Source: Acidimicrobiales bacterium (GTDB lineage: Bacteria; Actinomycetota; Acidimicrobiia; Acidimicrobiales; AC-9). Taken from it: a stretch of 50,597 nucleotides of DNA. This document shows positions 1 through 50,597 of the stretch, in pieces; position 1 is the stretch's first letter, and each line of letters starts with the position of its first letter. The position numbers and the translations under genes are program-made. Location of the stretch: the NCBI GenBank assembly GCA_036491125.1, contig DASXCO010000238.1, positions 1 to 50,597 of the forward strand. The letters are read 5' to 3'. The notes beneath the pieces were generated by a model. That model did no database searches. It saw only the letters and a program-made list of their open reading frames with translations, and was not told the DNA's origin.

Positions 1-135
1 CGTCTCTGACAGATTCATCTCGCTCGCGACAGCTTGCATTCGCGCCTCGGTCGGAAACTCGTCCACGATCGCGATCGCAGCCGGGTTGCCCGAGAAGGCG
101 CGGTCAGTGAAGGCGTCGACGACGATCAACACCAT
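1..135 (-). CDS. PhzF family isomerase/epimerase, N-terminal fragment (runs off left edge)
   Basis: Forty-five codons are visible, from an ATG at 135-133 to the window edge. The translation includes VDAFTDRAFSGNPAA and then ARMQAVASEMNLSET. This is the characteristic start of the PhzF/YddE family (diaminopimelate-epimerase-like fold), in which the FxGNPA(A) segment and the MNLSET segment with its catalytic Glu lie at the N-terminus. Members are cytoplasmic isomerases; the physiological substrate of most is unknown. No strong Shine-Dalgarno precedes the ATG. It follows the methyltransferase remnant on the same strand, about 66 bp downstream. The gene is broken only by the end of the window; nothing suggests a real truncation. 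Confidence 0.85.
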   Translation of the reverse strand, partial: MVLIVVDAFTDRAFSGNPAAIAIVDEFPTEARMQAVASEMNLSET

Positions 136-201
136 GTCATCACCAGCCTGCCAACACCGTTCTCGAGGCTGGAGCGCGTGTGGCCGCCAACGACCAAGCC
201 G

Positions 202-589
202 TTAGTGATGCGACCACGCGACCTGCCCGACAAGATCGTCGAAGGTCTCGATGCCGACGTGATCAGGGTCGAGGGTGAAGATCCGGCCGACCTCCCCTCG
301 GGGAACCCGGCGCAGCTGGGGTACGATGACCTCCACGACGAAGCATCCACCCGGCTCGAGGTGGGCCGCTGCGTTGACGAAGACCGCCAGCTGCTCTTCC
401 TGAGTGGTCACGTTCATGCAGCGGCAGCGCGACCCGTCCAGTCCCGATGGCGAGCTCGAGAGCGGGGCCGCCTTGGGCCAGTTCGGCAAGGAGGTCGACA
501 GTCGGACCAATGACCGACGGCTCGAACATCGCCGCGTAAGTCGCGTCGTAGGCATCGGCGACGTCTCGGCCCCACGTGATCGATGCCAT
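202..589 (-). pseudogene. SAM-dependent methyltransferase remnant with internal out-of-frame deletion
   Basis: From the ATG at 589-587 the frame reads a class I methyltransferase N-terminus (MASITWGRDVADAYDATY) with the SAM-binding motif LELAIGTGRVALPLHER. Near position 417 the homologous reading moves to another frame, giving MNVTTQEEQLAVF then LEPGGCFVVEV, up to a TAA at 204-202. In intact relatives as I recall them, some 40-50 residues lie between LPLHER and NTIMNVTTQ. The DNA at the joint, catgaacg, could encode both LHER and IMNV, so the loss looks like a deletion between short direct repeats. The usual C-terminal 60 or so residues are also missing after VAWSHH. It is probably non-functional. 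An assembly artefact is the alternative. Confidence 0.75.
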
Positions 590-642
590 AGGCGGCAGCC
601 TGACACGAACTGTGCTCGCTGCCCACCGGATTCCCGGGATGC

Positions 643-1398
643 TCAGCGGGGCTTCGAGGCTTCGATGAGAAACCGGCTGGCGAAGGCCACGAACGACCCA
701 TCTCGCTGGATCTGCTCGTGCAGGGCTCGCAGCTGCTCGGAGAATCCGGCCACAGTGAAGCCAGGGACGATCCACACCACGAGGCGCAGAAAGTAGACGA
801 CGGCGCCCACGTCGTAGAAGACCGTCCGAAGCCGCTCGTGACGAAGGTCTTCGACCACGAGGCCGGCAGCCTCGGCCCCTCGTCGGGCGAGCTCCGGATG
901 TCGTTTCGATCCCGCGGGCAGTGGGCCGAGCATGAGCTCGCTCAGCTCTCGAAGACTGTCCGGCCCGACCTGCTGGGACAGATATCGACCGCCCGGACGC
1001 ACGACGCGAGAGATCTCCTCCCAGCATGTATCGACCGGATGTCGACTCGTCACCAGGTCGAAGACCGCGCTCGGGAATGGCAGCGTCCCGGCATCTCGGG
1101 CGGCAACAATGTGTGCGCCGCGCGGCAGCAACCGTCGGCCGGCGACGACGACATTGGGTGGGTAGTCCTCGGTGGCGACCATCAACGGCGGAACATATGG
1201 CAGGCCCGCGAGCATCTCCCCGCCACCTGACTGCAGATCGAGCATCCGCGACGCTCGAGCGGCGCGCTCGGCGACTCGGTCCGCGTAGCGCCAGCTCGGC
1301 CGGTCCTCGGTCGCTCGGCCTTCCAACCATGTGAAATCCCATCCGTCGATCGGGGCCGCCTCCGCTTCTGCGATCAGCTCCTCGATGGTCACCTCCAC
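643..1398 (-). CDS. Class I SAM-dependent methyltransferase
   Basis: A 251-residue protein with a methyltransferase-11-like layout. Motif I is degenerate but recognisable (ASRMLDLQSGGGEMLAGL, about residues 49-66). An acidic strand-end follows (VATEDYPPN), then DAGTLPFPSAVFDLVTSRH, the usual motif IV/DLV region, and RVVRPGGRYLSQQVG, the post-motif III loop. The C-terminal third (YDVGAVVYFLRLVVWIVPGF) is typical of a family seen in soil actinobacteria and Chloroflexi whose substrate is unknown. It is transcribed toward the methyltransferase remnant 53 bp downstream and could share a transcript with it. The substrate cannot be inferred. Confidence 0.85.
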   Translation of the reverse strand: MEVTIEELIAEAEAAPIDGWDFTWLEGRATEDRPSWRYADRVAERAARASRMLDLQSGGGEMLAGLPYVPPLMVATEDYPPNVVVAGRRLLPRGAHIVAARDAGTLPFPSAVFDLVTSRHPVDTCWEEISRVVRPGGRYLSQQVGPDSLRELSELMLGPLPAGSKRHPELARRGAEAAGLVVEDLRHERLRTVFYDVGAVVYFLRLVVWIVPGFTVAGFSEQLRALHEQIQRDGSFVAFASRFLIEASKPR

Positions 1399-1429
1399 AC
1401 CGATGATCCTCCCAGCCGGAGCCCCGCGG

Positions 1430-2020
1430 TCACCTCGATCGGCGGTCGACGAGGTGCGTGACCCGATCGCCTTCGATGACCGTCGGATTCTCGAACATGA
1501 TGGGCGAAATGGTCAGGTTGTCGAAGAACCTGATGCCCTCTCCCAGCAGGACGGGCACCAGCTCGATGCTCAGCTCGTCGAGGAGTCCCGAGTTGAGGCA
1601 CTGCTGGATGATGTTGGGGCCGGCGAGGCCAACCGTCTTGTCGCCGGCCACCTCGCTCGCCTGGGCCACCGCACTCCCCACGCCGTCAGTGACGATCGTG
1701 AACGGCGCATCCGCACGGGGCCATCCGTCCGGGACGCTGTGGCTGACCACGAAGACCGGCGCGCCGAAGGGGTGGCTCCCAGCCCAGCCCTGGGTGTAGT
1801 CGAACACCCTCCGACCGACCACGAGCGCACCAACCTTGGCGATGGCATCGCGGAGATAGGTGGCGCTGGCCAGCGTGACGTGCGAGACCATGTCGTTTCC
1901 CGGCCAGTGGATCTCGACCTCGCCGTTGCCGTACCAGTCGAACAGGTGTCGGACGCTGTCGTCGGGATGGGCGATGAAGCCGTCCAAGGACATGCTCAAA
2001 CCGGCCACGACTGTCGCCAC
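1430..2020 (-). CDS. Dihydrofolate reductase / RibD C-terminal domain family protein
   Basis: A 196-residue single-domain protein of the DHFR-like fold. Visible marks are VVAGLSMSLDGFIAHPDD at the N-terminus, the family signature with the conserved SLDGF, then VGALVVGRRVFDYTQGW and the C-terminal VPVLLGEGIRFFD. A GTG at 2020-2018 is preceded by GGAAGGAG, a strong Shine-Dalgarno, so it is preferred over an upstream ATG at 2101 that would add 27 atypical residues. Members probably reduce pteridine- or flavin-like substrates with NAD(P)H, but most are uncharacterised. It is transcribed in the same direction as the methyltransferase downstream, 31 bp away. Confidence 0.88.
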   Translation of the reverse strand: MATVVAGLSMSLDGFIAHPDDSVRHLFDWYGNGEVEIHWPGNDMVSHVTLASATYLRDAIAKVGALVVGRRVFDYTQGWAGSHPFGAPVFVVSHSVPDGWPRADAPFTIVTDGVGSAVAQASEVAGDKTVGLAGPNIIQQCLNSGLLDELSIELVPVLLGEGIRFFDNLTISPIMFENPTVIEGDRVTHLVDRRSR

Positions 2021-2117
2021 GGGCCTCTCCTTCCGATGATCGTTTGCTCCGTGGGAGGTCCGACGGCGTAGGCCTTGGGATCTCATCGCGGTGACCGTCA
2101 CTGCCCGGATCCCTTGT

Positions 2118-2519
2118 TCAGCGAAGCTGACGGCGTCGCCGGAGATAGTTGTCGGCCTCGTGCGGAGGCGCGCACGCCAGCCAGGCGTCGACCACCAGCT
2201 CCCGTAGTGCCTTCTTGGCCACGGCCGTCAGCTGGATGAGGACCGCGGCGAATCCGTCGAAGTGGGGGATGGTGAAGCACCCTTTGATAGAGGCCGAGAG
2301 GACGGCCTCCTTGTCGACGAGGTCCGCGGTGCGGAGGGCGAGGATCGGTCCATCTGGCGGCGTCGTCACGCCGTACCGCTTGATGTCGGCCTTGCTGAAG
2401 GGCCGGATCCAGGCGAACGCCTTACGGTCGACGAACCAGGTGGGGGTCCCATGGCGCTCACCTTCGGTGACCTCGGGGAGCTCCCGTGCGATGCGCGCGA
2501 CATCGTCGATTGTCGCCAT
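2118..2519 (-). CDS. MmcQ/YjbR family protein
   Basis: A 133-residue protein matching the MmcQ/YjbR (CyaY-like fold) family. It has an N-terminal helix (DVARIARELPEVTEGERHGTPTWFVDRKAFAWI), a central LALRTADLVDKEAVL strand pair, and the C-terminal IQLTAVAKKALRELVVDAWLACAPP helix typical of the family. Members are small cytoplasmic proteins often annotated as DNA-binding on structural grounds; a role is not established. The length is normal. It is divergent from the adenosylhomocysteinase gene, with about 75 bp between them. Confidence 0.88.
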   Translation of the reverse strand: MATIDDVARIARELPEVTEGERHGTPTWFVDRKAFAWIRPFSKADIKRYGVTTPPDGPILALRTADLVDKEAVLSASIKGCFTIPHFDGFAAVLIQLTAVAKKALRELVVDAWLACAPPHEADNYLRRRRQLR

Positions 2520-2595
2520 GCAGGCACCCTAACGCCCGGTACCATCTGTTACCCCGGTCGGGGGGAATGATGGGGGACCCGCCCGGTGCACCATA

Positions 2596-4071
<1,476 letters not shown>

Positions 4072-4080
4072 CGCGGACGG

Positions 4081-4647
4081 TCAGGGGCGGCGGCCCAGCG
4101 CGGCGAGCAGGCGAGTCTGGGGGTCGGCGCTGGGCGGAATGGAGATGTCGCCGCCGAACATCCCAGTGCTCCGGAACATCTCGGCCTGCGGTTCGACCTC
4201 GCCCCAGCAGGCGTCGACGAGGGCGGGATCGAGCGTCCGGTCCTGGCCGGTGGCAGCGGCGAGATCCCAGCCGTGGATCAGGACATCGATGAACCGGTGT
4301 GCCGCATAGACGGACCCTGGGACCGGTCCATACGACACGGCACACGGTGCGTCGAGCGCGCCGGGTGCCTCGAACGCGGCCGCGGCCGCTTCGGCGGACC
4401 GGTCGTAGGCGTCCAGCGGATCGGCGCCGAGCTGGTCGCCATCGAGCCTCGATCCGACCCCGTCGATGGTGGCGCCGCGGGCGAGCTCGGCGGCCCACCA
4501 GTTGCCGGAGACGAGGTGGTTGAGCAGCTCGCCGACGTTCCAGTCGGCACAGGGCGTCGGCTCGGTCATCTGGCGTGGATCGATGGCCGCCACGACGGGG
4601 CGCATAGCCGCGAGTGCATCCCGGTGTCGCGCTGCGATGTCGGTCAT
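4081..4647 (-). CDS. TIGR03086 family metal-binding protein (mycothiol isomerase-like, DinB fold)
   Basis: A 188-residue four-helix protein. It contains PTPCADWNVGELLNHLVSGNWW, the hallmark N-terminal segment of the TIGR03086 / maleylpyruvate isomerase N-terminal family with the first metal-binding His in LLNH. It also has AHRFIDVLIHGWDLAAATGQ, which holds the second His pair (DVLIHGWD). Proteins of this fold bind a divalent metal and in several cases act with a low-molecular-weight thiol, mycothiol in actinobacteria. The substrate is unknown. It is convergent with ahcY (9 bp apart) and divergent from a TetR gene whose palindromic operator lies in the shared upstream region, so TetR control is plausible. 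Confidence 0.88.
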   Translation of the reverse strand: MTDIAARHRDALAAMRPVVAAIDPRQMTEPTPCADWNVGELLNHLVSGNWWAAELARGATIDGVGSRLDGDQLGADPLDAYDRSAEAAAAAFEAPGALDAPCAVSYGPVPGSVYAAHRFIDVLIHGWDLAAATGQDRTLDPALVDACWGEVEPQAEMFRSTGMFGGDISIPPSADPQTRLLAALGRRP

Positions 4648-4743
4648 GGTGTCCGCGCTCCGCCGGCCGCCTCAACGATCCGATGCTCGGTCTCCTGCAT
4701 TGATCCCCCTCTGCCGCTCTTACGCCCGGCCCACTTGGTACGC

Positions 4744-4761
4744 TTACCTACCAGTAGGTAA
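4744..4761. promoter_or_regulatory. Palindromic operator between TIGR03086 gene and TetR gene
   Basis: TTACCTAC-CA-GTAGGTAA is a perfect 8+8 bp inverted repeat with a 2 bp centre. It ends 24 bp before the TetR GTG start. Size and placement match TetR-family operators that control the regulator and a divergent gene. Function is inferred from position. Confidence 0.75.
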
Positions 4762-4785
4762 GTCCACTGGCAGCTCGATGTCAAG

Positions 4786-5436
4786 GTGGAACCGGAGCAC
4801 TCCGAGGAGGTGGCCCCGACGGCAGCGCGACGACAGCACAGCGACACGGATACGGCGTCACAGATCCTCGACGTCGCCGAGCGGCTCGCGCAACGCCGAG
4901 GGTTCAACGGCTTCAGCTATGCCGACATAGCCGACGAGCTGCACATCACCAAGCCTGCGCTGCACTATCACTTCGCCAGCAAGGCGATCCTCGGGGAAGC
5001 TCTGATTCGGCGCTACGCGGCGTGGTTCGCCGAGGCGCTCACCGCGGTCGACACCGACTTGGCGGATGCGCCGGCCAAGCTCGAGGCCTACGCCGACCTG
5101 TACCTGGACGTGCTCCGCAACCAGCGGATGTGCCTCTGCGGCATGCTGGCCTCGGAGTACCAGACGCTCCCCGAGCCCATCCAGCGGGCGGTCATCCGCT
5201 TCTTCGACGACAACGAGGCGTGGCTGGAGGGCGTGCTCGAGCAGGGCCAGCGGGAAGGCAGCCTGCACGTCTCGGGCTCGAGGAGCGAGGCGGCCCGCAC
5301 GATCGTGAGCGCCCTCGAAGGCGCCATGCTCGTGGCCCGCCCCTACGGCGACGTCGCCCGCTTCCAGGCCGCGGCGACGCGCTTGCTCGAGGGGCTGGCA
5401 AGCCCGCAGCGCGCCGAGGCCGCCGGTAGACGGTAG
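4786..5436 (+). CDS. TetR/AcrR family transcriptional regulator
   Basis: A 216-residue regulator. The N-terminal helix-turn-helix runs from about residue 24 (ASQILDVAERLAQRRGFNGFSYADIADELHITKPALHYHFASKAILGEALI), a textbook TetR DNA-binding domain with the conserved LHYHF recognition segment. The C-terminal ligand domain (LYLDVLRNQRMCLCGMLASEYQTLPEPIQRAV) resembles the TetR_C_33/AcrR group, with Cys-rich CLCGM and FFDDNEAWLE. The GTG start at 4786 fits the domain boundary. A perfect palindromic operator lies just upstream at 4744-4761, implying autoregulation and control of the divergent TIGR03086 gene. The inducer is unknown. Confidence 0.92.
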   Translation: MEPEHSEEVAPTAARRQHSDTDTASQILDVAERLAQRRGFNGFSYADIADELHITKPALHYHFASKAILGEALIRRYAAWFAEALTAVDTDLADAPAKLEAYADLYLDVLRNQRMCLCGMLASEYQTLPEPIQRAVIRFFDDNEAWLEGVLEQGQREGSLHVSGSRSEAARTIVSALEGAMLVARPYGDVARFQAAATRLLEGLASPQRAEAAGRR

Positions 5437-5532
5437 GCCGCCACCGGGCGATCCGGAGTGTGGATCTGCGGGCAGGGCTTGACAACGCGGCGGGAAGCGC
5501 CAACCGTAAGCGTCGACGAAGGGAGCCCTTGG

Positions 5533-6570
5533 ATGCCGTCTGCGACCATTATCAGCGACGATGTACGGAGAGCCGAGGCCACGCCGGCCGACGGGCGGCT
5601 CCTCGTCGCACCCGAGCGACTGGTCGAGGCGATCGGCTGGGAGCTCGAGCCCGAGGGTCTGTGCCGGGGCGAGATGTGCGTCCCGGTGCGTGATCGGGCG
5701 TCGCTGTTCGTGGGGGACGAGGTGGACCTGGCGGCCGTCGCCGCGGCCCTGGGGCGAGCGGCCGTCGTCGACGCCCCCGGGAGGATCGCCGCCCTGGCGA
5801 TGGACGCCGAGGGGCGTCGTCAGGCGCTCGACTCGCTACGCGCACCTCCCTTCGTCCTCGACGACCTCGATGGACACCCGCACCGGCTGGACGAGTGGCG
5901 CGGGCGCAAGAAGCTGCTGGTCGCCTTCGCCTCGTGGTGAGGCTGCCGCTATGACCTGCCCGGGTGGCAGGCACTGCAGGACGAGCTCGCCGGCGACGGC
6001 CTCACCGTGGTCGCTGTCGCCATCGACGATTCGCCCGACGACGTGCGCCCGTGGGTCGAGCACATCACTTTCCCGGTGCTCATCGACCCCAACCACGTGC
6101 TCACCGAGATCTACGCCATCAGCAACGTCCCGACCGTCATCTGGATCGACGAGGACAACAGGATCGTGCGGCCCAACGGCGTCGCGTTCGGCACAGACAT
6201 GTTCAAGGACTTCACGGGCGTGGAAGCCGCCCCGCACATGGAAGCGGTGAGGCGGTGGGTCCGTGGCGGTGAGGTGCCGATCGTGGCCGACGAGGCCCGG
6301 CGGGCTGTCGGTGACCTCAGCCCCGACGAGGTGCTCGCTCGCCTGCACTTCCGCATCGCCGCCGAGGCCCGCCGGCAAGGCGACGAGGTGACGGCGCGCC
6401 GTCACTTCAAGGAGGCCGGCGACCTGGCCCCCAACGACTTCACGATCAGGCGTGCCGCCATGCCGCTCGTCGGGGAAGATCCCTTCGGGGAGGAGTTCTT
6501 CGACCTCTACCAGGAATGGCAGCGGGCGGGCAGCCCGTACCACGGCCTGTCGGCGGGCGAAGCGACCTGA
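5533..6570 (+). CDS. Redoxin (ResA/TlpA-like) selenoprotein with in-frame UGA at residue 136
   Basis: The frame from the ATG at 5533 (GGGAG about 7 nt upstream) runs 345 residues if the UGA at 5938-5940 is read through. Before the UGA the protein has GWELEPEGLCRGEMCVPV and a thioredoxin-fold entry KKLLVAFASW. After it comes GCRYDLPGWQALQDEL in the same frame, then VVAVAIDDSPDDVRPWV, YAISNVPTVIWIDEDNRIVRPN with the cis-Pro, and a helical C-terminal tail (ARRHFKEAGDLAPNDFTIRR). The UGA therefore occupies the position of the reactive Cys in a W-x-G-C-R redox motif. I recall a redoxin family described with Sec at this WAxxUGxR site. A hairpin lies 14 nt after the UGA (separate entry). A TTGACA at 5479-5484 may be a -35 box. 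A point-mutated Cys codon or sequencing error is the alternative, but the undisturbed downstream frame argues for decoding. Confidence 0.85.
5953..5972 (+). promoter_or_regulatory. SECIS-like hairpin downstream of the redoxin UGA
   Basis: CCTGCC (5955-5960), loop CGGGT, GGCAGG (5966-5971) form a perfect 6 bp stem, extendable by a G-C pair across one bulged A. The second loop base is G and lies 21 nt after the UGA. Bacterial SECIS elements typically have a small loop with G in its first two positions, 16-37 nt after the UGA. This supports selenocysteine insertion but was identified by eye. Confidence 0.6.
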
Positions 6571-7265
6571 GCGCAGCCCGGAAGCCCGCAACGACAACAC
6601 CCGGCAAGCCGGCCCGCCCGGCGCGCCGGGCGACCCCCGCAGCCGCCGCCCGGGAGCTGGCCACCAGGGACCCGGTGGTCGCCCGCCTCCTCGAGGCGGT
6701 CGGACCACCTCGGTTCCGAACGCCGATGGAGACCCACTTCGCCGCCCTGGTGCGGTCCGTGACCTACCAGCAGCTCGCCGGGCCCGCCGCGGCCGCCATC
6801 CACGGCCGGCTCATCGCCGCCCTCGGTGGCGACGTCAACCCCGAGGGGATGCTCGCCCTGTCGTCGGAGGAGCTGCGCGCCGCCGGGCTCTCGGGCAACA
6901 AGGCGGCGTCGCTGCAGGACCTGGCGGGCAAGGTCCTCGACGGCACGGTGGTGCTGGATCCCCGGGGCCTGTCGCGCGAGGGCGACGAGGATGTCATCAC
7001 CCGGCTGTCGAGCGTCCGCGGCATCGGCCGCTGGAGCGCCGAGATGTTCCTCATGTTCCAGCTCCGCCGTCTCGACGTATGGCCCACCGGCGATCTCGGC
7101 GTGCGCCGGGGCTACGGCCTGGCGTGGGGCATCCCCATGCCGACCCCGCGCCAGCTGGAGCCGCTGGGGGACCCGTTCCGGCCCTATCGCACGGTCGTGG
7201 CCTGGTACTGCTGGCGAGCGAGCGAGCTCTACGCCGGCACCGCCGAGAGCGCGGTCACCCGGTAG
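6516..7265 (+). CDS. DNA-3-methyladenine glycosylase-like HhH-GPD protein (AlkA type)
   Basis: A base-excision repair glycosylase removing alkylated bases. It contains the AlkA-type entry FAALVRSVTYQQLAGPAAAAIHGRL, a helix-hairpin-helix (LSSVRGIGRWSAEMFLMF) and the catalytic Asp in WPTGDLGVRRGYG (D193 counted from 6516), followed by the family's WRASELY end. The start is uncertain. The ATG at 6516 overlaps the redoxin gene by 55 bp and adds an Ala/Pro/Arg-rich tail of about 45 residues. The next in-frame candidate is a GTG within DPVVARLL, which would trim the domain. It probably shares a transcript with the redoxin gene. Confidence 0.9.
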   Translation: MAAGGQPVPRPVGGRSDLSAARKPATTTPGKPARPARRATPAAAARELATRDPVVARLLEAVGPPRFRTPMETHFAALVRSVTYQQLAGPAAAAIHGRLIAALGGDVNPEGMLALSSEELRAAGLSGNKAASLQDLAGKVLDGTVVLDPRGLSREGDEDVITRLSSVRGIGRWSAEMFLMFQLRRLDVWPTGDLGVRRGYGLAWGIPMPTPRQLEPLGDPFRPYRTVVAWYCWRASELYAGTAESAVTR

Positions 7266-7271
7266 ACGTCC

Positions 7272-8015
7272 TCAGTCGTTGTCGCTGCCGAAGTGGATCC
7301 CGCCTCCACCGTCGCCCTTGGCCTCGGGATGGACGATGTACGGGTTGATGGCGCTGGCCAGGTTGGGAAGCGGCAGCGTCTGCAACCACACCTTCCCGGG
7401 CCCGGTGAGGGCGGCCAGGAAGAGGACCTCGGCTCCGAAGACGACGTTCTTCACGCCCTTGATGCGGTCGATCGTGTAGCTCACAGTGGCGTCCAGCATG
7501 CCGACGTGGCCTGGGTGGACCTTCATGGTCTCGCCGGCCGCCAGCTCGTAGGTGACGACCTCGCCATCGAGCTCGACCCACGCCTGTCCCTGACCCCCGA
7601 CCTTCTGCAGGACGAAGCCGGCTCCGCCGAAGAGGCCCGCCCCGAGCTTCTGCTGGAAGGCGATGCTCAGCTCGACGCCGGGCTCGCCGCACAGGTACCC
7701 CCCGCGGTGGATGAGGTACTCGTTGGCCCCCCCGACCTCGATGGGCAGGATGTGTCCGGGCACCTTGGTGGCGAAGGCCACCATGCCGGAGCTGCCGTTG
7801 GCCCGGTACTCGGTCATGAAGAGCGAGCCACCGCCGACAGCGCGCTTGAGCGCGCCGAACACACCTTTGGACCCCGCCGTCTTGCTCGCCGAAGTGGACA
7901 GCTCGATCGGGCCGGTCATCCACGAGAGCTCGCCCGACTCGGCTACGACGCTCTCGCCTGAATCCAGCTTCATCTCCAGGACCGGCATGACCGTCCCGAT
8001 CACCTGATGGTCCAC
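7272..8015 (-). CDS. TIGR00266 / AIM24 family protein
   Basis: A 247-residue, Gly-rich all-beta protein of the AIM24 family. Recognisable segments are MPVLEMKLDSGESVVAESGELSWM at the N-terminus, KRAVGGGSLFMTEY, the repeated GGYLCGEPGVELSIAF and the C-terminal GPGKVWLQTLPLPNLASAI, the family's most conserved block. Bacterial members form double-psi-barrel-like trimers and are of unknown function; the yeast homologue is a mitochondrial protein affecting inner-membrane organisation. There is no signal peptide. It ends 6 bp from the convergent glycosylase gene and starts divergently from the hydroxylase gene at 8150. Confidence 0.92.
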   Translation of the reverse strand: MDHQVIGTVMPVLEMKLDSGESVVAESGELSWMTGPIELSTSASKTAGSKGVFGALKRAVGGGSLFMTEYRANGSSGMVAFATKVPGHILPIEVGGANEYLIHRGGYLCGEPGVELSIAFQQKLGAGLFGGAGFVLQKVGGQGQAWVELDGEVVTYELAAGETMKVHPGHVGMLDATVSYTIDRIKGVKNVVFGAEVLFLAALTGPGKVWLQTLPLPNLASAINPYIVHPEAKGDGGGGIHFGSDND

Positions 8016-8149
8016 GACTTCCCCTCCTGGTCGTCGGCCGCCGACTCAGGGTAGCGACCCGAGCGGCCGATGGCCCGGGTAACGACCTCCTCACAGGATG
8101 CTCACACTTCTCTTCCCTGCACCTTACGTGAGGCGGGCATGATCGATCC

Positions 8150-9010
8150 GTGGCGTTGACCGAGGCCCGCGTCCGCTGGGAGTCCGCAGCCGACCGCCCC
8201 CGGCTCGTCCCCACGGTGTTGACCGTCGCCCTCCTCGCGACAGGCGTCGCCGTCCGCAGCCGGCTGCTCTTCGGCTTCGTGGTTCTGGTTGCCATCTTCG
8301 TTCCGATGGAGAAGCTCTTCTCCCTGCACCCTCGGCGGCTGTTCCGCAGGGGCTGGGCAACGGATCTCGTCCATTTCTTCGTCACCAACCTCTTCATCAC
8401 GGTCGGCTTCCTGGCCGCGGCCGCCGTGTTCGCGACGGTGCTGCGGGCCGCCCTCGGAGACGGGCTCGCCCATGTCGTCCATGCTCAGCCGCAGGGCGCC
8501 CAGGTCACCGAGGGCCTCCTGCTCGCCGAGCTGTTGTTCTACTGGGCCCACCGGACGAGCCATCATCTCGGCCTGCTCTGGCGCTTTCACGCCATCCACC
8601 ACAGCATCAGCGAGATGGACTGGCTGGCCGCTGCCCGGCAGCACCCCCTCGACGCCGTGTTCCACCGGGTCTTCGTCGCCATCCCACTGTTCCTGCTGGG
8701 CTTCACCCGGCTGACCGTGGGTGTGGTGGTGCTGTTCGCTGCCTTCAACGCGCTCTTCATCCATTCGAACGTGCGGTTCCGCTTCGGGCCTCTCCGCTGG
8801 GTCATCGCCACGCCCGAGTTCCATCACTGGCACCATGCCAACGAGCTCGAGGCGGTGAACAAGAACTTCGCCGGGGGGCTGCCGGTGCTCGACGTGCTGT
8901 TCGGGACCGCCTACCTGCCGAAGGGTCGGGTGCCGGCGGCGTACGGCATCGACGAGCCCGTGCCCGGCGAGTACCTCCGCCAGCTGACCCATCCGTTTCG
9001 CCGCGCCTAG
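8150..9010 (+). CDS. Sterol desaturase / fatty acid hydroxylase family membrane protein
   Basis: A 286-residue integral membrane di-iron oxygenase-type protein. The histidine clusters that bind the metal are all present: H134RTSHH, H147AIHH and H225HWHHAN. Hydrophobic segments lie around residues 22-54, 75-100 and 183-205. The family hydroxylates or desaturates lipids (sterols, carotenoids, fatty acids) at the cytoplasmic membrane using O2; the substrate here is not determinable. It starts with GTG. It is followed 63 bp later by the sulfatase gene on the same strand. Confidence 0.92.
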   Translation: MALTEARVRWESAADRPRLVPTVLTVALLATGVAVRSRLLFGFVVLVAIFVPMEKLFSLHPRRLFRRGWATDLVHFFVTNLFITVGFLAAAAVFATVLRAALGDGLAHVVHAQPQGAQVTEGLLLAELLFYWAHRTSHHLGLLWRFHAIHHSISEMDWLAAARQHPLDAVFHRVFVAIPLFLLGFTRLTVGVVVLFAAFNALFIHSNVRFRFGPLRWVIATPEFHHWHHANELEAVNKNFAGGLPVLDVLFGTAYLPKGRVPAAYGIDEPVPGEYLRQLTHPFRRA

Positions 9011-9073
9011 TCTCGCTCGCGCCGGCCCGGGAGGCCGGCCGAGGGAGCACTGCGAAGAAGGAGTGAGGTCGAC

Positions 9074-11344
9074 GTGGAGCCTGGAGAGTTCAGGGGAGTC
9101 ATCGGCCGCGACTTCTCGGAGTCGACGGCCTGGTGGCCGGAACCGGTACGGGCACCGGACCGAGCGCCCAACGTCGCCTTCATCGTCCTCGACGACGTCG
9201 GCTTCGCCCAGCTCGGTTGCTTCGGCTCGGACATCGAGACGCCGGTGCTGGACGGGCTGGCCGCCCGAGGGCTCCGCTACACGAACTTCCACACCACCGC
9301 CCTGTGCTCGCCAACGCGAGCCTGCCTGCTGACGGGCCGCAACCACCACGTCAACGGGATGGGACGGATCATCGAGCTGGCGACCGGGTTTCCCGGGTAC
9401 GACGCCCGTATTCCTGCCGCCAACGGCTTCTTGTCGCAGATGCTGGTCCCGCACGGCTACGCCGCGTTCGCGGTGGGGAAGTGGCACCTCACACCCGAGG
9501 ACGAGTGCCATCCCGCCGCGCCCCGGCGCCGCTGGCCGCTGGCGCGGGGGTTCGAGCGGTTCTACGGCTTCTTCGGCGGCGAGACGCATCAGTTCGTGCC
9601 CGCCCTGGTCTCCGACAACCACCATGTGCCGCCGGACAGGAGCCCCGAGGAGGGCTACCACCTGACCGAGGACCTGGTGGACCGGGCCATCGAGCTCGTC
9701 CGGGACCTGCGGGCCACGGACGAGGCCAAGCCGTTCTTTCTGTACTTCTGCACCGGGGCCTGCCACGCCCCGCACCAGGCCCCGCGCCAGTGGATCGAGC
9801 GATACCGCGGCGCCTTCGACTCGGGGTGGGACGCCTGGCGTGAGGCCACCCTGGCCCGCCAGGTCGACGCCGGGATCCTGCCCGAGGGGACGGAGCTCTC
9901 GCCGCGGCCCGACTGGGTGCCGGCCTGGGACTCGCTGTCGGCGTCGGAGCGTCGGCTGTACGGCCGCTACATGGAAGCCTTCGCCGGCTTCCTGTCCCAC
10001 ACCGACCATCACGTCGGGCGGCTTCTGGGGTTCCTCGACGAGATCGGCGATCTGGACAACACCCTCGTCTTCGTCCTGTCGGACAACGGGGCGAGCTCGG
10101 AGGGCGGGCCGACCGGATCGGTCAACGACGGGCGGATGTGGAACTTGGCGCCCCGTGAGGTCGACGAGGCGCTGCAGCGGATCGACGAGATCGGGGGCCC
10201 CTACTGTCACAACAACTACCCGTGGGGATGGACGGTGGCCGGCAACACCCCGTTCCGTCGCTGGAAGCGAGAGGTCCACGAGGGCGGGGTGGCCGATCCG
10301 CTCATCGTCCACTGGCCGGCGGGCATCGGCCAGTCGGGCGCGTTCCGGCGCCAGTACGTCCACGCCATCGATCTCCTCCCCACCGTCCTCGAGGTGCTCC
10401 AGCTCGACGCTCCCGAGGTGCTCGACCACGTGCACCAGCGTCCGATCGACGGGACCGGCTTCGCCGCCAGCTTCACCGACGCCGGCGCTCCGGCGCGGCA
10501 CGAGACCCAGTACTTCGAGATGTTCGGCTGCCGGGCCCTGTACCACCGCGGATGGAAGGCCGTCACCTACCACCCCATACAGGACACGAGGCTGGGCTTC
10601 GACGACGACCACTGGGAGCTCTACCACGTCGACGCGGATCCGTCCGAGTGTCACGATCTGGCCGAGCAGCGCCCGGCGAAGCTGCGCGAGCTGATCGAGC
10701 GTTGGTGGACCGAGGCCGGTCGCAACCAGGTCCTGCCCCTCGACAACCGGCCCTTCTCCGAGCTGGTGTTCGAACGACCGGCCGCCATTCCGGCCCGCGC
10801 CCGCTACGTCTGCCGTCCGGGCGCGGCCGCCGTGCCCGAGACGGTGGCCGTCAACGTCCGCAACCGCTCGCACGCCATCACCGCTGATGTGGAGATCCCA
10901 TCGTCGGGGGCCGCCGGCGTACTCGTGGCCCAGGGGTCGGGTCTCGGCGGGTGGTCCTTCTTCGTCGCCAACCGACGCTTGGCCTATGTCCACAACTTCG
11001 TCAGCCTCGAGGAGCATCGCATCCGCTCCGACGTCGAGCTGTCTCCGGGCCGCCAGGAGCTCGGCTTCCAGTTCGCCCGCACCGGGGAACACGAGGGAAC
11101 CGGCCGTCTGCTCGTCGACGGCCAGGTTGTGGGCGAAGGCCGCATCCCGCGGTTCACCCCGACCCGGTTCTCGCTGACCGGGGCCGGCTTCACGTGCGGC
11201 TACAGCGACGGGTTACCCGTCACGCGGGAGTACCAGGCGCCGTTCCGGTTCACCGGCCGCATCATCCGGGCGGTCGTCGACGTCGACGGCGTCGCCTTCA
11301 CCGATCCCGAGGGGGAGGCCGGCGCCGCCATCGCCAGCCAGTGA
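9074..11344 (+). CDS. Arylsulfatase (formylglycine-dependent sulfatase)
   Basis: A 756-residue sulfatase. The metal-binding start is NVAFIVLDDVGFAQLGCFGSDIETP. The Cys converted to formylglycine is C78 in C-S-P-T-R, followed by the LTGRNHH signature. Also visible are VGKWHLTPEDEC, LVFVLSDNGASSEGG (metal ligands D and N) and a C-terminal beta domain from about residue 560. It belongs to the large actinobacterial group whose members begin FRGVIGRDFSESTAWWPEP. No signal peptide is seen, so it is probably cytoplasmic. A maturase (formylglycine-generating enzyme or AtsB) would be needed and is not in this window. The GTG start has GGAGTGAGG upstream. Confidence 0.95.
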   Translation: MEPGEFRGVIGRDFSESTAWWPEPVRAPDRAPNVAFIVLDDVGFAQLGCFGSDIETPVLDGLAARGLRYTNFHTTALCSPTRACLLTGRNHHVNGMGRIIELATGFPGYDARIPAANGFLSQMLVPHGYAAFAVGKWHLTPEDECHPAAPRRRWPLARGFERFYGFFGGETHQFVPALVSDNHHVPPDRSPEEGYHLTEDLVDRAIELVRDLRATDEAKPFFLYFCTGACHAPHQAPRQWIERYRGAFDSGWDAWREATLARQVDAGILPEGTELSPRPDWVPAWDSLSASERRLYGRYMEAFAGFLSHTDHHVGRLLGFLDEIGDLDNTLVFVLSDNGASSEGGPTGSVNDGRMWNLAPREVDEALQRIDEIGGPYCHNNYPWGWTVAGNTPFRRWKREVHEGGVADPLIVHWPAGIGQSGAFRRQYVHAIDLLPTVLEVLQLDAPEVLDHVHQRPIDGTGFAASFTDAGAPARHETQYFEMFGCRALYHRGWKAVTYHPIQDTRLGFDDDHWELYHVDADPSECHDLAEQRPAKLRELIERWWTEAGRNQVLPLDNRPFSELVFERPAAIPARARYVCRPGAAAVPETVAVNVRNRSHAITADVEIPSSGAAGVLVAQGSGLGGWSFFVANRRLAYVHNFVSLEEHRIRSDVELSPGRQELGFQFARTGEHEGTGRLLVDGQVVGEGRIPRFTPTRFSLTGAGFTCGYSDGLPVTREYQAPFRFTGRIIRAVVDVDGVAFTDPEGEAGAAIASQ

Positions 11345-11453
11345 CCGGCGCCTCAGCCCGTCGCGCTCCTGAAGAATGGGATACAGTGCGCGAACAGGGC
11401 CCGAAAGGGGGGTCTGGGGAGGTAGATGGGGGGGGCATGGGGAAGCACAACCT

Positions 11454-12122
11454 GTGAATGCCCGAACCCTCGTGGTCGAGGACGAGCAGGTGGTCAGGGA
11501 CCTGCTCGTCGCCGTCCTGCGGGCCGAGGGCTACGAGGTCGCCGCTGCCTCCGAAGGCAACGACGCCCTCAGGCAGGCCAAGTCCTTCGCCCCCGACCTC
11601 GCCGTCGTCGATGTGCGGCTGGGGGCGGGGCCCGATGGGTTCACGGTGGCCCGACGGCTCCGGGAGCAGTCCGACGTGGCCCTTCTCTTCCTCACCGGCG
11701 CTGACGAGCCCGACGAGCTGCGGGCCGGGTTCGAGGCGGGGGCCGATCTCTATGTCACCAAGCCCTTCTCGGTCGACGCCCTGCTCGTCCAGGTCGAGGC
11801 GGTCCTGGCGAGGACCGGCAAGTCACGCGGCGGCAAGTGGGAGGTCGGCGACCTGGTCGTCGACGAGGGCTCCCGGGTCGTCACCCGGGCGGGCCACGGC
11901 CTCGACCTCACCCACGTCGAGTTCGAGCTGCTGTGTCGGCTCGTGCGGCGCCCGGGACGTGTGCTCACGACCTCCCAGCTGCTGTCCGACCTCTGGGGGT
12001 ACAAGGGCTACAGCCGCAACGTGGTCGAGCGCCACGTGAGCGCCCTGCGCCGCAAGCTGGAGGAGCACGGCCCCCGCTTGATCCATACCGTGCGCAGCAG
12101 CGGCTACGTGCTTCGCGGCTAA
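11454..12122 (+). CDS. OmpR/PhoB-family response regulator (orphan)
   Basis: A 222-residue two-domain regulator. The receiver domain begins NARTLVVEDEQVVRDLL, with the acidic pair E9/D10, phospho-acceptor D53 in LAVVDVRL, the switch Thr in LLFLTGADEP and the Lys of LYVTKPFSVDALL. The C-terminal winged helix includes LDLTHVEFELLCRLVRRPGRVLTTSQLLSDLWG and VERHVSALRRKLEEHG, the PhoB-type DNA-binding motif. The GTG at 11454 is chosen because it puts the beta-1 strand right at the N-terminus; an upstream ATG at 11376 would add 26 unrelated residues. No histidine kinase is adjacent. Targets are unknown. Confidence 0.93.
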   Translation: MNARTLVVEDEQVVRDLLVAVLRAEGYEVAAASEGNDALRQAKSFAPDLAVVDVRLGAGPDGFTVARRLREQSDVALLFLTGADEPDELRAGFEAGADLYVTKPFSVDALLVQVEAVLARTGKSRGGKWEVGDLVVDEGSRVVTRAGHGLDLTHVEFELLCRLVRRPGRVLTTSQLLSDLWGYKGYSRNVVERHVSALRRKLEEHGPRLIHTVRSSGYVLRG

Positions 12123-12181
12123 GGGCGGGCCTCGCCGCGCAGTGCCAGCGGCTGACTCCTCCGGCCGGCCTCCCGGGTCGC

Positions 12182-13411
12182 CTATGCGGCAGGGGTGTCG
12201 CTGACCACGTCCTCGGGGTCCGAGCAGCCCCAGCACGGCTCGGGAGTGACCACCCGACCCATACCCTCACGGCTGAGGGCGGGGTTGGCCGGGGAGGGAC
12301 CGTGGAGGTGCACGGCCCAGGGGTGCGAGCGGGTCCGGTTGCCGCGCCGCTGCGAGACCTCGATCGCCGACCACACCGCCCACCCGACGGGAACGAGGGC
12401 CCAGAAGCTCACCAGCCGGTACAGCAGCGTCGCCGCCACCGCCCGGTCGAGCGGCATGCCGTAGGCCACGAGCAGCGCGGCGAGGCTCCCCTCGACGACG
12501 CCGATGCCCCCGGGGGTGATAGGGAAGCTGGCCGCGATCTGGGTGAGCGCGTAGGCCACGAGGACCCCGCGCCAGGGCACACCCCCGCCGAGGGCGAGGA
12601 TGCAGGCAGAAAGGGCGACGGCGTCCCAGACCCAGTTGGCGGCCGCCAGACTGAAGGCCCCGAGCCACCCCAGCGGCGACGGGCGCACGGTCAGGATCCG
12701 CGCCCACAGGCGCCTCAGTGCGTCCTCGGCCGACTTCACCCGGGGGTGGCGGCCTTCGGCCTCCCACAGATGGCGGGCCCTTGACCGAAGCGCCGGCACA
12801 CGTGCCAGCAGCACGGCCCCGATGGCGACAGCCACCGGGATGGCAGCGAGCACCGCCGCCAGCGGGCGCAGATCGGCGACCGGGCCCTTCGAGCCGGCGA
12901 CGAACGCTCCGAGCGCCAACAGGACGAACAGGGCAAAGCTGGCGAGGGCGCCGGCGACCAGGATGACCCACCCGGACAGGACCCGGTCGGCGCCCCGCCG
13001 TCGGAGCTGACCGAAGGCCCAGGTCGCGGACCAGGCCGCCCCGCCCGGCAGCGTCGTCCCCAGGGCGTTGCCGGCCAGGGTGATCTCGAGCATGGAGCGA
13101 AGCCCCATGCGCACCCCTCCGGCCCGCAGGAGCCAGCGCTGGAGGCGGGCGAACACCACCATCGAGGCGACCTCGGCCCCCAGGGCCAGCACCATCCAGC
13201 GCCAGTCGAGCCGGGCGAGGAGGTGGGATGCCGAGGTCAGGTCGTGGCGCTTGTTGAGGAGGGCGGCCAGGGCCAGCGCCAACACCGCGACGCCGAAGAG
13301 ATTTCGCAGCAGATGCCCACGACGATGCGCCGAGCTCGCGGCCGCAGTGACAGCCATGTCACCTTCAACCGACGGCTGCCCGCTCATCTTCCCCCCACCC
13401 CCCGTGGACAC
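12182..13411 (-). CDS. UPF0104 / flippase-like (MprF N-terminal type) membrane protein
   Basis: A 409-residue polytopic membrane protein of the lysylphosphatidylglycerol-synthase transmembrane / TIGR00374 group. Diagnostic segments are LLARLDWRWMVLALGAEVASMVVFARLQRWLLRAGG, GNALGTTLPGGAAWSATWAFGQLRRRG and ASFPITPGGIGVVEGSLAALLVAYGM, the conserved PGGIG-EG motif. About eight transmembrane helices are apparent. Such domains flip lipids or lie next to glycosyltransferases, and no aminoacyl transferase domain is attached here. Starts at 13411 or 13387 are both possible. The C-terminal tail holds a C-W-G-C pair. It lies 9 bp downstream of the UBP zinc-finger gene, probably in the same transcript. 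Confidence 0.88.
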   Translation of the reverse strand: MSTGGGGKMSGQPSVEGDMAVTAAASSAHRRGHLLRNLFGVAVLALALAALLNKRHDLTSASHLLARLDWRWMVLALGAEVASMVVFARLQRWLLRAGGVRMGLRSMLEITLAGNALGTTLPGGAAWSATWAFGQLRRRGADRVLSGWVILVAGALASFALFVLLALGAFVAGSKGPVADLRPLAAVLAAIPVAVAIGAVLLARVPALRSRARHLWEAEGRHPRVKSAEDALRRLWARILTVRPSPLGWLGAFSLAAANWVWDAVALSACILALGGGVPWRGVLVAYALTQIAASFPITPGGIGVVEGSLAALLVAYGMPLDRAVAATLLYRLVSFWALVPVGWAVWSAIEVSQRRGNRTRSHPWAVHLHGPSPANPALSREGMGRVVTPEPCWGCSDPEDVVSDTPAA

Positions 13412-13420
13412 CGGCGACCG

Positions 13421-13717
13421 TTACGGGTGGGACGGTGCTGGAGGTGCTCCCTCGAGCTCGAAGGCGAGGGTGTCCTGGTAGCACCAGTACCAGTCCTCGC
13501 CGGGCTCGTAGGACCGGATGATCGGGTGGGAGATGGTGTTGAAGTGGGCGGTGGCGTGCTTCCCGGGCGAGTTGTCGCAGCAGCCGACGTGGCCGCAGTG
13601 CTGGCAGACGCGGAGGTGCAGCCAGTCCCGCCTGCCCGCGGCCAGGCAGTCCTCACAGCCGGTCGCATTCGGATCGGGGTGCTGGATCTGGTCGAGATGG
13701 GCGCAGGTCTGTGGCAT
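13421..13717 (-). CDS. UBP-type zinc finger protein
   Basis: A 98-residue protein consisting of a single ubiquitin-hydrolase-type zinc finger. The ligands are visible as C-x2-H near the N-terminus (QTCAHLDQI), C-x2-C (TGCEDCLAAG), C-x2-C (LRVCQHCGHVGCCD), then H-x-TAHF and HPIIRSYEPGEDWYWCY. Prokaryotes lack canonical ubiquitin; these small proteins are frequent in actinobacteria with no settled role, perhaps binding a C-terminal peptide. The ATG at 13717 begins the conserved region. The NTF2-like gene diverges only 30 bp away, so the two promoters must overlap. Confidence 0.9.
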   Translation of the reverse strand: MPQTCAHLDQIQHPDPNATGCEDCLAAGRRDWLHLRVCQHCGHVGCCDNSPGKHATAHFNTISHPIIRSYEPGEDWYWCYQDTLAFELEGAPPAPSHP

Positions 13718-13747
13718 ACGAGGCGCTCCTGGTACGTGTGGTCTCCG

Positions 13748-14209
13748 ATGGTAGCCGTGGACCCGTTTGCGACCGGTTCCTCGCTGGTCCAGGCTGGCTG
13801 GCCTGTGGACTGGCAGGCCTGGGCCCGACGCTTCGAATCGGTCGACGACCTCGACTCGTGGTTGGCCCTCTTCGCCGAAGATCGGGCTTTCCGGGATCCC
13901 GTGACGCCCTGGACGTCCGACATCGCCGGCGTCGCCGAGCTGACCCGAAGCATCTTTCCGGACTGGACCCAACGGGTCGACCGCATCCTCGGCGGGGATC
14001 GTTGGGCGGTGTTCGAGTGGACCGGCCGCGGCACCTACCGGGGGCCGGGCACCGAGGGCACCGCTGGCGTGCCCGTCGTGATGGAGGGCGCCACGGTCGT
14101 CGAGGTCGACGGGTCGGGCAAGGTGACGCGCTGGCGCGACTACCTCGACACCAACGAGTCCATCCAGCAGATCCAGGGCGGCTTGGGAGCTTCTCCGACG
14201 TCGCCTTGA
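13748..14209 (+). CDS. Nuclear transport factor 2-like / SnoaL-like protein
   Basis: A 153-residue protein of the NTF2 fold. It reads WARRFESVDDLDSWLALFAEDRAFRDPVTPWTSDIAGV, the usual N-terminal helix-and-DP loop, and ends with VVMEGATVVEVDGSGKVTRWRDYLDT, the terminal beta hairpin that marks SnoaL-like limonene-epoxide-hydrolase or ketosteroid-isomerase-like proteins. The pocket chemistry cannot be predicted. The ATG at 13748 is the first plausible start. It ends 18 bp from the convergent MMPL gene. Confidence 0.85.
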   Translation: MVAVDPFATGSSLVQAGWPVDWQAWARRFESVDDLDSWLALFAEDRAFRDPVTPWTSDIAGVAELTRSIFPDWTQRVDRILGGDRWAVFEWTGRGTYRGPGTEGTAGVPVVMEGATVVEVDGSGKVTRWRDYLDTNESIQQIQGGLGASPTSP

Positions 14210-14227
14210 GCCGCGTGACGAGAGTGG

Positions 14228-16435
14228 TCATCGGCGCTCTGCGCCGGCTCCCACCAATTTCCGCTCCACCTCGTCTTGCGGCTCGAGCTCGGGCGCCATC
14301 GAGATGCGCGGCAAGCGACGGTCGAGCCAGGACGGGAACCACCAGTTGGCCCGGCCGATCAGGAGCATGATCGCCGGTATGGCCACGCTGCGGATGACCA
14401 CGGCGTCGACGAGGATGGCGGCGGCCAGGCCCAGGCCGAACTCCTTGATGACCCGTTCGCCCCCGAGGATGAACGATCCGAAGACCAGCACCATGATGGC
14501 GGCGGCTGCGGTGATGGTCCTTCCGGTGGCGGCGAGACCGCGGCGCACAGCCTCGCCGTTGTCGGACGTTCGCAGCCACTCCTCGTGGATCCGCGTGACC
14601 AGGAAGACCTCGTAGTCGGTCGACAGGCCGAACAGGATCGAGAACAGCATCACCGGCAGGAACGCTTCGACCGGCCCGCTGCGGCTGACTCCGACGATCG
14701 AGCCCCCCCAGCCCCACTGGAAGACGGCCGTGACGATGCCGAAGGCGGCGCCCGCCGACAGCAGGTTCATGACGGCCGCGGTGACCGGGATCACCAGACT
14801 GCGGAACACCACGACCAGCAGCAGGAAGGACAGCCCCACGATCACGGCGACGAACACGGGGAGCTTGGATCCCAGCACGTGGCTGAAGTCGGAGAAGATG
14901 GCGGTGTTGCCTCCGACATACACCACGAGGTGCGATCCTCCGACGGCTGGAGGGATCACCTGGTTGCGAAGGTGGGTGATGAGGTCGGTCGTGGCCGCGT
15001 CCTGCGGTGCAGAGCTGGGGTAGGCGTTGACCAGAGCCACCTGGCCGCCGCCGGGCGCGGGCACGAGCCGTGGTGGGCTGACGCGGACCACGCCGGGCTG
15101 ACCGCCCACTGCGGTCACTACGCGCTGGAGGGCGGCCGACTGGCTCGGGTCGTGCACCACCGTGGTCAGCTGGAGCGGGCCGTTGAAGCCTGGTCCGAAG
15201 CCCGTGGCCAGCATGTCATAGGCCTGACGGGTCGTGGTCGTCGTGGGGTCGTTGCCCTGATCGGATGAACCAAGTCGCAGTGAGAAGAACGGCAGGGCGA
15301 GGACCACGATCACCGCTGTCGCCAGCACCGCCGGCACGAGCGGGGCCCGCTGGAGGCGGGCGGCCCAGCGGGTCCACGCGCTCCGGTCGCCGTCGTCCAC
15401 CCGTCGGTCGCTGGTCAGCTCGGCGCGCTGGCGGCGCGACAGCACGCGTGGCCCCATGAACCCGAGCAGCGCGGGCAACAGCGTGAGCGAGGCGGCCATC
15501 GTGAAGAGCACCCCGATGGCGGCCGCCACGGCGAGACCGTTGAGGAAGCTGATGCCCAGGGCGAACATGCCCAGCAGGGCGATGCACACGATGATGCCGG
15601 CGAACAGGACGGCGCGTCCGGACGTGCGGAGAGCCGTCGTGAGCGACGATTCGACGTCACGTCCGGCCATGAGGCCCTGGCGGTGGCGCGTGACGATGAA
15701 CAGCGCGTAGTCGACGCCCACCCCGAGGCCTATGAGCAGGACGAGCTGGGACGAGAACTCCGGCATCTTGAGCGCATGGCTCAGCAGCCCGATCAGCGAG
15801 ATGGCGGTCCCCAGGGACACAAGGGTGGAGACCAAGGGGAGGAGCATGGCGAGGAGCGAGCCGAATACCAGGAAGAGAACGATGGCGGCGGCGAGGATGC
15901 CGAAGCCGCTGCCCCCCAGCCCTGGGCGGTTGGCCTTCTCGGCCACCTGACCGGCGACGGCGACCTGGACGTGGCTGGCGTCGGCCGACTTGGCCACGTT
16001 GACCAGCGTCGTGGCCTCTTCGTTCGAGACGTTCTGCGACAGCTCGTCGAAGGTGACGGAGGCGAAGGCGACCGTGCGGTTGGCGCTCACTTGGTTCGCC
16101 CCGGGAGGGCTGTACGGGGAGACGACGGTCGTCACGTGCGGCAGCGTCGACACCCGGGCCAGCATGGCGTCCACCTTCGACCGCACAGCGGGGTTGTCGA
16201 CCGTCGACCCGCCCCTGGTGGCGACGACGATCTGCTCGGTGTCGCCCGACTGCTGGGGCGACGCCGCCTTGAGCAGGTCGACGGCCCTGGTCGAGTCGGT
16301 GTGGGGAAGCGTGAAAGAGTTCGAGTAGGCGCTGCCCGCGGCGCTCGAGATCCCGAAGAGGGCGACGAGGGCCAGCAGCCAGGCGGCCAGGACGATCCGC
16401 CGATGGCGGAAGCACCAGGTGGCGATGGAATGCAC
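14228..16435 (-). CDS. MMPL family RND transporter
   Basis: A 735-residue membrane exporter with the duplicated MMPL architecture. There is a first transmembrane helix (RRIVLAAWLLALVALFGISSAAGSAYSNSF), a periplasmic loop, a five-helix bundle containing GVGVDYALFIVTRHR, then a second loop and second bundle with SILFGLSTDYEVFLVTRIHEEW. The two GVDYA/GLSTDYE motifs carry the proton-relay Asp residues of the family. Actinobacterial members export lipids or hydrophobic drugs. It is 34 bp downstream of the MFS gene on the same strand, so the two form an efflux pair probably repressed by the divergent TetR protein. Confidence 0.95.
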   Translation of the reverse strand: MHSIATWCFRHRRIVLAAWLLALVALFGISSAAGSAYSNSFTLPHTDSTRAVDLLKAASPQQSGDTEQIVVATRGGSTVDNPAVRSKVDAMLARVSTLPHVTTVVSPYSPPGANQVSANRTVAFASVTFDELSQNVSNEEATTLVNVAKSADASHVQVAVAGQVAEKANRPGLGGSGFGILAAAIVLFLVFGSLLAMLLPLVSTLVSLGTAISLIGLLSHALKMPEFSSQLVLLIGLGVGVDYALFIVTRHRQGLMAGRDVESSLTTALRTSGRAVLFAGIIVCIALLGMFALGISFLNGLAVAAAIGVLFTMAASLTLLPALLGFMGPRVLSRRQRAELTSDRRVDDGDRSAWTRWAARLQRAPLVPAVLATAVIVVLALPFFSLRLGSSDQGNDPTTTTTRQAYDMLATGFGPGFNGPLQLTTVVHDPSQSAALQRVVTAVGGQPGVVRVSPPRLVPAPGGGQVALVNAYPSSAPQDAATTDLITHLRNQVIPPAVGGSHLVVYVGGNTAIFSDFSHVLGSKLPVFVAVIVGLSFLLLVVVFRSLVIPVTAAVMNLLSAGAAFGIVTAVFQWGWGGSIVGVSRSGPVEAFLPVMLFSILFGLSTDYEVFLVTRIHEEWLRTSDNGEAVRRGLAATGRTITAAAAIMVLVFGSFILGGERVIKEFGLGLAAAILVDAVVIRSVAIPAIMLLIGRANWWFPSWLDRRLPRISMAPELEPQDEVERKLVGAGAERR

Positions 16436-16469
16436 GCGTCAGTCTCCTGTTGCGACGATTGCCACGGGG

Positions 16470-18101
16470 TCAGGCGGCCGCTGCCGGCTCGGGCATGCTC
16501 GCCACGGCCAACGGCGACTGGGCCGGGGTGCGGAAGAAGACGAAGGCGACGAGCGCGGCAACCAACGCGACGCCCGACCCCACCAGGAAGGCCGTCTCCA
16601 GCCCGCTTGTGAACGAGGCCAACGAGGCGTGGGTGATCGCCTGGGCGACCGCCGGGTTGCTCGCTGTCGTGGGCACGATGCCCTGGGCCACGGCGTGGGA
16701 CGTCGAGGCCAGCTGGTGGGCCGTGGCGGTCGGCACCCCGGCGGACACCAGCTTGCCGGTGAGCACCGAAGCGACCCGGCTGGCCATGATCGTGCCCAGG
16801 ATCGAGGTCCCGAGGACCGCCCCGACCTGGAGAGCGGTGGTCTGGACGCCAGAGGCGATGCCGGCCCGGTCTCTCGGAGCACTCCCGACGATGGCCTGGG
16901 AGGCCCCGGTCTGGACCATCCCGACGGCGAGGCCCATGAGCAGGAACCAGGGCCAGATGCCCAGATAGGAGGAGGTCGGGCCGAGCTGGGAGAGGCCGGC
17001 CAGGCCGCTGGCGATCAGGATGAAGCCGGCGGTGAGGGGAAGACGCGGCCCGATCCGGCCGACGATCGTGCCGCCGACGGGCGCGCTCACGCCGATGACG
17101 GCCGTCAGCGCGAGCATCCTCAACCCGGCTCCGACGGGGGAGTAGCCGTGGATCCGCTGCAGGTAGAGAGTGATGTAGAAGAGCACGCCGAACAGACAGA
17201 AGGCCACGGCGACGACGAGACCGATGCCGGCGGAGAAGCGGGGCGAGCTGAACAGGCTCAACGGGATGAGCGGTGACGTGGCCACCCGTTGGCGGACGAC
17301 GAAGCCGGCGAGCAGCACTACCGCCGCCACCAGGAACGGCAGCACCGCCGTGCTCCCCCAGCCGTGCGTCTCGGCCTGGATGAAACCCCAGATCAAGCTG
17401 AAGAGCCCTCCGGACAGCAGCAGCACACCGGGGAAGTCGAAACCCCGACCCGAGCTCAGGTCCTTCGAGTCCTTGATCACCCACGAGCCCACGGTCACCG
17501 AGAGGGCGGCGACGGGCAGGTTCACGAAGAAGATCGCCTGCCACGAGACGTGCTCGACCAGGAGGCCGCCGATGATCGGGCCCGAGGCGATGGCCACCGA
17601 GGAGGCACCGGCCCAGAAACCGACCGCCTGGGCCAGGCGCTCGACGGGGAACGTCGCCCGCAGGATGGCCAGGGTCTGGGGCAGCAGCATGGCCCCGAAG
17701 AGGCCCTGGATGACCCGGAAGGCGACGAGCTGGGTGAGCGACCCGGACAGGCCGCAGGCCAGGGAGGCGAGGGCGAAGCCGGTGGTGCCGATCAGGAAGA
17801 TGCGCTTGCGTCCGAAGCGGTCGCCCAGCTTGCCGCCTGTGATCAGCCCGGTGGCCACGGCGAGGAGGTAGGCGTTGGTCACCCACTGGAGGCCGCCCAG
17901 GCTGGCCCCGAAATGACGGCCGATGGTCGGGTTGGCGACGGACACGATCGTGTTGTCGAGGCCGACCATCATGAGGCCGAAGGAGACCGCCACGAGGGTG
18001 AGCCACGGATGGCCGTAGCCCCGACGCACCCTCGGGGAGCTCACCGCCCCGCCGTCCAGCACGCCCAGGGGAGCGGGCCCGTTGGTGGTTCGGTCCGTCA
18101 C
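16470..18101 (-). CDS. DHA2 family MFS multidrug exporter (EmrB/QacA type)
   Basis: A 543-residue, 14-helix drug:H+ antiporter. TM1 has VAVSFGLMMVGLDNTIVSVANPTIG, the family's LDxTIVNVALP motif D1. GGLQWVTNAYLLAVATGLITGGKLGDRFGRKRIF covers motif A, and GPIIGGLLVEHVSWQAIFFVNLPVA is motif C. The GTG at 18101 is preceded by AGGGAG and preferred over an ATG at 18173. It is divergent from the TetR gene at 18213, with an 18 bp imperfect palindrome between them, and is followed by the MMPL gene. Substrate unknown. Confidence 0.94.
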   Translation of the reverse strand: MTDRTTNGPAPLGVLDGGAVSSPRVRRGYGHPWLTLVAVSFGLMMVGLDNTIVSVANPTIGRHFGASLGGLQWVTNAYLLAVATGLITGGKLGDRFGRKRIFLIGTTGFALASLACGLSGSLTQLVAFRVIQGLFGAMLLPQTLAILRATFPVERLAQAVGFWAGASSVAIASGPIIGGLLVEHVSWQAIFFVNLPVAALSVTVGSWVIKDSKDLSSGRGFDFPGVLLLSGGLFSLIWGFIQAETHGWGSTAVLPFLVAAVVLLAGFVVRQRVATSPLIPLSLFSSPRFSAGIGLVVAVAFCLFGVLFYITLYLQRIHGYSPVGAGLRMLALTAVIGVSAPVGGTIVGRIGPRLPLTAGFILIASGLAGLSQLGPTSSYLGIWPWFLLMGLAVGMVQTGASQAIVGSAPRDRAGIASGVQTTALQVGAVLGTSILGTIMASRVASVLTGKLVSAGVPTATAHQLASTSHAVAQGIVPTTASNPAVAQAITHASLASFTSGLETAFLVGSGVALVAALVAFVFFRTPAQSPLAVASMPEPAAAA

Positions 18102-18162
18102 GTGTGCACTCCCTGGTTGCCCCTGTCGCTCTGCGCTTGTCGCTACAATCGGAGACGTGGTT

Positions 18163-18180
18163 CCGTTTCGCAAGATACGG
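18163..18180. promoter_or_regulatory. Imperfect palindrome between MFS and TetR genes, likely TetR operator
   Basis: CCGTTTC-GCAA-GATACGG is an inverted repeat with 6 of 7 arm positions matching. A direct repeat TGGTTCCG starts just before it and recurs about 28 bp later. It lies between two divergent starts (18101 minus, 18213 plus), the usual place for a TetR operator. Confidence 0.6.
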
Positions 18181-18212
18181 AGGCTTGGTTCCGGTTGTCA
18201 AGGGATTTGGGC

Positions 18213-18869
18213 GTGACAGATGTAACAGCGGGTCGGATGCGCTCCGATGCCCGCCGCAACCGGGAGCGGGTGCTCGAAGCCGCTGAAGCCCTCTTCGGCG
18301 AGATCGGGCTCAAGGCGCAGATGGACGACGTCGCCGAGCGGGCCGGTGTCGGGGTGGGCACCGTCTACCGCCATTTCCCGACCAAGCACGCGCTGCTCGA
18401 GGCCGTCATCACCCTACGGGGCGAGTCCATGCTGCGCGATATACAGGCGGTCGCCAGCGATCCGGATCCGGGCACCGCGCTGCGCCGGTACGCCTCCGCC
18501 ATGGCCGATCAGCAGGCCCGCAACCGGGCGCTCGCCGAAGAGATGGCGGCGGAGTTCGACCCGCCGGCGGTGCTCGAGCGGATCAAGGAGTCGCTCCGCC
18601 AGACCGTGACCGAGCTCGTCACCCGCGCCCAGGCGGCGGGGGCGATCCGGTCGGACATCGGTCCCTCGGACATGGCCATGCTGATGTCGGGCATTGCCCA
18701 CGCCGTGGAGCTGGCCGGCGACCTGGGGCCCACCCTCCGCCAGCGCTACCTCACGATCGTGCTGGACGGGCTGTCCCCCGCCCACGCCTCGCCCCTGCCG
18801 GGTCGTGCACTCGACTTCGACGAGCTCCACCGGTTGATGCGCAAGCACCGCCCTTGCGAGCGCGACTGA
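18213..18869 (+). CDS. TetR/AcrR family transcriptional regulator
   Basis: A 218-residue regulator. The helix-turn-helix spans about residues 13-60 (RNRERVLEAAEALFGEIGLKAQMDDVAERAGVGVGTVYRHFPTKHALLEAV), with the typical VGTVYRHFPTK recognition helix. The C-terminal domain (MADQQARNRALAEEMAAEF, then IGPSDMAMLMSGIAHAVE) matches the SbtR-like group, often linked to efflux genes. The GTG at 18213 has AAGGGA upstream; an ATG at 18237 would also keep the domain. It is expected to repress the divergent MFS-MMPL efflux operon and itself through the palindrome at 18163-18180. Confidence 0.92.
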   Translation: MTDVTAGRMRSDARRNRERVLEAAEALFGEIGLKAQMDDVAERAGVGVGTVYRHFPTKHALLEAVITLRGESMLRDIQAVASDPDPGTALRRYASAMADQQARNRALAEEMAAEFDPPAVLERIKESLRQTVTELVTRAQAAGAIRSDIGPSDMAMLMSGIAHAVELAGDLGPTLRQRYLTIVLDGLSPAHASPLPGRALDFDELHRLMRKHRPCERD

Positions 18870-18928
18870 GTCGTAGCCTCTGCGCTGTGTGTGGCGCGAG
18901 CTCGTGTCCGAGCGGAAGGTGAGGTCTG

Positions 18929-19303
18929 ATGACTGCGACTGAGGTGCTGCGCAGGATCGACGAGTCGATCTCCGGCGGTCGATCGTTCGGCCCGGCGTTC
19001 GAGCGGGACGGCTGTCTGATCATCCCGGTTGCGCTCGTGTTCGGCGGAGGGGGTGGCGGCACCGACGAGACCGAGCCCGGAACGTCAGCTGCGGGCGATC
19101 AGCCCACCAAGCGCGGGCCCTTTCGCCGAACCAACAACGGCGGCGGCTTCGGGCTCGTGTCGTGGCCGATCGGCGTGTACGTGGTCAAGGACGGCGAGGC
19201 CCGCTGGCGACCGCTGGTGAGCTTCAGCGACGTGGGCTTCCTCGTCCTGATGCTGGCTCGCGTGTTCGCTCGCAGGCGCCGTCACCGCCACGGTCAAGGC
19301 TGA
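18929..19303 (+). CDS. GerW/YtfJ-like spore-protein-family protein
   Basis: A 124-residue protein with the GerW (YtfJ) layout. A helix starts TEVLRRIDESI, followed by GPAFERDGCLIIPVALVFGGGGGG, then a variable linker, and the second Gly-rich strand pair NNGGGFGLVSWPIGVYVVKDGEARWRPLV. The C-terminus is a hydrophobic helix followed by Arg/His residues (FLVLMLARVFARRRRHRHG). GerW is a germination-related protein in Bacillus, but relatives occur widely in non-sporulating actinobacteria with unknown function. AAGGTGAGG precedes the ATG. It is followed 25 bp later by the cyclase gene. Confidence 0.75.
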   Translation: MTATEVLRRIDESISGGRSFGPAFERDGCLIIPVALVFGGGGGGTDETEPGTSAAGDQPTKRGPFRRTNNGGGFGLVSWPIGVYVVKDGEARWRPLVSFSDVGFLVLMLARVFARRRRHRHGQG

Positions 19304-19328
19304 CCGCCCCGAGCCGTAGGCTGCGGCG

Positions 19329-20132
19329 ATGGCCAAGCCGACCCGCGCCGCCCGGGCCACCGCGGCTACGACGGTCCAGGCATTGCGCAGGGCTATGTCC
19401 CGCAGGGCGGCCGAACTGATCCGGAGCGACCCGGACACGGCGGCCACGGCGCTCGAGGTGGGTCTCGTCGACCGTCAGTGGCTGGACGACCCGGCGGCCC
19501 ACCCCATCAGCTCGGGCACGCCGACCGGCGTCCTGGAGCGATTCCTGGAGCGCTCGGTGGAGCAGCGGCCGTCGCGATTGGCGGCGCTGGGCCTCAGCGC
19601 CGTGCAGCTCCTCTCCTCGACGGAGGGCAAGGAGGACGGCGCGAGCCAGTCCGTGACCATCGTCTTCACCGACCTCGAGGGTTTCACCTCCTACACCGAC
19701 GAGCATGGCGACACCGCCGCCTCGACCCTGGTCCAGGATCATCGTCGCGTCGTCGGACCGATCGTCCGCAGCTGGCACGGCCGGGTGGTCAAGCAGCTCG
19801 GCGACGGGTTCCTGCTGTCCTTCGCCGAGCCCAAGCCCGGCGTGCTCGCAGCCCTCGAGCTGCTGGGCACCTGCACGACCCCCCTGCGACTCCGGGCCGG
19901 TGTGCACGTCGGAGAGGCGGTGGTGAGCCGCGCCGATCTCGTCGGCCACGCCGTGAACGTGGCCGCGCGGGTCACCGAGGTCGCCAGAGGCGGTCAGGCG
20001 CTGGCGACCACCGACGTGCGCGACACCGTGAAGGGGGTGCCCGGAGTCCACTTCGGAAGGGCTCGCACCCACAAGCTGAAGGGGGTGTCGGACCGCATCG
20101 GGCTCTGCGAGATCTCGCTGGCGGGGGCCTGA
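19329..20132 (+). CDS. Class III adenylate/guanylate cyclase domain protein
   Basis: A 267-residue soluble protein. The N-terminal ~110 residues are helical (AVELIR-type helices; GLVDRQWLDDPAAHPIS). The C-terminal cyclase homology domain has both metal aspartates: D115 in VFTDLEGFTSYTD and D159 in VVKQLGDGFLLSF. It also has VGHAVNVAARVTEVA, with the transition-state Asn and Arg. Substrate specificity cannot be assigned by eye. The domain ends with FGRARTHKLKGVSDRIGLCEI, the usual family end. No transmembrane segment is present. Confidence 0.92.
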   Translation: MAKPTRAARATAATTVQALRRAMSRRAAELIRSDPDTAATALEVGLVDRQWLDDPAAHPISSGTPTGVLERFLERSVEQRPSRLAALGLSAVQLLSSTEGKEDGASQSVTIVFTDLEGFTSYTDEHGDTAASTLVQDHRRVVGPIVRSWHGRVVKQLGDGFLLSFAEPKPGVLAALELLGTCTTPLRLRAGVHVGEAVVSRADLVGHAVNVAARVTEVARGGQALATTDVRDTVKGVPGVHFGRARTHKLKGVSDRIGLCEISLAGA

Positions 20133-20169
20133 CGCCGACCGGACGCGCTGGACCGGGCGTCGCGAGCGT

Positions 20170-20185
20170 GCGAACATACGTTCGT
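20170..20185. promoter_or_regulatory. SOS box (LexA operator candidate) at the UvrD-family gene start
   Basis: The 16-mer contains CGAAC-ATAC-GTTCG (20171-20184). It matches the actinobacterial consensus TCGAAC-N4-GTTCGA at 10 of 12 defined positions and is a perfect inner palindrome. It overlaps the GTG start codon of the helicase gene, so LexA binding would block transcription initiation. Confidence 0.75.
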
Positions 20186-22253
20186 GACCTGGGAGCTCAA
20201 TACCGAGCAGCGTGAGGCCGTACAGCACGACGACCGGCCGCTCCTCGTGCTGGCCGGCGCGGGAACGGGCAAGACGGCGACGCTGGCTGCCCGCCTGGCC
20301 CATCTGCTGGAGCGGGGAGCCGAGCCCGAGCGGGTCTGCCTGCTCACCTTCTCCCGACGAGCGGCGGCGGAGATGCGCACCCGGGCCGGATACATGGTCG
20401 ACCCGGCGCTCGCCGCAAGAGTTGTGGGCGGCACCTTCCACTCCGTCGCCCAACGGCTCCTCCGCCATCACGGGCGGCTGATCGGGCTGGACCCGAGCTT
20501 CAGCGTGCTCGACGGCGCCGACAGCATCGAGCTGATCGGCCTCGTGAGGAGCGAGTCGGACGCGTGCGGGCGGGACGGCGCCCGCTTTCCCCGCAAGGAG
20601 ACGCTGGCCGCCATCCTGAGCCGCGTGGCCAACGCCCAGGTGCGCCTGTCGGAGGTCGTGTCGAGATCCTTTCCGTGGTGCAGCCGGGACCTCGATGCCA
20701 TGCGGGCCGTCTTCGCCGCCTACACCACCCGCAAGCGGGCCCAGCAGCTGTGCGACTTCGACGACCTGCTTCTGCTGGTCCGGGCTCTCGGAGGTTCGGA
20801 GGTCGGTCGCGGCGTGCTGTCCGGACTCTTCGACCATGTGTTGGTCGACGAGTACCAGGACGTCAACGCGCTGCAGGCGGATCTGGTCGAGCTGCTCCGA
20901 CCTCGAGGCTGCGGGATGACCGCGGTGGGCGACGACGCCCAGGCCATCTATGGCTTTCGGGCCGCCTCGACCGCGGCCATCCTCGACCTTCCCCGCCGGT
21001 ACGCCGACGCCGCGGTCGTGAGGCTCGAGCACAACTACCGCTCCACCACACCGATCCTGGCCGTGGCGAACCAGGTGATGGCCGACGAGCCGGGCGGGTC
21101 CGTCAAGGCCCTGTGGTCCGAGCGGCCCGGCCGGCGGCGACCCCTGCTGCGGACATGCGCCGACGAGGCGACCCAGGCCGATGCGGTGTGTACCTCCGTG
21201 CTGTCGCACCGCGAGGATGGGGTCGCGCTGCGGTCGCAGGTAGTGCTGTTCCGAGCGGGTCACCACTCCACGACGCTCGAAGTGGCCCTCGGCCGGCGTC
21301 GGATCCCTTACGTCAAGTACGGGGGGTTGCGGTTCGTCGAGGCTGCGCACGTGAAGGACCTGCTGGCCCTGCTCCGGCTGCTCGACAACCCATGGGACGA
21401 GATGGCCTGGTTCCGCGTCCTGCGACTGCTCGAAGGAGTCGGTCCGGCCACTGCGGGACGGGTGCTCGGGCAGTTGGGGGTGCGCCGGTCGGAGGCGCCC
21501 GCCGACCCGGCCGCGACGTCACCGCTCACGCGGCTGCTGGCCGGCGCGCCGACCGTTCCGGGGCCGGCCCGCGAGGACCTGGCCGGGCTGCGGGTCGCGC
21601 TCGCCGAGTGCAGCGGCGCCGCCCCGGCGGTGGACGCGGCGCCGCCGGTAGGGGCGCAGATCGACCGGCTCCGACAGTGGCTTGCGCCGGTGGTCCTGCG
21701 CCGTTACGACGCTCCCGCCGCCCGCTGCGGGGACCTCGAGCGGCTGGCCGAGCAGGCCGCGGCGGCATCGAGCCGCGGCGCGTTCGTCTCCGAGCTGACC
21801 CTGGACCCGCCCGTCGTCACGGGGGACCTGGCCGGCCCGCCATCACTCGACGACGACTGGCTCGTGCTGTCCACCGTGCACTCGGCCAAGGGTGGCGAGT
21901 GGGACGTCGTGCACGTGATCCACGCTGCCGACGGCATGTTCCCATCGGACCTCGCGACCGGTGACGAGGACGCCCTGGCCGAGGAACGACGGCTGTTCTA
22001 CGTCGCCGTCACCCGGGCGCGCAACGCGCTGGAGGTGAACGTGCCCCTTCGGTTCCACCGCCATCGTCACCGGCTCGACGACCGCCACGACTTCGCGCCC
22101 GTGAGCCGCTTCCTCAGCCCCGCCGTACAGGCGCTGATGGACGCCGATGCTGCCGTGCCACCGTCGGGCGACGTGCCCGCGAGCGACGTCGTCTCGAGTC
22201 CCGCTGCCGGCGTGGCGGCCGTCGACCGGCTGCTCGCCGAGCTGTGGTCGTGA
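20184..22253 (+). CDS. UvrD/PcrA-family (superfamily 1A) ATP-dependent DNA helicase
   Basis: A 689-residue 3'-5' helicase of the UvrD/Rep type. Motifs in order: Q-motif LNTEQREAV; Walker A AGAGTGKT (residues 24-31); Ia LTFSRRAAAEM; motif II VLVDEYQDVN; III MTAVGDDAQAIYGFRAAS; IV RLEHNYRST; V LSTVHSAKGGEWDVVHVI; and VI FYVAVTRARNALEV. The GTG at 20184 sits directly before the Q-motif. Motif II reads DEYQD and the protein is a little shorter than UvrD (about 720), with a compact 2B region. A near-perfect SOS box overlaps the start codon, implying induction by DNA damage. Role: repair or replication-fork processing. Confidence 0.95.
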   Translation: MTWELNTEQREAVQHDDRPLLVLAGAGTGKTATLAARLAHLLERGAEPERVCLLTFSRRAAAEMRTRAGYMVDPALAARVVGGTFHSVAQRLLRHHGRLIGLDPSFSVLDGADSIELIGLVRSESDACGRDGARFPRKETLAAILSRVANAQVRLSEVVSRSFPWCSRDLDAMRAVFAAYTTRKRAQQLCDFDDLLLLVRALGGSEVGRGVLSGLFDHVLVDEYQDVNALQADLVELLRPRGCGMTAVGDDAQAIYGFRAASTAAILDLPRRYADAAVVRLEHNYRSTTPILAVANQVMADEPGGSVKALWSERPGRRRPLLRTCADEATQADAVCTSVLSHREDGVALRSQVVLFRAGHHSTTLEVALGRRRIPYVKYGGLRFVEAAHVKDLLALLRLLDNPWDEMAWFRVLRLLEGVGPATAGRVLGQLGVRRSEAPADPAATSPLTRLLAGAPTVPGPAREDLAGLRVALAECSGAAPAVDAAPPVGAQIDRLRQWLAPVVLRRYDAPAARCGDLERLAEQAAAASSRGAFVSELTLDPPVVTGDLAGPPSLDDDWLVLSTVHSAKGGEWDVVHVIHAADGMFPSDLATGDEDALAEERRLFYVAVTRARNALEVNVPLRFHRHRHRLDDRHDFAPVSRFLSPAVQALMDADAAVPPSGDVPASDVVSSPAAGVAAVDRLLAELWS

Positions 22254-22299
22254 GCGGTGATCCTGCCGGTTGTCGACGGCTGGCGAGAGGAGTAGCATA

Positions 22300-22315
22300 C
22301 CAAACGTATGTTCGA
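22300..22315. promoter_or_regulatory. Near-consensus SOS box upstream of the VOC gene
   Basis: CCAAAC-GTAT-GTTCGA matches TCGAAC-N4-GTTCGA at 10 of 12 positions. On the minus strand it shares the 12-mer CGAACATACGTT with the box at 20171-20182. It overlaps a second short inverted repeat, CATAC-CAAAC-GTATG (22296-22310). Confidence 0.5.
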
Positions 22316-22337
22316 GACACAGCGACAGGAGGCCACC

Positions 22338-22805
22338 ATGGCGAAGGTGAAGCCGATCCCTGACGGGTACCCGCAGGTCATGCCCTACCTGAGCGTCGAC
22401 GGGGCGTCGGCCGCGATCGACTTCTACGGCAAGGTGCTGGGCACCACCGAGCGCATGCGGATGCCCGGCCCGGACGGCAGGATCGGGCACGCCGAGCTGC
22501 AGCTCGGCGATGCGGTCATCATGCTCGCCGACGAGTTCCCGGACATGGGGGCCAGCAGCCCGAAGACCCTCGGCGGCAGCCCGGTGACGATCACCATCTA
22601 CGTCGAGGACGTCGACAGCGTCTTCGACAGGGCGATCAAGGCGGGCGCCACGAGCCTGCGCCCCGTGGAGAACCAGTTCTACGGTGACCGTACCGGCCAG
22701 TTCGAGGATCCCTTCGGGCACCGGTGGAACGTCGGCACCCACGTCGAGGACGTGCCGCCCGACGAGATGGCCAAGCGCGCCGCCGAGATGATGGGCGACG
22801 GCTGA
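22338..22805 (+). CDS. VOC family (glyoxalase/PhnB-like) protein
   Basis: A 155-residue protein with two beta-alpha-beta-beta-beta units. It reads VMPYLSVDGASAAIDFYGKVLGTTERMRMPGPDGRIGHAELQLGDAVIMLADEFPDMG, then VTIYVEDVDSVFDRAIKAGATSLRPVENQFYGDRTGQFEDPFGHRWNVGTHVEDVPPDEM. This is the PhnB/YdcE-like form in which the His, Glu and Glu positions could bind a metal. The ATG at 22338 is chosen because GACAGGAGG lies 7 nt upstream; the ATG at 22308 lies inside an SOS-like box. It may be a resistance or isomerase protein; the substrate is unknown. Confidence 0.9.
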   Translation: MAKVKPIPDGYPQVMPYLSVDGASAAIDFYGKVLGTTERMRMPGPDGRIGHAELQLGDAVIMLADEFPDMGASSPKTLGGSPVTITIYVEDVDSVFDRAIKAGATSLRPVENQFYGDRTGQFEDPFGHRWNVGTHVEDVPPDEMAKRAAEMMGDG

Positions 22806-22820
22806 GCGCCTGCGCGAGCG

Positions 22821-23960
22821 CTAGCGGACGAGGCGGAAGAAGGCGCGCACCTCGTTCACGAATGCGTCCGGCTGCTCGAAGGCGGCGAAGTGGCCGCCTC
22901 GGTCGAGCTCGTTCCAGTACCGGAGATCGGAGAAGCGTTGTTCGGCCCAGCGGCGTGACGTGCGGATGATCTCTTTCGGGAAGACGGAGCATCCCGCGGG
23001 CGCGCCGACGGGCTCCCTGTTGAACTGACGAAAGCTCTCCCAGTAGAGGCGGGCCGACGACGCGCCCGCGGCCGGAAGCCAGTAGAGCATGACGTTGTCG
23101 AGCAGCTCGTCCCTGGTCAGCAGGTTCAGCGGATCGCCGTCACAGTCGGTCCACGACCAGAACTTCTCGACGATCCAGGCGCACTGCCCGACGGGCGAGT
23201 CGACGAGCCCGTAGCCGAGCGTCTGTGGCCTGGTGGACTGTTGCTTCGAATAGCCGCTGTCCCACTTGTCGTAGCGAGTCAAGGCGGCGAGCGCAGCCTG
23301 CTCGGCCTCGCTCAGCTCGCCCATCGTGGCAGGGTCGGGCACGGCCACCGGCATGTTGAGGTGGATGCCGGCCAGATGGTCGACGTCCTGCTGGCCGATG
23401 CTGGTGGTCACGGTGGCTCCCCAGTCGCCGCCTTGGGCGCCGTAGCGGTGGTAACCGAGCCGGTCCATCAGCTCGGCCCAGGCTCGGGCGATGTGGTCCA
23501 CATCCCACCCGTGACGGAGGGGCTTGTCGCTGAAGCCGTAGCCCGGCAGTGACGGGCACACCACATGGAACGCGTCGGCCGGATCACCACCGTGGGCGGC
23601 GGGGTCGGCGAGCGGGCCGATCACCTTGAGGAACTCCACGATCGACCCGGGCCAGCCGTGGGTGATGATCAGCGGCAGGGCCTTCTCCTGGGGCGAACGT
23701 ACGTGGATGAAGTGGATCCCGAGCCCGTCGATGGTGGTGCGGTACTGCGGAAGGGCATTCAGGCGGGCTTCCGATCGCCGCCAGTCGTACTCGTCGGTCC
23801 AGTAGCGACACAGCTCCTGCAAGTAGGTGAGGGGAATGCCCTGCGACCAGTCGTCGACCGTCTCCGGCTCGGGCCACCGCGTCCGCCGCAGCCGGTCTCG
23901 CAGGTCTGCCAGCGCCTCGTCGGGTACCTCGATCCGGAACGGCGTGATCGGGGTGCTCAC
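22821..23960 (-). CDS. Epoxide hydrolase (EHN-type alpha/beta hydrolase)
   Basis: A 379-residue enzyme that opens epoxides to diols. The N-terminal EHN lid domain begins ITPFRIEVPDEALADLRDRLRRTRWPEPETVDDWSQG. The hydrolase core has the oxyanion HGWPGS, nucleophile D179 in QGGDWGA, and the late His in DRGGHFAAFEQPD. The GTG at 23960 overlaps the thioesterase stop (GTGA), so the two genes are translationally coupled. Length and domain order are normal for the microsomal/actinobacterial type. Confidence 0.94.
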   Translation of the reverse strand: MSTPITPFRIEVPDEALADLRDRLRRTRWPEPETVDDWSQGIPLTYLQELCRYWTDEYDWRRSEARLNALPQYRTTIDGLGIHFIHVRSPQEKALPLIITHGWPGSIVEFLKVIGPLADPAAHGGDPADAFHVVCPSLPGYGFSDKPLRHGWDVDHIARAWAELMDRLGYHRYGAQGGDWGATVTTSIGQQDVDHLAGIHLNMPVAVPDPATMGELSEAEQAALAALTRYDKWDSGYSKQQSTRPQTLGYGLVDSPVGQCAWIVEKFWSWTDCDGDPLNLLTRDELLDNVMLYWLPAAGASSARLYWESFRQFNREPVGAPAGCSVFPKEIIRTSRRWAEQRFSDLRYWNELDRGGHFAAFEQPDAFVNEVRAFFRLVR

Positions 23961-24385
23961 GGGGAACGCAGGACGGCCTGGGACTGGGTCACGCGGGCGA
24001 CCCGCTTGCCGTCGGCATCCGTGACGTCGGTCTCGACGACGATCACGGTGCGGCCGGCGTGCAACGGGTGGGACGCGGCCTCGATGTGTCCGCCGCGCAC
24101 GGCTCGCAGGAAGTTCGTCGTCGATTGGATAGTGGTCGTGCCGCTGGCGCCCTCGGGCAGGTTGAGGAACGCGCAGGCCCCGCCCGTGCTGTCGGCGAGG
24201 GCCATGATCACGCCGCCGTGGAGGACGCCTCCGCTCGTGCACAGCGACTCCGACCAGCCCAGTCGGGCCCGGACCTCGCTCGGGGTGTTGACAACGGTCT
24301 CGATCCCCAGCGTGCTGGCGAACGGCATGATCCGTTGGAGGGAATCGATCGGAAGCTCATCGGCACTGGTCATGCCGCTGACCAC
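23957..24385 (-). CDS. PaaI family hotdog thioesterase
   Basis: A 142-residue hotdog-fold protein. The central helix holds GGVLHGGVIMALADSTGGACAF, the PaaI-type catalytic segment with HGG and the acidic residue, followed by TIQSTTNFLRAVRGGHIEAASHPLHAGRTVIVVETDV. It hydrolyses acyl- or aryl-CoA thioesters; the natural substrate is unknown. An internal ATG at 24373 (MTSADEL) could be the true start. It overlaps the epoxide hydrolase by 4 nt and follows the HxlR gene by 53 bp on the same strand. Confidence 0.9.
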   Translation of the reverse strand: MVSGMTSADELPIDSLQRIMPFASTLGIETVVNTPSEVRARLGWSESLCTSGGVLHGGVIMALADSTGGACAFLNLPEGASGTTTIQSTTNFLRAVRGGHIEAASHPLHAGRTVIVVETDVTDADGKRVARVTQSQAVLRSP

Positions 24386-24438
24386 CGTTGCGGGCGCGAT
24401 CGGATGACACGTGTTCTAGCCGGCCCGCCTTCTCCGGT

Positions 24439-25086
24439 TCAACCCGGCGAGTGCTCGGTCCGCAAGCGGGCGAGCGCGGTCGGGTCACCCTCGATCGTGA
24501 CCTGCCGCCCCCGCTGACTGGTGGGGTCGAGGAACCCCATCACCACGCCCAGGATCGCATCGGGCGGTCCGTGGAGGACGACATCAGCGTCGTCCGTCGG
24601 TCCGGTGCGGGCGTGAACTCGGCCGTCGCTGGTCTCGATCACGAGCGGTTCGTCACCGGTGTCGAGCAGGATGACGACATCGGACGCCTTCGTCTCGCGT
24701 CGGTTGAGCATGGCCTCGATGGGCTCGACGAGCCAGCGGGTGCGGAACTCGTCCGCGCCGGCCGGCTCGGTCATGAACGGCGCTCCCCACCGCAGGAGCT
24801 GGTGGATCACGGGGCGCAGCTGCTCGCCCCGCTCCGTGAGCCGGTAGACGGTGGTGGCGACCGGCGGCGACGGTTCCTCCCGCCGGACGATGCCCGCCGC
24901 CTCGAGGTGGCGGAGGCGCTCGGCCAGCAGGTTGGTGGCGATACCAGGAAGCCCGTCCCTGAGGTCGGTGTAGCGGCACGGCCGGAGGAGGAGCTCGCGG
25001 ACGATCAGCAGCGTCCAGCGGTCCCCGATCACGTCCAGTGCTCGGGCCAGGGCGCAGAACTGTTGGTACGACCGCACGCCTGTCAC
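24439..25086 (-). CDS. HxlR family regulator with C-terminal SCP2-like domain
   Basis: A 215-residue regulator. The winged-helix HxlR domain occupies residues 1-110 (CALARALDVIGDRWTLLIVRELLLRPCRYTDLRDGLPGIATNLLAERLRHLEAAGIVRR). The C-terminal part (IEAMLNRRETKASDVVILLDTGDEPLVIETSDGRVHARTG, then ADVVLHGPPDAILGVV) resembles a sterol-carrier-protein-like ligand domain often fused to HxlR in actinobacteria. It is divergent from a DHA2 exporter with only 53 bp between starts, and hexamer repeats GCAGTT (25099, 25113) overlap the exporter promoter. It probably regulates that exporter and, through its own transcript, the thioesterase and epoxide hydrolase. Confidence 0.9.
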   Translation of the reverse strand: MTGVRSYQQFCALARALDVIGDRWTLLIVRELLLRPCRYTDLRDGLPGIATNLLAERLRHLEAAGIVRREEPSPPVATTVYRLTERGEQLRPVIHQLLRWGAPFMTEPAGADEFRTRWLVEPIEAMLNRRETKASDVVILLDTGDEPLVIETSDGRVHARTGPTDDADVVLHGPPDAILGVVMGFLDPTSQRGRQVTIEGDPTALARLRTEHSPG

Positions 25087-25102
25087 TGTATCGCGCCTGC
25101 AG

Positions 25103-25131
25103 TTGACTTTCAGCAGTTAGTTGTTTACTTT
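25103..25131 (+). promoter_or_regulatory. Sigma-70-type promoter for the DHA2 exporter, with overlapping direct repeats
   Basis: TTGACT (25103-25108), 17 bp spacer, TACTTT (25126-25131). The ATG start is at 25140, so the predicted transcription start falls on or next to the start codon and the mRNA would be leaderless. GCAGTT repeats at 25099 and 25113, 14 bp apart, overlap the -35 and spacer and are candidate HxlR sites. Confidence 0.65.
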
Positions 25132-25139
25132 TTTGTCTC

Positions 25140-26744
25140 ATGACCCGTCGAGGCGTTGTGCTCCTGGCTCTCCTGCTGGCCACCTTCATCATCAACCTGG
25201 ACACGACCATCGTGAACGTGGCCCTGCCCAGCCTGGTGCGCCAGCTCGGGGCCTCGACCACCGATCTGCAGTGGGTGGTCGACGCCTACAACCTCGTCTT
25301 CGCTGCCCTGGTGCTCGCCGCCGGGAGCCTGAGCGACCGCTTGGGGCGCAAGGGGATGCTCCTGGCCGGCCTGGGATTGTTCGGCTTGGCCAGCCTGGCC
25401 GGCGCCTTCGGGAGTTCGACCACCGAGCTCATCGCCGCCCGGGCGGTGATGGGTCTCGGCGCCGCCCTCATCTTCCCGGCGACACTCTCGCTGATCTCGA
25501 ACGTCTTCACCGAGCGGCGCGAGCGGGCCAAGGCGATAGGCCTGTGGGGAGCGACCGTCGGCGTCGGCATCGCCATGGGCCCGATCGTCGGCGGCTGGCT
25601 CCTCGAGCAGTTCTGGTGGGGGAGCGTGTTCCTCTTCCTCGTCCCGGTCACGGCGGTCGTCGCTGCCCTGGTCGCGGCGTCCGTGCCACCGTCGCGCGAT
25701 CCGAGCACGCCGCCGGTGGACATCCGAGGGCTCGTCCTCTCCGCCGTCGGGATGGGCGTCCTCGTGTTCTCGGTGATCGAGGCGCCCAACTGGGGATGGG
25801 GCTCGGCGCGCACCATCGCCGGCTTCCTCGTCGGCGTGCTCCTGCTGGCCGCCTTCGCGGCCACGGAGGGGCGGATCCTCCACCCGATGCTGGACGTCCG
25901 GCTCTTTCGCAATCTCCGGTTCACCGCGGCCAGCGGCTCCGTGGCCATCGCCTTCTTCGCACTCCAGGGATTCATCTTCCTCGTCACGCAGTACTTCCAG
26001 TTCGTGAAGGACTTCAGCCCCTTCGGCACGGGCGTCCGCTTGCTACCGGTGGCGCTGTCGGTCGGCGCGTCCTCGGTGGTGGGAACGAAGCTCGCCGTAC
26101 GGGTGGGCAACAAGGCCATCGTCACGATCGGCATGCTGCTGTTCGGTGGTGCCCTGCTGTGGATCTCGACTGCGTCACAGACCACCGGTTACGGCGTGAT
26201 CGCCGTGCAGATGCTCGTCCTCGGCACGGGGATGGGACTGACCAGCGCCCCGGCGACCGAGGCCATCATGGGCGCTGTCTCCAAGGAGAAGGCCGGGGTC
26301 GGTTCGGCCGTCAACGACGCCACCCGTCTGCTCGGAGCGACCTTGGGGGTTGCGGTGATCGGCAGCGTCGCCGCCTCGCTCTACACCTCCCGCCTGACGT
26401 CCAGCCTGCCGCGGGGGCTGCCGGCCCAGGCGGTATCTGCGGCCCAGGGATCGATCGGTGGGGCCGTCGAGGCGGCCCACCGGGTCGGCCAGGCCGGCCT
26501 CACCGGGGCGGCGCACCAGCTCAACGACGCCGGGGTGCTCGCCTTCCTGCACAGCTTCAGCGGCGGCGCACTGGTCGCCTCTGGTGTCGCCTTCGTCGGC
26601 GCCATCGTGGCGGCGACGTGGCTGCCGTCCCGGCCTCGCGCCGACATCGAGGAGGGGACGCCGCTGTCCGATGTGGAGCGCCACCTCGAGGCTGCGACAA
26701 CCGGTTCTCGAGAGATCGTCGGTCAGCGTCGCCCGGCTTCGTAG
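25140..26744 (+). CDS. DHA2 family MFS exporter
   Basis: A 534-residue, 14-helix exporter. TM1 carries FIINLDTTIVNVALPSLV, motif A is AAGSLSDRLGRKGM, and the motif C region is GVGIAMGPIVGGWLLEQFWWGSVFLF. A late signature is GTGMGLTSAPATEAIMGAVSKEKAGVGSAVNDATRLLGA, typical of the EmrB/QacA group. The long loop between the last helices (SLPRGLPAQAVSAAQGSIGGAVEAA) is usual. There is no leader between the predicted transcription start and ATG. Control by the divergent HxlR protein is inferred. Substrate unknown. Confidence 0.95.
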   Translation: MTRRGVVLLALLLATFIINLDTTIVNVALPSLVRQLGASTTDLQWVVDAYNLVFAALVLAAGSLSDRLGRKGMLLAGLGLFGLASLAGAFGSSTTELIAARAVMGLGAALIFPATLSLISNVFTERRERAKAIGLWGATVGVGIAMGPIVGGWLLEQFWWGSVFLFLVPVTAVVAALVAASVPPSRDPSTPPVDIRGLVLSAVGMGVLVFSVIEAPNWGWGSARTIAGFLVGVLLLAAFAATEGRILHPMLDVRLFRNLRFTAASGSVAIAFFALQGFIFLVTQYFQFVKDFSPFGTGVRLLPVALSVGASSVVGTKLAVRVGNKAIVTIGMLLFGGALLWISTASQTTGYGVIAVQMLVLGTGMGLTSAPATEAIMGAVSKEKAGVGSAVNDATRLLGATLGVAVIGSVAASLYTSRLTSSLPRGLPAQAVSAAQGSIGGAVEAAHRVGQAGLTGAAHQLNDAGVLAFLHSFSGGALVASGVAFVGAIVAATWLPSRPRADIEEGTPLSDVERHLEAATTGSREIVGQRRPAS

Positions 26745-26829
26745 CGGACAGCCCGCCGGGAGAGAAACTGTGAGTAGACGCCCACGCGGGCCTCAGGTGA
26801 TGCCCAGGTAGGTCCTTGATGGTGTCGCG

Positions 26830-28086
26830 ATGTCCACAGCTCAGGATGTGCAAGAGGAGTCCGCGGCGCGAGACAGGACCACGACACTCGAGATCGCCGT
26901 CCCGGTCCACAACGAGGAGCGGGATCTCGAACGCAGCGTTCGGGGCCTGCGCGACTACCTCGACACACGCTTTCCCGTCACGACTGTTGTCACCATTGCC
27001 GACAACGCCAGCACGGACGCCACCTGGTCCATCGCCCAGCGGCTTGCCGACGAGCTCGAGGGCGTGCGAGCCATCCGTCTGGATCGCAAGGGGCGGGGCC
27101 GAGCGCTTCGAGCCGTGTGGGGCGCCAGCCCGGCGCGCGTGGTGGCCTACATGGACGTGGATCTCGCCACGGATCTGGACGCGCTGCTTCCGCTGGTCGC
27201 CCCGCTCATCTCCGGACACTCGGACATGGCCATCGGGACGCGCCTGGCACCGGGGGCGCGCGTGGTCAGAGGGCCCAAGCGGGAGATCATCTCCCGCGGC
27301 TACAACCTGATCGTCAGGACGGCGTTGCGGAGCCATTTCAGCGACGCCCAGTGTGGTTTCAAGGCAGCGCGGACGGACGCGGCCAGAGCGCTGCTGCCGC
27401 TGGTCGAGGACGACGAGTGGTTCTTCGACACCGAGCTCCTCGTCCTGGCCGAGCGCAACGGCCTCCGCATCCACGAGGTCGCTGTCGACTGGGTCGACCG
27501 CACCGAGTCGCGCGTCGACATCGCCCAGACGGCAGCCGCCGACCTCAGGGGCATCGGGCGCCTCGTCCGCGGCTTCGCCTCGGGGAGAGGGGTCGCCGGG
27601 AGCAGTGTCGCCGGACTTCGGCGCTCCTACCCGGGCGACGAGGTGGCGAGCTTCGCCCGCATCGGCGCCCTCAGCACCGTCGCCTGGTTGCTGCTGTGGC
27701 TGGCGCTGCGGCCCGCGCTCGGCGCCTTCGCTGCCAACGCCTTGGCCCTCGTCGTCTGCTCGGTGCCGAACACCGCCGCCAACTGGCGGCTCACGTTCGC
27801 GGGACGCGCTCCCTTCAGTCGCCAGGACCAGATCGTCGGCGGGCTGGCCGTTCTGGCCGCCAGCCTCGCGGCGACCACCTTCGCGCTGGCCGTGGCCCTC
27901 GGCGCCGGGGCCACGTCGGCCGCCGCCGAGGGCGTGGCCCTGCTGCTCGCCAACGGACTCGTCGCCTTCATCCGGTTCGTGCTCTTGCGGGCGTGGGTCT
28001 TCGGCGGTCGCGCCGGACCGGGAGGCCAGCCGGGCCACGAACCCTCGCCTGCGGGGAGCGGAAGCGCCGGGAGCGCCGGGTCATGA
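26830..28086 (+). CDS. Family 2 glycosyltransferase fused to GtrA-like membrane domain
   Basis: A 418-residue polyprenyl-phosphate sugar transferase. The catalytic GT2 domain covers residues 1-~240: IAVPVHNEERDLERSVRGL, VTIADNASTDATW, the metal-binding VVAYMDVDLATDLDALL, and DDEWFFDTELLVLAERNG with the catalytic acid. A GtrA-like four-helix domain follows (residues ~265-395: FARIGALSTVAWLLLWLALRP, NTAANWRLTFAGR, ending FIRFVLLRAWVF). This pairs a dolichyl-phosphate-mannose-synthase-like enzyme with a lipid-sugar translocator. Its ATGA overlap with the downstream ArnT-like transferase indicates a supply-and-use unit for cell-surface glycosylation. Confidence 0.92.
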   Translation: MSTAQDVQEESAARDRTTTLEIAVPVHNEERDLERSVRGLRDYLDTRFPVTTVVTIADNASTDATWSIAQRLADELEGVRAIRLDRKGRGRALRAVWGASPARVVAYMDVDLATDLDALLPLVAPLISGHSDMAIGTRLAPGARVVRGPKREIISRGYNLIVRTALRSHFSDAQCGFKAARTDAARALLPLVEDDEWFFDTELLVLAERNGLRIHEVAVDWVDRTESRVDIAQTAAADLRGIGRLVRGFASGRGVAGSSVAGLRRSYPGDEVASFARIGALSTVAWLLLWLALRPALGAFAANALALVVCSVPNTAANWRLTFAGRAPFSRQDQIVGGLAVLAASLAATTFALAVALGAGATSAAAEGVALLLANGLVAFIRFVLLRAWVFGGRAGPGGQPGHEPSPAGSGSAGSAGS

Positions 28087-30200
28087 GCACGCCGACCGTC
28101 ATCGTCAGCCAGCCCGACCACGCGCCGTACGCGGACTCGTCGTCGCCGACGCCGCCCGAACGCCAGGCCTGGTGGAGACGCCCGGGGCGGCCGGCCTGGG
28201 CCCTCCCCGCCCTGGGTGCCATCCTCCTCGTGGCCGCCGGGCTGTACACGTGGGACCTGTCGAGCAATGGCATGGGCAACACGTTCTACGCCGCTGCCGT
28301 CAAGTCCGGCACGGAAAGCTGGAAGGCCTTCCTCTTCGGGTCGATCGACCCGGGATCGTTCATCACGGTGGACAAGCCGCCGGCGTCGCTCTGGGTCATG
28401 GAGCTGTCCGGACGCATCTTCGGGTTCAGCTCGTGGAGCATGCTCCTACCCGAGGCGCTTGCCGGGATCGGCTCGGTGTACCTGCTGCACCGGACGGTGC
28501 GGAAGTGGGCGGGGGAGCTGGCAGCCGTCCTGGCCGCCCTGGCCCTGGCCCTGACCCCGGTGGCGACCCTGATGTTCCGCGTCAACGACCCTGACGCGTT
28601 CCTCACCTTCCTGCTGGTCGCGTCGGCGGCCGCCCTGTGGGCTGCGCTCGAGTCGGGCAGGACCCGGTGGCTCGTGCTCTGCGGATCGTTGATCGGCTTG
28701 GCCTTCATCACCAAGATGCTCGAGGCCTTCATCGTCCTGCCTGCCTTCGGGTTGGTGTACCTGATCTGCGCCGACACCCCGCTCAAGCGTCGGGTCGTGC
28801 AGCTTCTCTGGGCGGGTCTCGCCCTCGTGGTGTCGTCGGGCTGGTGGGTGGCCGTCGTCCAGCTCTGGCCCGCCGGGTCGCGGCCCTATGTGGGGGGAAG
28901 CACCGACAACTCCGAGCTGAACCTCATCTTCGGCTACAACGGCTTCTCCCGGGTCTTCGGCTCCGGGGGCTCGGGGCCCGGAGGCGGAGGGGGCGGTGGC
29001 GGCAGCTTCGGTGGCTCGCCGGGCTGGCTGCGCATGTTCAACGACATCGTGGGCGGCCAGATCTCCTGGCTCATCCCCTTCGCCCTCGCCGGTCTGGTGG
29101 CGGGACTGTGGCTCACCAGGCGCGCCCGCCGCACGGACCTGGCCCGCGCCGGCTGGATTCTCTTCGGGGGCTGGACGGTGGTCGAGATGGCCGTCTTCTC
29201 CGAGGCCAAGGGGATCTGGCACCCCTACTACACCGTCGCACTGGCACCGCCCATCGCTGCCGCCGCCGGCGCCGGCGCGCTCGCCATGTGGCGGGCCGGG
29301 CGTCAGACACGCTGGCTGGCGTGGGTCCTGCCCGTGGCCGTGATCGCCACCGCGGCATGGGCCGCCGTCCTGTTGGGGCGGACGCCCGGTTACGACACGT
29401 GGCTTCCTCCCCTTCTGCTCGTCGGCGGCATCGGCTCGGCGGTCGTGCTCGGGATCGCCGCGCTTGGTCACACACGCCGTCGGCTGGTCGTCGCCGGCGC
29501 CGGCGTCGTCGCCACCGCCAGCCTCCTGGCCGGCCCGGCCGCCTACTCGCTCACCACTGTCGGTAACCCGCCGACGGGAGCGCTCGCCTCGGCGGGCCCC
29601 GCTGTGGTCGCCGGTGGCCCGGGCGGCGGTCCTGGCGCGGGCGTCCCGCCCGGCGCCGGCGGGTTCCCCGGCCCTCGCGGCGGTGGCTTCGCTGGGCCGC
29701 CCGGCGGCAGCGGCTTCACTGGTGGCACCCGACCGCAATTGCCGGGGGCGTCTGGTGCGGCTGGTGCGGCCGGGCCCGGAGCCGGCTCAGCCGGGCGGAC
29801 GGGTGCCGGCATCGGTCGGGGCACGGTCAGCACCGCGCTGATCTCGTACCTCCGATCCCACCAGGGCTCGGCCAAGTACCTCGTCGCCGTCAGCGGGTCG
29901 CAGGCGTCAGCCCCGATCATCCTGGCCACGGGCCAACCCGTCATCACCATGGGCGGCTTCAACGGCTCCGATCCGGCTCCGACGCTGGCCCAGCTACAGG
30001 CCCTGGTGTCGTCGGGCCAGGTGCACTACATCCTGCTCGGGGGCGGGGGCCCGGGGGCCGGCGGCGGCGCGCCCGGCGGCAACCAGGCAGGCAACGCCAA
30101 CCGTTCCGCCATCGACCAGTGGGTGACATCCCACGGCACGGTTGTCCCCTCCTCCGACTACGGCGGGAGCAGCAGCGGGACCTTGTACCACGTCGGATGA
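28083..30200 (+). CDS. ArnT/PMT-like glycosyltransferase family 39 membrane protein
   Basis: A 705-residue GT39/GT-C enzyme that transfers a sugar from polyprenyl phosphate outside the membrane. TM1 (ALGAILLVAAGLYTWDLSSNGMGNTFYAAAVKSG) is followed by the loop FGSIDPGSFITVDKPPASLWVMEL, the family's conserved acidic/DKPP region. Eleven to twelve helices follow, with a Gly-rich periplasmic loop at about residue 295. The C-terminal ~190 residues are a Gly/Pro-rich linker then a soluble domain (TALISYLRSHQGSAKYLVAVSGSQ, QPVITMGGFNGSDPAPTLAQLQALV), typical of actinobacterial and Chloroflexi homologues. It starts inside the GT2 stop codon. Confidence 0.94.
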   Translation: MSTPTVIVSQPDHAPYADSSSPTPPERQAWWRRPGRPAWALPALGAILLVAAGLYTWDLSSNGMGNTFYAAAVKSGTESWKAFLFGSIDPGSFITVDKPPASLWVMELSGRIFGFSSWSMLLPEALAGIGSVYLLHRTVRKWAGELAAVLAALALALTPVATLMFRVNDPDAFLTFLLVASAAALWAALESGRTRWLVLCGSLIGLAFITKMLEAFIVLPAFGLVYLICADTPLKRRVVQLLWAGLALVVSSGWWVAVVQLWPAGSRPYVGGSTDNSELNLIFGYNGFSRVFGSGGSGPGGGGGGGGSFGGSPGWLRMFNDIVGGQISWLIPFALAGLVAGLWLTRRARRTDLARAGWILFGGWTVVEMAVFSEAKGIWHPYYTVALAPPIAAAAGAGALAMWRAGRQTRWLAWVLPVAVIATAAWAAVLLGRTPGYDTWLPPLLLVGGIGSAVVLGIAALGHTRRRLVVAGAGVVATASLLAGPAAYSLTTVGNPPTGALASAGPAVVAGGPGGGPGAGVPPGAGGFPGPRGGGFAGPPGGSGFTGGTRPQLPGASGAAGAAGPGAGSAGRTGAGIGRGTVSTALISYLRSHQGSAKYLVAVSGSQASAPIILATGQPVITMGGFNGSDPAPTLAQLQALVSSGQVHYILLGGGGPGAGGGAPGGNQAGNANRSAIDQWVTSHGTVVPSSDYGGSSSGTLYHVG

Positions 30201-30228
30201 CCGCGAGATCCTCAGCATCCTTGCGGTC
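30199..30228 (+). repeat. Weak inverted repeat after the GT39 stop codon
   Basis: GACCGC (30199-30204) and GCGGTC (30223-30228) form a 6 bp stem with an 18 nt loop directly at the end of the transferase gene. There is no T-tract, so terminator function is only possible. The rest of 30201-30453 holds no convincing gene. Confidence 0.3.
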
Positions 30229-30411
30229 GGTGGACCCTCCGTCCTTGGTTCTCTCGCAACCGATCACCGTGCGGAGCTCCTCCTCGACCTGTCGCGTTCC
30301 TGCACGGTCGGGCTCGCCCGCCTCCGGGTCGTCACCGAGGTTTCGCCGGCGCGTGGGCCGTCGGCCATCTCCTGGTCGATCTGGCGCCACCTCGACCTCT
30401 TATGGTCGACA

Positions 30412-30426
30412 TCGGCCTCAGGCCGA
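30412..30426. promoter_or_regulatory. Perfect palindrome upstream of surE
   Basis: TCGGCCT-C-AGGCCGA is a 7+7 bp inverted repeat centred on one base, 28 bp before the SurE GTG. It could be an operator for a dimeric repressor. The protein that would bind is unknown. Confidence 0.4.
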
Positions 30427-30453
30427 GCGAGACGAGGGAGAGGAACGCTCAAC

Positions 30454-31257
30454 GTGCGAGTGCTGGTGACCAACGACGACGGCATCAACGCTCGCGGCCT
30501 GGAGGAGCTCGCCACGGCCCTCGACGAGCATGGCCACGATGTGGTGGTGGCAGCCCCCATGCACGACTGCAGCGGCTACGGCGCGGCGATCGGCCCGATC
30601 CATCTGACGGGTCGGGTGTCGTGCAAAGAGGTGATCGTGGGCGATCTCGCCCACGTGCCCGCCTACGCAATCGACGGCCCGCCGGCGCTGGCCGTGCTCG
30701 CCGCGTGCCAGGGAGGCTTCGGGATCCCGCCCACACTGGTTGTCTCGGGGATCAATGCCGGCGCCAACACCGGGGCGGCCATCCTGCACTCGGGCACGGT
30801 CGGGGCTGCGCTCACGGCTGCCAACCAGGGCTTCCCGGCCGTCGCCCTGAGCCTCGCCCACGGGCCCGACCCCTCGTGGCGCACGGCGGCGGCCGTGTCA
30901 GCGTCGATCGTCGAGTGGCTGGGCGCGGTGGGGGCCATTGATCGGCCCATCGTGCTCAACGTGAACGTGCCGAACCTCGCCCTGCGCTGGCTGCGCGGCG
31001 TACGGATCGGCACAGTCGCCAGCGGCGGGATCACCCAGGCTGGCTTCGTTCCTGCCGCAGGCGGACACCTGCAGATCGAGATGACATCGCCGGGGATGCC
31101 GCCGTTGCCCGGCACTGACAGCGCTCTGGTGTCGGCCGGCTACGTGGCCGTCACCGAGCTCCAAGGCATCCGCGGTCACCACGACACGATGCTCGGTCCC
31201 CTGCCGGCCCAGATCGAGGACACCATCCAGCAGACCTTCCAAAGCGTCTTGTCCTAG
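30454..31257 (+). CDS. surE: 5'/3'-nucleotidase SurE
   Basis: A 267-residue metal-dependent phosphatase acting on nucleoside 5'- and 3'-monophosphates. The N-terminal VRVLVTNDDGINARGLEELATAL is the diagnostic metal site (Asp pair of NDDG). Then come PMHDCSGYGAAIGP, corresponding to the conserved S-G-x-S/G loop, and PTLVVSGINAGANTGAAILHSGTVGAALTAANQGFPAVALS, the SGIN(x)G(x)N metal-binding Asn region. The GTG at 30454 follows GAGGGAGAGG and begins the beta-1 strand, so it is preferred over an in-frame upstream start at 30142. The Asn and Asp ligands are all present. Confidence 0.95.
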   Translation: MRVLVTNDDGINARGLEELATALDEHGHDVVVAAPMHDCSGYGAAIGPIHLTGRVSCKEVIVGDLAHVPAYAIDGPPALAVLAACQGGFGIPPTLVVSGINAGANTGAAILHSGTVGAALTAANQGFPAVALSLAHGPDPSWRTAAAVSASIVEWLGAVGAIDRPIVLNVNVPNLALRWLRGVRIGTVASGGITQAGFVPAAGGHLQIEMTSPGMPPLPGTDSALVSAGYVAVTELQGIRGHHDTMLGPLPAQIEDTIQQTFQSVLS

Positions 31258-31312
31258 GGGTCGCGTCGTCGCTCCGGTTCCCCGCGACCGCGGGGCCTAA
31301 CCTACGACCAGG

Positions 31313-32305
31313 ATGTCACGGGTCGAGCGGCTCGCCAGGGCGGTGGACGGCTTCCAGCAGCGGCACCGGCCGATCGCTTTCCTCTACGGGGTGGTCAAGA
31401 AGTTCGGCGACGACAAGGCGTCGTCGCTCGCCGCCCTCCTGGTGTACTACGCCCTTCTCTCGCTCTTCCCGCTGCTCCTGATCCTCGTGACCGTGCTCGG
31501 CCTGGTGGCGGGGAGCGACCCGAGCGTCGAAGCGCACATCCTCAACTCGGCGTTGAAGCAATTCCCGGTGATCGGCGACCAGCTCCGCTCGAACGTCCAC
31601 GCCTTGGAGCGAAACTCGGCGCCCGGCCTCGCCGTCGGGTTGCTCTGGCTCGTGTGGAGCTCGGTCGGCGTGAGTCAGAGCGGCCAGTACGCCATGGCCG
31701 AGGTCTGGAACATCCGGGGCGTGCGCCGACCGGGCTTCTGGGCCCGTCTGGTTCGCAGCGGGCTGTTCATCGTGCTGCTGGCTGGCTTCCTGGTCGTCAG
31801 CACCGGGCTCGCATGGCTGGCGAGCTACCCCAGTCACGGGCTCAGCCTCGTGTGGCGCGTGGGCGGCGGTGTCGTCGCGGGCGTCGTCAACTCGGCAACC
31901 TACCTGGCGGCCTTCCGGGTCCTCACCCCGGGCGGGGTCAGGCTCCGGCAGCTCGTACCGGGATCGGTCATCGGCGGGGTGGCCTGGACGGTGCTCCAGA
32001 CCGTGGGCGGCTACCTCGTCGGTCGCTACATCCGGGACGCGACGCCGGTCTACGGGTTCTTCGCTGTCATCCTGGGGCTGATCTTCTGGATCTACCTCGG
32101 CGCCCAGGTCACTCTCTACTGCGCCGAGCTCAACGTCGTGCTCGCTCGGCGCTGGTGGCCGCGGGGCCTGGTGCAGCCGCCGTTGACCGTCGCCGACAAG
32201 GAGGTGCTGGTCGCCCTGGCCAAGGAAGAGGAGCGCTTCGCGGACCAGGACGTCCAGGTCCGGTTCGCCGAGCCATCCCGCCGTCCCACCAGAGGCGATG
32301 AGTGA
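31313..32305 (+). CDS. YihY/BrkB family membrane protein
   Basis: A 330-residue inner-membrane protein. The family start is visible as FGDDKASSLAALLVYYALLSLFPLLLILVTVLGLVAG, with the conserved A-x-x-YY-ALLSLFPLLL. Then comes LLWLVWSSVGVSQSGQYAMAEVWNIRGVRRPGFWARLV, and the end has VYGFFAVILGLIFWIYLGAQVTLYCAELNVVLARRWWPRG, the hallmark helix with AE-N. About six helices are apparent. Function is not established; the old ribonuclease BN assignment was withdrawn. It is convergent with the DUF2277 gene, with a palindrome between the two ends. Confidence 0.93.
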   Translation: MSRVERLARAVDGFQQRHRPIAFLYGVVKKFGDDKASSLAALLVYYALLSLFPLLLILVTVLGLVAGSDPSVEAHILNSALKQFPVIGDQLRSNVHALERNSAPGLAVGLLWLVWSSVGVSQSGQYAMAEVWNIRGVRRPGFWARLVRSGLFIVLLAGFLVVSTGLAWLASYPSHGLSLVWRVGGGVVAGVVNSATYLAAFRVLTPGGVRLRQLVPGSVIGGVAWTVLQTVGGYLVGRYIRDATPVYGFFAVILGLIFWIYLGAQVTLYCAELNVVLARRWWPRGLVQPPLTVADKEVLVALAKEEERFADQDVQVRFAEPSRRPTRGDE

Positions 32306-32320
32306 GCGCCGACAGAGACT

Positions 32321-32336
32321 CGCCTGAGCTCAGGCG
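32321..32336. terminator. Perfect palindrome between convergent genes
   Basis: CGCCTGAG-CTCAGGCG is a 16 bp perfect palindrome between the YihY stop at 32305 and the DUF2277 stop codon at 32330-32332, partly overlapping the latter. It is a candidate bidirectional terminator, but no T-tract flanks it. Confidence 0.4.
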
Positions 32337-32542
32337 GAGCGCCTGCCGGTGGAGGAGATGTCGGTGAGGAGGCGACGCACCGACTCGGAGATCTCGTCGA
32401 CGGCGCCCTCGAACGCGTCCTTGTTTGCTTGCGAGGGCTGGCGGTAACCGGAGACCTTGCGAACGAACTGGAGCGCAGCCGCCCTGACCTCCTCGTCGCT
32501 CGCGTCCGTGGGGCCTCTCAGCGTGACGATGCTTCGGCACAT
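32330..32542 (-). CDS. DUF2277 family protein
   Basis: A 70-residue protein matching DUF2277 from end to end: MCRSIVTLRGPTDASDEEVRAAALQFVRKVSGYRQPSQANKDAFEGAVDEISESVRRLL. The MCR(S/N)I start, the conserved Arg in TLR and the VRKVSG-RxPS motif are the family's defining features. It is small, soluble and helical; no function is known. The ATG at 32542 is fixed by the MCRSI motif. Confidence 0.9.
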   Translation of the reverse strand: MCRSIVTLRGPTDASDEEVRAAALQFVRKVSGYRQPSQANKDAFEGAVDEISESVRRLLTDISSTGRRSA

Positions 32543-32611
32543 GCGGAGAGCCTTGCACAGAACCTGACTCTTCAAACGCCGCGCCGCACTCCTGTGGGCA
32601 AGACTCGGGGG

Positions 32612-33532
32612 ATGGCCTTCGAGGACGTGGTCGAGGAGCTGTACGGCCTCGACGCCGCCGAGTTCGTCGCCACCCGGGACGGACGGGCTCGGGAGGCCCG
32701 CGGCGCCGGTGACCGGGCTGTCGCCGACCAGGTCAAGGGGTTGAAGCGACCCTCGGCGGCCGCGTGGGTGGTCAACATCCTCGTCCGCCAGCGCCCCCGC
32801 GAGATCGAGCGGCTGTTGGGCTTCGGTCTGTCCTTCCGCGAGGCGCAGGCGAACCTGGCCGGCGACGAGCTGCGCCGGCTCGGCCGTCAGCGTCACCAGG
32901 TACTCGGCGCCCTCGGTCAGGAGGCGCGCCGTCTCGCCGAGGAGCGGGGCCAGTCGGTGAGCCAGGCCGTCCAGCGAGAGGTGGAGAGCACGCTCGACGC
33001 CGCCCTGACCGACGAGGGCGCCGCGGATGCCGTTCGCTCGGGCCGGCTGCTGCGCTCGCTCAGCCACGCCGGCATGGGCCCGGTCGATCTGAGCGGCGCC
33101 ATGGCGGCGCCGGAGATCGGCGTCCGCCCGTCGCCGGCGATCGTCGGGTCGGGGCCAGGGCCCGCCGAGGCCGAGCACCGTCCGACTGCCGAGGACGAGA
33201 AGATCACCGCGGCGCGCGAGGCCCTGGAGGACGCCGATGCCGATGTCGAGCGGGCGGATCACAGTCTCTCGGTGGCCGAACGGGCCGCCGAGGAGGCCCA
33301 AGGTCGACAGGCCGACGCCGAGCGGCGGGTCCGAGCATTGGAGGAGGATCTTGCCAGTGCCCACGATCAGCTGAGCACGGCGACGGCCCAGGCCGCGCAG
33401 ACCCAGACGGACCGCAAGGCTGCTCGCAAGGCCACCGAAGATGCCCGGCGTCAGGCCAACCGGGCGCGGGCCCGCCTCGGACGCCTCGAGCAGACCGGTC
33501 TGCGCGTCGTCCGCGACCCGGACGACCCCTAG
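32612..33532 (+). CDS. Coiled-coil protein of unknown function
   Basis: A 306-residue soluble protein. Residues 1-~150 are helical and resemble an actinobacterial hypothetical group beginning VEELYGLDAAEFVATRDGRAREARGAGDRAVADQVKGLKRPSAAAWVVNIL. From about residue 195 to the end it is a long, charged coiled coil (EDEKITAAREALEDADADVERADHSLSVAERAAEEA, then repeated A/Q/E/R heptads). A Pro/Gly hinge lies near residue 170-185. I do not recognise a catalytic motif. The ATG at 32612 fits the conserved N-terminus. It may have a structural or nucleoid-related role, but that is speculation. Confidence 0.75.
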   Translation: MAFEDVVEELYGLDAAEFVATRDGRAREARGAGDRAVADQVKGLKRPSAAAWVVNILVRQRPREIERLLGFGLSFREAQANLAGDELRRLGRQRHQVLGALGQEARRLAEERGQSVSQAVQREVESTLDAALTDEGAADAVRSGRLLRSLSHAGMGPVDLSGAMAAPEIGVRPSPAIVGSGPGPAEAEHRPTAEDEKITAAREALEDADADVERADHSLSVAERAAEEAQGRQADAERRVRALEEDLASAHDQLSTATAQAAQTQTDRKAARKATEDARRQANRARARLGRLEQTGLRVVRDPDDP

Positions 33533-33623
33533 ACGCGACGAGAACGACCGGCGCCGCGCCCTGCAACCGTTCTGGCGGCAACGTCGCCCGCCGCCGCGCG
33601 CTACGACCCTGCGGCCCCGGCGG

Positions 33624-33638
33624 CCCGCTCAGAGCGGG
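33624..33638. terminator. Hairpin overlapping the end of the fatty acid operon
   Basis: CCCGCTC-A-GAGCGGG is a 7+7 bp inverted repeat overlapping the accD-type stop codon (33629-33631) between convergent genes. The loop would be strained and no T-tract follows, so termination is only suggested. Confidence 0.35.
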
Positions 33639-35188
33639 ACGTTGCCGTGCTTGCGGGTCGGCGGCTCCTCGACCTTGGTCGCCAGCAGCTCGAGGGCGCC
33701 GGTGAGCACGGCCCGGGTGTCGGTGGGGTCGATGACGTCGTCGACATAGCCGCGCTCGGCCGCCAGATAGGGATTGAGGTGGCGGTCGCGGTACTCCGCC
33801 ACGAGAGCCGCCCGGCGCCCGGCGGGATCGGGCCCCTGGGCCAGCTCCCGGCGGTAGAGAAAGTCGACGGCCCCCTGCGGGTCCATCACGGCCAGCTCGG
33901 CCGAGGGCCAGGCGTAGGCGAGATCAGCGCCGAGCGCCTTCGAGCCCATGACCACGCCGGCGCCGCCGTACGCCTTGCGGGTGATCATCTGGACGCACGG
34001 GACGCTCGCCTCGCAGTAGGCGTACAGGAGCTTGGCCGCGTGGCGAATGATGCCTCCGTGCTCCTGGTCGCTCCCCGGCATGAAGCCGGGCACGTCGACG
34101 AAGGTGACGACGGGGATGTTGAAGCTGTCGCAGGTGCGCACGAAGCGGGCGCCCTTCTCGGCCCCGTCGATGTCGAGGATGCCCGCCAGCACCTGGGGCT
34201 GGTTGGCGACCACGCCCACGACCCGGCCGCCGATGCGAGCGAACGCGCACACGAGGTTGGTCGCCCAGTCCTGGTGGCATTCGAGGAGCTCGCCGTCGTC
34301 GACCACCGCCGCCAGGACCTGCCTCATGTCGTAGGGATGGTCCGACCGAGACGGCATCAGCGCCGAGAGCTGTGGCGTCTTGCGCCGAGGGTCGTCTCCG
34401 CTGTCGACGATGGGCGCAAGCTCCCGGCTGTTGGCCGGGAGGTACCCGAGCAGGCCGCGGACGCCGTCGAGGCAGGCCTTCTCGTCGGCGGAGACGAACG
34501 TCGCCACCCCCGACTTGGTGCTGTGAGTGGTGGCGCCGCCGAGCTCCTCCAGCGTCAGGTCCTCACCCGTCACCGTCTTCACCACGTCGGGACCGGTGAT
34601 GAACATGTGGGCGGTCTCACGGACCATGAAGACGAAATCCGTCATCGCCGGTGAGTACACGGCGCCGCCCGCGCACGGCCCCATGATGACGCTGATCTGC
34701 GGGATCCCCCCCGACGCCGCCACATTGCGCCGGAAGATCTTGGCGTAGCCGTCGAGTGACACCACGCCCTCCTGGATGCGGGCCCCGCCGCCGTCGTTGA
34801 TCCCGATCAGCGGCACTCTGGTCGAGGCGGCCAGGTCCATCAGGGCGTGGATCTTCTCGGCCGTGACCTCACCGAGGGTGCCGCCGAAGAGCGTGAAGTC
34901 CTGCGAGAACACACACACCCTGCGGCCGTCGATGGCGCCGAAGCCGGTCACGACCCCGTCGGTGTAGGGCCGGTCGCCCTCCATCCCCGGATCCTCGCTC
35001 CGGTGCCGGGCCAGCATGCCCAGCTCGTGGAAGGACCCCGTGTCGAGCAGATAGTCGAGCCGTTCCCGAGCCGTCATCTTGCCCTTCGCCCGCTGACGCT
35101 CGACCGCCTTCTCCGAGCCGGCGTGCAGCGCCTCCTGCCGGCGCCGAACGAGCTCGTCGAGCCGCCCGGCCATGGCCGGCTCAGACAT
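33629..35188 (-). CDS. Acyl-CoA carboxylase carboxyltransferase subunit (beta, AccD5-like)
   Basis: A 519-residue carboxyltransferase that moves CO2 from biotin to acetyl-CoA or propionyl-CoA, giving malonyl- or methylmalonyl-CoA. The N-terminus has RQRAKGKMTARERLDYLLDTGSFHELGMLARHR. The N-domain oxyanion loop is GGGARIQEGV, followed by SVIMGPCAGGAVYSPAMTDFVFMV. The C-domain has VDVPGFMPGSDQEHGGIIRHAAKLLYAY and ITRKAYGGAGVVMGSKALGAD, ending RKHGNVPL. All hallmark blocks of the hexameric beta subunit are intact. It overlaps the acyltransferase by 8 nt and is the last gene of the operon. The biotin-carrying alpha subunit is not in the window. Confidence 0.95.
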   Translation of the reverse strand: MSEPAMAGRLDELVRRRQEALHAGSEKAVERQRAKGKMTARERLDYLLDTGSFHELGMLARHRSEDPGMEGDRPYTDGVVTGFGAIDGRRVCVFSQDFTLFGGTLGEVTAEKIHALMDLAASTRVPLIGINDGGGARIQEGVVSLDGYAKIFRRNVAASGGIPQISVIMGPCAGGAVYSPAMTDFVFMVRETAHMFITGPDVVKTVTGEDLTLEELGGATTHSTKSGVATFVSADEKACLDGVRGLLGYLPANSRELAPIVDSGDDPRRKTPQLSALMPSRSDHPYDMRQVLAAVVDDGELLECHQDWATNLVCAFARIGGRVVGVVANQPQVLAGILDIDGAEKGARFVRTCDSFNIPVVTFVDVPGFMPGSDQEHGGIIRHAAKLLYAYCEASVPCVQMITRKAYGGAGVVMGSKALGADLAYAWPSAELAVMDPQGAVDFLYRRELAQGPDPAGRRAALVAEYRDRHLNPYLAAERGYVDDVIDPTDTRAVLTGALELLATKVEEPPTRKHGNVPL

Positions 35189-35876
35189 CGGCGCTCTCGT
35201 GCTCGGGCGGCGCGTCGGCCAGGTACTCCTGGCCCGACAGCTTGGCGATGGCGTGCATCAGCCGGTCGGTGGCGGCCCGGAGCTCGGCCTTGCGCCGGCG
35301 GGACCGTGACGGTGGCGGCAGGCGATGGGGGGCGCCGAAGCGCACGGTCACCGGTTTGAACAGGTGGGGAAGCGGTTCGTCGGGGGCCTGGACGGCCTCG
35401 GTGCCGATGAGGCCGACGGGCACGATGGGCGCGCCGGAGGCGAGGGCCAGGCGCGCCGCGCCGGTGTTCCCAGGGTGCAGGTCTCCGTCGCGGGACCGCG
35501 TTCCTTCGGGGTAGATGCCGATGACGCCGTGACCGGACAGGATCCGGCCGGCGCTGACGATGGCCTCGCGGGCGCCGCGGGCGCTGCCCCGGCGGAGAGG
35601 GATCTGGCCCGTCGCCCGGAAGATCCACGCCGTTCGCCAGCTGTCCCAGTACTCGGCCTTGGCGATGAACGTGATCGGTCGAGGGGTCACCAGGTCCAGG
35701 AAGATGGAGTCCATGAACGACCGGTGGTTGGCGGCCAGCACCATCGGCCCGCGCTCGGGCACGTGACCCAGCCCCTTCACGTCGACCCGGTAGCAGCGGC
35801 GGAGCGCCGCGCTGACCAGCGGCTTGGTCAGCCGGTACACGACGTAGGTGTCCGGCGGGCGCGGCCCGTCGACCAT
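35181..35876 (-). CDS. 1-acyl-glycerol-3-phosphate acyltransferase (PlsC-like)
   Basis: A 231-residue membrane-associated acyltransferase that makes phosphatidic acid. Blocks: the catalytic N-H-R-S-F-M-D (HX4D), FIAKAEYWDSWRTAWIFRATGQIPLRRG, GVIGIYPEGTRSRDGDLHPGNTGAARLALASGAPIVPVGLIGTEA (the EGTRS and P-V-G motifs). The ATG at 35876 has GAGGG 8 nt upstream. A GTG at 35972 that overlaps the fabI stop would add a 32-residue Ser-Ala-Pro repeat tail, encoded by a 9 bp tandem repeat. It joins the fatty acid operon to phospholipid synthesis. Confidence 0.92.
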   Translation of the reverse strand: MVDGPRPPDTYVVYRLTKPLVSAALRRCYRVDVKGLGHVPERGPMVLAANHRSFMDSIFLDLVTPRPITFIAKAEYWDSWRTAWIFRATGQIPLRRGSARGAREAIVSAGRILSGHGVIGIYPEGTRSRDGDLHPGNTGAARLALASGAPIVPVGLIGTEAVQAPDEPLPHLFKPVTVRFGAPHRLPPPSRSRRRKAELRAATDRLMHAIAKLSGQEYLADAPPEHESADV

Positions 35877-35931
35877 GGGCAGGCCCTCGTCCGCTCTGGA
35901 CGTCGCTGACGACGCAGACGGTGCCGTCGGT

Positions 35932-35958
35932 GCGGACGGTGCGGACGGTGCGGACTGC
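35932..35958. repeat. 9 bp tandem repeat (about three copies)
   Basis: ggtgcggac is repeated about three times in the short gap between fabI and the PlsC-like gene. Read on the minus strand it encodes Ser-Ala-Pro units if the upstream GTG at 35972 is used. Confidence 0.7.
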
Positions 35959-35968
35959 GCCACGACCC

Positions 35969-36736
35969 TCACGCCCCCACGGCGTGGAAGCCGCCGTCCA
36001 CGTGGACGATCTCCCCCGTGGTGGCCGGGAACCAGTCGGACAGCAACGCCACGCACGCCCGGCTCACAGGAAGAGCGTCCTCTGGCCGCCAGGTCAGCGG
36101 CGACCGGGACGACCAGGCGTCCGCCAGCTCGGCGAAGCCGGGTACGCCCCGTGCGGCCACCGTGCGCACTGGTCCCGCGGCAACCAGGTTGACCCGGATC
36201 CGATAGCGCCCGAGGTCGCGGGCCAGGTACCTCGTGGTGGACTCGAGGGCGGCCTTGGCCACGCCCATCCAGTCGTACGACGGCCACGCCTGGCGGGCGT
36301 CGAAGTCCAGCCCGACGATGGCCCCGCCCGTCTCCTTCATGAGCGGCAGGGTGGCCTCGGCCAGTGATTTCAGCGAGTAGGCGGAGACGTGCAGCGCCGT
36401 TCCCACGTCGTCCCACCCCGCGGCCAGGAAGTCCCCGCTCAGACAGACCGGAGGGGCGTACCCGACGGCGTGCAGGACGCCGTCGACGCGACCCCACCGG
36501 CGCTCGAGACCCGCGGTCAGCTCGGCCAGGTGATCGGGTCTCGTGACGTCGAGCTCCATGACATCGGCCGGCCGCGGCAGGCGCTGGGCGACCCGCTGCG
36601 TCAGGCTCAGGGCCCGGCCGAACGAGGTGAGCACCACGTCCGCCCCCTGTTCCTGCGCCACGCGGGCGACCGAGGTGGCGATCGACGCCTCGCTGAGCAC
36701 CCCGGTGACGAGGACCTTCTTGTCGGCAAGCAGCAT
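35969..36736 (-). CDS. fabI: Enoyl-[acyl-carrier-protein] reductase FabI
   Basis: A 255-residue short-chain dehydrogenase-type enzyme that performs the last reduction of each fatty acid elongation cycle with NAD(P)H. The N-terminus LLADKKVLVTGVLSEASIATSVARVAQEQGADVVLTSF shows the FabI-style nucleotide loop (G-x5-S-I-A). Catalytic Y154 and K161 have the FabI-type spacing (Y-x6-K) in PSYDWMGVAKAALESTTRYLARDLG. NLVAAGPVRTVAARGVPGF follows. It is the target class of isoniazid and triclosan. It lies 17 bp after the carboxyltransferase paralogue. Confidence 0.95.
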   Translation of the reverse strand: MLLADKKVLVTGVLSEASIATSVARVAQEQGADVVLTSFGRALSLTQRVAQRLPRPADVMELDVTRPDHLAELTAGLERRWGRVDGVLHAVGYAPPVCLSGDFLAAGWDDVGTALHVSAYSLKSLAEATLPLMKETGGAIVGLDFDARQAWPSYDWMGVAKAALESTTRYLARDLGRYRIRVNLVAAGPVRTVAARGVPGFAELADAWSSRSPLTWRPEDALPVSRACVALLSDWFPATTGEIVHVDGGFHAVGA

Positions 36737-36753
36737 CGCTGTCCCTCCACGAC

Positions 36754-38148
36754 CTACAGCGGCGTGTTCGAATGGCGGCGGACAGGTAGGTGCTCGCGCT
36801 TGGCCGTCAGGTGGCCGAGGGCGCCGGCCAGCACGCGCCTGGTCTGGAGCGGGTCGATGACGTCGTCGATGTAGCCCCGCTCGGCGGCCAGGTACGGTGC
36901 GCAGTAACGGGCCTCGTAGTCGGCCTCCAGGAGGGCTATCTCCCGTTCTCGCGCGTCCGCGTCGAGCGCCGCCAGTCGCCGTCCGAACAGGATCTGCACA
37001 GCGCCCTTGGAGCCCATGACGGCGATCTCGGCGCCGGGCCAGGCGGCGCAGAAGTCGCTCCCCAGGCCGCGCGAGTCCATCACGATGTAGGCGCCGCCGT
37101 AGGCCTTTCGCACCACGAGGCACAGGCGGGGGACCGTCGCCTCGCCGTAGGCGAAGACGAGCTCGGCGCCGTGGCGGATCATTCCCCGCCACTCGAGGTC
37201 CTTTCCCGGCTCGAACCCCGGAGTGTCGACGATGGTGAGCAGCGGGATGTTGAACGCGTCGCAGGACTGGACGAAGCGCGCCGCCTTGCGCGAGGCCTCG
37301 ATGTCGATGGTGCCCGCCCGGTGATGAGGTTGGTTGGCGACGATGCCGATGGGCCGCCCGTCGAGGCGGCCGTAGCCCGTCACCATGTTCGGGGCGTAGC
37401 GGGCCCGCACCTCGAGGAAGCTGGACGCGTCGACCACGTCGGTCACCACGGCGCGGATGTCGTAGACGGCGCGGGAGCCGCCCGGGACTGCTGACGCCGC
37501 GGCGACGCAGTCCCGGGTCACGGGATCCTCACTGGCGGCCCGCGGCGGCTCCTCCATCGTGTTGGCGGGGAGGTAGGCGAGGAGATCGGCGACGGCTGCC
37601 AGGGCGTCGTCTTCGTCTTCAGCCAGCACCGACACGACGCCGCTCCTGGCGTCGTGCACGGCGGCGCCGCCGAGGCCCACTGGGTCGAGGATCTCGCCCG
37701 TGAAGCCCTCGACGGCGCGGGGGCCGGTGACGTAGGCGAAGGCGTCCACGGTCATGACCACGTGATCGGCCATGCCCGCCAGCAGCGCCGGTCCCGAGAC
37801 GTACGGGCCGATCACGGCGAGGATGATCGGCACCGTGCCGGACGCGTGCGCCAGGCGGCTGGCGACCCGACCCCAGGCGTGCAGGGACGCGATCCCCTCG
37901 CCCATGTCCGCACCCGAGCTGGAGACGACGCCCACGATGGGCAGACCGTCGTCCACGGCCACCTGCACCAGACGCTCGATGGCCTCTCCTTCAGCCGGTC
38001 CGAGGGCGCCGCGGTGCGGTCCTCCCTCCAGCCTGAACAACCCGACCGGCCGTCCGTCGATATGGTCCAGCCGGGTCTCGACGGCCGAGTACCGGCCCCG
38101 ACGGGCGTCGATCGACACCGAGCGGCCGGTCAGCTCCTCTGACCTCAC
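36754..38148 (-). CDS. Acyl-CoA carboxylase carboxyltransferase paralogue, shortened N-terminus
   Basis: A 464-residue member of the same family as the last operon gene, but starting about 40 residues later, without the usual N-terminal R-x-TARERL helix. Preserved blocks are SSSGADMGEGIASLHAWGRVASRLA in place of the GGGARIQEG loop, DHVVMTVDAFAYVTGP, VDTPGFEPGKDLEWRGMIRHGAELVFAYGEATVPRLCLVVRKAYGGAYIVM and a C-terminal VRRHSNTPL. The GTG at 38148 overlaps the fabF stop (GTGA), fixing the start by coupling. The changed loop could alter substrate or activity. It may form mixed hexamers with the downstream subunit. Confidence 0.9.
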   Translation of the reverse strand: MRSEELTGRSVSIDARRGRYSAVETRLDHIDGRPVGLFRLEGGPHRGALGPAEGEAIERLVQVAVDDGLPIVGVVSSSGADMGEGIASLHAWGRVASRLAHASGTVPIILAVIGPYVSGPALLAGMADHVVMTVDAFAYVTGPRAVEGFTGEILDPVGLGGAAVHDARSGVVSVLAEDEDDALAAVADLLAYLPANTMEEPPRAASEDPVTRDCVAAASAVPGGSRAVYDIRAVVTDVVDASSFLEVRARYAPNMVTGYGRLDGRPIGIVANQPHHRAGTIDIEASRKAARFVQSCDAFNIPLLTIVDTPGFEPGKDLEWRGMIRHGAELVFAYGEATVPRLCLVVRKAYGGAYIVMDSRGLGSDFCAAWPGAEIAVMGSKGAVQILFGRRLAALDADAREREIALLEADYEARYCAPYLAAERGYIDDVIDPLQTRRVLAGALGHLTAKREHLPVRRHSNTPL

Positions 38149-39398
38149 GCCACCGGCGAGAGGATCAGGGCGGCGTTGTGGCCGCCGAAGCCGAACGAGG
38201 TCGACAGCACCGGGCGGGCGGTGATGGCCCGGGGTTGGCCGGCGACGACGTCGATGTCGAGGGCCGGGTCGGTGCGCTCGTGGTTGGCGGTGGGTGGCAC
38301 CAGGCAGTTGGAGACCGCGAGCAGGCTCGCCACCGCCTCGGCCGCGCCCGCCGCCCCGATCAGATGGCCGGTCACGCCCTTGACGGAAGTCACCGGCGGC
38401 TCCCGCTCGCCGAACACCTTGGCGATGGCTTCCGCCTCGGCCGCGTCGTTGAGCGGCGTCGACGTGCCATGGGCGTTGACGTGACTGATATCGCTCGGCT
38501 CGAGACTCGCGTCCTGCAGCGCCATCTGGATGCACGCCGCCGCGCCCCCGCCGCCCGGCGACGGGGCGGTGACATGGTAGGCGTCGGCGTTGCGCCCGTA
38601 GCCGGCCACCTCGCCCCAGATGCGAGCTTTCCGGGACGTCGCCTGGTCCCAGCGCTCGAGGACCGTGAACGCCCCGCCCTCACCGATGACGAAGCCGTCG
38701 CGGTCCACGTCGAAGGGGCGGGACGCCAGCTCGGGTGCGTCCTGGCGTGCGCTCAGGGCGCCCATGCGGGCGAAGGAGACGAGGGCGATGGGGCTGATAG
38801 GCGCCTCTGATCCTCCGGCGAGCACCACGTCCGCGGAGCCGTCGCGGATCAGCCGGGCGCCCTCGCCCACCGCGTGCGCGCCTGCGGCGCAGGCGGTGGC
38901 GACGCACACGTTCGGCCCCGTCCAGCCGAGCTGCATGCTGATCAGGGCGGCAGTGGCATTGGGCATCATCATCGGCACAAGGAACGGGCTCACCCTGCTG
39001 GCGCCCCGGTGAAAGAAGATCCGTTCCTGCTCCTCCTGGGTGCCCAGCCCGCCGATACCCGTGCCTGCCACGACCGCGCAGCGGGCGGGGTCGACGGTCA
39101 TCGGTCGGGCGTCGTCCAAGGCGTCGGCGGCGGCCGCGAACCCGAGCTGGGACACGCGGTCGACGCGTCGGGCCTCCTTGGTGTCCAGATAGCGAGTCGG
39201 GTCGAAGTCGTGGACCTGGCAGGCGATCCGCACCGGCAGGTCGGCGTCGTCGAGGCCCACGATGGGCGCGGCGGCCGACCGGCCGGCGAGGAGGCTGGCC
39301 CAGAAGCTCTGCAGATCCTGGCCGGCGGGCGTCTTGACCCCCATGCCGGTGACGGCGACCCGAGGTCGGCCTCGCTCGTCGAGGTGCTGCGGTGTCAC
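38145..39398 (-). CDS. fabF: Beta-ketoacyl-[ACP] synthase II (FabF)
   Basis: A 417-residue condensing enzyme that extends acyl-ACP with malonyl-ACP. The nucleophile C170 is in [17 protein letters not shown]. The two His are in [16 protein letters not shown] and [17 protein letters not shown], giving the CHH triad of the elongating synthases. A phosphopantetheine gate [11 protein letters not shown] closes the C-terminus. The GTG start overlaps the acpP stop by 4 nt, and its stop overlaps the next gene by 4 nt. Length normal. Confidence 0.97.
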
Positions 39399-39646
39399 GC
39401 CCGCGCCGAGAGCTTGTCCGACACGAGCGCCACTGCCTGCCCGATGGTCAGGACGTCCTCGAGATCTTCCTCGGGCACGGAGATGTCGAACCGCTCTTCG
39501 AGCGCCATCACCAGCTCGACCAGGTCGAGGCTGTCGGCGTCGAGATCCTCCTTGAACCGCGCCTCGTCGACGACGGCCTCCTTCTCCACGCCGAGGACCT
39601 CGACGGCGAGCTCGGTTACCGCTCCGAAGATCTCAGTTCTGTCCAT
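39395..39646 (-). CDS. acpP: Acyl carrier protein
   Basis: An 83-residue acidic four-helix protein that carries the growing acyl chain on phosphopantetheine. The attachment Ser is S39 in DADSLDLVELVMALEERFDISVPEEDLEDVLTIGQAV, a textbook ACP helix II. It lies between fabH (28 bp) and fabF (4 nt overlap), as expected for a type II system. No oddity is seen. Confidence 0.97.
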   Translation of the reverse strand: MDRTEIFGAVTELAVEVLGVEKEAVVDEARFKEDLDADSLDLVELVMALEERFDISVPEEDLEDVLTIGQAVALVSDKLSARA

Positions 39647-39674
39647 TGGTCGTTGCTCCTTTCGTCCGAACGAT

Positions 39675-40706
39675 TCAGGGCCGTCCCCACCGGACGACGA
39701 CGCTGGCCCACGTCAGGCCCGCGCCGATGCCGCCCAGCAGGACAATGTCGCCGTCGGCGAGCCGACCCGCCTCCGCCGCTTCAGCGAGGGCGAGCGGGAC
39801 CGACGCAGCCGAGGTGTTGCCGTAGCGGTCCACGTTGACCGCCACACGCCCGGCATCGATTCCCAGCCGCGATGCGCAGGCGTGGATGATGCGGACGTTG
39901 GCCTGGTGGGGCACGAAGAGGTGCACGTCGGCCGGCGACAGTCCCGCTTTGGCCAGCGCTGCGGCGCCTGAGTCGGCCATGACCCGTACCGCACGGCGGA
40001 ACAGCTCCCGACCGTCCATCCTGATCCAGTGAGCGCCCTCGGCGATGCTCTCGACCGTGGTGGGCGTCCGACTCCCGCCGGCGGGGACCTCGAGCAGCGA
40101 GTAGCCCGTGCCGTCCGAGCCGAGGTCCCACGCCAGCACACCGGGGCCCTGCCCAGGGGCAGAGCCGGCCCGGGAGGTCGACCCGGTAGGAGAGCCCGCG
40201 ATCAGGCTGACGGCGCCGGCGCCGTCTCCGAACAACACGGCCGTGTTGCGGTCCGCCGGGTCCACGATGCGGGTGAACGTGTCGGCGCCGATCACCAGCG
40301 CGGCTGCGCCACCGCCCGCGGCCAGGATCGAGGTTCCCACAACCACGCCGTAGGTGAACCCGGCGCAGGCGGCGCCGAGGTCGAAGCTCCCGCACGTCAG
40401 CCCCAACCCGTCGGCGACCAGGGCCGACGCGCCCGGCAGCGGTTGATCGGGGGTCGCCGTGGCGACGACCAGCACCTCGATGTCGTCAGGGGTCAGGCCG
40501 GCGTCCTTCATCGCCGCCGCGCCGGCGGCGATGGCCAGGGTGGACGTCGACTCGCCGGGTCCGGCGACCCGTCGCTCCTTGATCCCCGAGCGCTCGACGA
40601 TCCATCGGTCGTCAGTGTCGAGGCGGGCCTCCAGGTCGCGGTTCGTCAGGCGCTCGCTGGGGACGGCCATGCCGCATCCACCGGCCAGCACGGGGTGCAC
40701 GATCAC
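39675..40706 (-). CDS. fabH: Beta-ketoacyl-[ACP] synthase III (FabH)
   Basis: A 343-residue enzyme that starts fatty acid synthesis by joining an acyl-CoA primer with malonyl-ACP. Catalytic C114 is in FDLGAACAGFTYG. The His is in FVPHQANVRIIHACASRLG and the Asn in DRYGNTSAASVPLALAEA, the CHN triad. The substrate start SGIKERRVAGPGESTSTLAIAA is typical. The GTG start overlaps the preceding BCCP-like gene by 4 nt. The primer preference (acetyl or branched acyl) is not evident from the sequence. Confidence 0.96.
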   Translation of the reverse strand: MIVHPVLAGGCGMAVPSERLTNRDLEARLDTDDRWIVERSGIKERRVAGPGESTSTLAIAAGAAAMKDAGLTPDDIEVLVVATATPDQPLPGASALVADGLGLTCGSFDLGAACAGFTYGVVVGTSILAAGGGAAALVIGADTFTRIVDPADRNTAVLFGDGAGAVSLIAGSPTGSTSRAGSAPGQGPGVLAWDLGSDGTGYSLLEVPAGGSRTPTTVESIAEGAHWIRMDGRELFRRAVRVMADSGAAALAKAGLSPADVHLFVPHQANVRIIHACASRLGIDAGRVAVNVDRYGNTSAASVPLALAEAAEAGRLADGDIVLLGGIGAGLTWASVVVRWGRP

Positions 40707-40975
40707 GCCACCCTGAGCCAGGCCAACGGCTGACCCTCGCGCACCCGCTCGCCCGTGTGGGCCAGCATGCCCATCAGACGGCCGTCGAAGGGGCTGTGAA
40801 CAGGCCGTGACCGGCCCGGCACGTCGAGCACGCCGATCTGCTGGCCGACGACCAGCCGAGCGGCGTCGTGACCGGCGCCCTCGGCCGCCAGCGGCCGGAA
40901 TCGGCCGGCCGTCGGGGCGACGATCACCCGCTCGCCGACGTGCAGTTCTTCACCGCGGCACAGGTGTGGGTGCAT
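40703..40975 (-). CDS. Biotin/lipoyl-carrier-like domain protein lacking the biotin lysine
   Basis: A 90-residue single-domain protein in the second position of the operon. The two halves of a biotinyl/lipoyl barrel are visible: VIVAPTAGRFRPLAAEGAGHDAARLVVGQQIGVLDV and PVHSPFDGRLMGMLAHTGERVREGQPLAWLRVA. In a biotin carrier the hairpin between them reads E-A-M-K-M; here it reads DVPGRSRPV, with no Lys. It therefore cannot be biotinylated at the usual site, unlike AccB. It begins directly after the fabD stop and overlaps fabH by 4 nt. It may be a structural partner of the carboxyltransferases or a regulator; its role is unknown. Confidence 0.75.
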   Translation of the reverse strand: MHPHLCRGEELHVGERVIVAPTAGRFRPLAAEGAGHDAARLVVGQQIGVLDVPGRSRPVHSPFDGRLMGMLAHTGERVREGQPLAWLRVA

Positions 40976-41890
40976 TCAGACGACCTCCGCGAGTACGGGC
41001 AGATGAGCGGGGGTGCTGATGGTCGCGACGAGCGCCTCCGGCACCGTCCGCCGCGCCATGCTGGACACGCTCGAGCCGGGACCGAGCTCGACGAACTTCT
41101 TGACGCCCAGCTCGACGAGGGCGTGGACCGACTGGCGCCAGCGGACCGGAGACACGAGGTGGCGCACGAGTCGTCGTCGCCAGCTGTCACCGTCGGAGTA
41201 GACCTCGGCGTCGTCGTTCGAGACCACGGGTGCCGTGGCCCGCTGCAGCGGGACCGCCTCCAGCGCTCGGGCGAACCCGCCACAGGCCTCTTCCATCAGC
41301 GGCGTGTGGAACGCCGCTTCGACATTGAGCGGGACCATCCGACGAACGCCGTTGTCGAGGGCGTGGCGAGTGGCGGCCTCAACTCCTGTCGGCGTGCCAC
41401 CGACCACGAGCTGACCCGGCGCGTTGTCGTTGGCCAGCCAGCACGTGCCATCAGCGACGGCGCACGCCTGGGCAACGTCCTCGGCCGAGGCGCCGAGCAG
41501 CGCCGCCATCCGACCAGGACGGGCCGTGGCCGCCTCCTGGGTGGACCGCCCTCTGGCGTCCACCAGCCGGATGCCGTCTTCGAGAGTCAGGATCCCCGCC
41601 GCGACCAACGCGGTGACCTGGCCGAGCGAGTGGCCGGCAAACGCGGTCGGCTCGCCGAGTTGATCCTTCGTCGCCTCCCAGACCAGCAGCGAGGCCAGGA
41701 ACACGCCGAGCTGGGCCGACCGCGTCCGGCTCAGTACGGCGGCGTCGTCGTCCAGCAGCAGCGGCGCCAGCCGCGTGCCGAGCGCCTCCTCTGCTCGCTC
41801 GACCACCGACCAGGCTCGTTGGCGCTGCCACTCACGACCCATGCCGGGTGTCTGCACTCCTTGTCCCGGGAAGAGGACCGCCAAATCCAC
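40976..41890 (-). CDS. fabD: Malonyl-CoA:ACP transacylase (FabD)
   Basis: A 304-residue transacylase that loads malonyl onto ACP. It begins LAVLFPGQGVQTPGMGREW; the catalytic S88 is in FAGHSLGQVTALVAAG and the catalytic His in VEAAFHTPLMEEA. The Arg that binds the malonyl carboxylate would be in GIRLVDARGRSTQEA. The GTG start at 41890 is the first gene of the operon. A perfect inverted repeat lies between it and the divergent MerR-type gene. Confidence 0.96.
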   Translation of the reverse strand: MDLAVLFPGQGVQTPGMGREWQRQRAWSVVERAEEALGTRLAPLLLDDDAAVLSRTRSAQLGVFLASLLVWEATKDQLGEPTAFAGHSLGQVTALVAAGILTLEDGIRLVDARGRSTQEAATARPGRMAALLGASAEDVAQACAVADGTCWLANDNAPGQLVVGGTPTGVEAATRHALDNGVRRMVPLNVEAAFHTPLMEEACGGFARALEAVPLQRATAPVVSNDDAEVYSDGDSWRRRLVRHLVSPVRWRQSVHALVELGVKKFVELGPGSSVSSMARRTVPEALVATISTPAHLPVLAEVV

Positions 41891-41997
41891 GTGCTGTCTC
41901 CGGATCTCGTAGACCGATCACTGCGCCCCAGCGCTCCCCCCCGATGCCGCGACTCCATCCTTACACACTTCGTCACACCTTGGGAAACGCTCATGTA

Positions 41998-42014
41998 ACC
42001 GTTAGGTGAACGGT
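41998..42014. promoter_or_regulatory. Inverted repeat in the fabD-MerR intergenic region
   Basis: ACCGTT-AGGTG-AACGGT is a perfect 6+6 bp repeat with a 5 bp spacer, between the fabD start (41890) and the MerR-type start (42055). Position and symmetry make it the best operator candidate for control of the fatty acid operon. Confidence 0.5.
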
Positions 42015-42054
42015 GTGTTTCCAGCTCGGGGTGGCTTACTAAGCTCCTGGGGAC

Positions 42055-42816
42055 ATGGACTACCGCGTCGATGAGCTCGCCGAAGCCGCCGGCATCAGCG
42101 TCCAGCTCGTCCGCTCCTACCAGTCGAAAGGACTGCTCAGGCCGCCTCATCACGAGGGTCGGATCGCCCTCTACGACGGGCGGCATCTCGAGCGCCTCCG
42201 CGAGATCAATGAGCTCAAGCGGCGCGGCTACTCCCTCCGCGTGATCGGACAGCTGCTGGAGTCGGGTCTGCCGCGAGCCGAGCCGACCGACGCCGAGGTC
42301 GCCGAGATCGTCGACGAGGAGACGTTCGACCTGCGCGAGCTCGCCGACCGCACCGGCGTGCCCACTCCGATGCTGCGCTCGCTCGAGGCCTCGGGCCTGA
42401 TCCGATCCCGTCGTCTCAACACCGAGAGTCGCTACACCCACGCTGACGTCAAGGCAGTGTCGATCATCCTCACACTCGTTGGCGGGGGGCTGCCTCTCGA
42501 AGACCTGATGAAGGTCGCCCGCATCCAGCTCGACGCGGCCGAGGACGTCGCCGAGGGATGCGTCCAGCTCTTCATGTCCCACGTGCGCGTCCCGATGCAG
42601 CGGATGGGACTGTCCCAACGAGAGCAGGCGGATCGTCTCGTCGCCGCACTCCGCCTGATGCTGCACAGCTCGGCGGCGCTGCTCGCCTACAACTTCCAGC
42701 GCATGGTGCTGAACGCAGCTCAGGAAGAGCTCAACGGGCTCGGCACGCGCAGCGAGCGGTCAGCCCTCCAGCGCGAGATCCTCCGACGCCTGGAGCTCGA
42801 CGTCCTCGCTCAGTGA
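42055..42816 (+). CDS. MerR-family regulator with two HTH modules, candidate controller of the fatty acid operon
   Basis: A 253-residue regulator. Residues 1-70 are a standard MerR winged helix (YRVDELAEAAGISVQLVRSYQSKGLLRPPHHEGRIALYDGRHLERLREINELKRRGYSLRVIGQLLE). Residues ~90-155 hold a second MerR-like unit (FDLRELADRTGVPTPMLRSLEASGLIRSRRLNTESRYTHADVKAVSIILTL). A helical C-terminus (MLHSSAALLAYNFQRMVLNAAQEELNGLG) could bind a hydrophobic ligand. It is divergent from fabD, with a perfect inverted repeat between them. Control of lipid synthesis is inferred from context. Confidence 0.85.
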   Translation: MDYRVDELAEAAGISVQLVRSYQSKGLLRPPHHEGRIALYDGRHLERLREINELKRRGYSLRVIGQLLESGLPRAEPTDAEVAEIVDEETFDLRELADRTGVPTPMLRSLEASGLIRSRRLNTESRYTHADVKAVSIILTLVGGGLPLEDLMKVARIQLDAAEDVAEGCVQLFMSHVRVPMQRMGLSQREQADRLVAALRLMLHSSAALLAYNFQRMVLNAAQEELNGLGTRSERSALQREILRRLELDVLAQ

Positions 42817-42837
42817 CGCGGGCGGTCGCGGCGCGCG

Positions 42838-44712
42838 TCAGCGGATGAGCCAGCTGTGGGGATCCGACTGCATGTGCAGCTCCCCGCGGGCGTCCGACAG
42901 CCCGAGCTCGCCCGCCAACTGCCGGAGAGGGCCGAGCGCGTCGAGGACCCCGTGCAACCGGGCGCGGAGGTCGTCGCTGCTGTCGCCCGTCGAGCCACGC
43001 AGCGCGGCCAGTGGAGCGACCCGCTTGGGGAACGACTTCGTCCGCACCGGGGCTCCGGCCCTCAGCCCAGCCAGCTCTCGGGCCGCGGCGAGCGCGGCGG
43101 GAAAGCCGCCCAGGGTGTCGACGAGCCCGATGGCGCGTGCGTCCTCGCCCGTCCATACCCGGCCCCGCGCCAGCTCGTGCACCTGCTCCCTGGACAGGCT
43201 CCGCCCCTCGGCCACTCTCGTCACGAAGGTGTCGTAGATCACGTCGAGCGACTTGGAGAACCGCTCCCTCCCGGTGTCATCGAAGGCGCGGTTGAGTGAC
43301 CACATGAGGGCGTTCTGGCTGGTGTGGGCCTCGTCCACGCTGAGGCCGACGCGCTCCTTCGCCTCTGCCAGCACGGGCTTGCCGGCGATGACGCCGATGG
43401 AACCCGTGACCGTCCCCGGTTGGGCGACGATGCGATCGGCGGCGGTCGAGATGTAGTACCCGCCAGAGCCGGCGACGTTGCCCATCGTGACCACGAGCGG
43501 TTTGCCTGCCTGGCGGGCCAGCACCGTCTCGCGCCAGATGGCGTCTGACGCCACGGCGGAACCACCAGGGCTGTCGACCCGCATCACGATCGCCCGCACC
43601 TTGCGGTTGGCGACCGCCTGGCGAATGGCCTCCGCGGTGCGCTCGGCCTGGATCTGGTCGAGGCCGGTCAGGGGATTGGGCGCAGCGCGGCGCCTGACGA
43701 TGGCTCCGGTGGCGGTGATGACGGCCACGGTCGGTCGTCGGCCTCTGCCACCTCGACGGGCGCGCTTGGCGTACCGATCGAGGTAGAGCAGGGACGCTCC
43801 GTTGCCCGCCCGCTCTTTGGCCCGTGACCGGGCCTCGTCTCGGTAGCCGAGGCGGTCGACCAGGCCCGCGACCCGGGCCTCGTCGGCGGCGAGCGGGCCA
43901 GCGTCGGCGAGCCGGCGCGCCCTTTCGGCCGTCAGACCTCGGGCCTCCACCACGCCGGCGACGATCTGTCCGAACTGGGAGTCGAGGATGCGCTGGAGCT
44001 GCTCGCGCTCGGGCTCGGTGAGCGAGGTGTGGAGCAGCTGACTGGCCGCGCTCTTGTACTCGTGGCGCCCCTCGAAGAGCGGTTCGACGCCGACCCGGTC
44101 GAGAGCCCGCCTGACGAAGTTCATCTCTCGGGCGAGCCCCACGAAGCCGACGTCACCGGACGGCTGGAGGACGATCTCGTCGCACGCGGTGGCCAGGTAG
44201 TACGACGCGTTGCCGCCGCCGAGCTCACCGAACGTGTCACTGAAGGCGACCGCCGGCTTGCCCGCCCGGCGTAGAGCCAGGATCGCGTCGCGCAGCTCCT
44301 GGGTCTGGGCCATCCCGGCCCGGTCGAACGTGGCGTACACCAACAAACCCGACACCCGCCGGTCGGTCGCCGCCCGTTCGAGGAGCTCCACCGTCTCGCG
44401 CATCGAGAGCTGCCGGCGCCCTCGGGCCTGGGAGAGCAGGTTCGGGCCGGTCGCCTCCGGCGGCAGCTGGGCGAGGTCCAGCTCCAGCACCGTGCCCGGA
44501 GGAAGGCCCGGACGCAGTGCACCGGCCGCCACGCCCAGGAGGATCATCCCGACGACGACGATGGCGGTGACCTCGATGAACCCGTTGACGTGGTGGGCGA
44601 ACCGGTTTGCCGCGATTCCCAGGCCCACCAGCGCGCCGACTGCAGCGACCAGGGCGGCAGCACCCAGGAACAACCGCCGTCCGCTGGAGAACCACGATCG
44701 CACCGCGGTCAC
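42838..44712 (-). CDS. sppA: Signal peptide peptidase SppA (67 kDa type)
   Basis: A 624-residue membrane protease that degrades signal peptides. One or two N-terminal transmembrane helices lie at residues ~13-65. The catalytic Lys is K220 in GRHEYKSAASQLLHTSLTE and the Ser is S416 in NVAGSGGYYISTAADRI, in the duplicated arrangement of the E. coli-type enzyme (K209/S409). Also visible are RVDSPGGSAVASD and VTGSIGVIAGKPVLAEAKE. The GTG start overlaps the upstream deazaflavin-reductase stop (GTGA), so the two are translationally coupled. Confidence 0.95.
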   Translation of the reverse strand: MTAVRSWFSSGRRLFLGAAALVAAVGALVGLGIAANRFAHHVNGFIEVTAIVVVGMILLGVAAGALRPGLPPGTVLELDLAQLPPEATGPNLLSQARGRRQLSMRETVELLERAATDRRVSGLLVYATFDRAGMAQTQELRDAILALRRAGKPAVAFSDTFGELGGGNASYYLATACDEIVLQPSGDVGFVGLAREMNFVRRALDRVGVEPLFEGRHEYKSAASQLLHTSLTEPEREQLQRILDSQFGQIVAGVVEARGLTAERARRLADAGPLAADEARVAGLVDRLGYRDEARSRAKERAGNGASLLYLDRYAKRARRGGRGRRPTVAVITATGAIVRRRAAPNPLTGLDQIQAERTAEAIRQAVANRKVRAIVMRVDSPGGSAVASDAIWRETVLARQAGKPLVVTMGNVAGSGGYYISTAADRIVAQPGTVTGSIGVIAGKPVLAEAKERVGLSVDEAHTSQNALMWSLNRAFDDTGRERFSKSLDVIYDTFVTRVAEGRSLSREQVHELARGRVWTGEDARAIGLVDTLGGFPAALAAARELAGLRAGAPVRTKSFPKRVAPLAALRGSTGDSSDDLRARLHGVLDALGPLRQLAGELGLSDARGELHMQSDPHSWLIR

Positions 44713-45176
44713 TGATCGGGCCGTCTCGTCAGGGCGAACGCGGGATGCTTGTGGGCGATCCCACGGATCTCCTCGTCACTCGAGTCGGGACCGACTCCTT
44801 CGAAGAACACTCCGACTTCTGACTTCCAGCGGCGAAGGTAGGCCCGCAGCACGGGGACCTTGTCGTCGCCGGAGAGCTCGCGCGCCTGCCAGTGCTCGCG
44901 CCGACGACCGACCAGCAGGTCGAGCTGGCCGTCGGCCGCCCGGACGTTGCGGACCCAGTGACCCTCGCCCCGAGCCGAGACGAGGTAGGAGCCACCGTCG
45001 AGCGTCAGCAGGTTGACGGGGATCCGCTGCGGTTGGCCGCTCCGGCGCCCCCGCACCTCGAGGACGCGGCTCCCCAGCACGCTGATCCCGGCGCTGGTAA
45101 GGGCGCGGACGGCTCGGTTGAAGACGTTGCGGGTGAACCAACCCGGCTCGCGGTAGTGGGGCTGGGCGTCCGCCAT
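44709..45176 (-). CDS. Nitroreductase/F420-dependent (Ddn-like) domain, possible separate translation start
   Basis: A 155-residue Ddn-family domain: PGWFTRNVFNRAVRALTSAGISVLGSRVLEVRGRRSGQPQRIPVNLLTLDGGSYLVSARGEGHWVRNVRAADGQLDLLVGRRREHW. This is the split-barrel F420H2-dependent nitroreductase/quinone reductase pattern, with R-G-R-x-S-G and P-V-N. An ATG at 45176 has GAGAGGAG 7 nt upstream, a strong ribosome site, and the usual standalone length is about 150. It is in frame with the upstream rhodanese-CBS region, so it is read both as a fusion and possibly on its own. It overlaps sppA by 4 nt. Confidence 0.8.
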   Translation of the reverse strand: MADAQPHYREPGWFTRNVFNRAVRALTSAGISVLGSRVLEVRGRRSGQPQRIPVNLLTLDGGSYLVSARGEGHWVRNVRAADGQLDLLVGRRREHWQARELSGDDKVPVLRAYLRRWKSEVGVFFEGVGPDSSDEEIRGIAHKHPAFALTRRPDQ

Positions 45177-45914
45177 GACGCTGCTCCTCTCGTCAGCCGC
45201 CGTGGCGTCTGGTGGTTTCAGCTCGAGCGCTGCCCGCTCGGCATCGGTGCGCACGAGGAGGCCGACCAGCCGACCGTCGGAAGTGGTCACGGGTGAGCTC
45301 TCCAGCGTGTGCTTGGCCATGTAGTCGGCCATCTCGGTGATGGCGACGTTCGGTCGGAAGGTGCTCGGCCCCGGCCGCATGGCGTGCTCGACCGACTGCA
45401 TCGGGTCGCCCGCGAGCTGGTCGGCTCGCAGCAGGCCCATGACGCCCCGCTCGTCGTTCACGACCACGCAGGCGTTCCACCCGGCCTGCTGGACGCGCTC
45501 GCTCACCGACCCCAGGTTCTCGTCGAGGCGACACGTGGGGACGTCGGGTCGGGCGACGGTCCCTGCTCGCGGGCCGCCGGCGTCGGTGCCCTCGGTCGGC
45601 AGTCCGGCAGCGAGCCAGTCCTTCTTCCCGGCGGCGTAGTCGTTGACCTCGCCGAACCCGAGGCTCTCGAGCCGCCACGCGGCCCGCGGGGAGAGGTCTC
45701 AAGCCGAGTCCGAGCAGTACACGACGATCGGACTGCTCCGCGCGAGGACCGTGATGGCCTCGGTCTCCAGCCGCCGCAACGGCAGGTTGATGGCGCCAGG
45801 GAGGTGCTCCTCCTCGTACTCCTTCTGCGGCAACACGTCGACCAGCTGTGCGCCTGCTTCGAGAAGCCGCCGGAGCTGCGCCCGGTCCACGGTGACTGGC
45901 ATGGCGCCCGCCAT
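44709..45914 (-). CDS. Rhodanese-CBS-deazaflavin reductase reading frame with in-frame UGA (probable selenoprotein)
   Basis: From the ATG at 45914 (or 45902) one frame runs 401 residues to 44709 if the UGA at 45701-45699 is decoded. Residues 1-~110 are rhodanese-like: LRRLLEAGAQLVDVLPQKEYEEEHLPGAINLPL, then SSPIVVYCSDSA, the UGA at residue 72, and DLSPRAAWRLESLGFGEVNDYAAGKKDWLAAGLP. Relatives I recall have Cys here (YC-x4-C-DLSxRAA), so U72 sits in the sulfurtransferase active-site loop with C67. Residues ~124-235 are a CBS pair (CVVVNDERGVMGLLRADQLAG, then MADYMAKHTLESSPVTTSDGRLVGLLVRTDAER). Residues 247-401 are a deazaflavin nitroreductase-like domain, in frame with no intervening stop. An internal ATG with its own ribosome site could also make that domain alone. 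A frameshift or error is the alternative for the UGA. Confidence 0.8.
45668..45686 (-). promoter_or_regulatory. SECIS-like hairpin downstream of the rhodanese UGA
   Basis: On the minus strand CGGGCCGC pairs with GCGGCTCG (seven Watson-Crick pairs and one G-U) around the loop GTG. The loop's first base is G, with 20 nt between it and the UGA at 45699-45701. This is nearly the same spacing as in the redoxin gene and meets the usual bacterial SECIS layout. Confidence 0.6.
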
Positions 45915-45944
45915 CCTACGGAGTCTTCCGCTCCGGCGAGCCGG

Positions 45945-45962
45945 CTGAGCTCGATCGCTCAG
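45945..45962 (-). terminator. Inverted repeat at the end of the zinc dehydrogenase gene
   Basis: CTGAGC-TCGATC-GCTCAG (6+6 bp, 6 nt loop) overlaps the dehydrogenase stop codon at 45959-45961. No T-tract follows on the minus strand; weak terminator or processing site. Confidence 0.3.
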
Positions 45963-47059
45963 TGCTGGACGAGGACCTTGCCGTGGTCGGTCGGACCCCG
46001 GAGGGCGTCGAAAGCGTCGGCGACCCCGTCGAGGCCGACCCGCAGCGTGATGAGGGCGTCGGCCGGCAACTCGTGTCGACCGAGGACCTCGAGGGTGGCG
46101 GCGAACTCGTCGGGGGAGTACCCGAAGGCGAAGCGAACGTCGAGCTCCTTGGCCACGGCCACGAACGGCTCGATGCCGTCGGGCTGCATGCACACGCCGA
46201 CGACGACGACCCGGGCCCGCGGCGGTGCCCCGTCGACGATGCCCTGCAGCACACCCGGCGAGCCGACCGCCTCGAAGATGACGCAGTCCCGGACGGGCAC
46301 CCCCAGCATCTCCATCATGGCCCGCTCACCCACACCGGTCGGGAGTCCGAGATCGGCCCAGCTGGCGTGGGGCGAGCGGACCGCCGGGTCGACCACCTCG
46401 TCGGCGCCGAGGAGCTCCGCCAGACGTCGGCGGGTCGGGGAGAAGTCGGCAGCGATGATCGGACCGACCCCCTGCTCGTGCAGAGCGGCGATGACGGCCA
46501 ACCCGACCGGTCCCGCCCCCACGACGAGGCACGCCTCACCGCCCGTCAGCTCCGCACGGGCGACGGCGTGGCGGCCCACGGCGAGGGGCTCGGTCAGGGC
46601 GGCGTGCTCGGGCGCGAGCCCGTCGGGGACCGGGAGCAGGAGCAGCTCCTGGAGGGTCATCAGCTCGGCCAGGCCACCGGGAAAGTCGTTCGAGTAGCCG
46701 AGCGGCCGCGGTCCGGTGGGGCCGATGATGACCGGCAGCGAGCACACGGCAGTGCCGATGGCCAGCGACCGCTGTGTATCGGGCCCGAAGTCGACGATCT
46801 GGGCGCAGAACTCGTGACCGAACACCAGGTCACGGTCGGGATCGAGCCCTCCCGGTCCTCCGACCCGGCTGGTCAGCTCGCTGAAGCGGCGCAGGTCCTG
46901 GGCGGCGTGCAGGTCGGATCCGCAGATGCCGCAGGCGAGCGTCTTCACCAGGACATGCCCCGAGCCCGGACGAGGATCCTCGAGCTCGGCGACCTCGAGG
47001 GTTGTCCCACGCGCTACCGCTGCCTGCACCGGTCCGGGAGCGTAGCCGCCGACGGTCAC
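45959..47059 (-). CDS. Zinc-binding alcohol dehydrogenase family protein
   Basis: A 366-residue MDR-superfamily NAD(P)-dependent dehydrogenase. The catalytic zinc site is C43-G-x-C-G-S-D-L-H and GHEFCAQIVDFG. The nucleotide fold is CLVVGAGPVGLAVIAALHEQG, followed by DFSPTRRRLAELLGADEVVDP. The structural-zinc Cys cluster of classical ADHs is absent. The loop before the GHE (FSELTSRVGGPGGLDPDRDLVF) resembles threonine-dehydrogenase/sorbitol-dehydrogenase-like enzymes. The substrate is unclear. The GTG start overlaps the MFS stop (GTGA), so the dehydrogenase is made together with the exporter. Confidence 0.92.
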   Translation of the reverse strand: MTVGGYAPGPVQAAVARGTTLEVAELEDPRPGSGHVLVKTLACGICGSDLHAAQDLRRFSELTSRVGGPGGLDPDRDLVFGHEFCAQIVDFGPDTQRSLAIGTAVCSLPVIIGPTGPRPLGYSNDFPGGLAELMTLQELLLLPVPDGLAPEHAALTEPLAVGRHAVARAELTGGEACLVVGAGPVGLAVIAALHEQGVGPIIAADFSPTRRRLAELLGADEVVDPAVRSPHASWADLGLPTGVGERAMMEMLGVPVRDCVIFEAVGSPGVLQGIVDGAPPRARVVVVGVCMQPDGIEPFVAVAKELDVRFAFGYSPDEFAATLEVLGRHELPADALITLRVGLDGVADAFDALRGPTDHGKVLVQH

Positions 47060-48552
47060 ACCGGCTCGAGGACCGCGCCTTCCGGGTTCCCGGCGTCCAC
47101 GACCTCCTCGGCCTTCGCCCGGGGCTCGATGAGCACGGCCGCGGACACGGCCCCGAGGAGGGACAGGCCGGCGAGGACGTAGAAGGCGATCTGGAACCCG
47201 TGGGTAAGGGCCGCGCCACTCTGGATGGTCGCCCCGGCGTGACTGCTCACGTAGTGGCTCGTGAAGGTGGTCGCGATGGTGGCCGCGGCGGCAAGACCGA
47301 CAGCCCCACCGATCTGCTGACTGGTGTTGATGAGACCGGACGCGATCCCGGCGTCGGCCTCCTGCACACCCGTCAGACCGCCGATCGAGACGGGCACGAA
47401 CGCAAGCGCCAGGCCGATGCCAGCCAGCAGGAACGCCGGGAAGATGTCCCAGAAGTACTGCCCGTGCACAGGCAGCTGGGTGAAGAGGAGGAGGGCGGCG
47501 GCAGAGAAGAGCATGCCGATCGGGAGCACTCGGCGCACGCCGAACCGGGTCGTCAGCTGTTGGGCAACGCCCGAGAAGGCGATGATCGAGAACGTGAGGG
47601 CGATGTAGGCGATGCCGGTCTTGATGGCCGAGTAGTGGAGCACCTGCTGCATGTAGAGAGTGAGCAGGAAGAACATGGAGAAGATCGACGCGCCGATGAG
47701 CAGGCTGGTGAGGTTCGACCCGGCCAGGGTCCGCAGCCGGAAGATGCGCAGGGGCAGCAGGGGCGCTTTCGAGCGGCTCTCGATGACGAAGAAGGCGCTG
47801 ATGAGCGCGACGGCAGCGGACAGGAAGGCGATCGTGTCGACCGAGCCCCAGCCGATCTGCGTGGCCCGGGTCATTGCGTAGACGAGCAACATCAGGCCCG
47901 AGGTGATGGACACAGCGCCAGCGAGGTCGAAGGTGCGGTGCTGGAGCTTGGCTCGGCTCTCCCGGAGCAGCCGCGGGGTAACGGCGATGAGGAAGATGCC
48001 AACCGGCACGTTGATGAAGAAGATCCACGACCAGCTGAGGTAGGAGGTGAGGACGCCGCCGAGGAGGACGCCCGCGGCACCGCCGCTGCCCGCCGCCGCT
48101 CCATACACGCCCAGGGCCAGGTTCCGCTCCCGGCCCTCGGCGAAGGTCGTCATCAGGAGCGCCAGGGCTGCCGGTGAGAGGAGCGCGCCGCCAAGGCCCT
48201 GGAGCGCGCGGAAGAAGATCAGGGAGCCTTCCGACCAGGCCAGCCCGGAGAGGAGCGAGGCGACGGCGAAGAGGGCCAGGGCGAACACGAACAGTCGGCG
48301 GCGGCCGAAGAGATCGGCCAGCCGGCCCCCGAGCAGGAGAGCGCCGCCGAAGAGAATCGAGTAGGCGGTGATCACCCACTGCAGGTTCTCCTGGGAGAAG
48401 TGCAGGTCGTTCTTGATGGACGGCAGGGCCACGTTCACGATGGCCACATCGAGCACGACCATGAACTGGGCGGCGACGATGACGGCCAGGGCCAGCCAGC
48501 GACTCCGGTCCGATCGGGCGGCGGTACCTTGCGCGGCGAGTGAAGTAGTCAT
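47056..48552 (-). CDS. DHA2 family MFS exporter
   Basis: A 498-residue, 14-helix drug exporter. TM1 has VIVAAQFMVVLDVAIVNVALPSIKNDLHFSQENLQWVITAYSILFGGALLLGGRLADLFGRRRLF (motifs D1 and A), and motif C is GGAAGVLLGGVLTSYLSWSWIFFINVPVGIFL. It is divergent from a MarR regulator with inverted repeats in the shared promoter region, an arrangement typical of ligand-induced efflux. It heads a run of minus-strand genes, the next being the coupled dehydrogenase. Confidence 0.95.
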   Translation of the reverse strand: MTTSLAAQGTAARSDRSRWLALAVIVAAQFMVVLDVAIVNVALPSIKNDLHFSQENLQWVITAYSILFGGALLLGGRLADLFGRRRLFVFALALFAVASLLSGLAWSEGSLIFFRALQGLGGALLSPAALALLMTTFAEGRERNLALGVYGAAAGSGGAAGVLLGGVLTSYLSWSWIFFINVPVGIFLIAVTPRLLRESRAKLQHRTFDLAGAVSITSGLMLLVYAMTRATQIGWGSVDTIAFLSAAVALISAFFVIESRSKAPLLPLRIFRLRTLAGSNLTSLLIGASIFSMFFLLTLYMQQVLHYSAIKTGIAYIALTFSIIAFSGVAQQLTTRFGVRRVLPIGMLFSAAALLLFTQLPVHGQYFWDIFPAFLLAGIGLALAFVPVSIGGLTGVQEADAGIASGLINTSQQIGGAVGLAAAATIATTFTSHYVSSHAGATIQSGAALTHGFQIAFYVLAGLSLLGAVSAAVLIEPRAKAEEVVDAGNPEGAVLEPV

Positions 48553-48567
48553 TCGCGTGTACCCCTG

Positions 48568-48602
48568 TCGTTGAGAGATCCGACGATGGTATGAGTCAAC
48601 GA
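48568..48602. promoter_or_regulatory. Inverted repeat (wide spacing) in the MarR-MFS intergenic region
   Basis: TCGTTGA (48568-48574) and TCAACGA (48596-48602) form a perfect 7+7 bp repeat with a 21 bp spacer, between the divergent starts at 48552 and 48628. It may be a second MarR site or simply part of the promoters. Confidence 0.4.
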
Positions 48603-48620
48603 TAGTTCTGGCTACACTAT
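48602..48620. promoter_or_regulatory. MarR operator candidate
   Basis: ATAGT-N9-ACTAT is a 5+5 bp inverted repeat just before the MarR GTG at 48628. TACACT (48613-48618) could be the -10 box for a leaderless marR-type transcript, so binding here would give autorepression. Confidence 0.5.
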
Positions 48621-48627
48621 TTCCCCG

Positions 48628-49119
48628 GTGACCGAAGACACATGTAGCGGAAAGCTTTCACTGACCGGACGGCCGCAGGAGCTGCTCGACAGTCCAGTGT
48701 TCCTGCTCGGCTACCTGGGCTCATCCGTGAAGGCGCTGGCCTTCGAGGCGTTCGAGCGAGCCGGGGCGAACCTGCATGACCTCGGCATCCTGGCGCTCCT
48801 CGAGGAGGGGGCGAAGGACACCCAGGCGGCCATAGCGGATGCCCTGGGGCTCGACCGCGGTCAGCTCGTGGGAGTGCTCGACCACCTCGAGGACCAGGGC
48901 CTGATCGAACGGCACCGCGATCCCAAGGATCGCCGCCGCCACATGGTGAGCCTCACCGCCGCTGGCCGACGCCGACTGGAGAAGCTGCGCTCGGTCCTCC
49001 AGCAGATGGAGGACGAGATATTGGAGTCGCTCGACGCCAAGGGCCGCTCCACCCTCCACAGCCTCCTGCTGGAGCTCGGGCGCGACGAGGCGATCGACGC
49101 CGCCGCCCGAGTGGGCTAA
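48628..49119 (+). CDS. MarR family transcriptional regulator
   Basis: A 163-residue regulator with the winged-helix layout: DLGILALLEEGAKDTQAAIADALGLDRGQLVGVLDHLEDQGLIERHRDPKDRRRHMVSLTAAGRRRLEKL, the last part being the MarR wing (D-x-R-D-R-R) and recognition helix. Dimerising helices flank it. The GTG at 48628 begins VTEDTCSG. It is divergent from the DHA2 exporter and presumably represses exporter and dehydrogenase until a small ligand binds. The single Cys near the N-terminus is not enough to suggest thiol sensing. Confidence 0.93.
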   Translation: MTEDTCSGKLSLTGRPQELLDSPVFLLGYLGSSVKALAFEAFERAGANLHDLGILALLEEGAKDTQAAIADALGLDRGQLVGVLDHLEDQGLIERHRDPKDRRRHMVSLTAAGRRRLEKLRSVLQQMEDEILESLDAKGRSTLHSLLLELGRDEAIDAAARVG

Positions 49120-49189
49120 TGGGGGTCGACCACCTTCCGGCGTGAGCAGGTGAGGATGGTCCCGAGCCGCCAGTAGGTCAGCACTCGTG

Positions 49190-49345
49190 TGAGCAGGGCT
49201 TTGAGCACTACACCTAGACCGGGCGCCTGCTGGTCGGTGAGGTCGACCTGGGACAACTGGTGGGATGACGTGCCTCGAGCACTAAGCCATTAGCGAGCTG
49301 CTGGTCACCTCGGGCTCGAATGTTGGTGTCCGCTGCGACCAGGAG
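49190..49345 (+). ncRNA. Candidate bridge RNA leader of the IS110-family element
   Basis: The 232 bp between the MarR stop and the transposase start has no gene. Repeated short blocks occur in it: GTGAGCAGG at ~49142 and ~49189, GAGCACTA at ~49203 and ~49275, and the palindrome GGTCGACC near 49240. In IS110-group elements a structured bridge RNA is transcribed from this non-coding end. Boundaries and structure are inferred only. Confidence 0.35.
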
Positions 49346-49351
49346 GTGGAG

Positions 49352-50569
49352 ATGGCGAAGGTGTTCGTGGGCCATGACTGGGCCGAGGCCCACCATGACC
49401 TGTACGTGGAGGATGGTCACGGCGGCCGTCTGGCCAAGGCTCGTGTGCCCGAGGGGGTGGAAGGGGTCGGCCGCTTCCATGAGCTGGTGGCCCCGTTCGT
49501 CGAGGATCCCTCCGAGGTGCTGGTGGCCACCGAGACCGACCGGGGCCTGTTCGTGGGCGCGTTGGTGGCTACCGGCTACCAGGTCATCGCCGTGAACCCG
49601 TTGTCGACTTCGCGCTATCGGGAGCGACACTCGACCTCGGGCGCCAAGTCGGACCCCGGAGATGCCAAGGTGCTGGCCGAGCTGGCCCGCACCGACGCCC
49701 ACAATCACCGACCGGTGGCTGGCGACAGCGAGTTGGCCGAGGCGATCAAGGTTCTGGCACGAGCCCACCAGAGCATGATCTGGACCCGCCAGCGCCAGAC
49801 CAACCAGCTGCGCTCGACCCTGCGGGAGTTCTACCCGGCCGCCCTGGTCGCCTTCGACGAGCTCGCCACCCCCCAGGCCCTCGAAGTGCTGGTCATGGCC
49901 CCGACGCCGACGTTGGGCCGGCGTCTGTCCCGCTCGAAGATCGCCGCCGCACTGCGCCGAGGCGGCCGCCAGCGCCGGATCGAGGAACGGGCGCTCGAAA
50001 TCCAGACTGCCCTGCGTTCCGAGCAGTTAGAGGCGCCACGCCTGGTGGCGGGAGCCATGGGCGCCAGCGTGGCCGCCCTGGTGGGGGTGATCACCGAGCT
50101 CAACGCCCAGGTCGGCCGGCTCGAGGCGGAGATGGTCGAGCATTTTGAGCAGCACCCGGACGCCAAGGTCATCCGCTCCCTGCCAGGACTGGGGATGATC
50201 CTCGGCGCCCGGGCGCTCGGCGAGTTCGGGGATGACCCGAACCGCTACCTGGACACCAAGTCTCGCAAGAACTACGCCGGCACGTCACCCATCACCAAGG
50301 CATCGGGTACTCGCAAGGTCGTGCTCGCCCGCTACGCCCGCAACAAGCGTCTGGCCGACACCTGCTACCTGTGGGCGTTCGCTGCTCTCAGCGCCAGTCC
50401 TGGGGCCCGGGCGTTCTACGACCAGCGGAGAGCTGCCGGCGACACCCACCACCGTGCTCTACGTGCCCTTGCCAACCGCCTCGTCGGCATCCTCCACGGG
50501 TGCCTGAGGCACGGCACCATCTACGACGAACACGTGGCGTGGGGCCACCGAACCCAAGTCGCTGCTTGA
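49352..50569 (+). CDS. IS110-family transposase (DEDD recombinase)
   Basis: A 405-residue transposase. The N-terminal RuvC-like DEDD domain has D9 in FVGHDWAEAHHD, E61 in ATETDR, and D101/D104 in SDPGDAKVLAEL. The C-terminal transposase-20 domain has SLPGLGMILGARALGEFGD and NYAGTSPITKASGTRKVVL with the catalytic-serine region. It ends HRALRALANRLVGILHGCLR, typical of the group. The ATG at 49352 has AGGAGG 5 nt upstream and replaces a GTG at 49346. It is apparently intact and probably capable of recombination. Confidence 0.95.
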   Translation: MAKVFVGHDWAEAHHDLYVEDGHGGRLAKARVPEGVEGVGRFHELVAPFVEDPSEVLVATETDRGLFVGALVATGYQVIAVNPLSTSRYRERHSTSGAKSDPGDAKVLAELARTDAHNHRPVAGDSELAEAIKVLARAHQSMIWTRQRQTNQLRSTLREFYPAALVAFDELATPQALEVLVMAPTPTLGRRLSRSKIAAALRRGGRQRRIEERALEIQTALRSEQLEAPRLVAGAMGASVAALVGVITELNAQVGRLEAEMVEHFEQHPDAKVIRSLPGLGMILGARALGEFGDDPNRYLDTKSRKNYAGTSPITKASGTRKVVLARYARNKRLADTCYLWAFAALSASPGARAFYDQRRAAGDTHHRALRALANRLVGILHGCLRHGTIYDEHVAWGHRTQVAA

Positions 50570-50597
50570 CGGCAACGGGCGTGGGATGTCTAGGGGC

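Follow-up and report, generated by a model that had tools for sequence, protein, structure and literature searches.

A probable selenocysteine-containing UGC-type redoxin from the Acidimicrobiales and its relatives with Sec/Cys exchange

A TGA codon interrupts an otherwise continuous redoxin gene of an Acidimicrobiales bacterium, raising the question of whether it is decoded as selenocysteine (Sec), ends the protein, or results from decay or error. The gene lies in a 50,597-nucleotide stretch of DNA (hereafter the window) with a GC content of 70%, and its features are collected in Table 1. Counted from the ATG at 5533, the TGA is codon 136, in the context FASW-U-GCRYDLPGW, and it is followed by 209 codons before the terminal TGA at 6568–6570; translation thus bears out the in-frame UGA reported in the initial annotation. 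We consider Sec insertion in a UGC-type redoxin to be the very probable reading of this gene (probability about 0.93), based on sequence comparison.

Table 1. Predicted features of the redoxin locus, in window coordinates.
Feature	Position	Strand	Basis
Shine-Dalgarno-like AGGGAG, 7 nt 5′ of ATG 5533	5520..5525	+	read from sequence
Predicted selenoprotein gene, UGC-type redoxin, 345 residues	5533..6570	+	translation; full-length homologues with one TGA, same place
N-terminal domain, residues 1–102, GLCxxxxC (C44, C49)	5533..5838	+	invariant columns; model pLDDT 94.8
ResA/TlpA-like thioredoxin domain, residues ~103–218	5839..6186	+	Pfam Redoxin 3.8e-14, AhpC-TSA 7.8e-14; Foldseek ResA 1su9 E 4.5e-11
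UGA codon, predicted Sec136, opens U-G-C motif	5938..5940	+	translation; comparison with relatives
TGC codon, Cys138, last residue of U-G-C motif	5944..5946	+	invariant, 26/26 aligned homologues
Putative bSECIS hairpin CCTGCC-CGGGT-GGCAGG, stem 5955–5960/5966–5971, loop CGGGT 5961–5965	5955..5971	+	
TPR-like repeat, residues 269–302, helical C-terminal region	6337..6438	+	Pfam TPR_2 E 0.0097, under cut-off

Openness of the frame past the TGA is weak evidence by itself, because 29 of the 156 window TGAs that end frames of at least 130 codons have at least 209 open codons after them. The commonness of such frames would also fit a TGA that genuinely ends translation or has broken the frame by mutation, leaving a decayed redoxin gene and a 135-residue fragment, as would the use of TGA as the terminal stop of the redoxin gene itself and of many window ORFs. 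The perfect 6-bp hairpin noticed earlier 3′ of the UGA is present, with a 5-nt loop that starts 21 nt past the TGA (20 nt between), and it shows the properties laid down in the bSECIS rules quoted in PMC13188914: six pairs, a CGGGU loop with G in second position, a UGA-loop spacing of 20 nt, and −10.4 kcal/mol. The local fold at the hairpin is no better than that of shuffled sequences, and synonymous reshuffling with the window's own codons yields all six pairs in 40% of cases. The window hairpin taken alone was therefore rejected as evidence, its pairing being largely dictated by the peptide DLPGWQ. Bacterial SECIS elements are too variable for Rfam-type models, and an Rfam search of the window gave no SECIS family match. 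Since an open frame and a single hairpin say little alone, the case rests on comparison with relatives, where three observations stand above chance: homology both before and after the TGA, downstream change dominated by third positions, and the restriction of one codon to TGA or Cys.

Homologues, defined by an E-value of 1e-50 or better, occur in 65 of the 298 genomes of the same order that were searched. Across the order, 49 genomes have U (TGA) in the TGA column and 15 have Cys (TGC/TGT), the latter comprising 14 genomes read as TGC/TGT and one (G142) taken from a separate reading; no other codon was found among these 64 readable genomes, and the 65th homologue, which begins after the TGA site, is outside the count. 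A scan of named genomes returned 80 loci, nearly all from Acidimicrobiia MAGs, with TGA in 56 and Cys in 23 of the 79 that are readable. Three loci titled Euryarchaeota, Deferribacteres, and Bifidobacterium breve (L189, L202, and L203) sit within the Acidimicrobiia tree and are probably mislabelled bins or contigs. Codon conservation in relatives, which the initial annotation had named as a check, thus amounts to 49 TGA against 15 TGC/TGT and nothing else, and the expectation of an actinobacterial example was justified, the relatives being MAGs of the Acidimicrobiia (Actinomycetota).

Two congeners, known from independent assemblies and encoding proteins 85% and 89% identical to that of the window, carry the same TGA; a Cys codon at the equivalent of 5938–5940, read-level evidence of which had been named beforehand as grounds for giving up the Sec reading, is absent from both. 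The source assembly is a draft broken into 251 contigs, which lends some plausibility to a sequencing or assembly error by which a Cys codon (TGC/TGT) came to read TGA, but the recurrence of the codon in both congeners and in dozens of other genomes makes such an error extremely improbable. Of the differences from the two congeners 3′ of the TGA, most (41 of 54 and 52 of 76) are at third positions. This pattern, together with the same-codon TGA in 49 genomes, its exchange with Cys codons only, and the presence of Sec machinery in the window genome, leaves almost no room for a decayed gene. A frame that is open when TGA is read as U is equally open when it is read as Trp, so that decoding as Trp or another residue, or general read-through, would account for the frame just as well. 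Against such decoding, to which we attach a negligible probability, the exchange partner is always Cys and never Trp, TGA serves as an ordinary stop elsewhere, including at the redoxin gene's own end, and the TGA homologues accompany tRNA-Sec, SelA, SelB, and the hairpin.

The window genome scores above cut-off for tRNA-Sec (66.3 bits), SelA (406.8 bits), SelB (252.5 bits), and SelD (332.7 bits), and the absence of Sec genes, the second finding that had been named as incompatible with Sec, is thus contradicted. Among the 40 closest genomes, the eight with a TGA homologue all possess tRNA-Sec, SelA, SelB, and SelD above cut-off, and the three with a Cys homologue yielded no tRNA-Sec, SelA, SelD, or above-cut-off SelB. 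Overall, 46 of the 49 TGA genomes yielded a tRNA-Sec, versus 4 of the 15 Cys genomes (Fisher p 5e-7, a value that is indicative only because the genomes are related and not independent). Of the three TGA genomes in which tRNA-Sec was not detected (G071, G118, and G194), two have completeness values of 80% and 88%, and one of 95%. Three genomes (G047, G142, and G288; loci L112, L093, and L116) have the Cys form of the redoxin despite encoding tRNA-Sec; in these, Sec was lost from the redoxin, or never gained in it, while the machinery stayed. In many relatives (e.g., G018, G028, and G035), although not in the window's genus, SelD has an in-frame TGA as well.

Across relatives, the aligned sequences indicate that the hairpin is near-invariant in Sec genes and relaxed in Cys genes. 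The inner five stem pairs are intact in 87 of 88 unique Sec sequences versus 20 of 35 Cys sequences, and in 84 of 85 versus 18 of 26 (p 3e-5) when only genes encoding the same peptide, LP[GV]WQ, are compared. For this same peptide, GGG encodes the loop Gly in 57 of 85 Sec genes versus 2 of 26 Cys genes, GGC being the commonest Gly codon overall. Furthermore, compensatory pairs are seen at C18-G28 (with a change from Gln to Glu) and G15-C31 in one locus (L113), and in several genes TTG...CAA stands in place of CTG...CAG. A test of these hairpin traits on phylogenetically independent pairs had too few pairs for significance; in it, the trend was never reversed for stem pair 18-28 or the GGG codon, and was occasionally reversed for the broader GGG-or-GGT trait. 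The proposal that Sec replaces the reactive Cys is hence backed by Sec/Cys exchange, by full Sec machinery, and by a conserved bSECIS with compensatory changes.

For domain searches, the product was read with C in place of U. The initial annotation had assigned a thioredoxin fold to the roughly 210 residues following the UGA; the length is right (209 codons), whereas the fold is limited to residues ~103–218 and the remainder is TPR-like, with helices in the C-terminal part of the model and a TPR_2 match in 9 of 26 homologues. An AlphaFold2 model built from 26 homologues has a mean pLDDT of 94.2, and C44, C49, residue 136 (U/C), and C138 are invariant among these sequences. The ResA-type fold is recovered with a Foldseek probability of 1.00, a TM-score of 0.76 by target length, and a sequence-profile E-value of 1.8e-21; the NCBIfam ResA model gives 61 bits, below its 170-bit cut-off. 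The PF00578 match (E 7.8e-14) coincides with UGC at residues 136–138, the combination of thioredoxin fold (pfam00578/cd02966) and U-G-C used as a criterion in the literature. The thioredoxin domain is shared with Bacillus ResA and with TlpA, StoA, and DsbE (rmsd 1.5 over 114 columns for 1su9), but these proteins have C-x-x-C where the window protein has U-x-C, one residue shorter, with extra N- and C-terminal domains and without a signal peptide. Aligning the protein to solved relatives requires a gap of one residue between the two active-site positions, so that C-x-x-C has become U-x-C. ResA, TlpA, StoA, and DsbE carry an export signal or membrane anchor. In the redoxin, no signal peptide was seen on inspection by eye, and the protein is therefore probably cytosolic.

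Selenoproteins of this general kind have been catalogued as Prx-like (UGC-containing) since at least 2008 (PMC2398784), and UGC-containing Prx/TlpA-like forms appear also in PMC9312934 and PMC13188914, the last naming them the UGC-containing TlpA disulfide reductase family. They likewise combine a thioredoxin fold with U-G-C and come from environmental DNA, the comparison with the window branch being by published motif and domain alone. A literature search, thin in its coverage of subscription journals, found no paper on a UGC redoxin in the Acidimicrobiia, and a phage search gave generic thioredoxin matches only. Among redoxin selenoprotein families, the best match is NCBIfam NF041054 (ResA-like WAxxUGC motif-containing protein, WAxxUGC_long; E 1.8e-64), at 218.3 bits, short of the cut-off of 300, with the best stretch stopping at position 203 of 354. 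The WAxxUGxR family mentioned in the initial annotation therefore exists, but the window gene scores under its cut-off and falls on a separate branch. In profile searches, NF041054 matches all 26 sampled clade members (best E 5.5e-72), and it has in common with the window gene the three-part layout, the N-terminal Cys pair, the WxSW-U-GC site, and the hairpin position; the window gene differs in its score and branch and in having 38% identity to an NF041054 member of the same genome. A maximum-likelihood tree of 153 proteins, obtained by a quick search and with some long branches, separates the window clade (139 rows: 102 Sec, 37 Cys) from 14 NF041054 rows with 100% SH-aLRT, and within the clade it implies about 9–10 changes between Sec and Cys, of which at least four lie on well-supported branches. 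The comparative evidence thus documents the family, its Sec/Cys exchange, the accompanying machinery and hairpin, the domain layout, and the invariant residues, and by sequence the window gene appears to represent a new subfamily of the known UGC-containing selenoprotein kind.

The NF041054 member of the window genome (G000:C91:54358-55140; L047) is a second UGC selenoprotein, with TGA at the same site and 417 bits, and is cut by a contig end. A SelL-related sequence on the minus strand of another contig (G000:C232:13102-13407; L217) matches NF040769 with 139.8 bits, has TGA in HLA-U-LPC, and is a candidate for the third selenoprotein of this genome. NF040769 proteins are likewise Sec-bearing redoxins, but they have a UxxC motif and are without the N-terminal Cys-pair domain, and the window gene reaches 17 bits against their cut-off of 120.

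In the proposed mechanism, SelB with Sec-tRNA(Sec) would bind the hairpin 14 nt past the UGA, leading to insertion of Sec136. This residue would serve as nucleophile in a thioredoxin fold like that of ResA, with C-x-x-C shortened by one residue. Sec136 would attack a disulfide or a hydroperoxide and form a selenenylsulfide with Cys138, which would in turn be reduced by the invariant Cys44/Cys49 pair or by a thiol system of the cell. We infer this chemistry, the role of Cys44/Cys49, and the substrate, and we put the odds of the proposed Sec136 redox chemistry at about even. The protein is most likely a cytosolic thiol-disulfide or hydroperoxide reductase, two activities between which sequence does not discriminate. 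That it should be a peroxiredoxin-like Sec peroxidase and not a disulfide reductase is possible, if somewhat doubtful: Sec is frequent in peroxidases, Pfam Redoxin and AhpC-TSA both match, and the literature uses “Prx-like (UGC-containing)” (PMC2398784) as well as “TlpA disulfide reductase family” (PMC13188914), but the top sequence and fold matches are to ResA, TlpA, and other thiol-disulfide oxidoreductases, and U-x-C, with the second redox residue two positions on, is an unusual peroxiredoxin layout.

The N-terminal domain (residues 1–102) has no Pfam match and no clear fold match in Foldseek (best E 0.39), and a second look with VIA gave a best Z of 4.6, to usher N-terminal domains, below the meaningful level. 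A suspected likeness to the N-terminal domain of copper amine oxidase was unsupported and was discarded. The domain occurs in 12 of 198 genomes of the phylum and, wherever the sequence can be read through, is always followed by a W/Y-[UC]-GC redoxin; since it was found fused to UGC/CGC redoxins only, it is probably confined to this family. The invariant Cys pair suggests that the domain acts as a partner in redox chemistry or metal binding. That the C-x4-C domain constitutes a new fold, serving the Sec centre as an internal electron relay or as a partner that binds metal, is an unlikely extension of that suggestion.

The surroundings of the gene were rejected as a clue to function, neighbours being kept only within the genus and lineage-specific elsewhere, with no conserved operon found around the redoxin. 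A TetR regulator gene lies just upstream (4786–5436); as a candidate regulator of the redoxin it was dismissed, since none of 140 related loci contains a match, and in one congener (G002) the upstream neighbour is instead a mycothiol-maleylpyruvate-isomerase-like gene. Downstream, an HhH-GPD DNA glycosylase frame (6516–7265) overlaps the end of the redoxin gene when read from its first ATG, and has this position in both congeners only. A scan for Sigma-70 promoters and terminators found nothing. The window also contains an actinobacterial sRNA, Ms_AS-4 (RF02464, 82.7 bits), at 50179–50260 on the minus strand.

The redoxin adds a large and well-supported Acidimicrobiia subfamily, unnamed by the closest curated model, to the selenoproteins, and its genes are ones that standard annotation would truncate at the UGA. 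The repeated exchange between Sec and Cys, together with gain or loss of the Sec machinery, provides a natural series on the benefit of selenium to a redox enzyme. In the genomes examined, a conserved N-terminal Cys-pair domain, without recognised fold or function, is seen with the UGC/CGC redoxin only; if its reading as a relay or metal-binding partner were true, the protein would be a selenium redox enzyme complete in itself, of a so far undescribed type.
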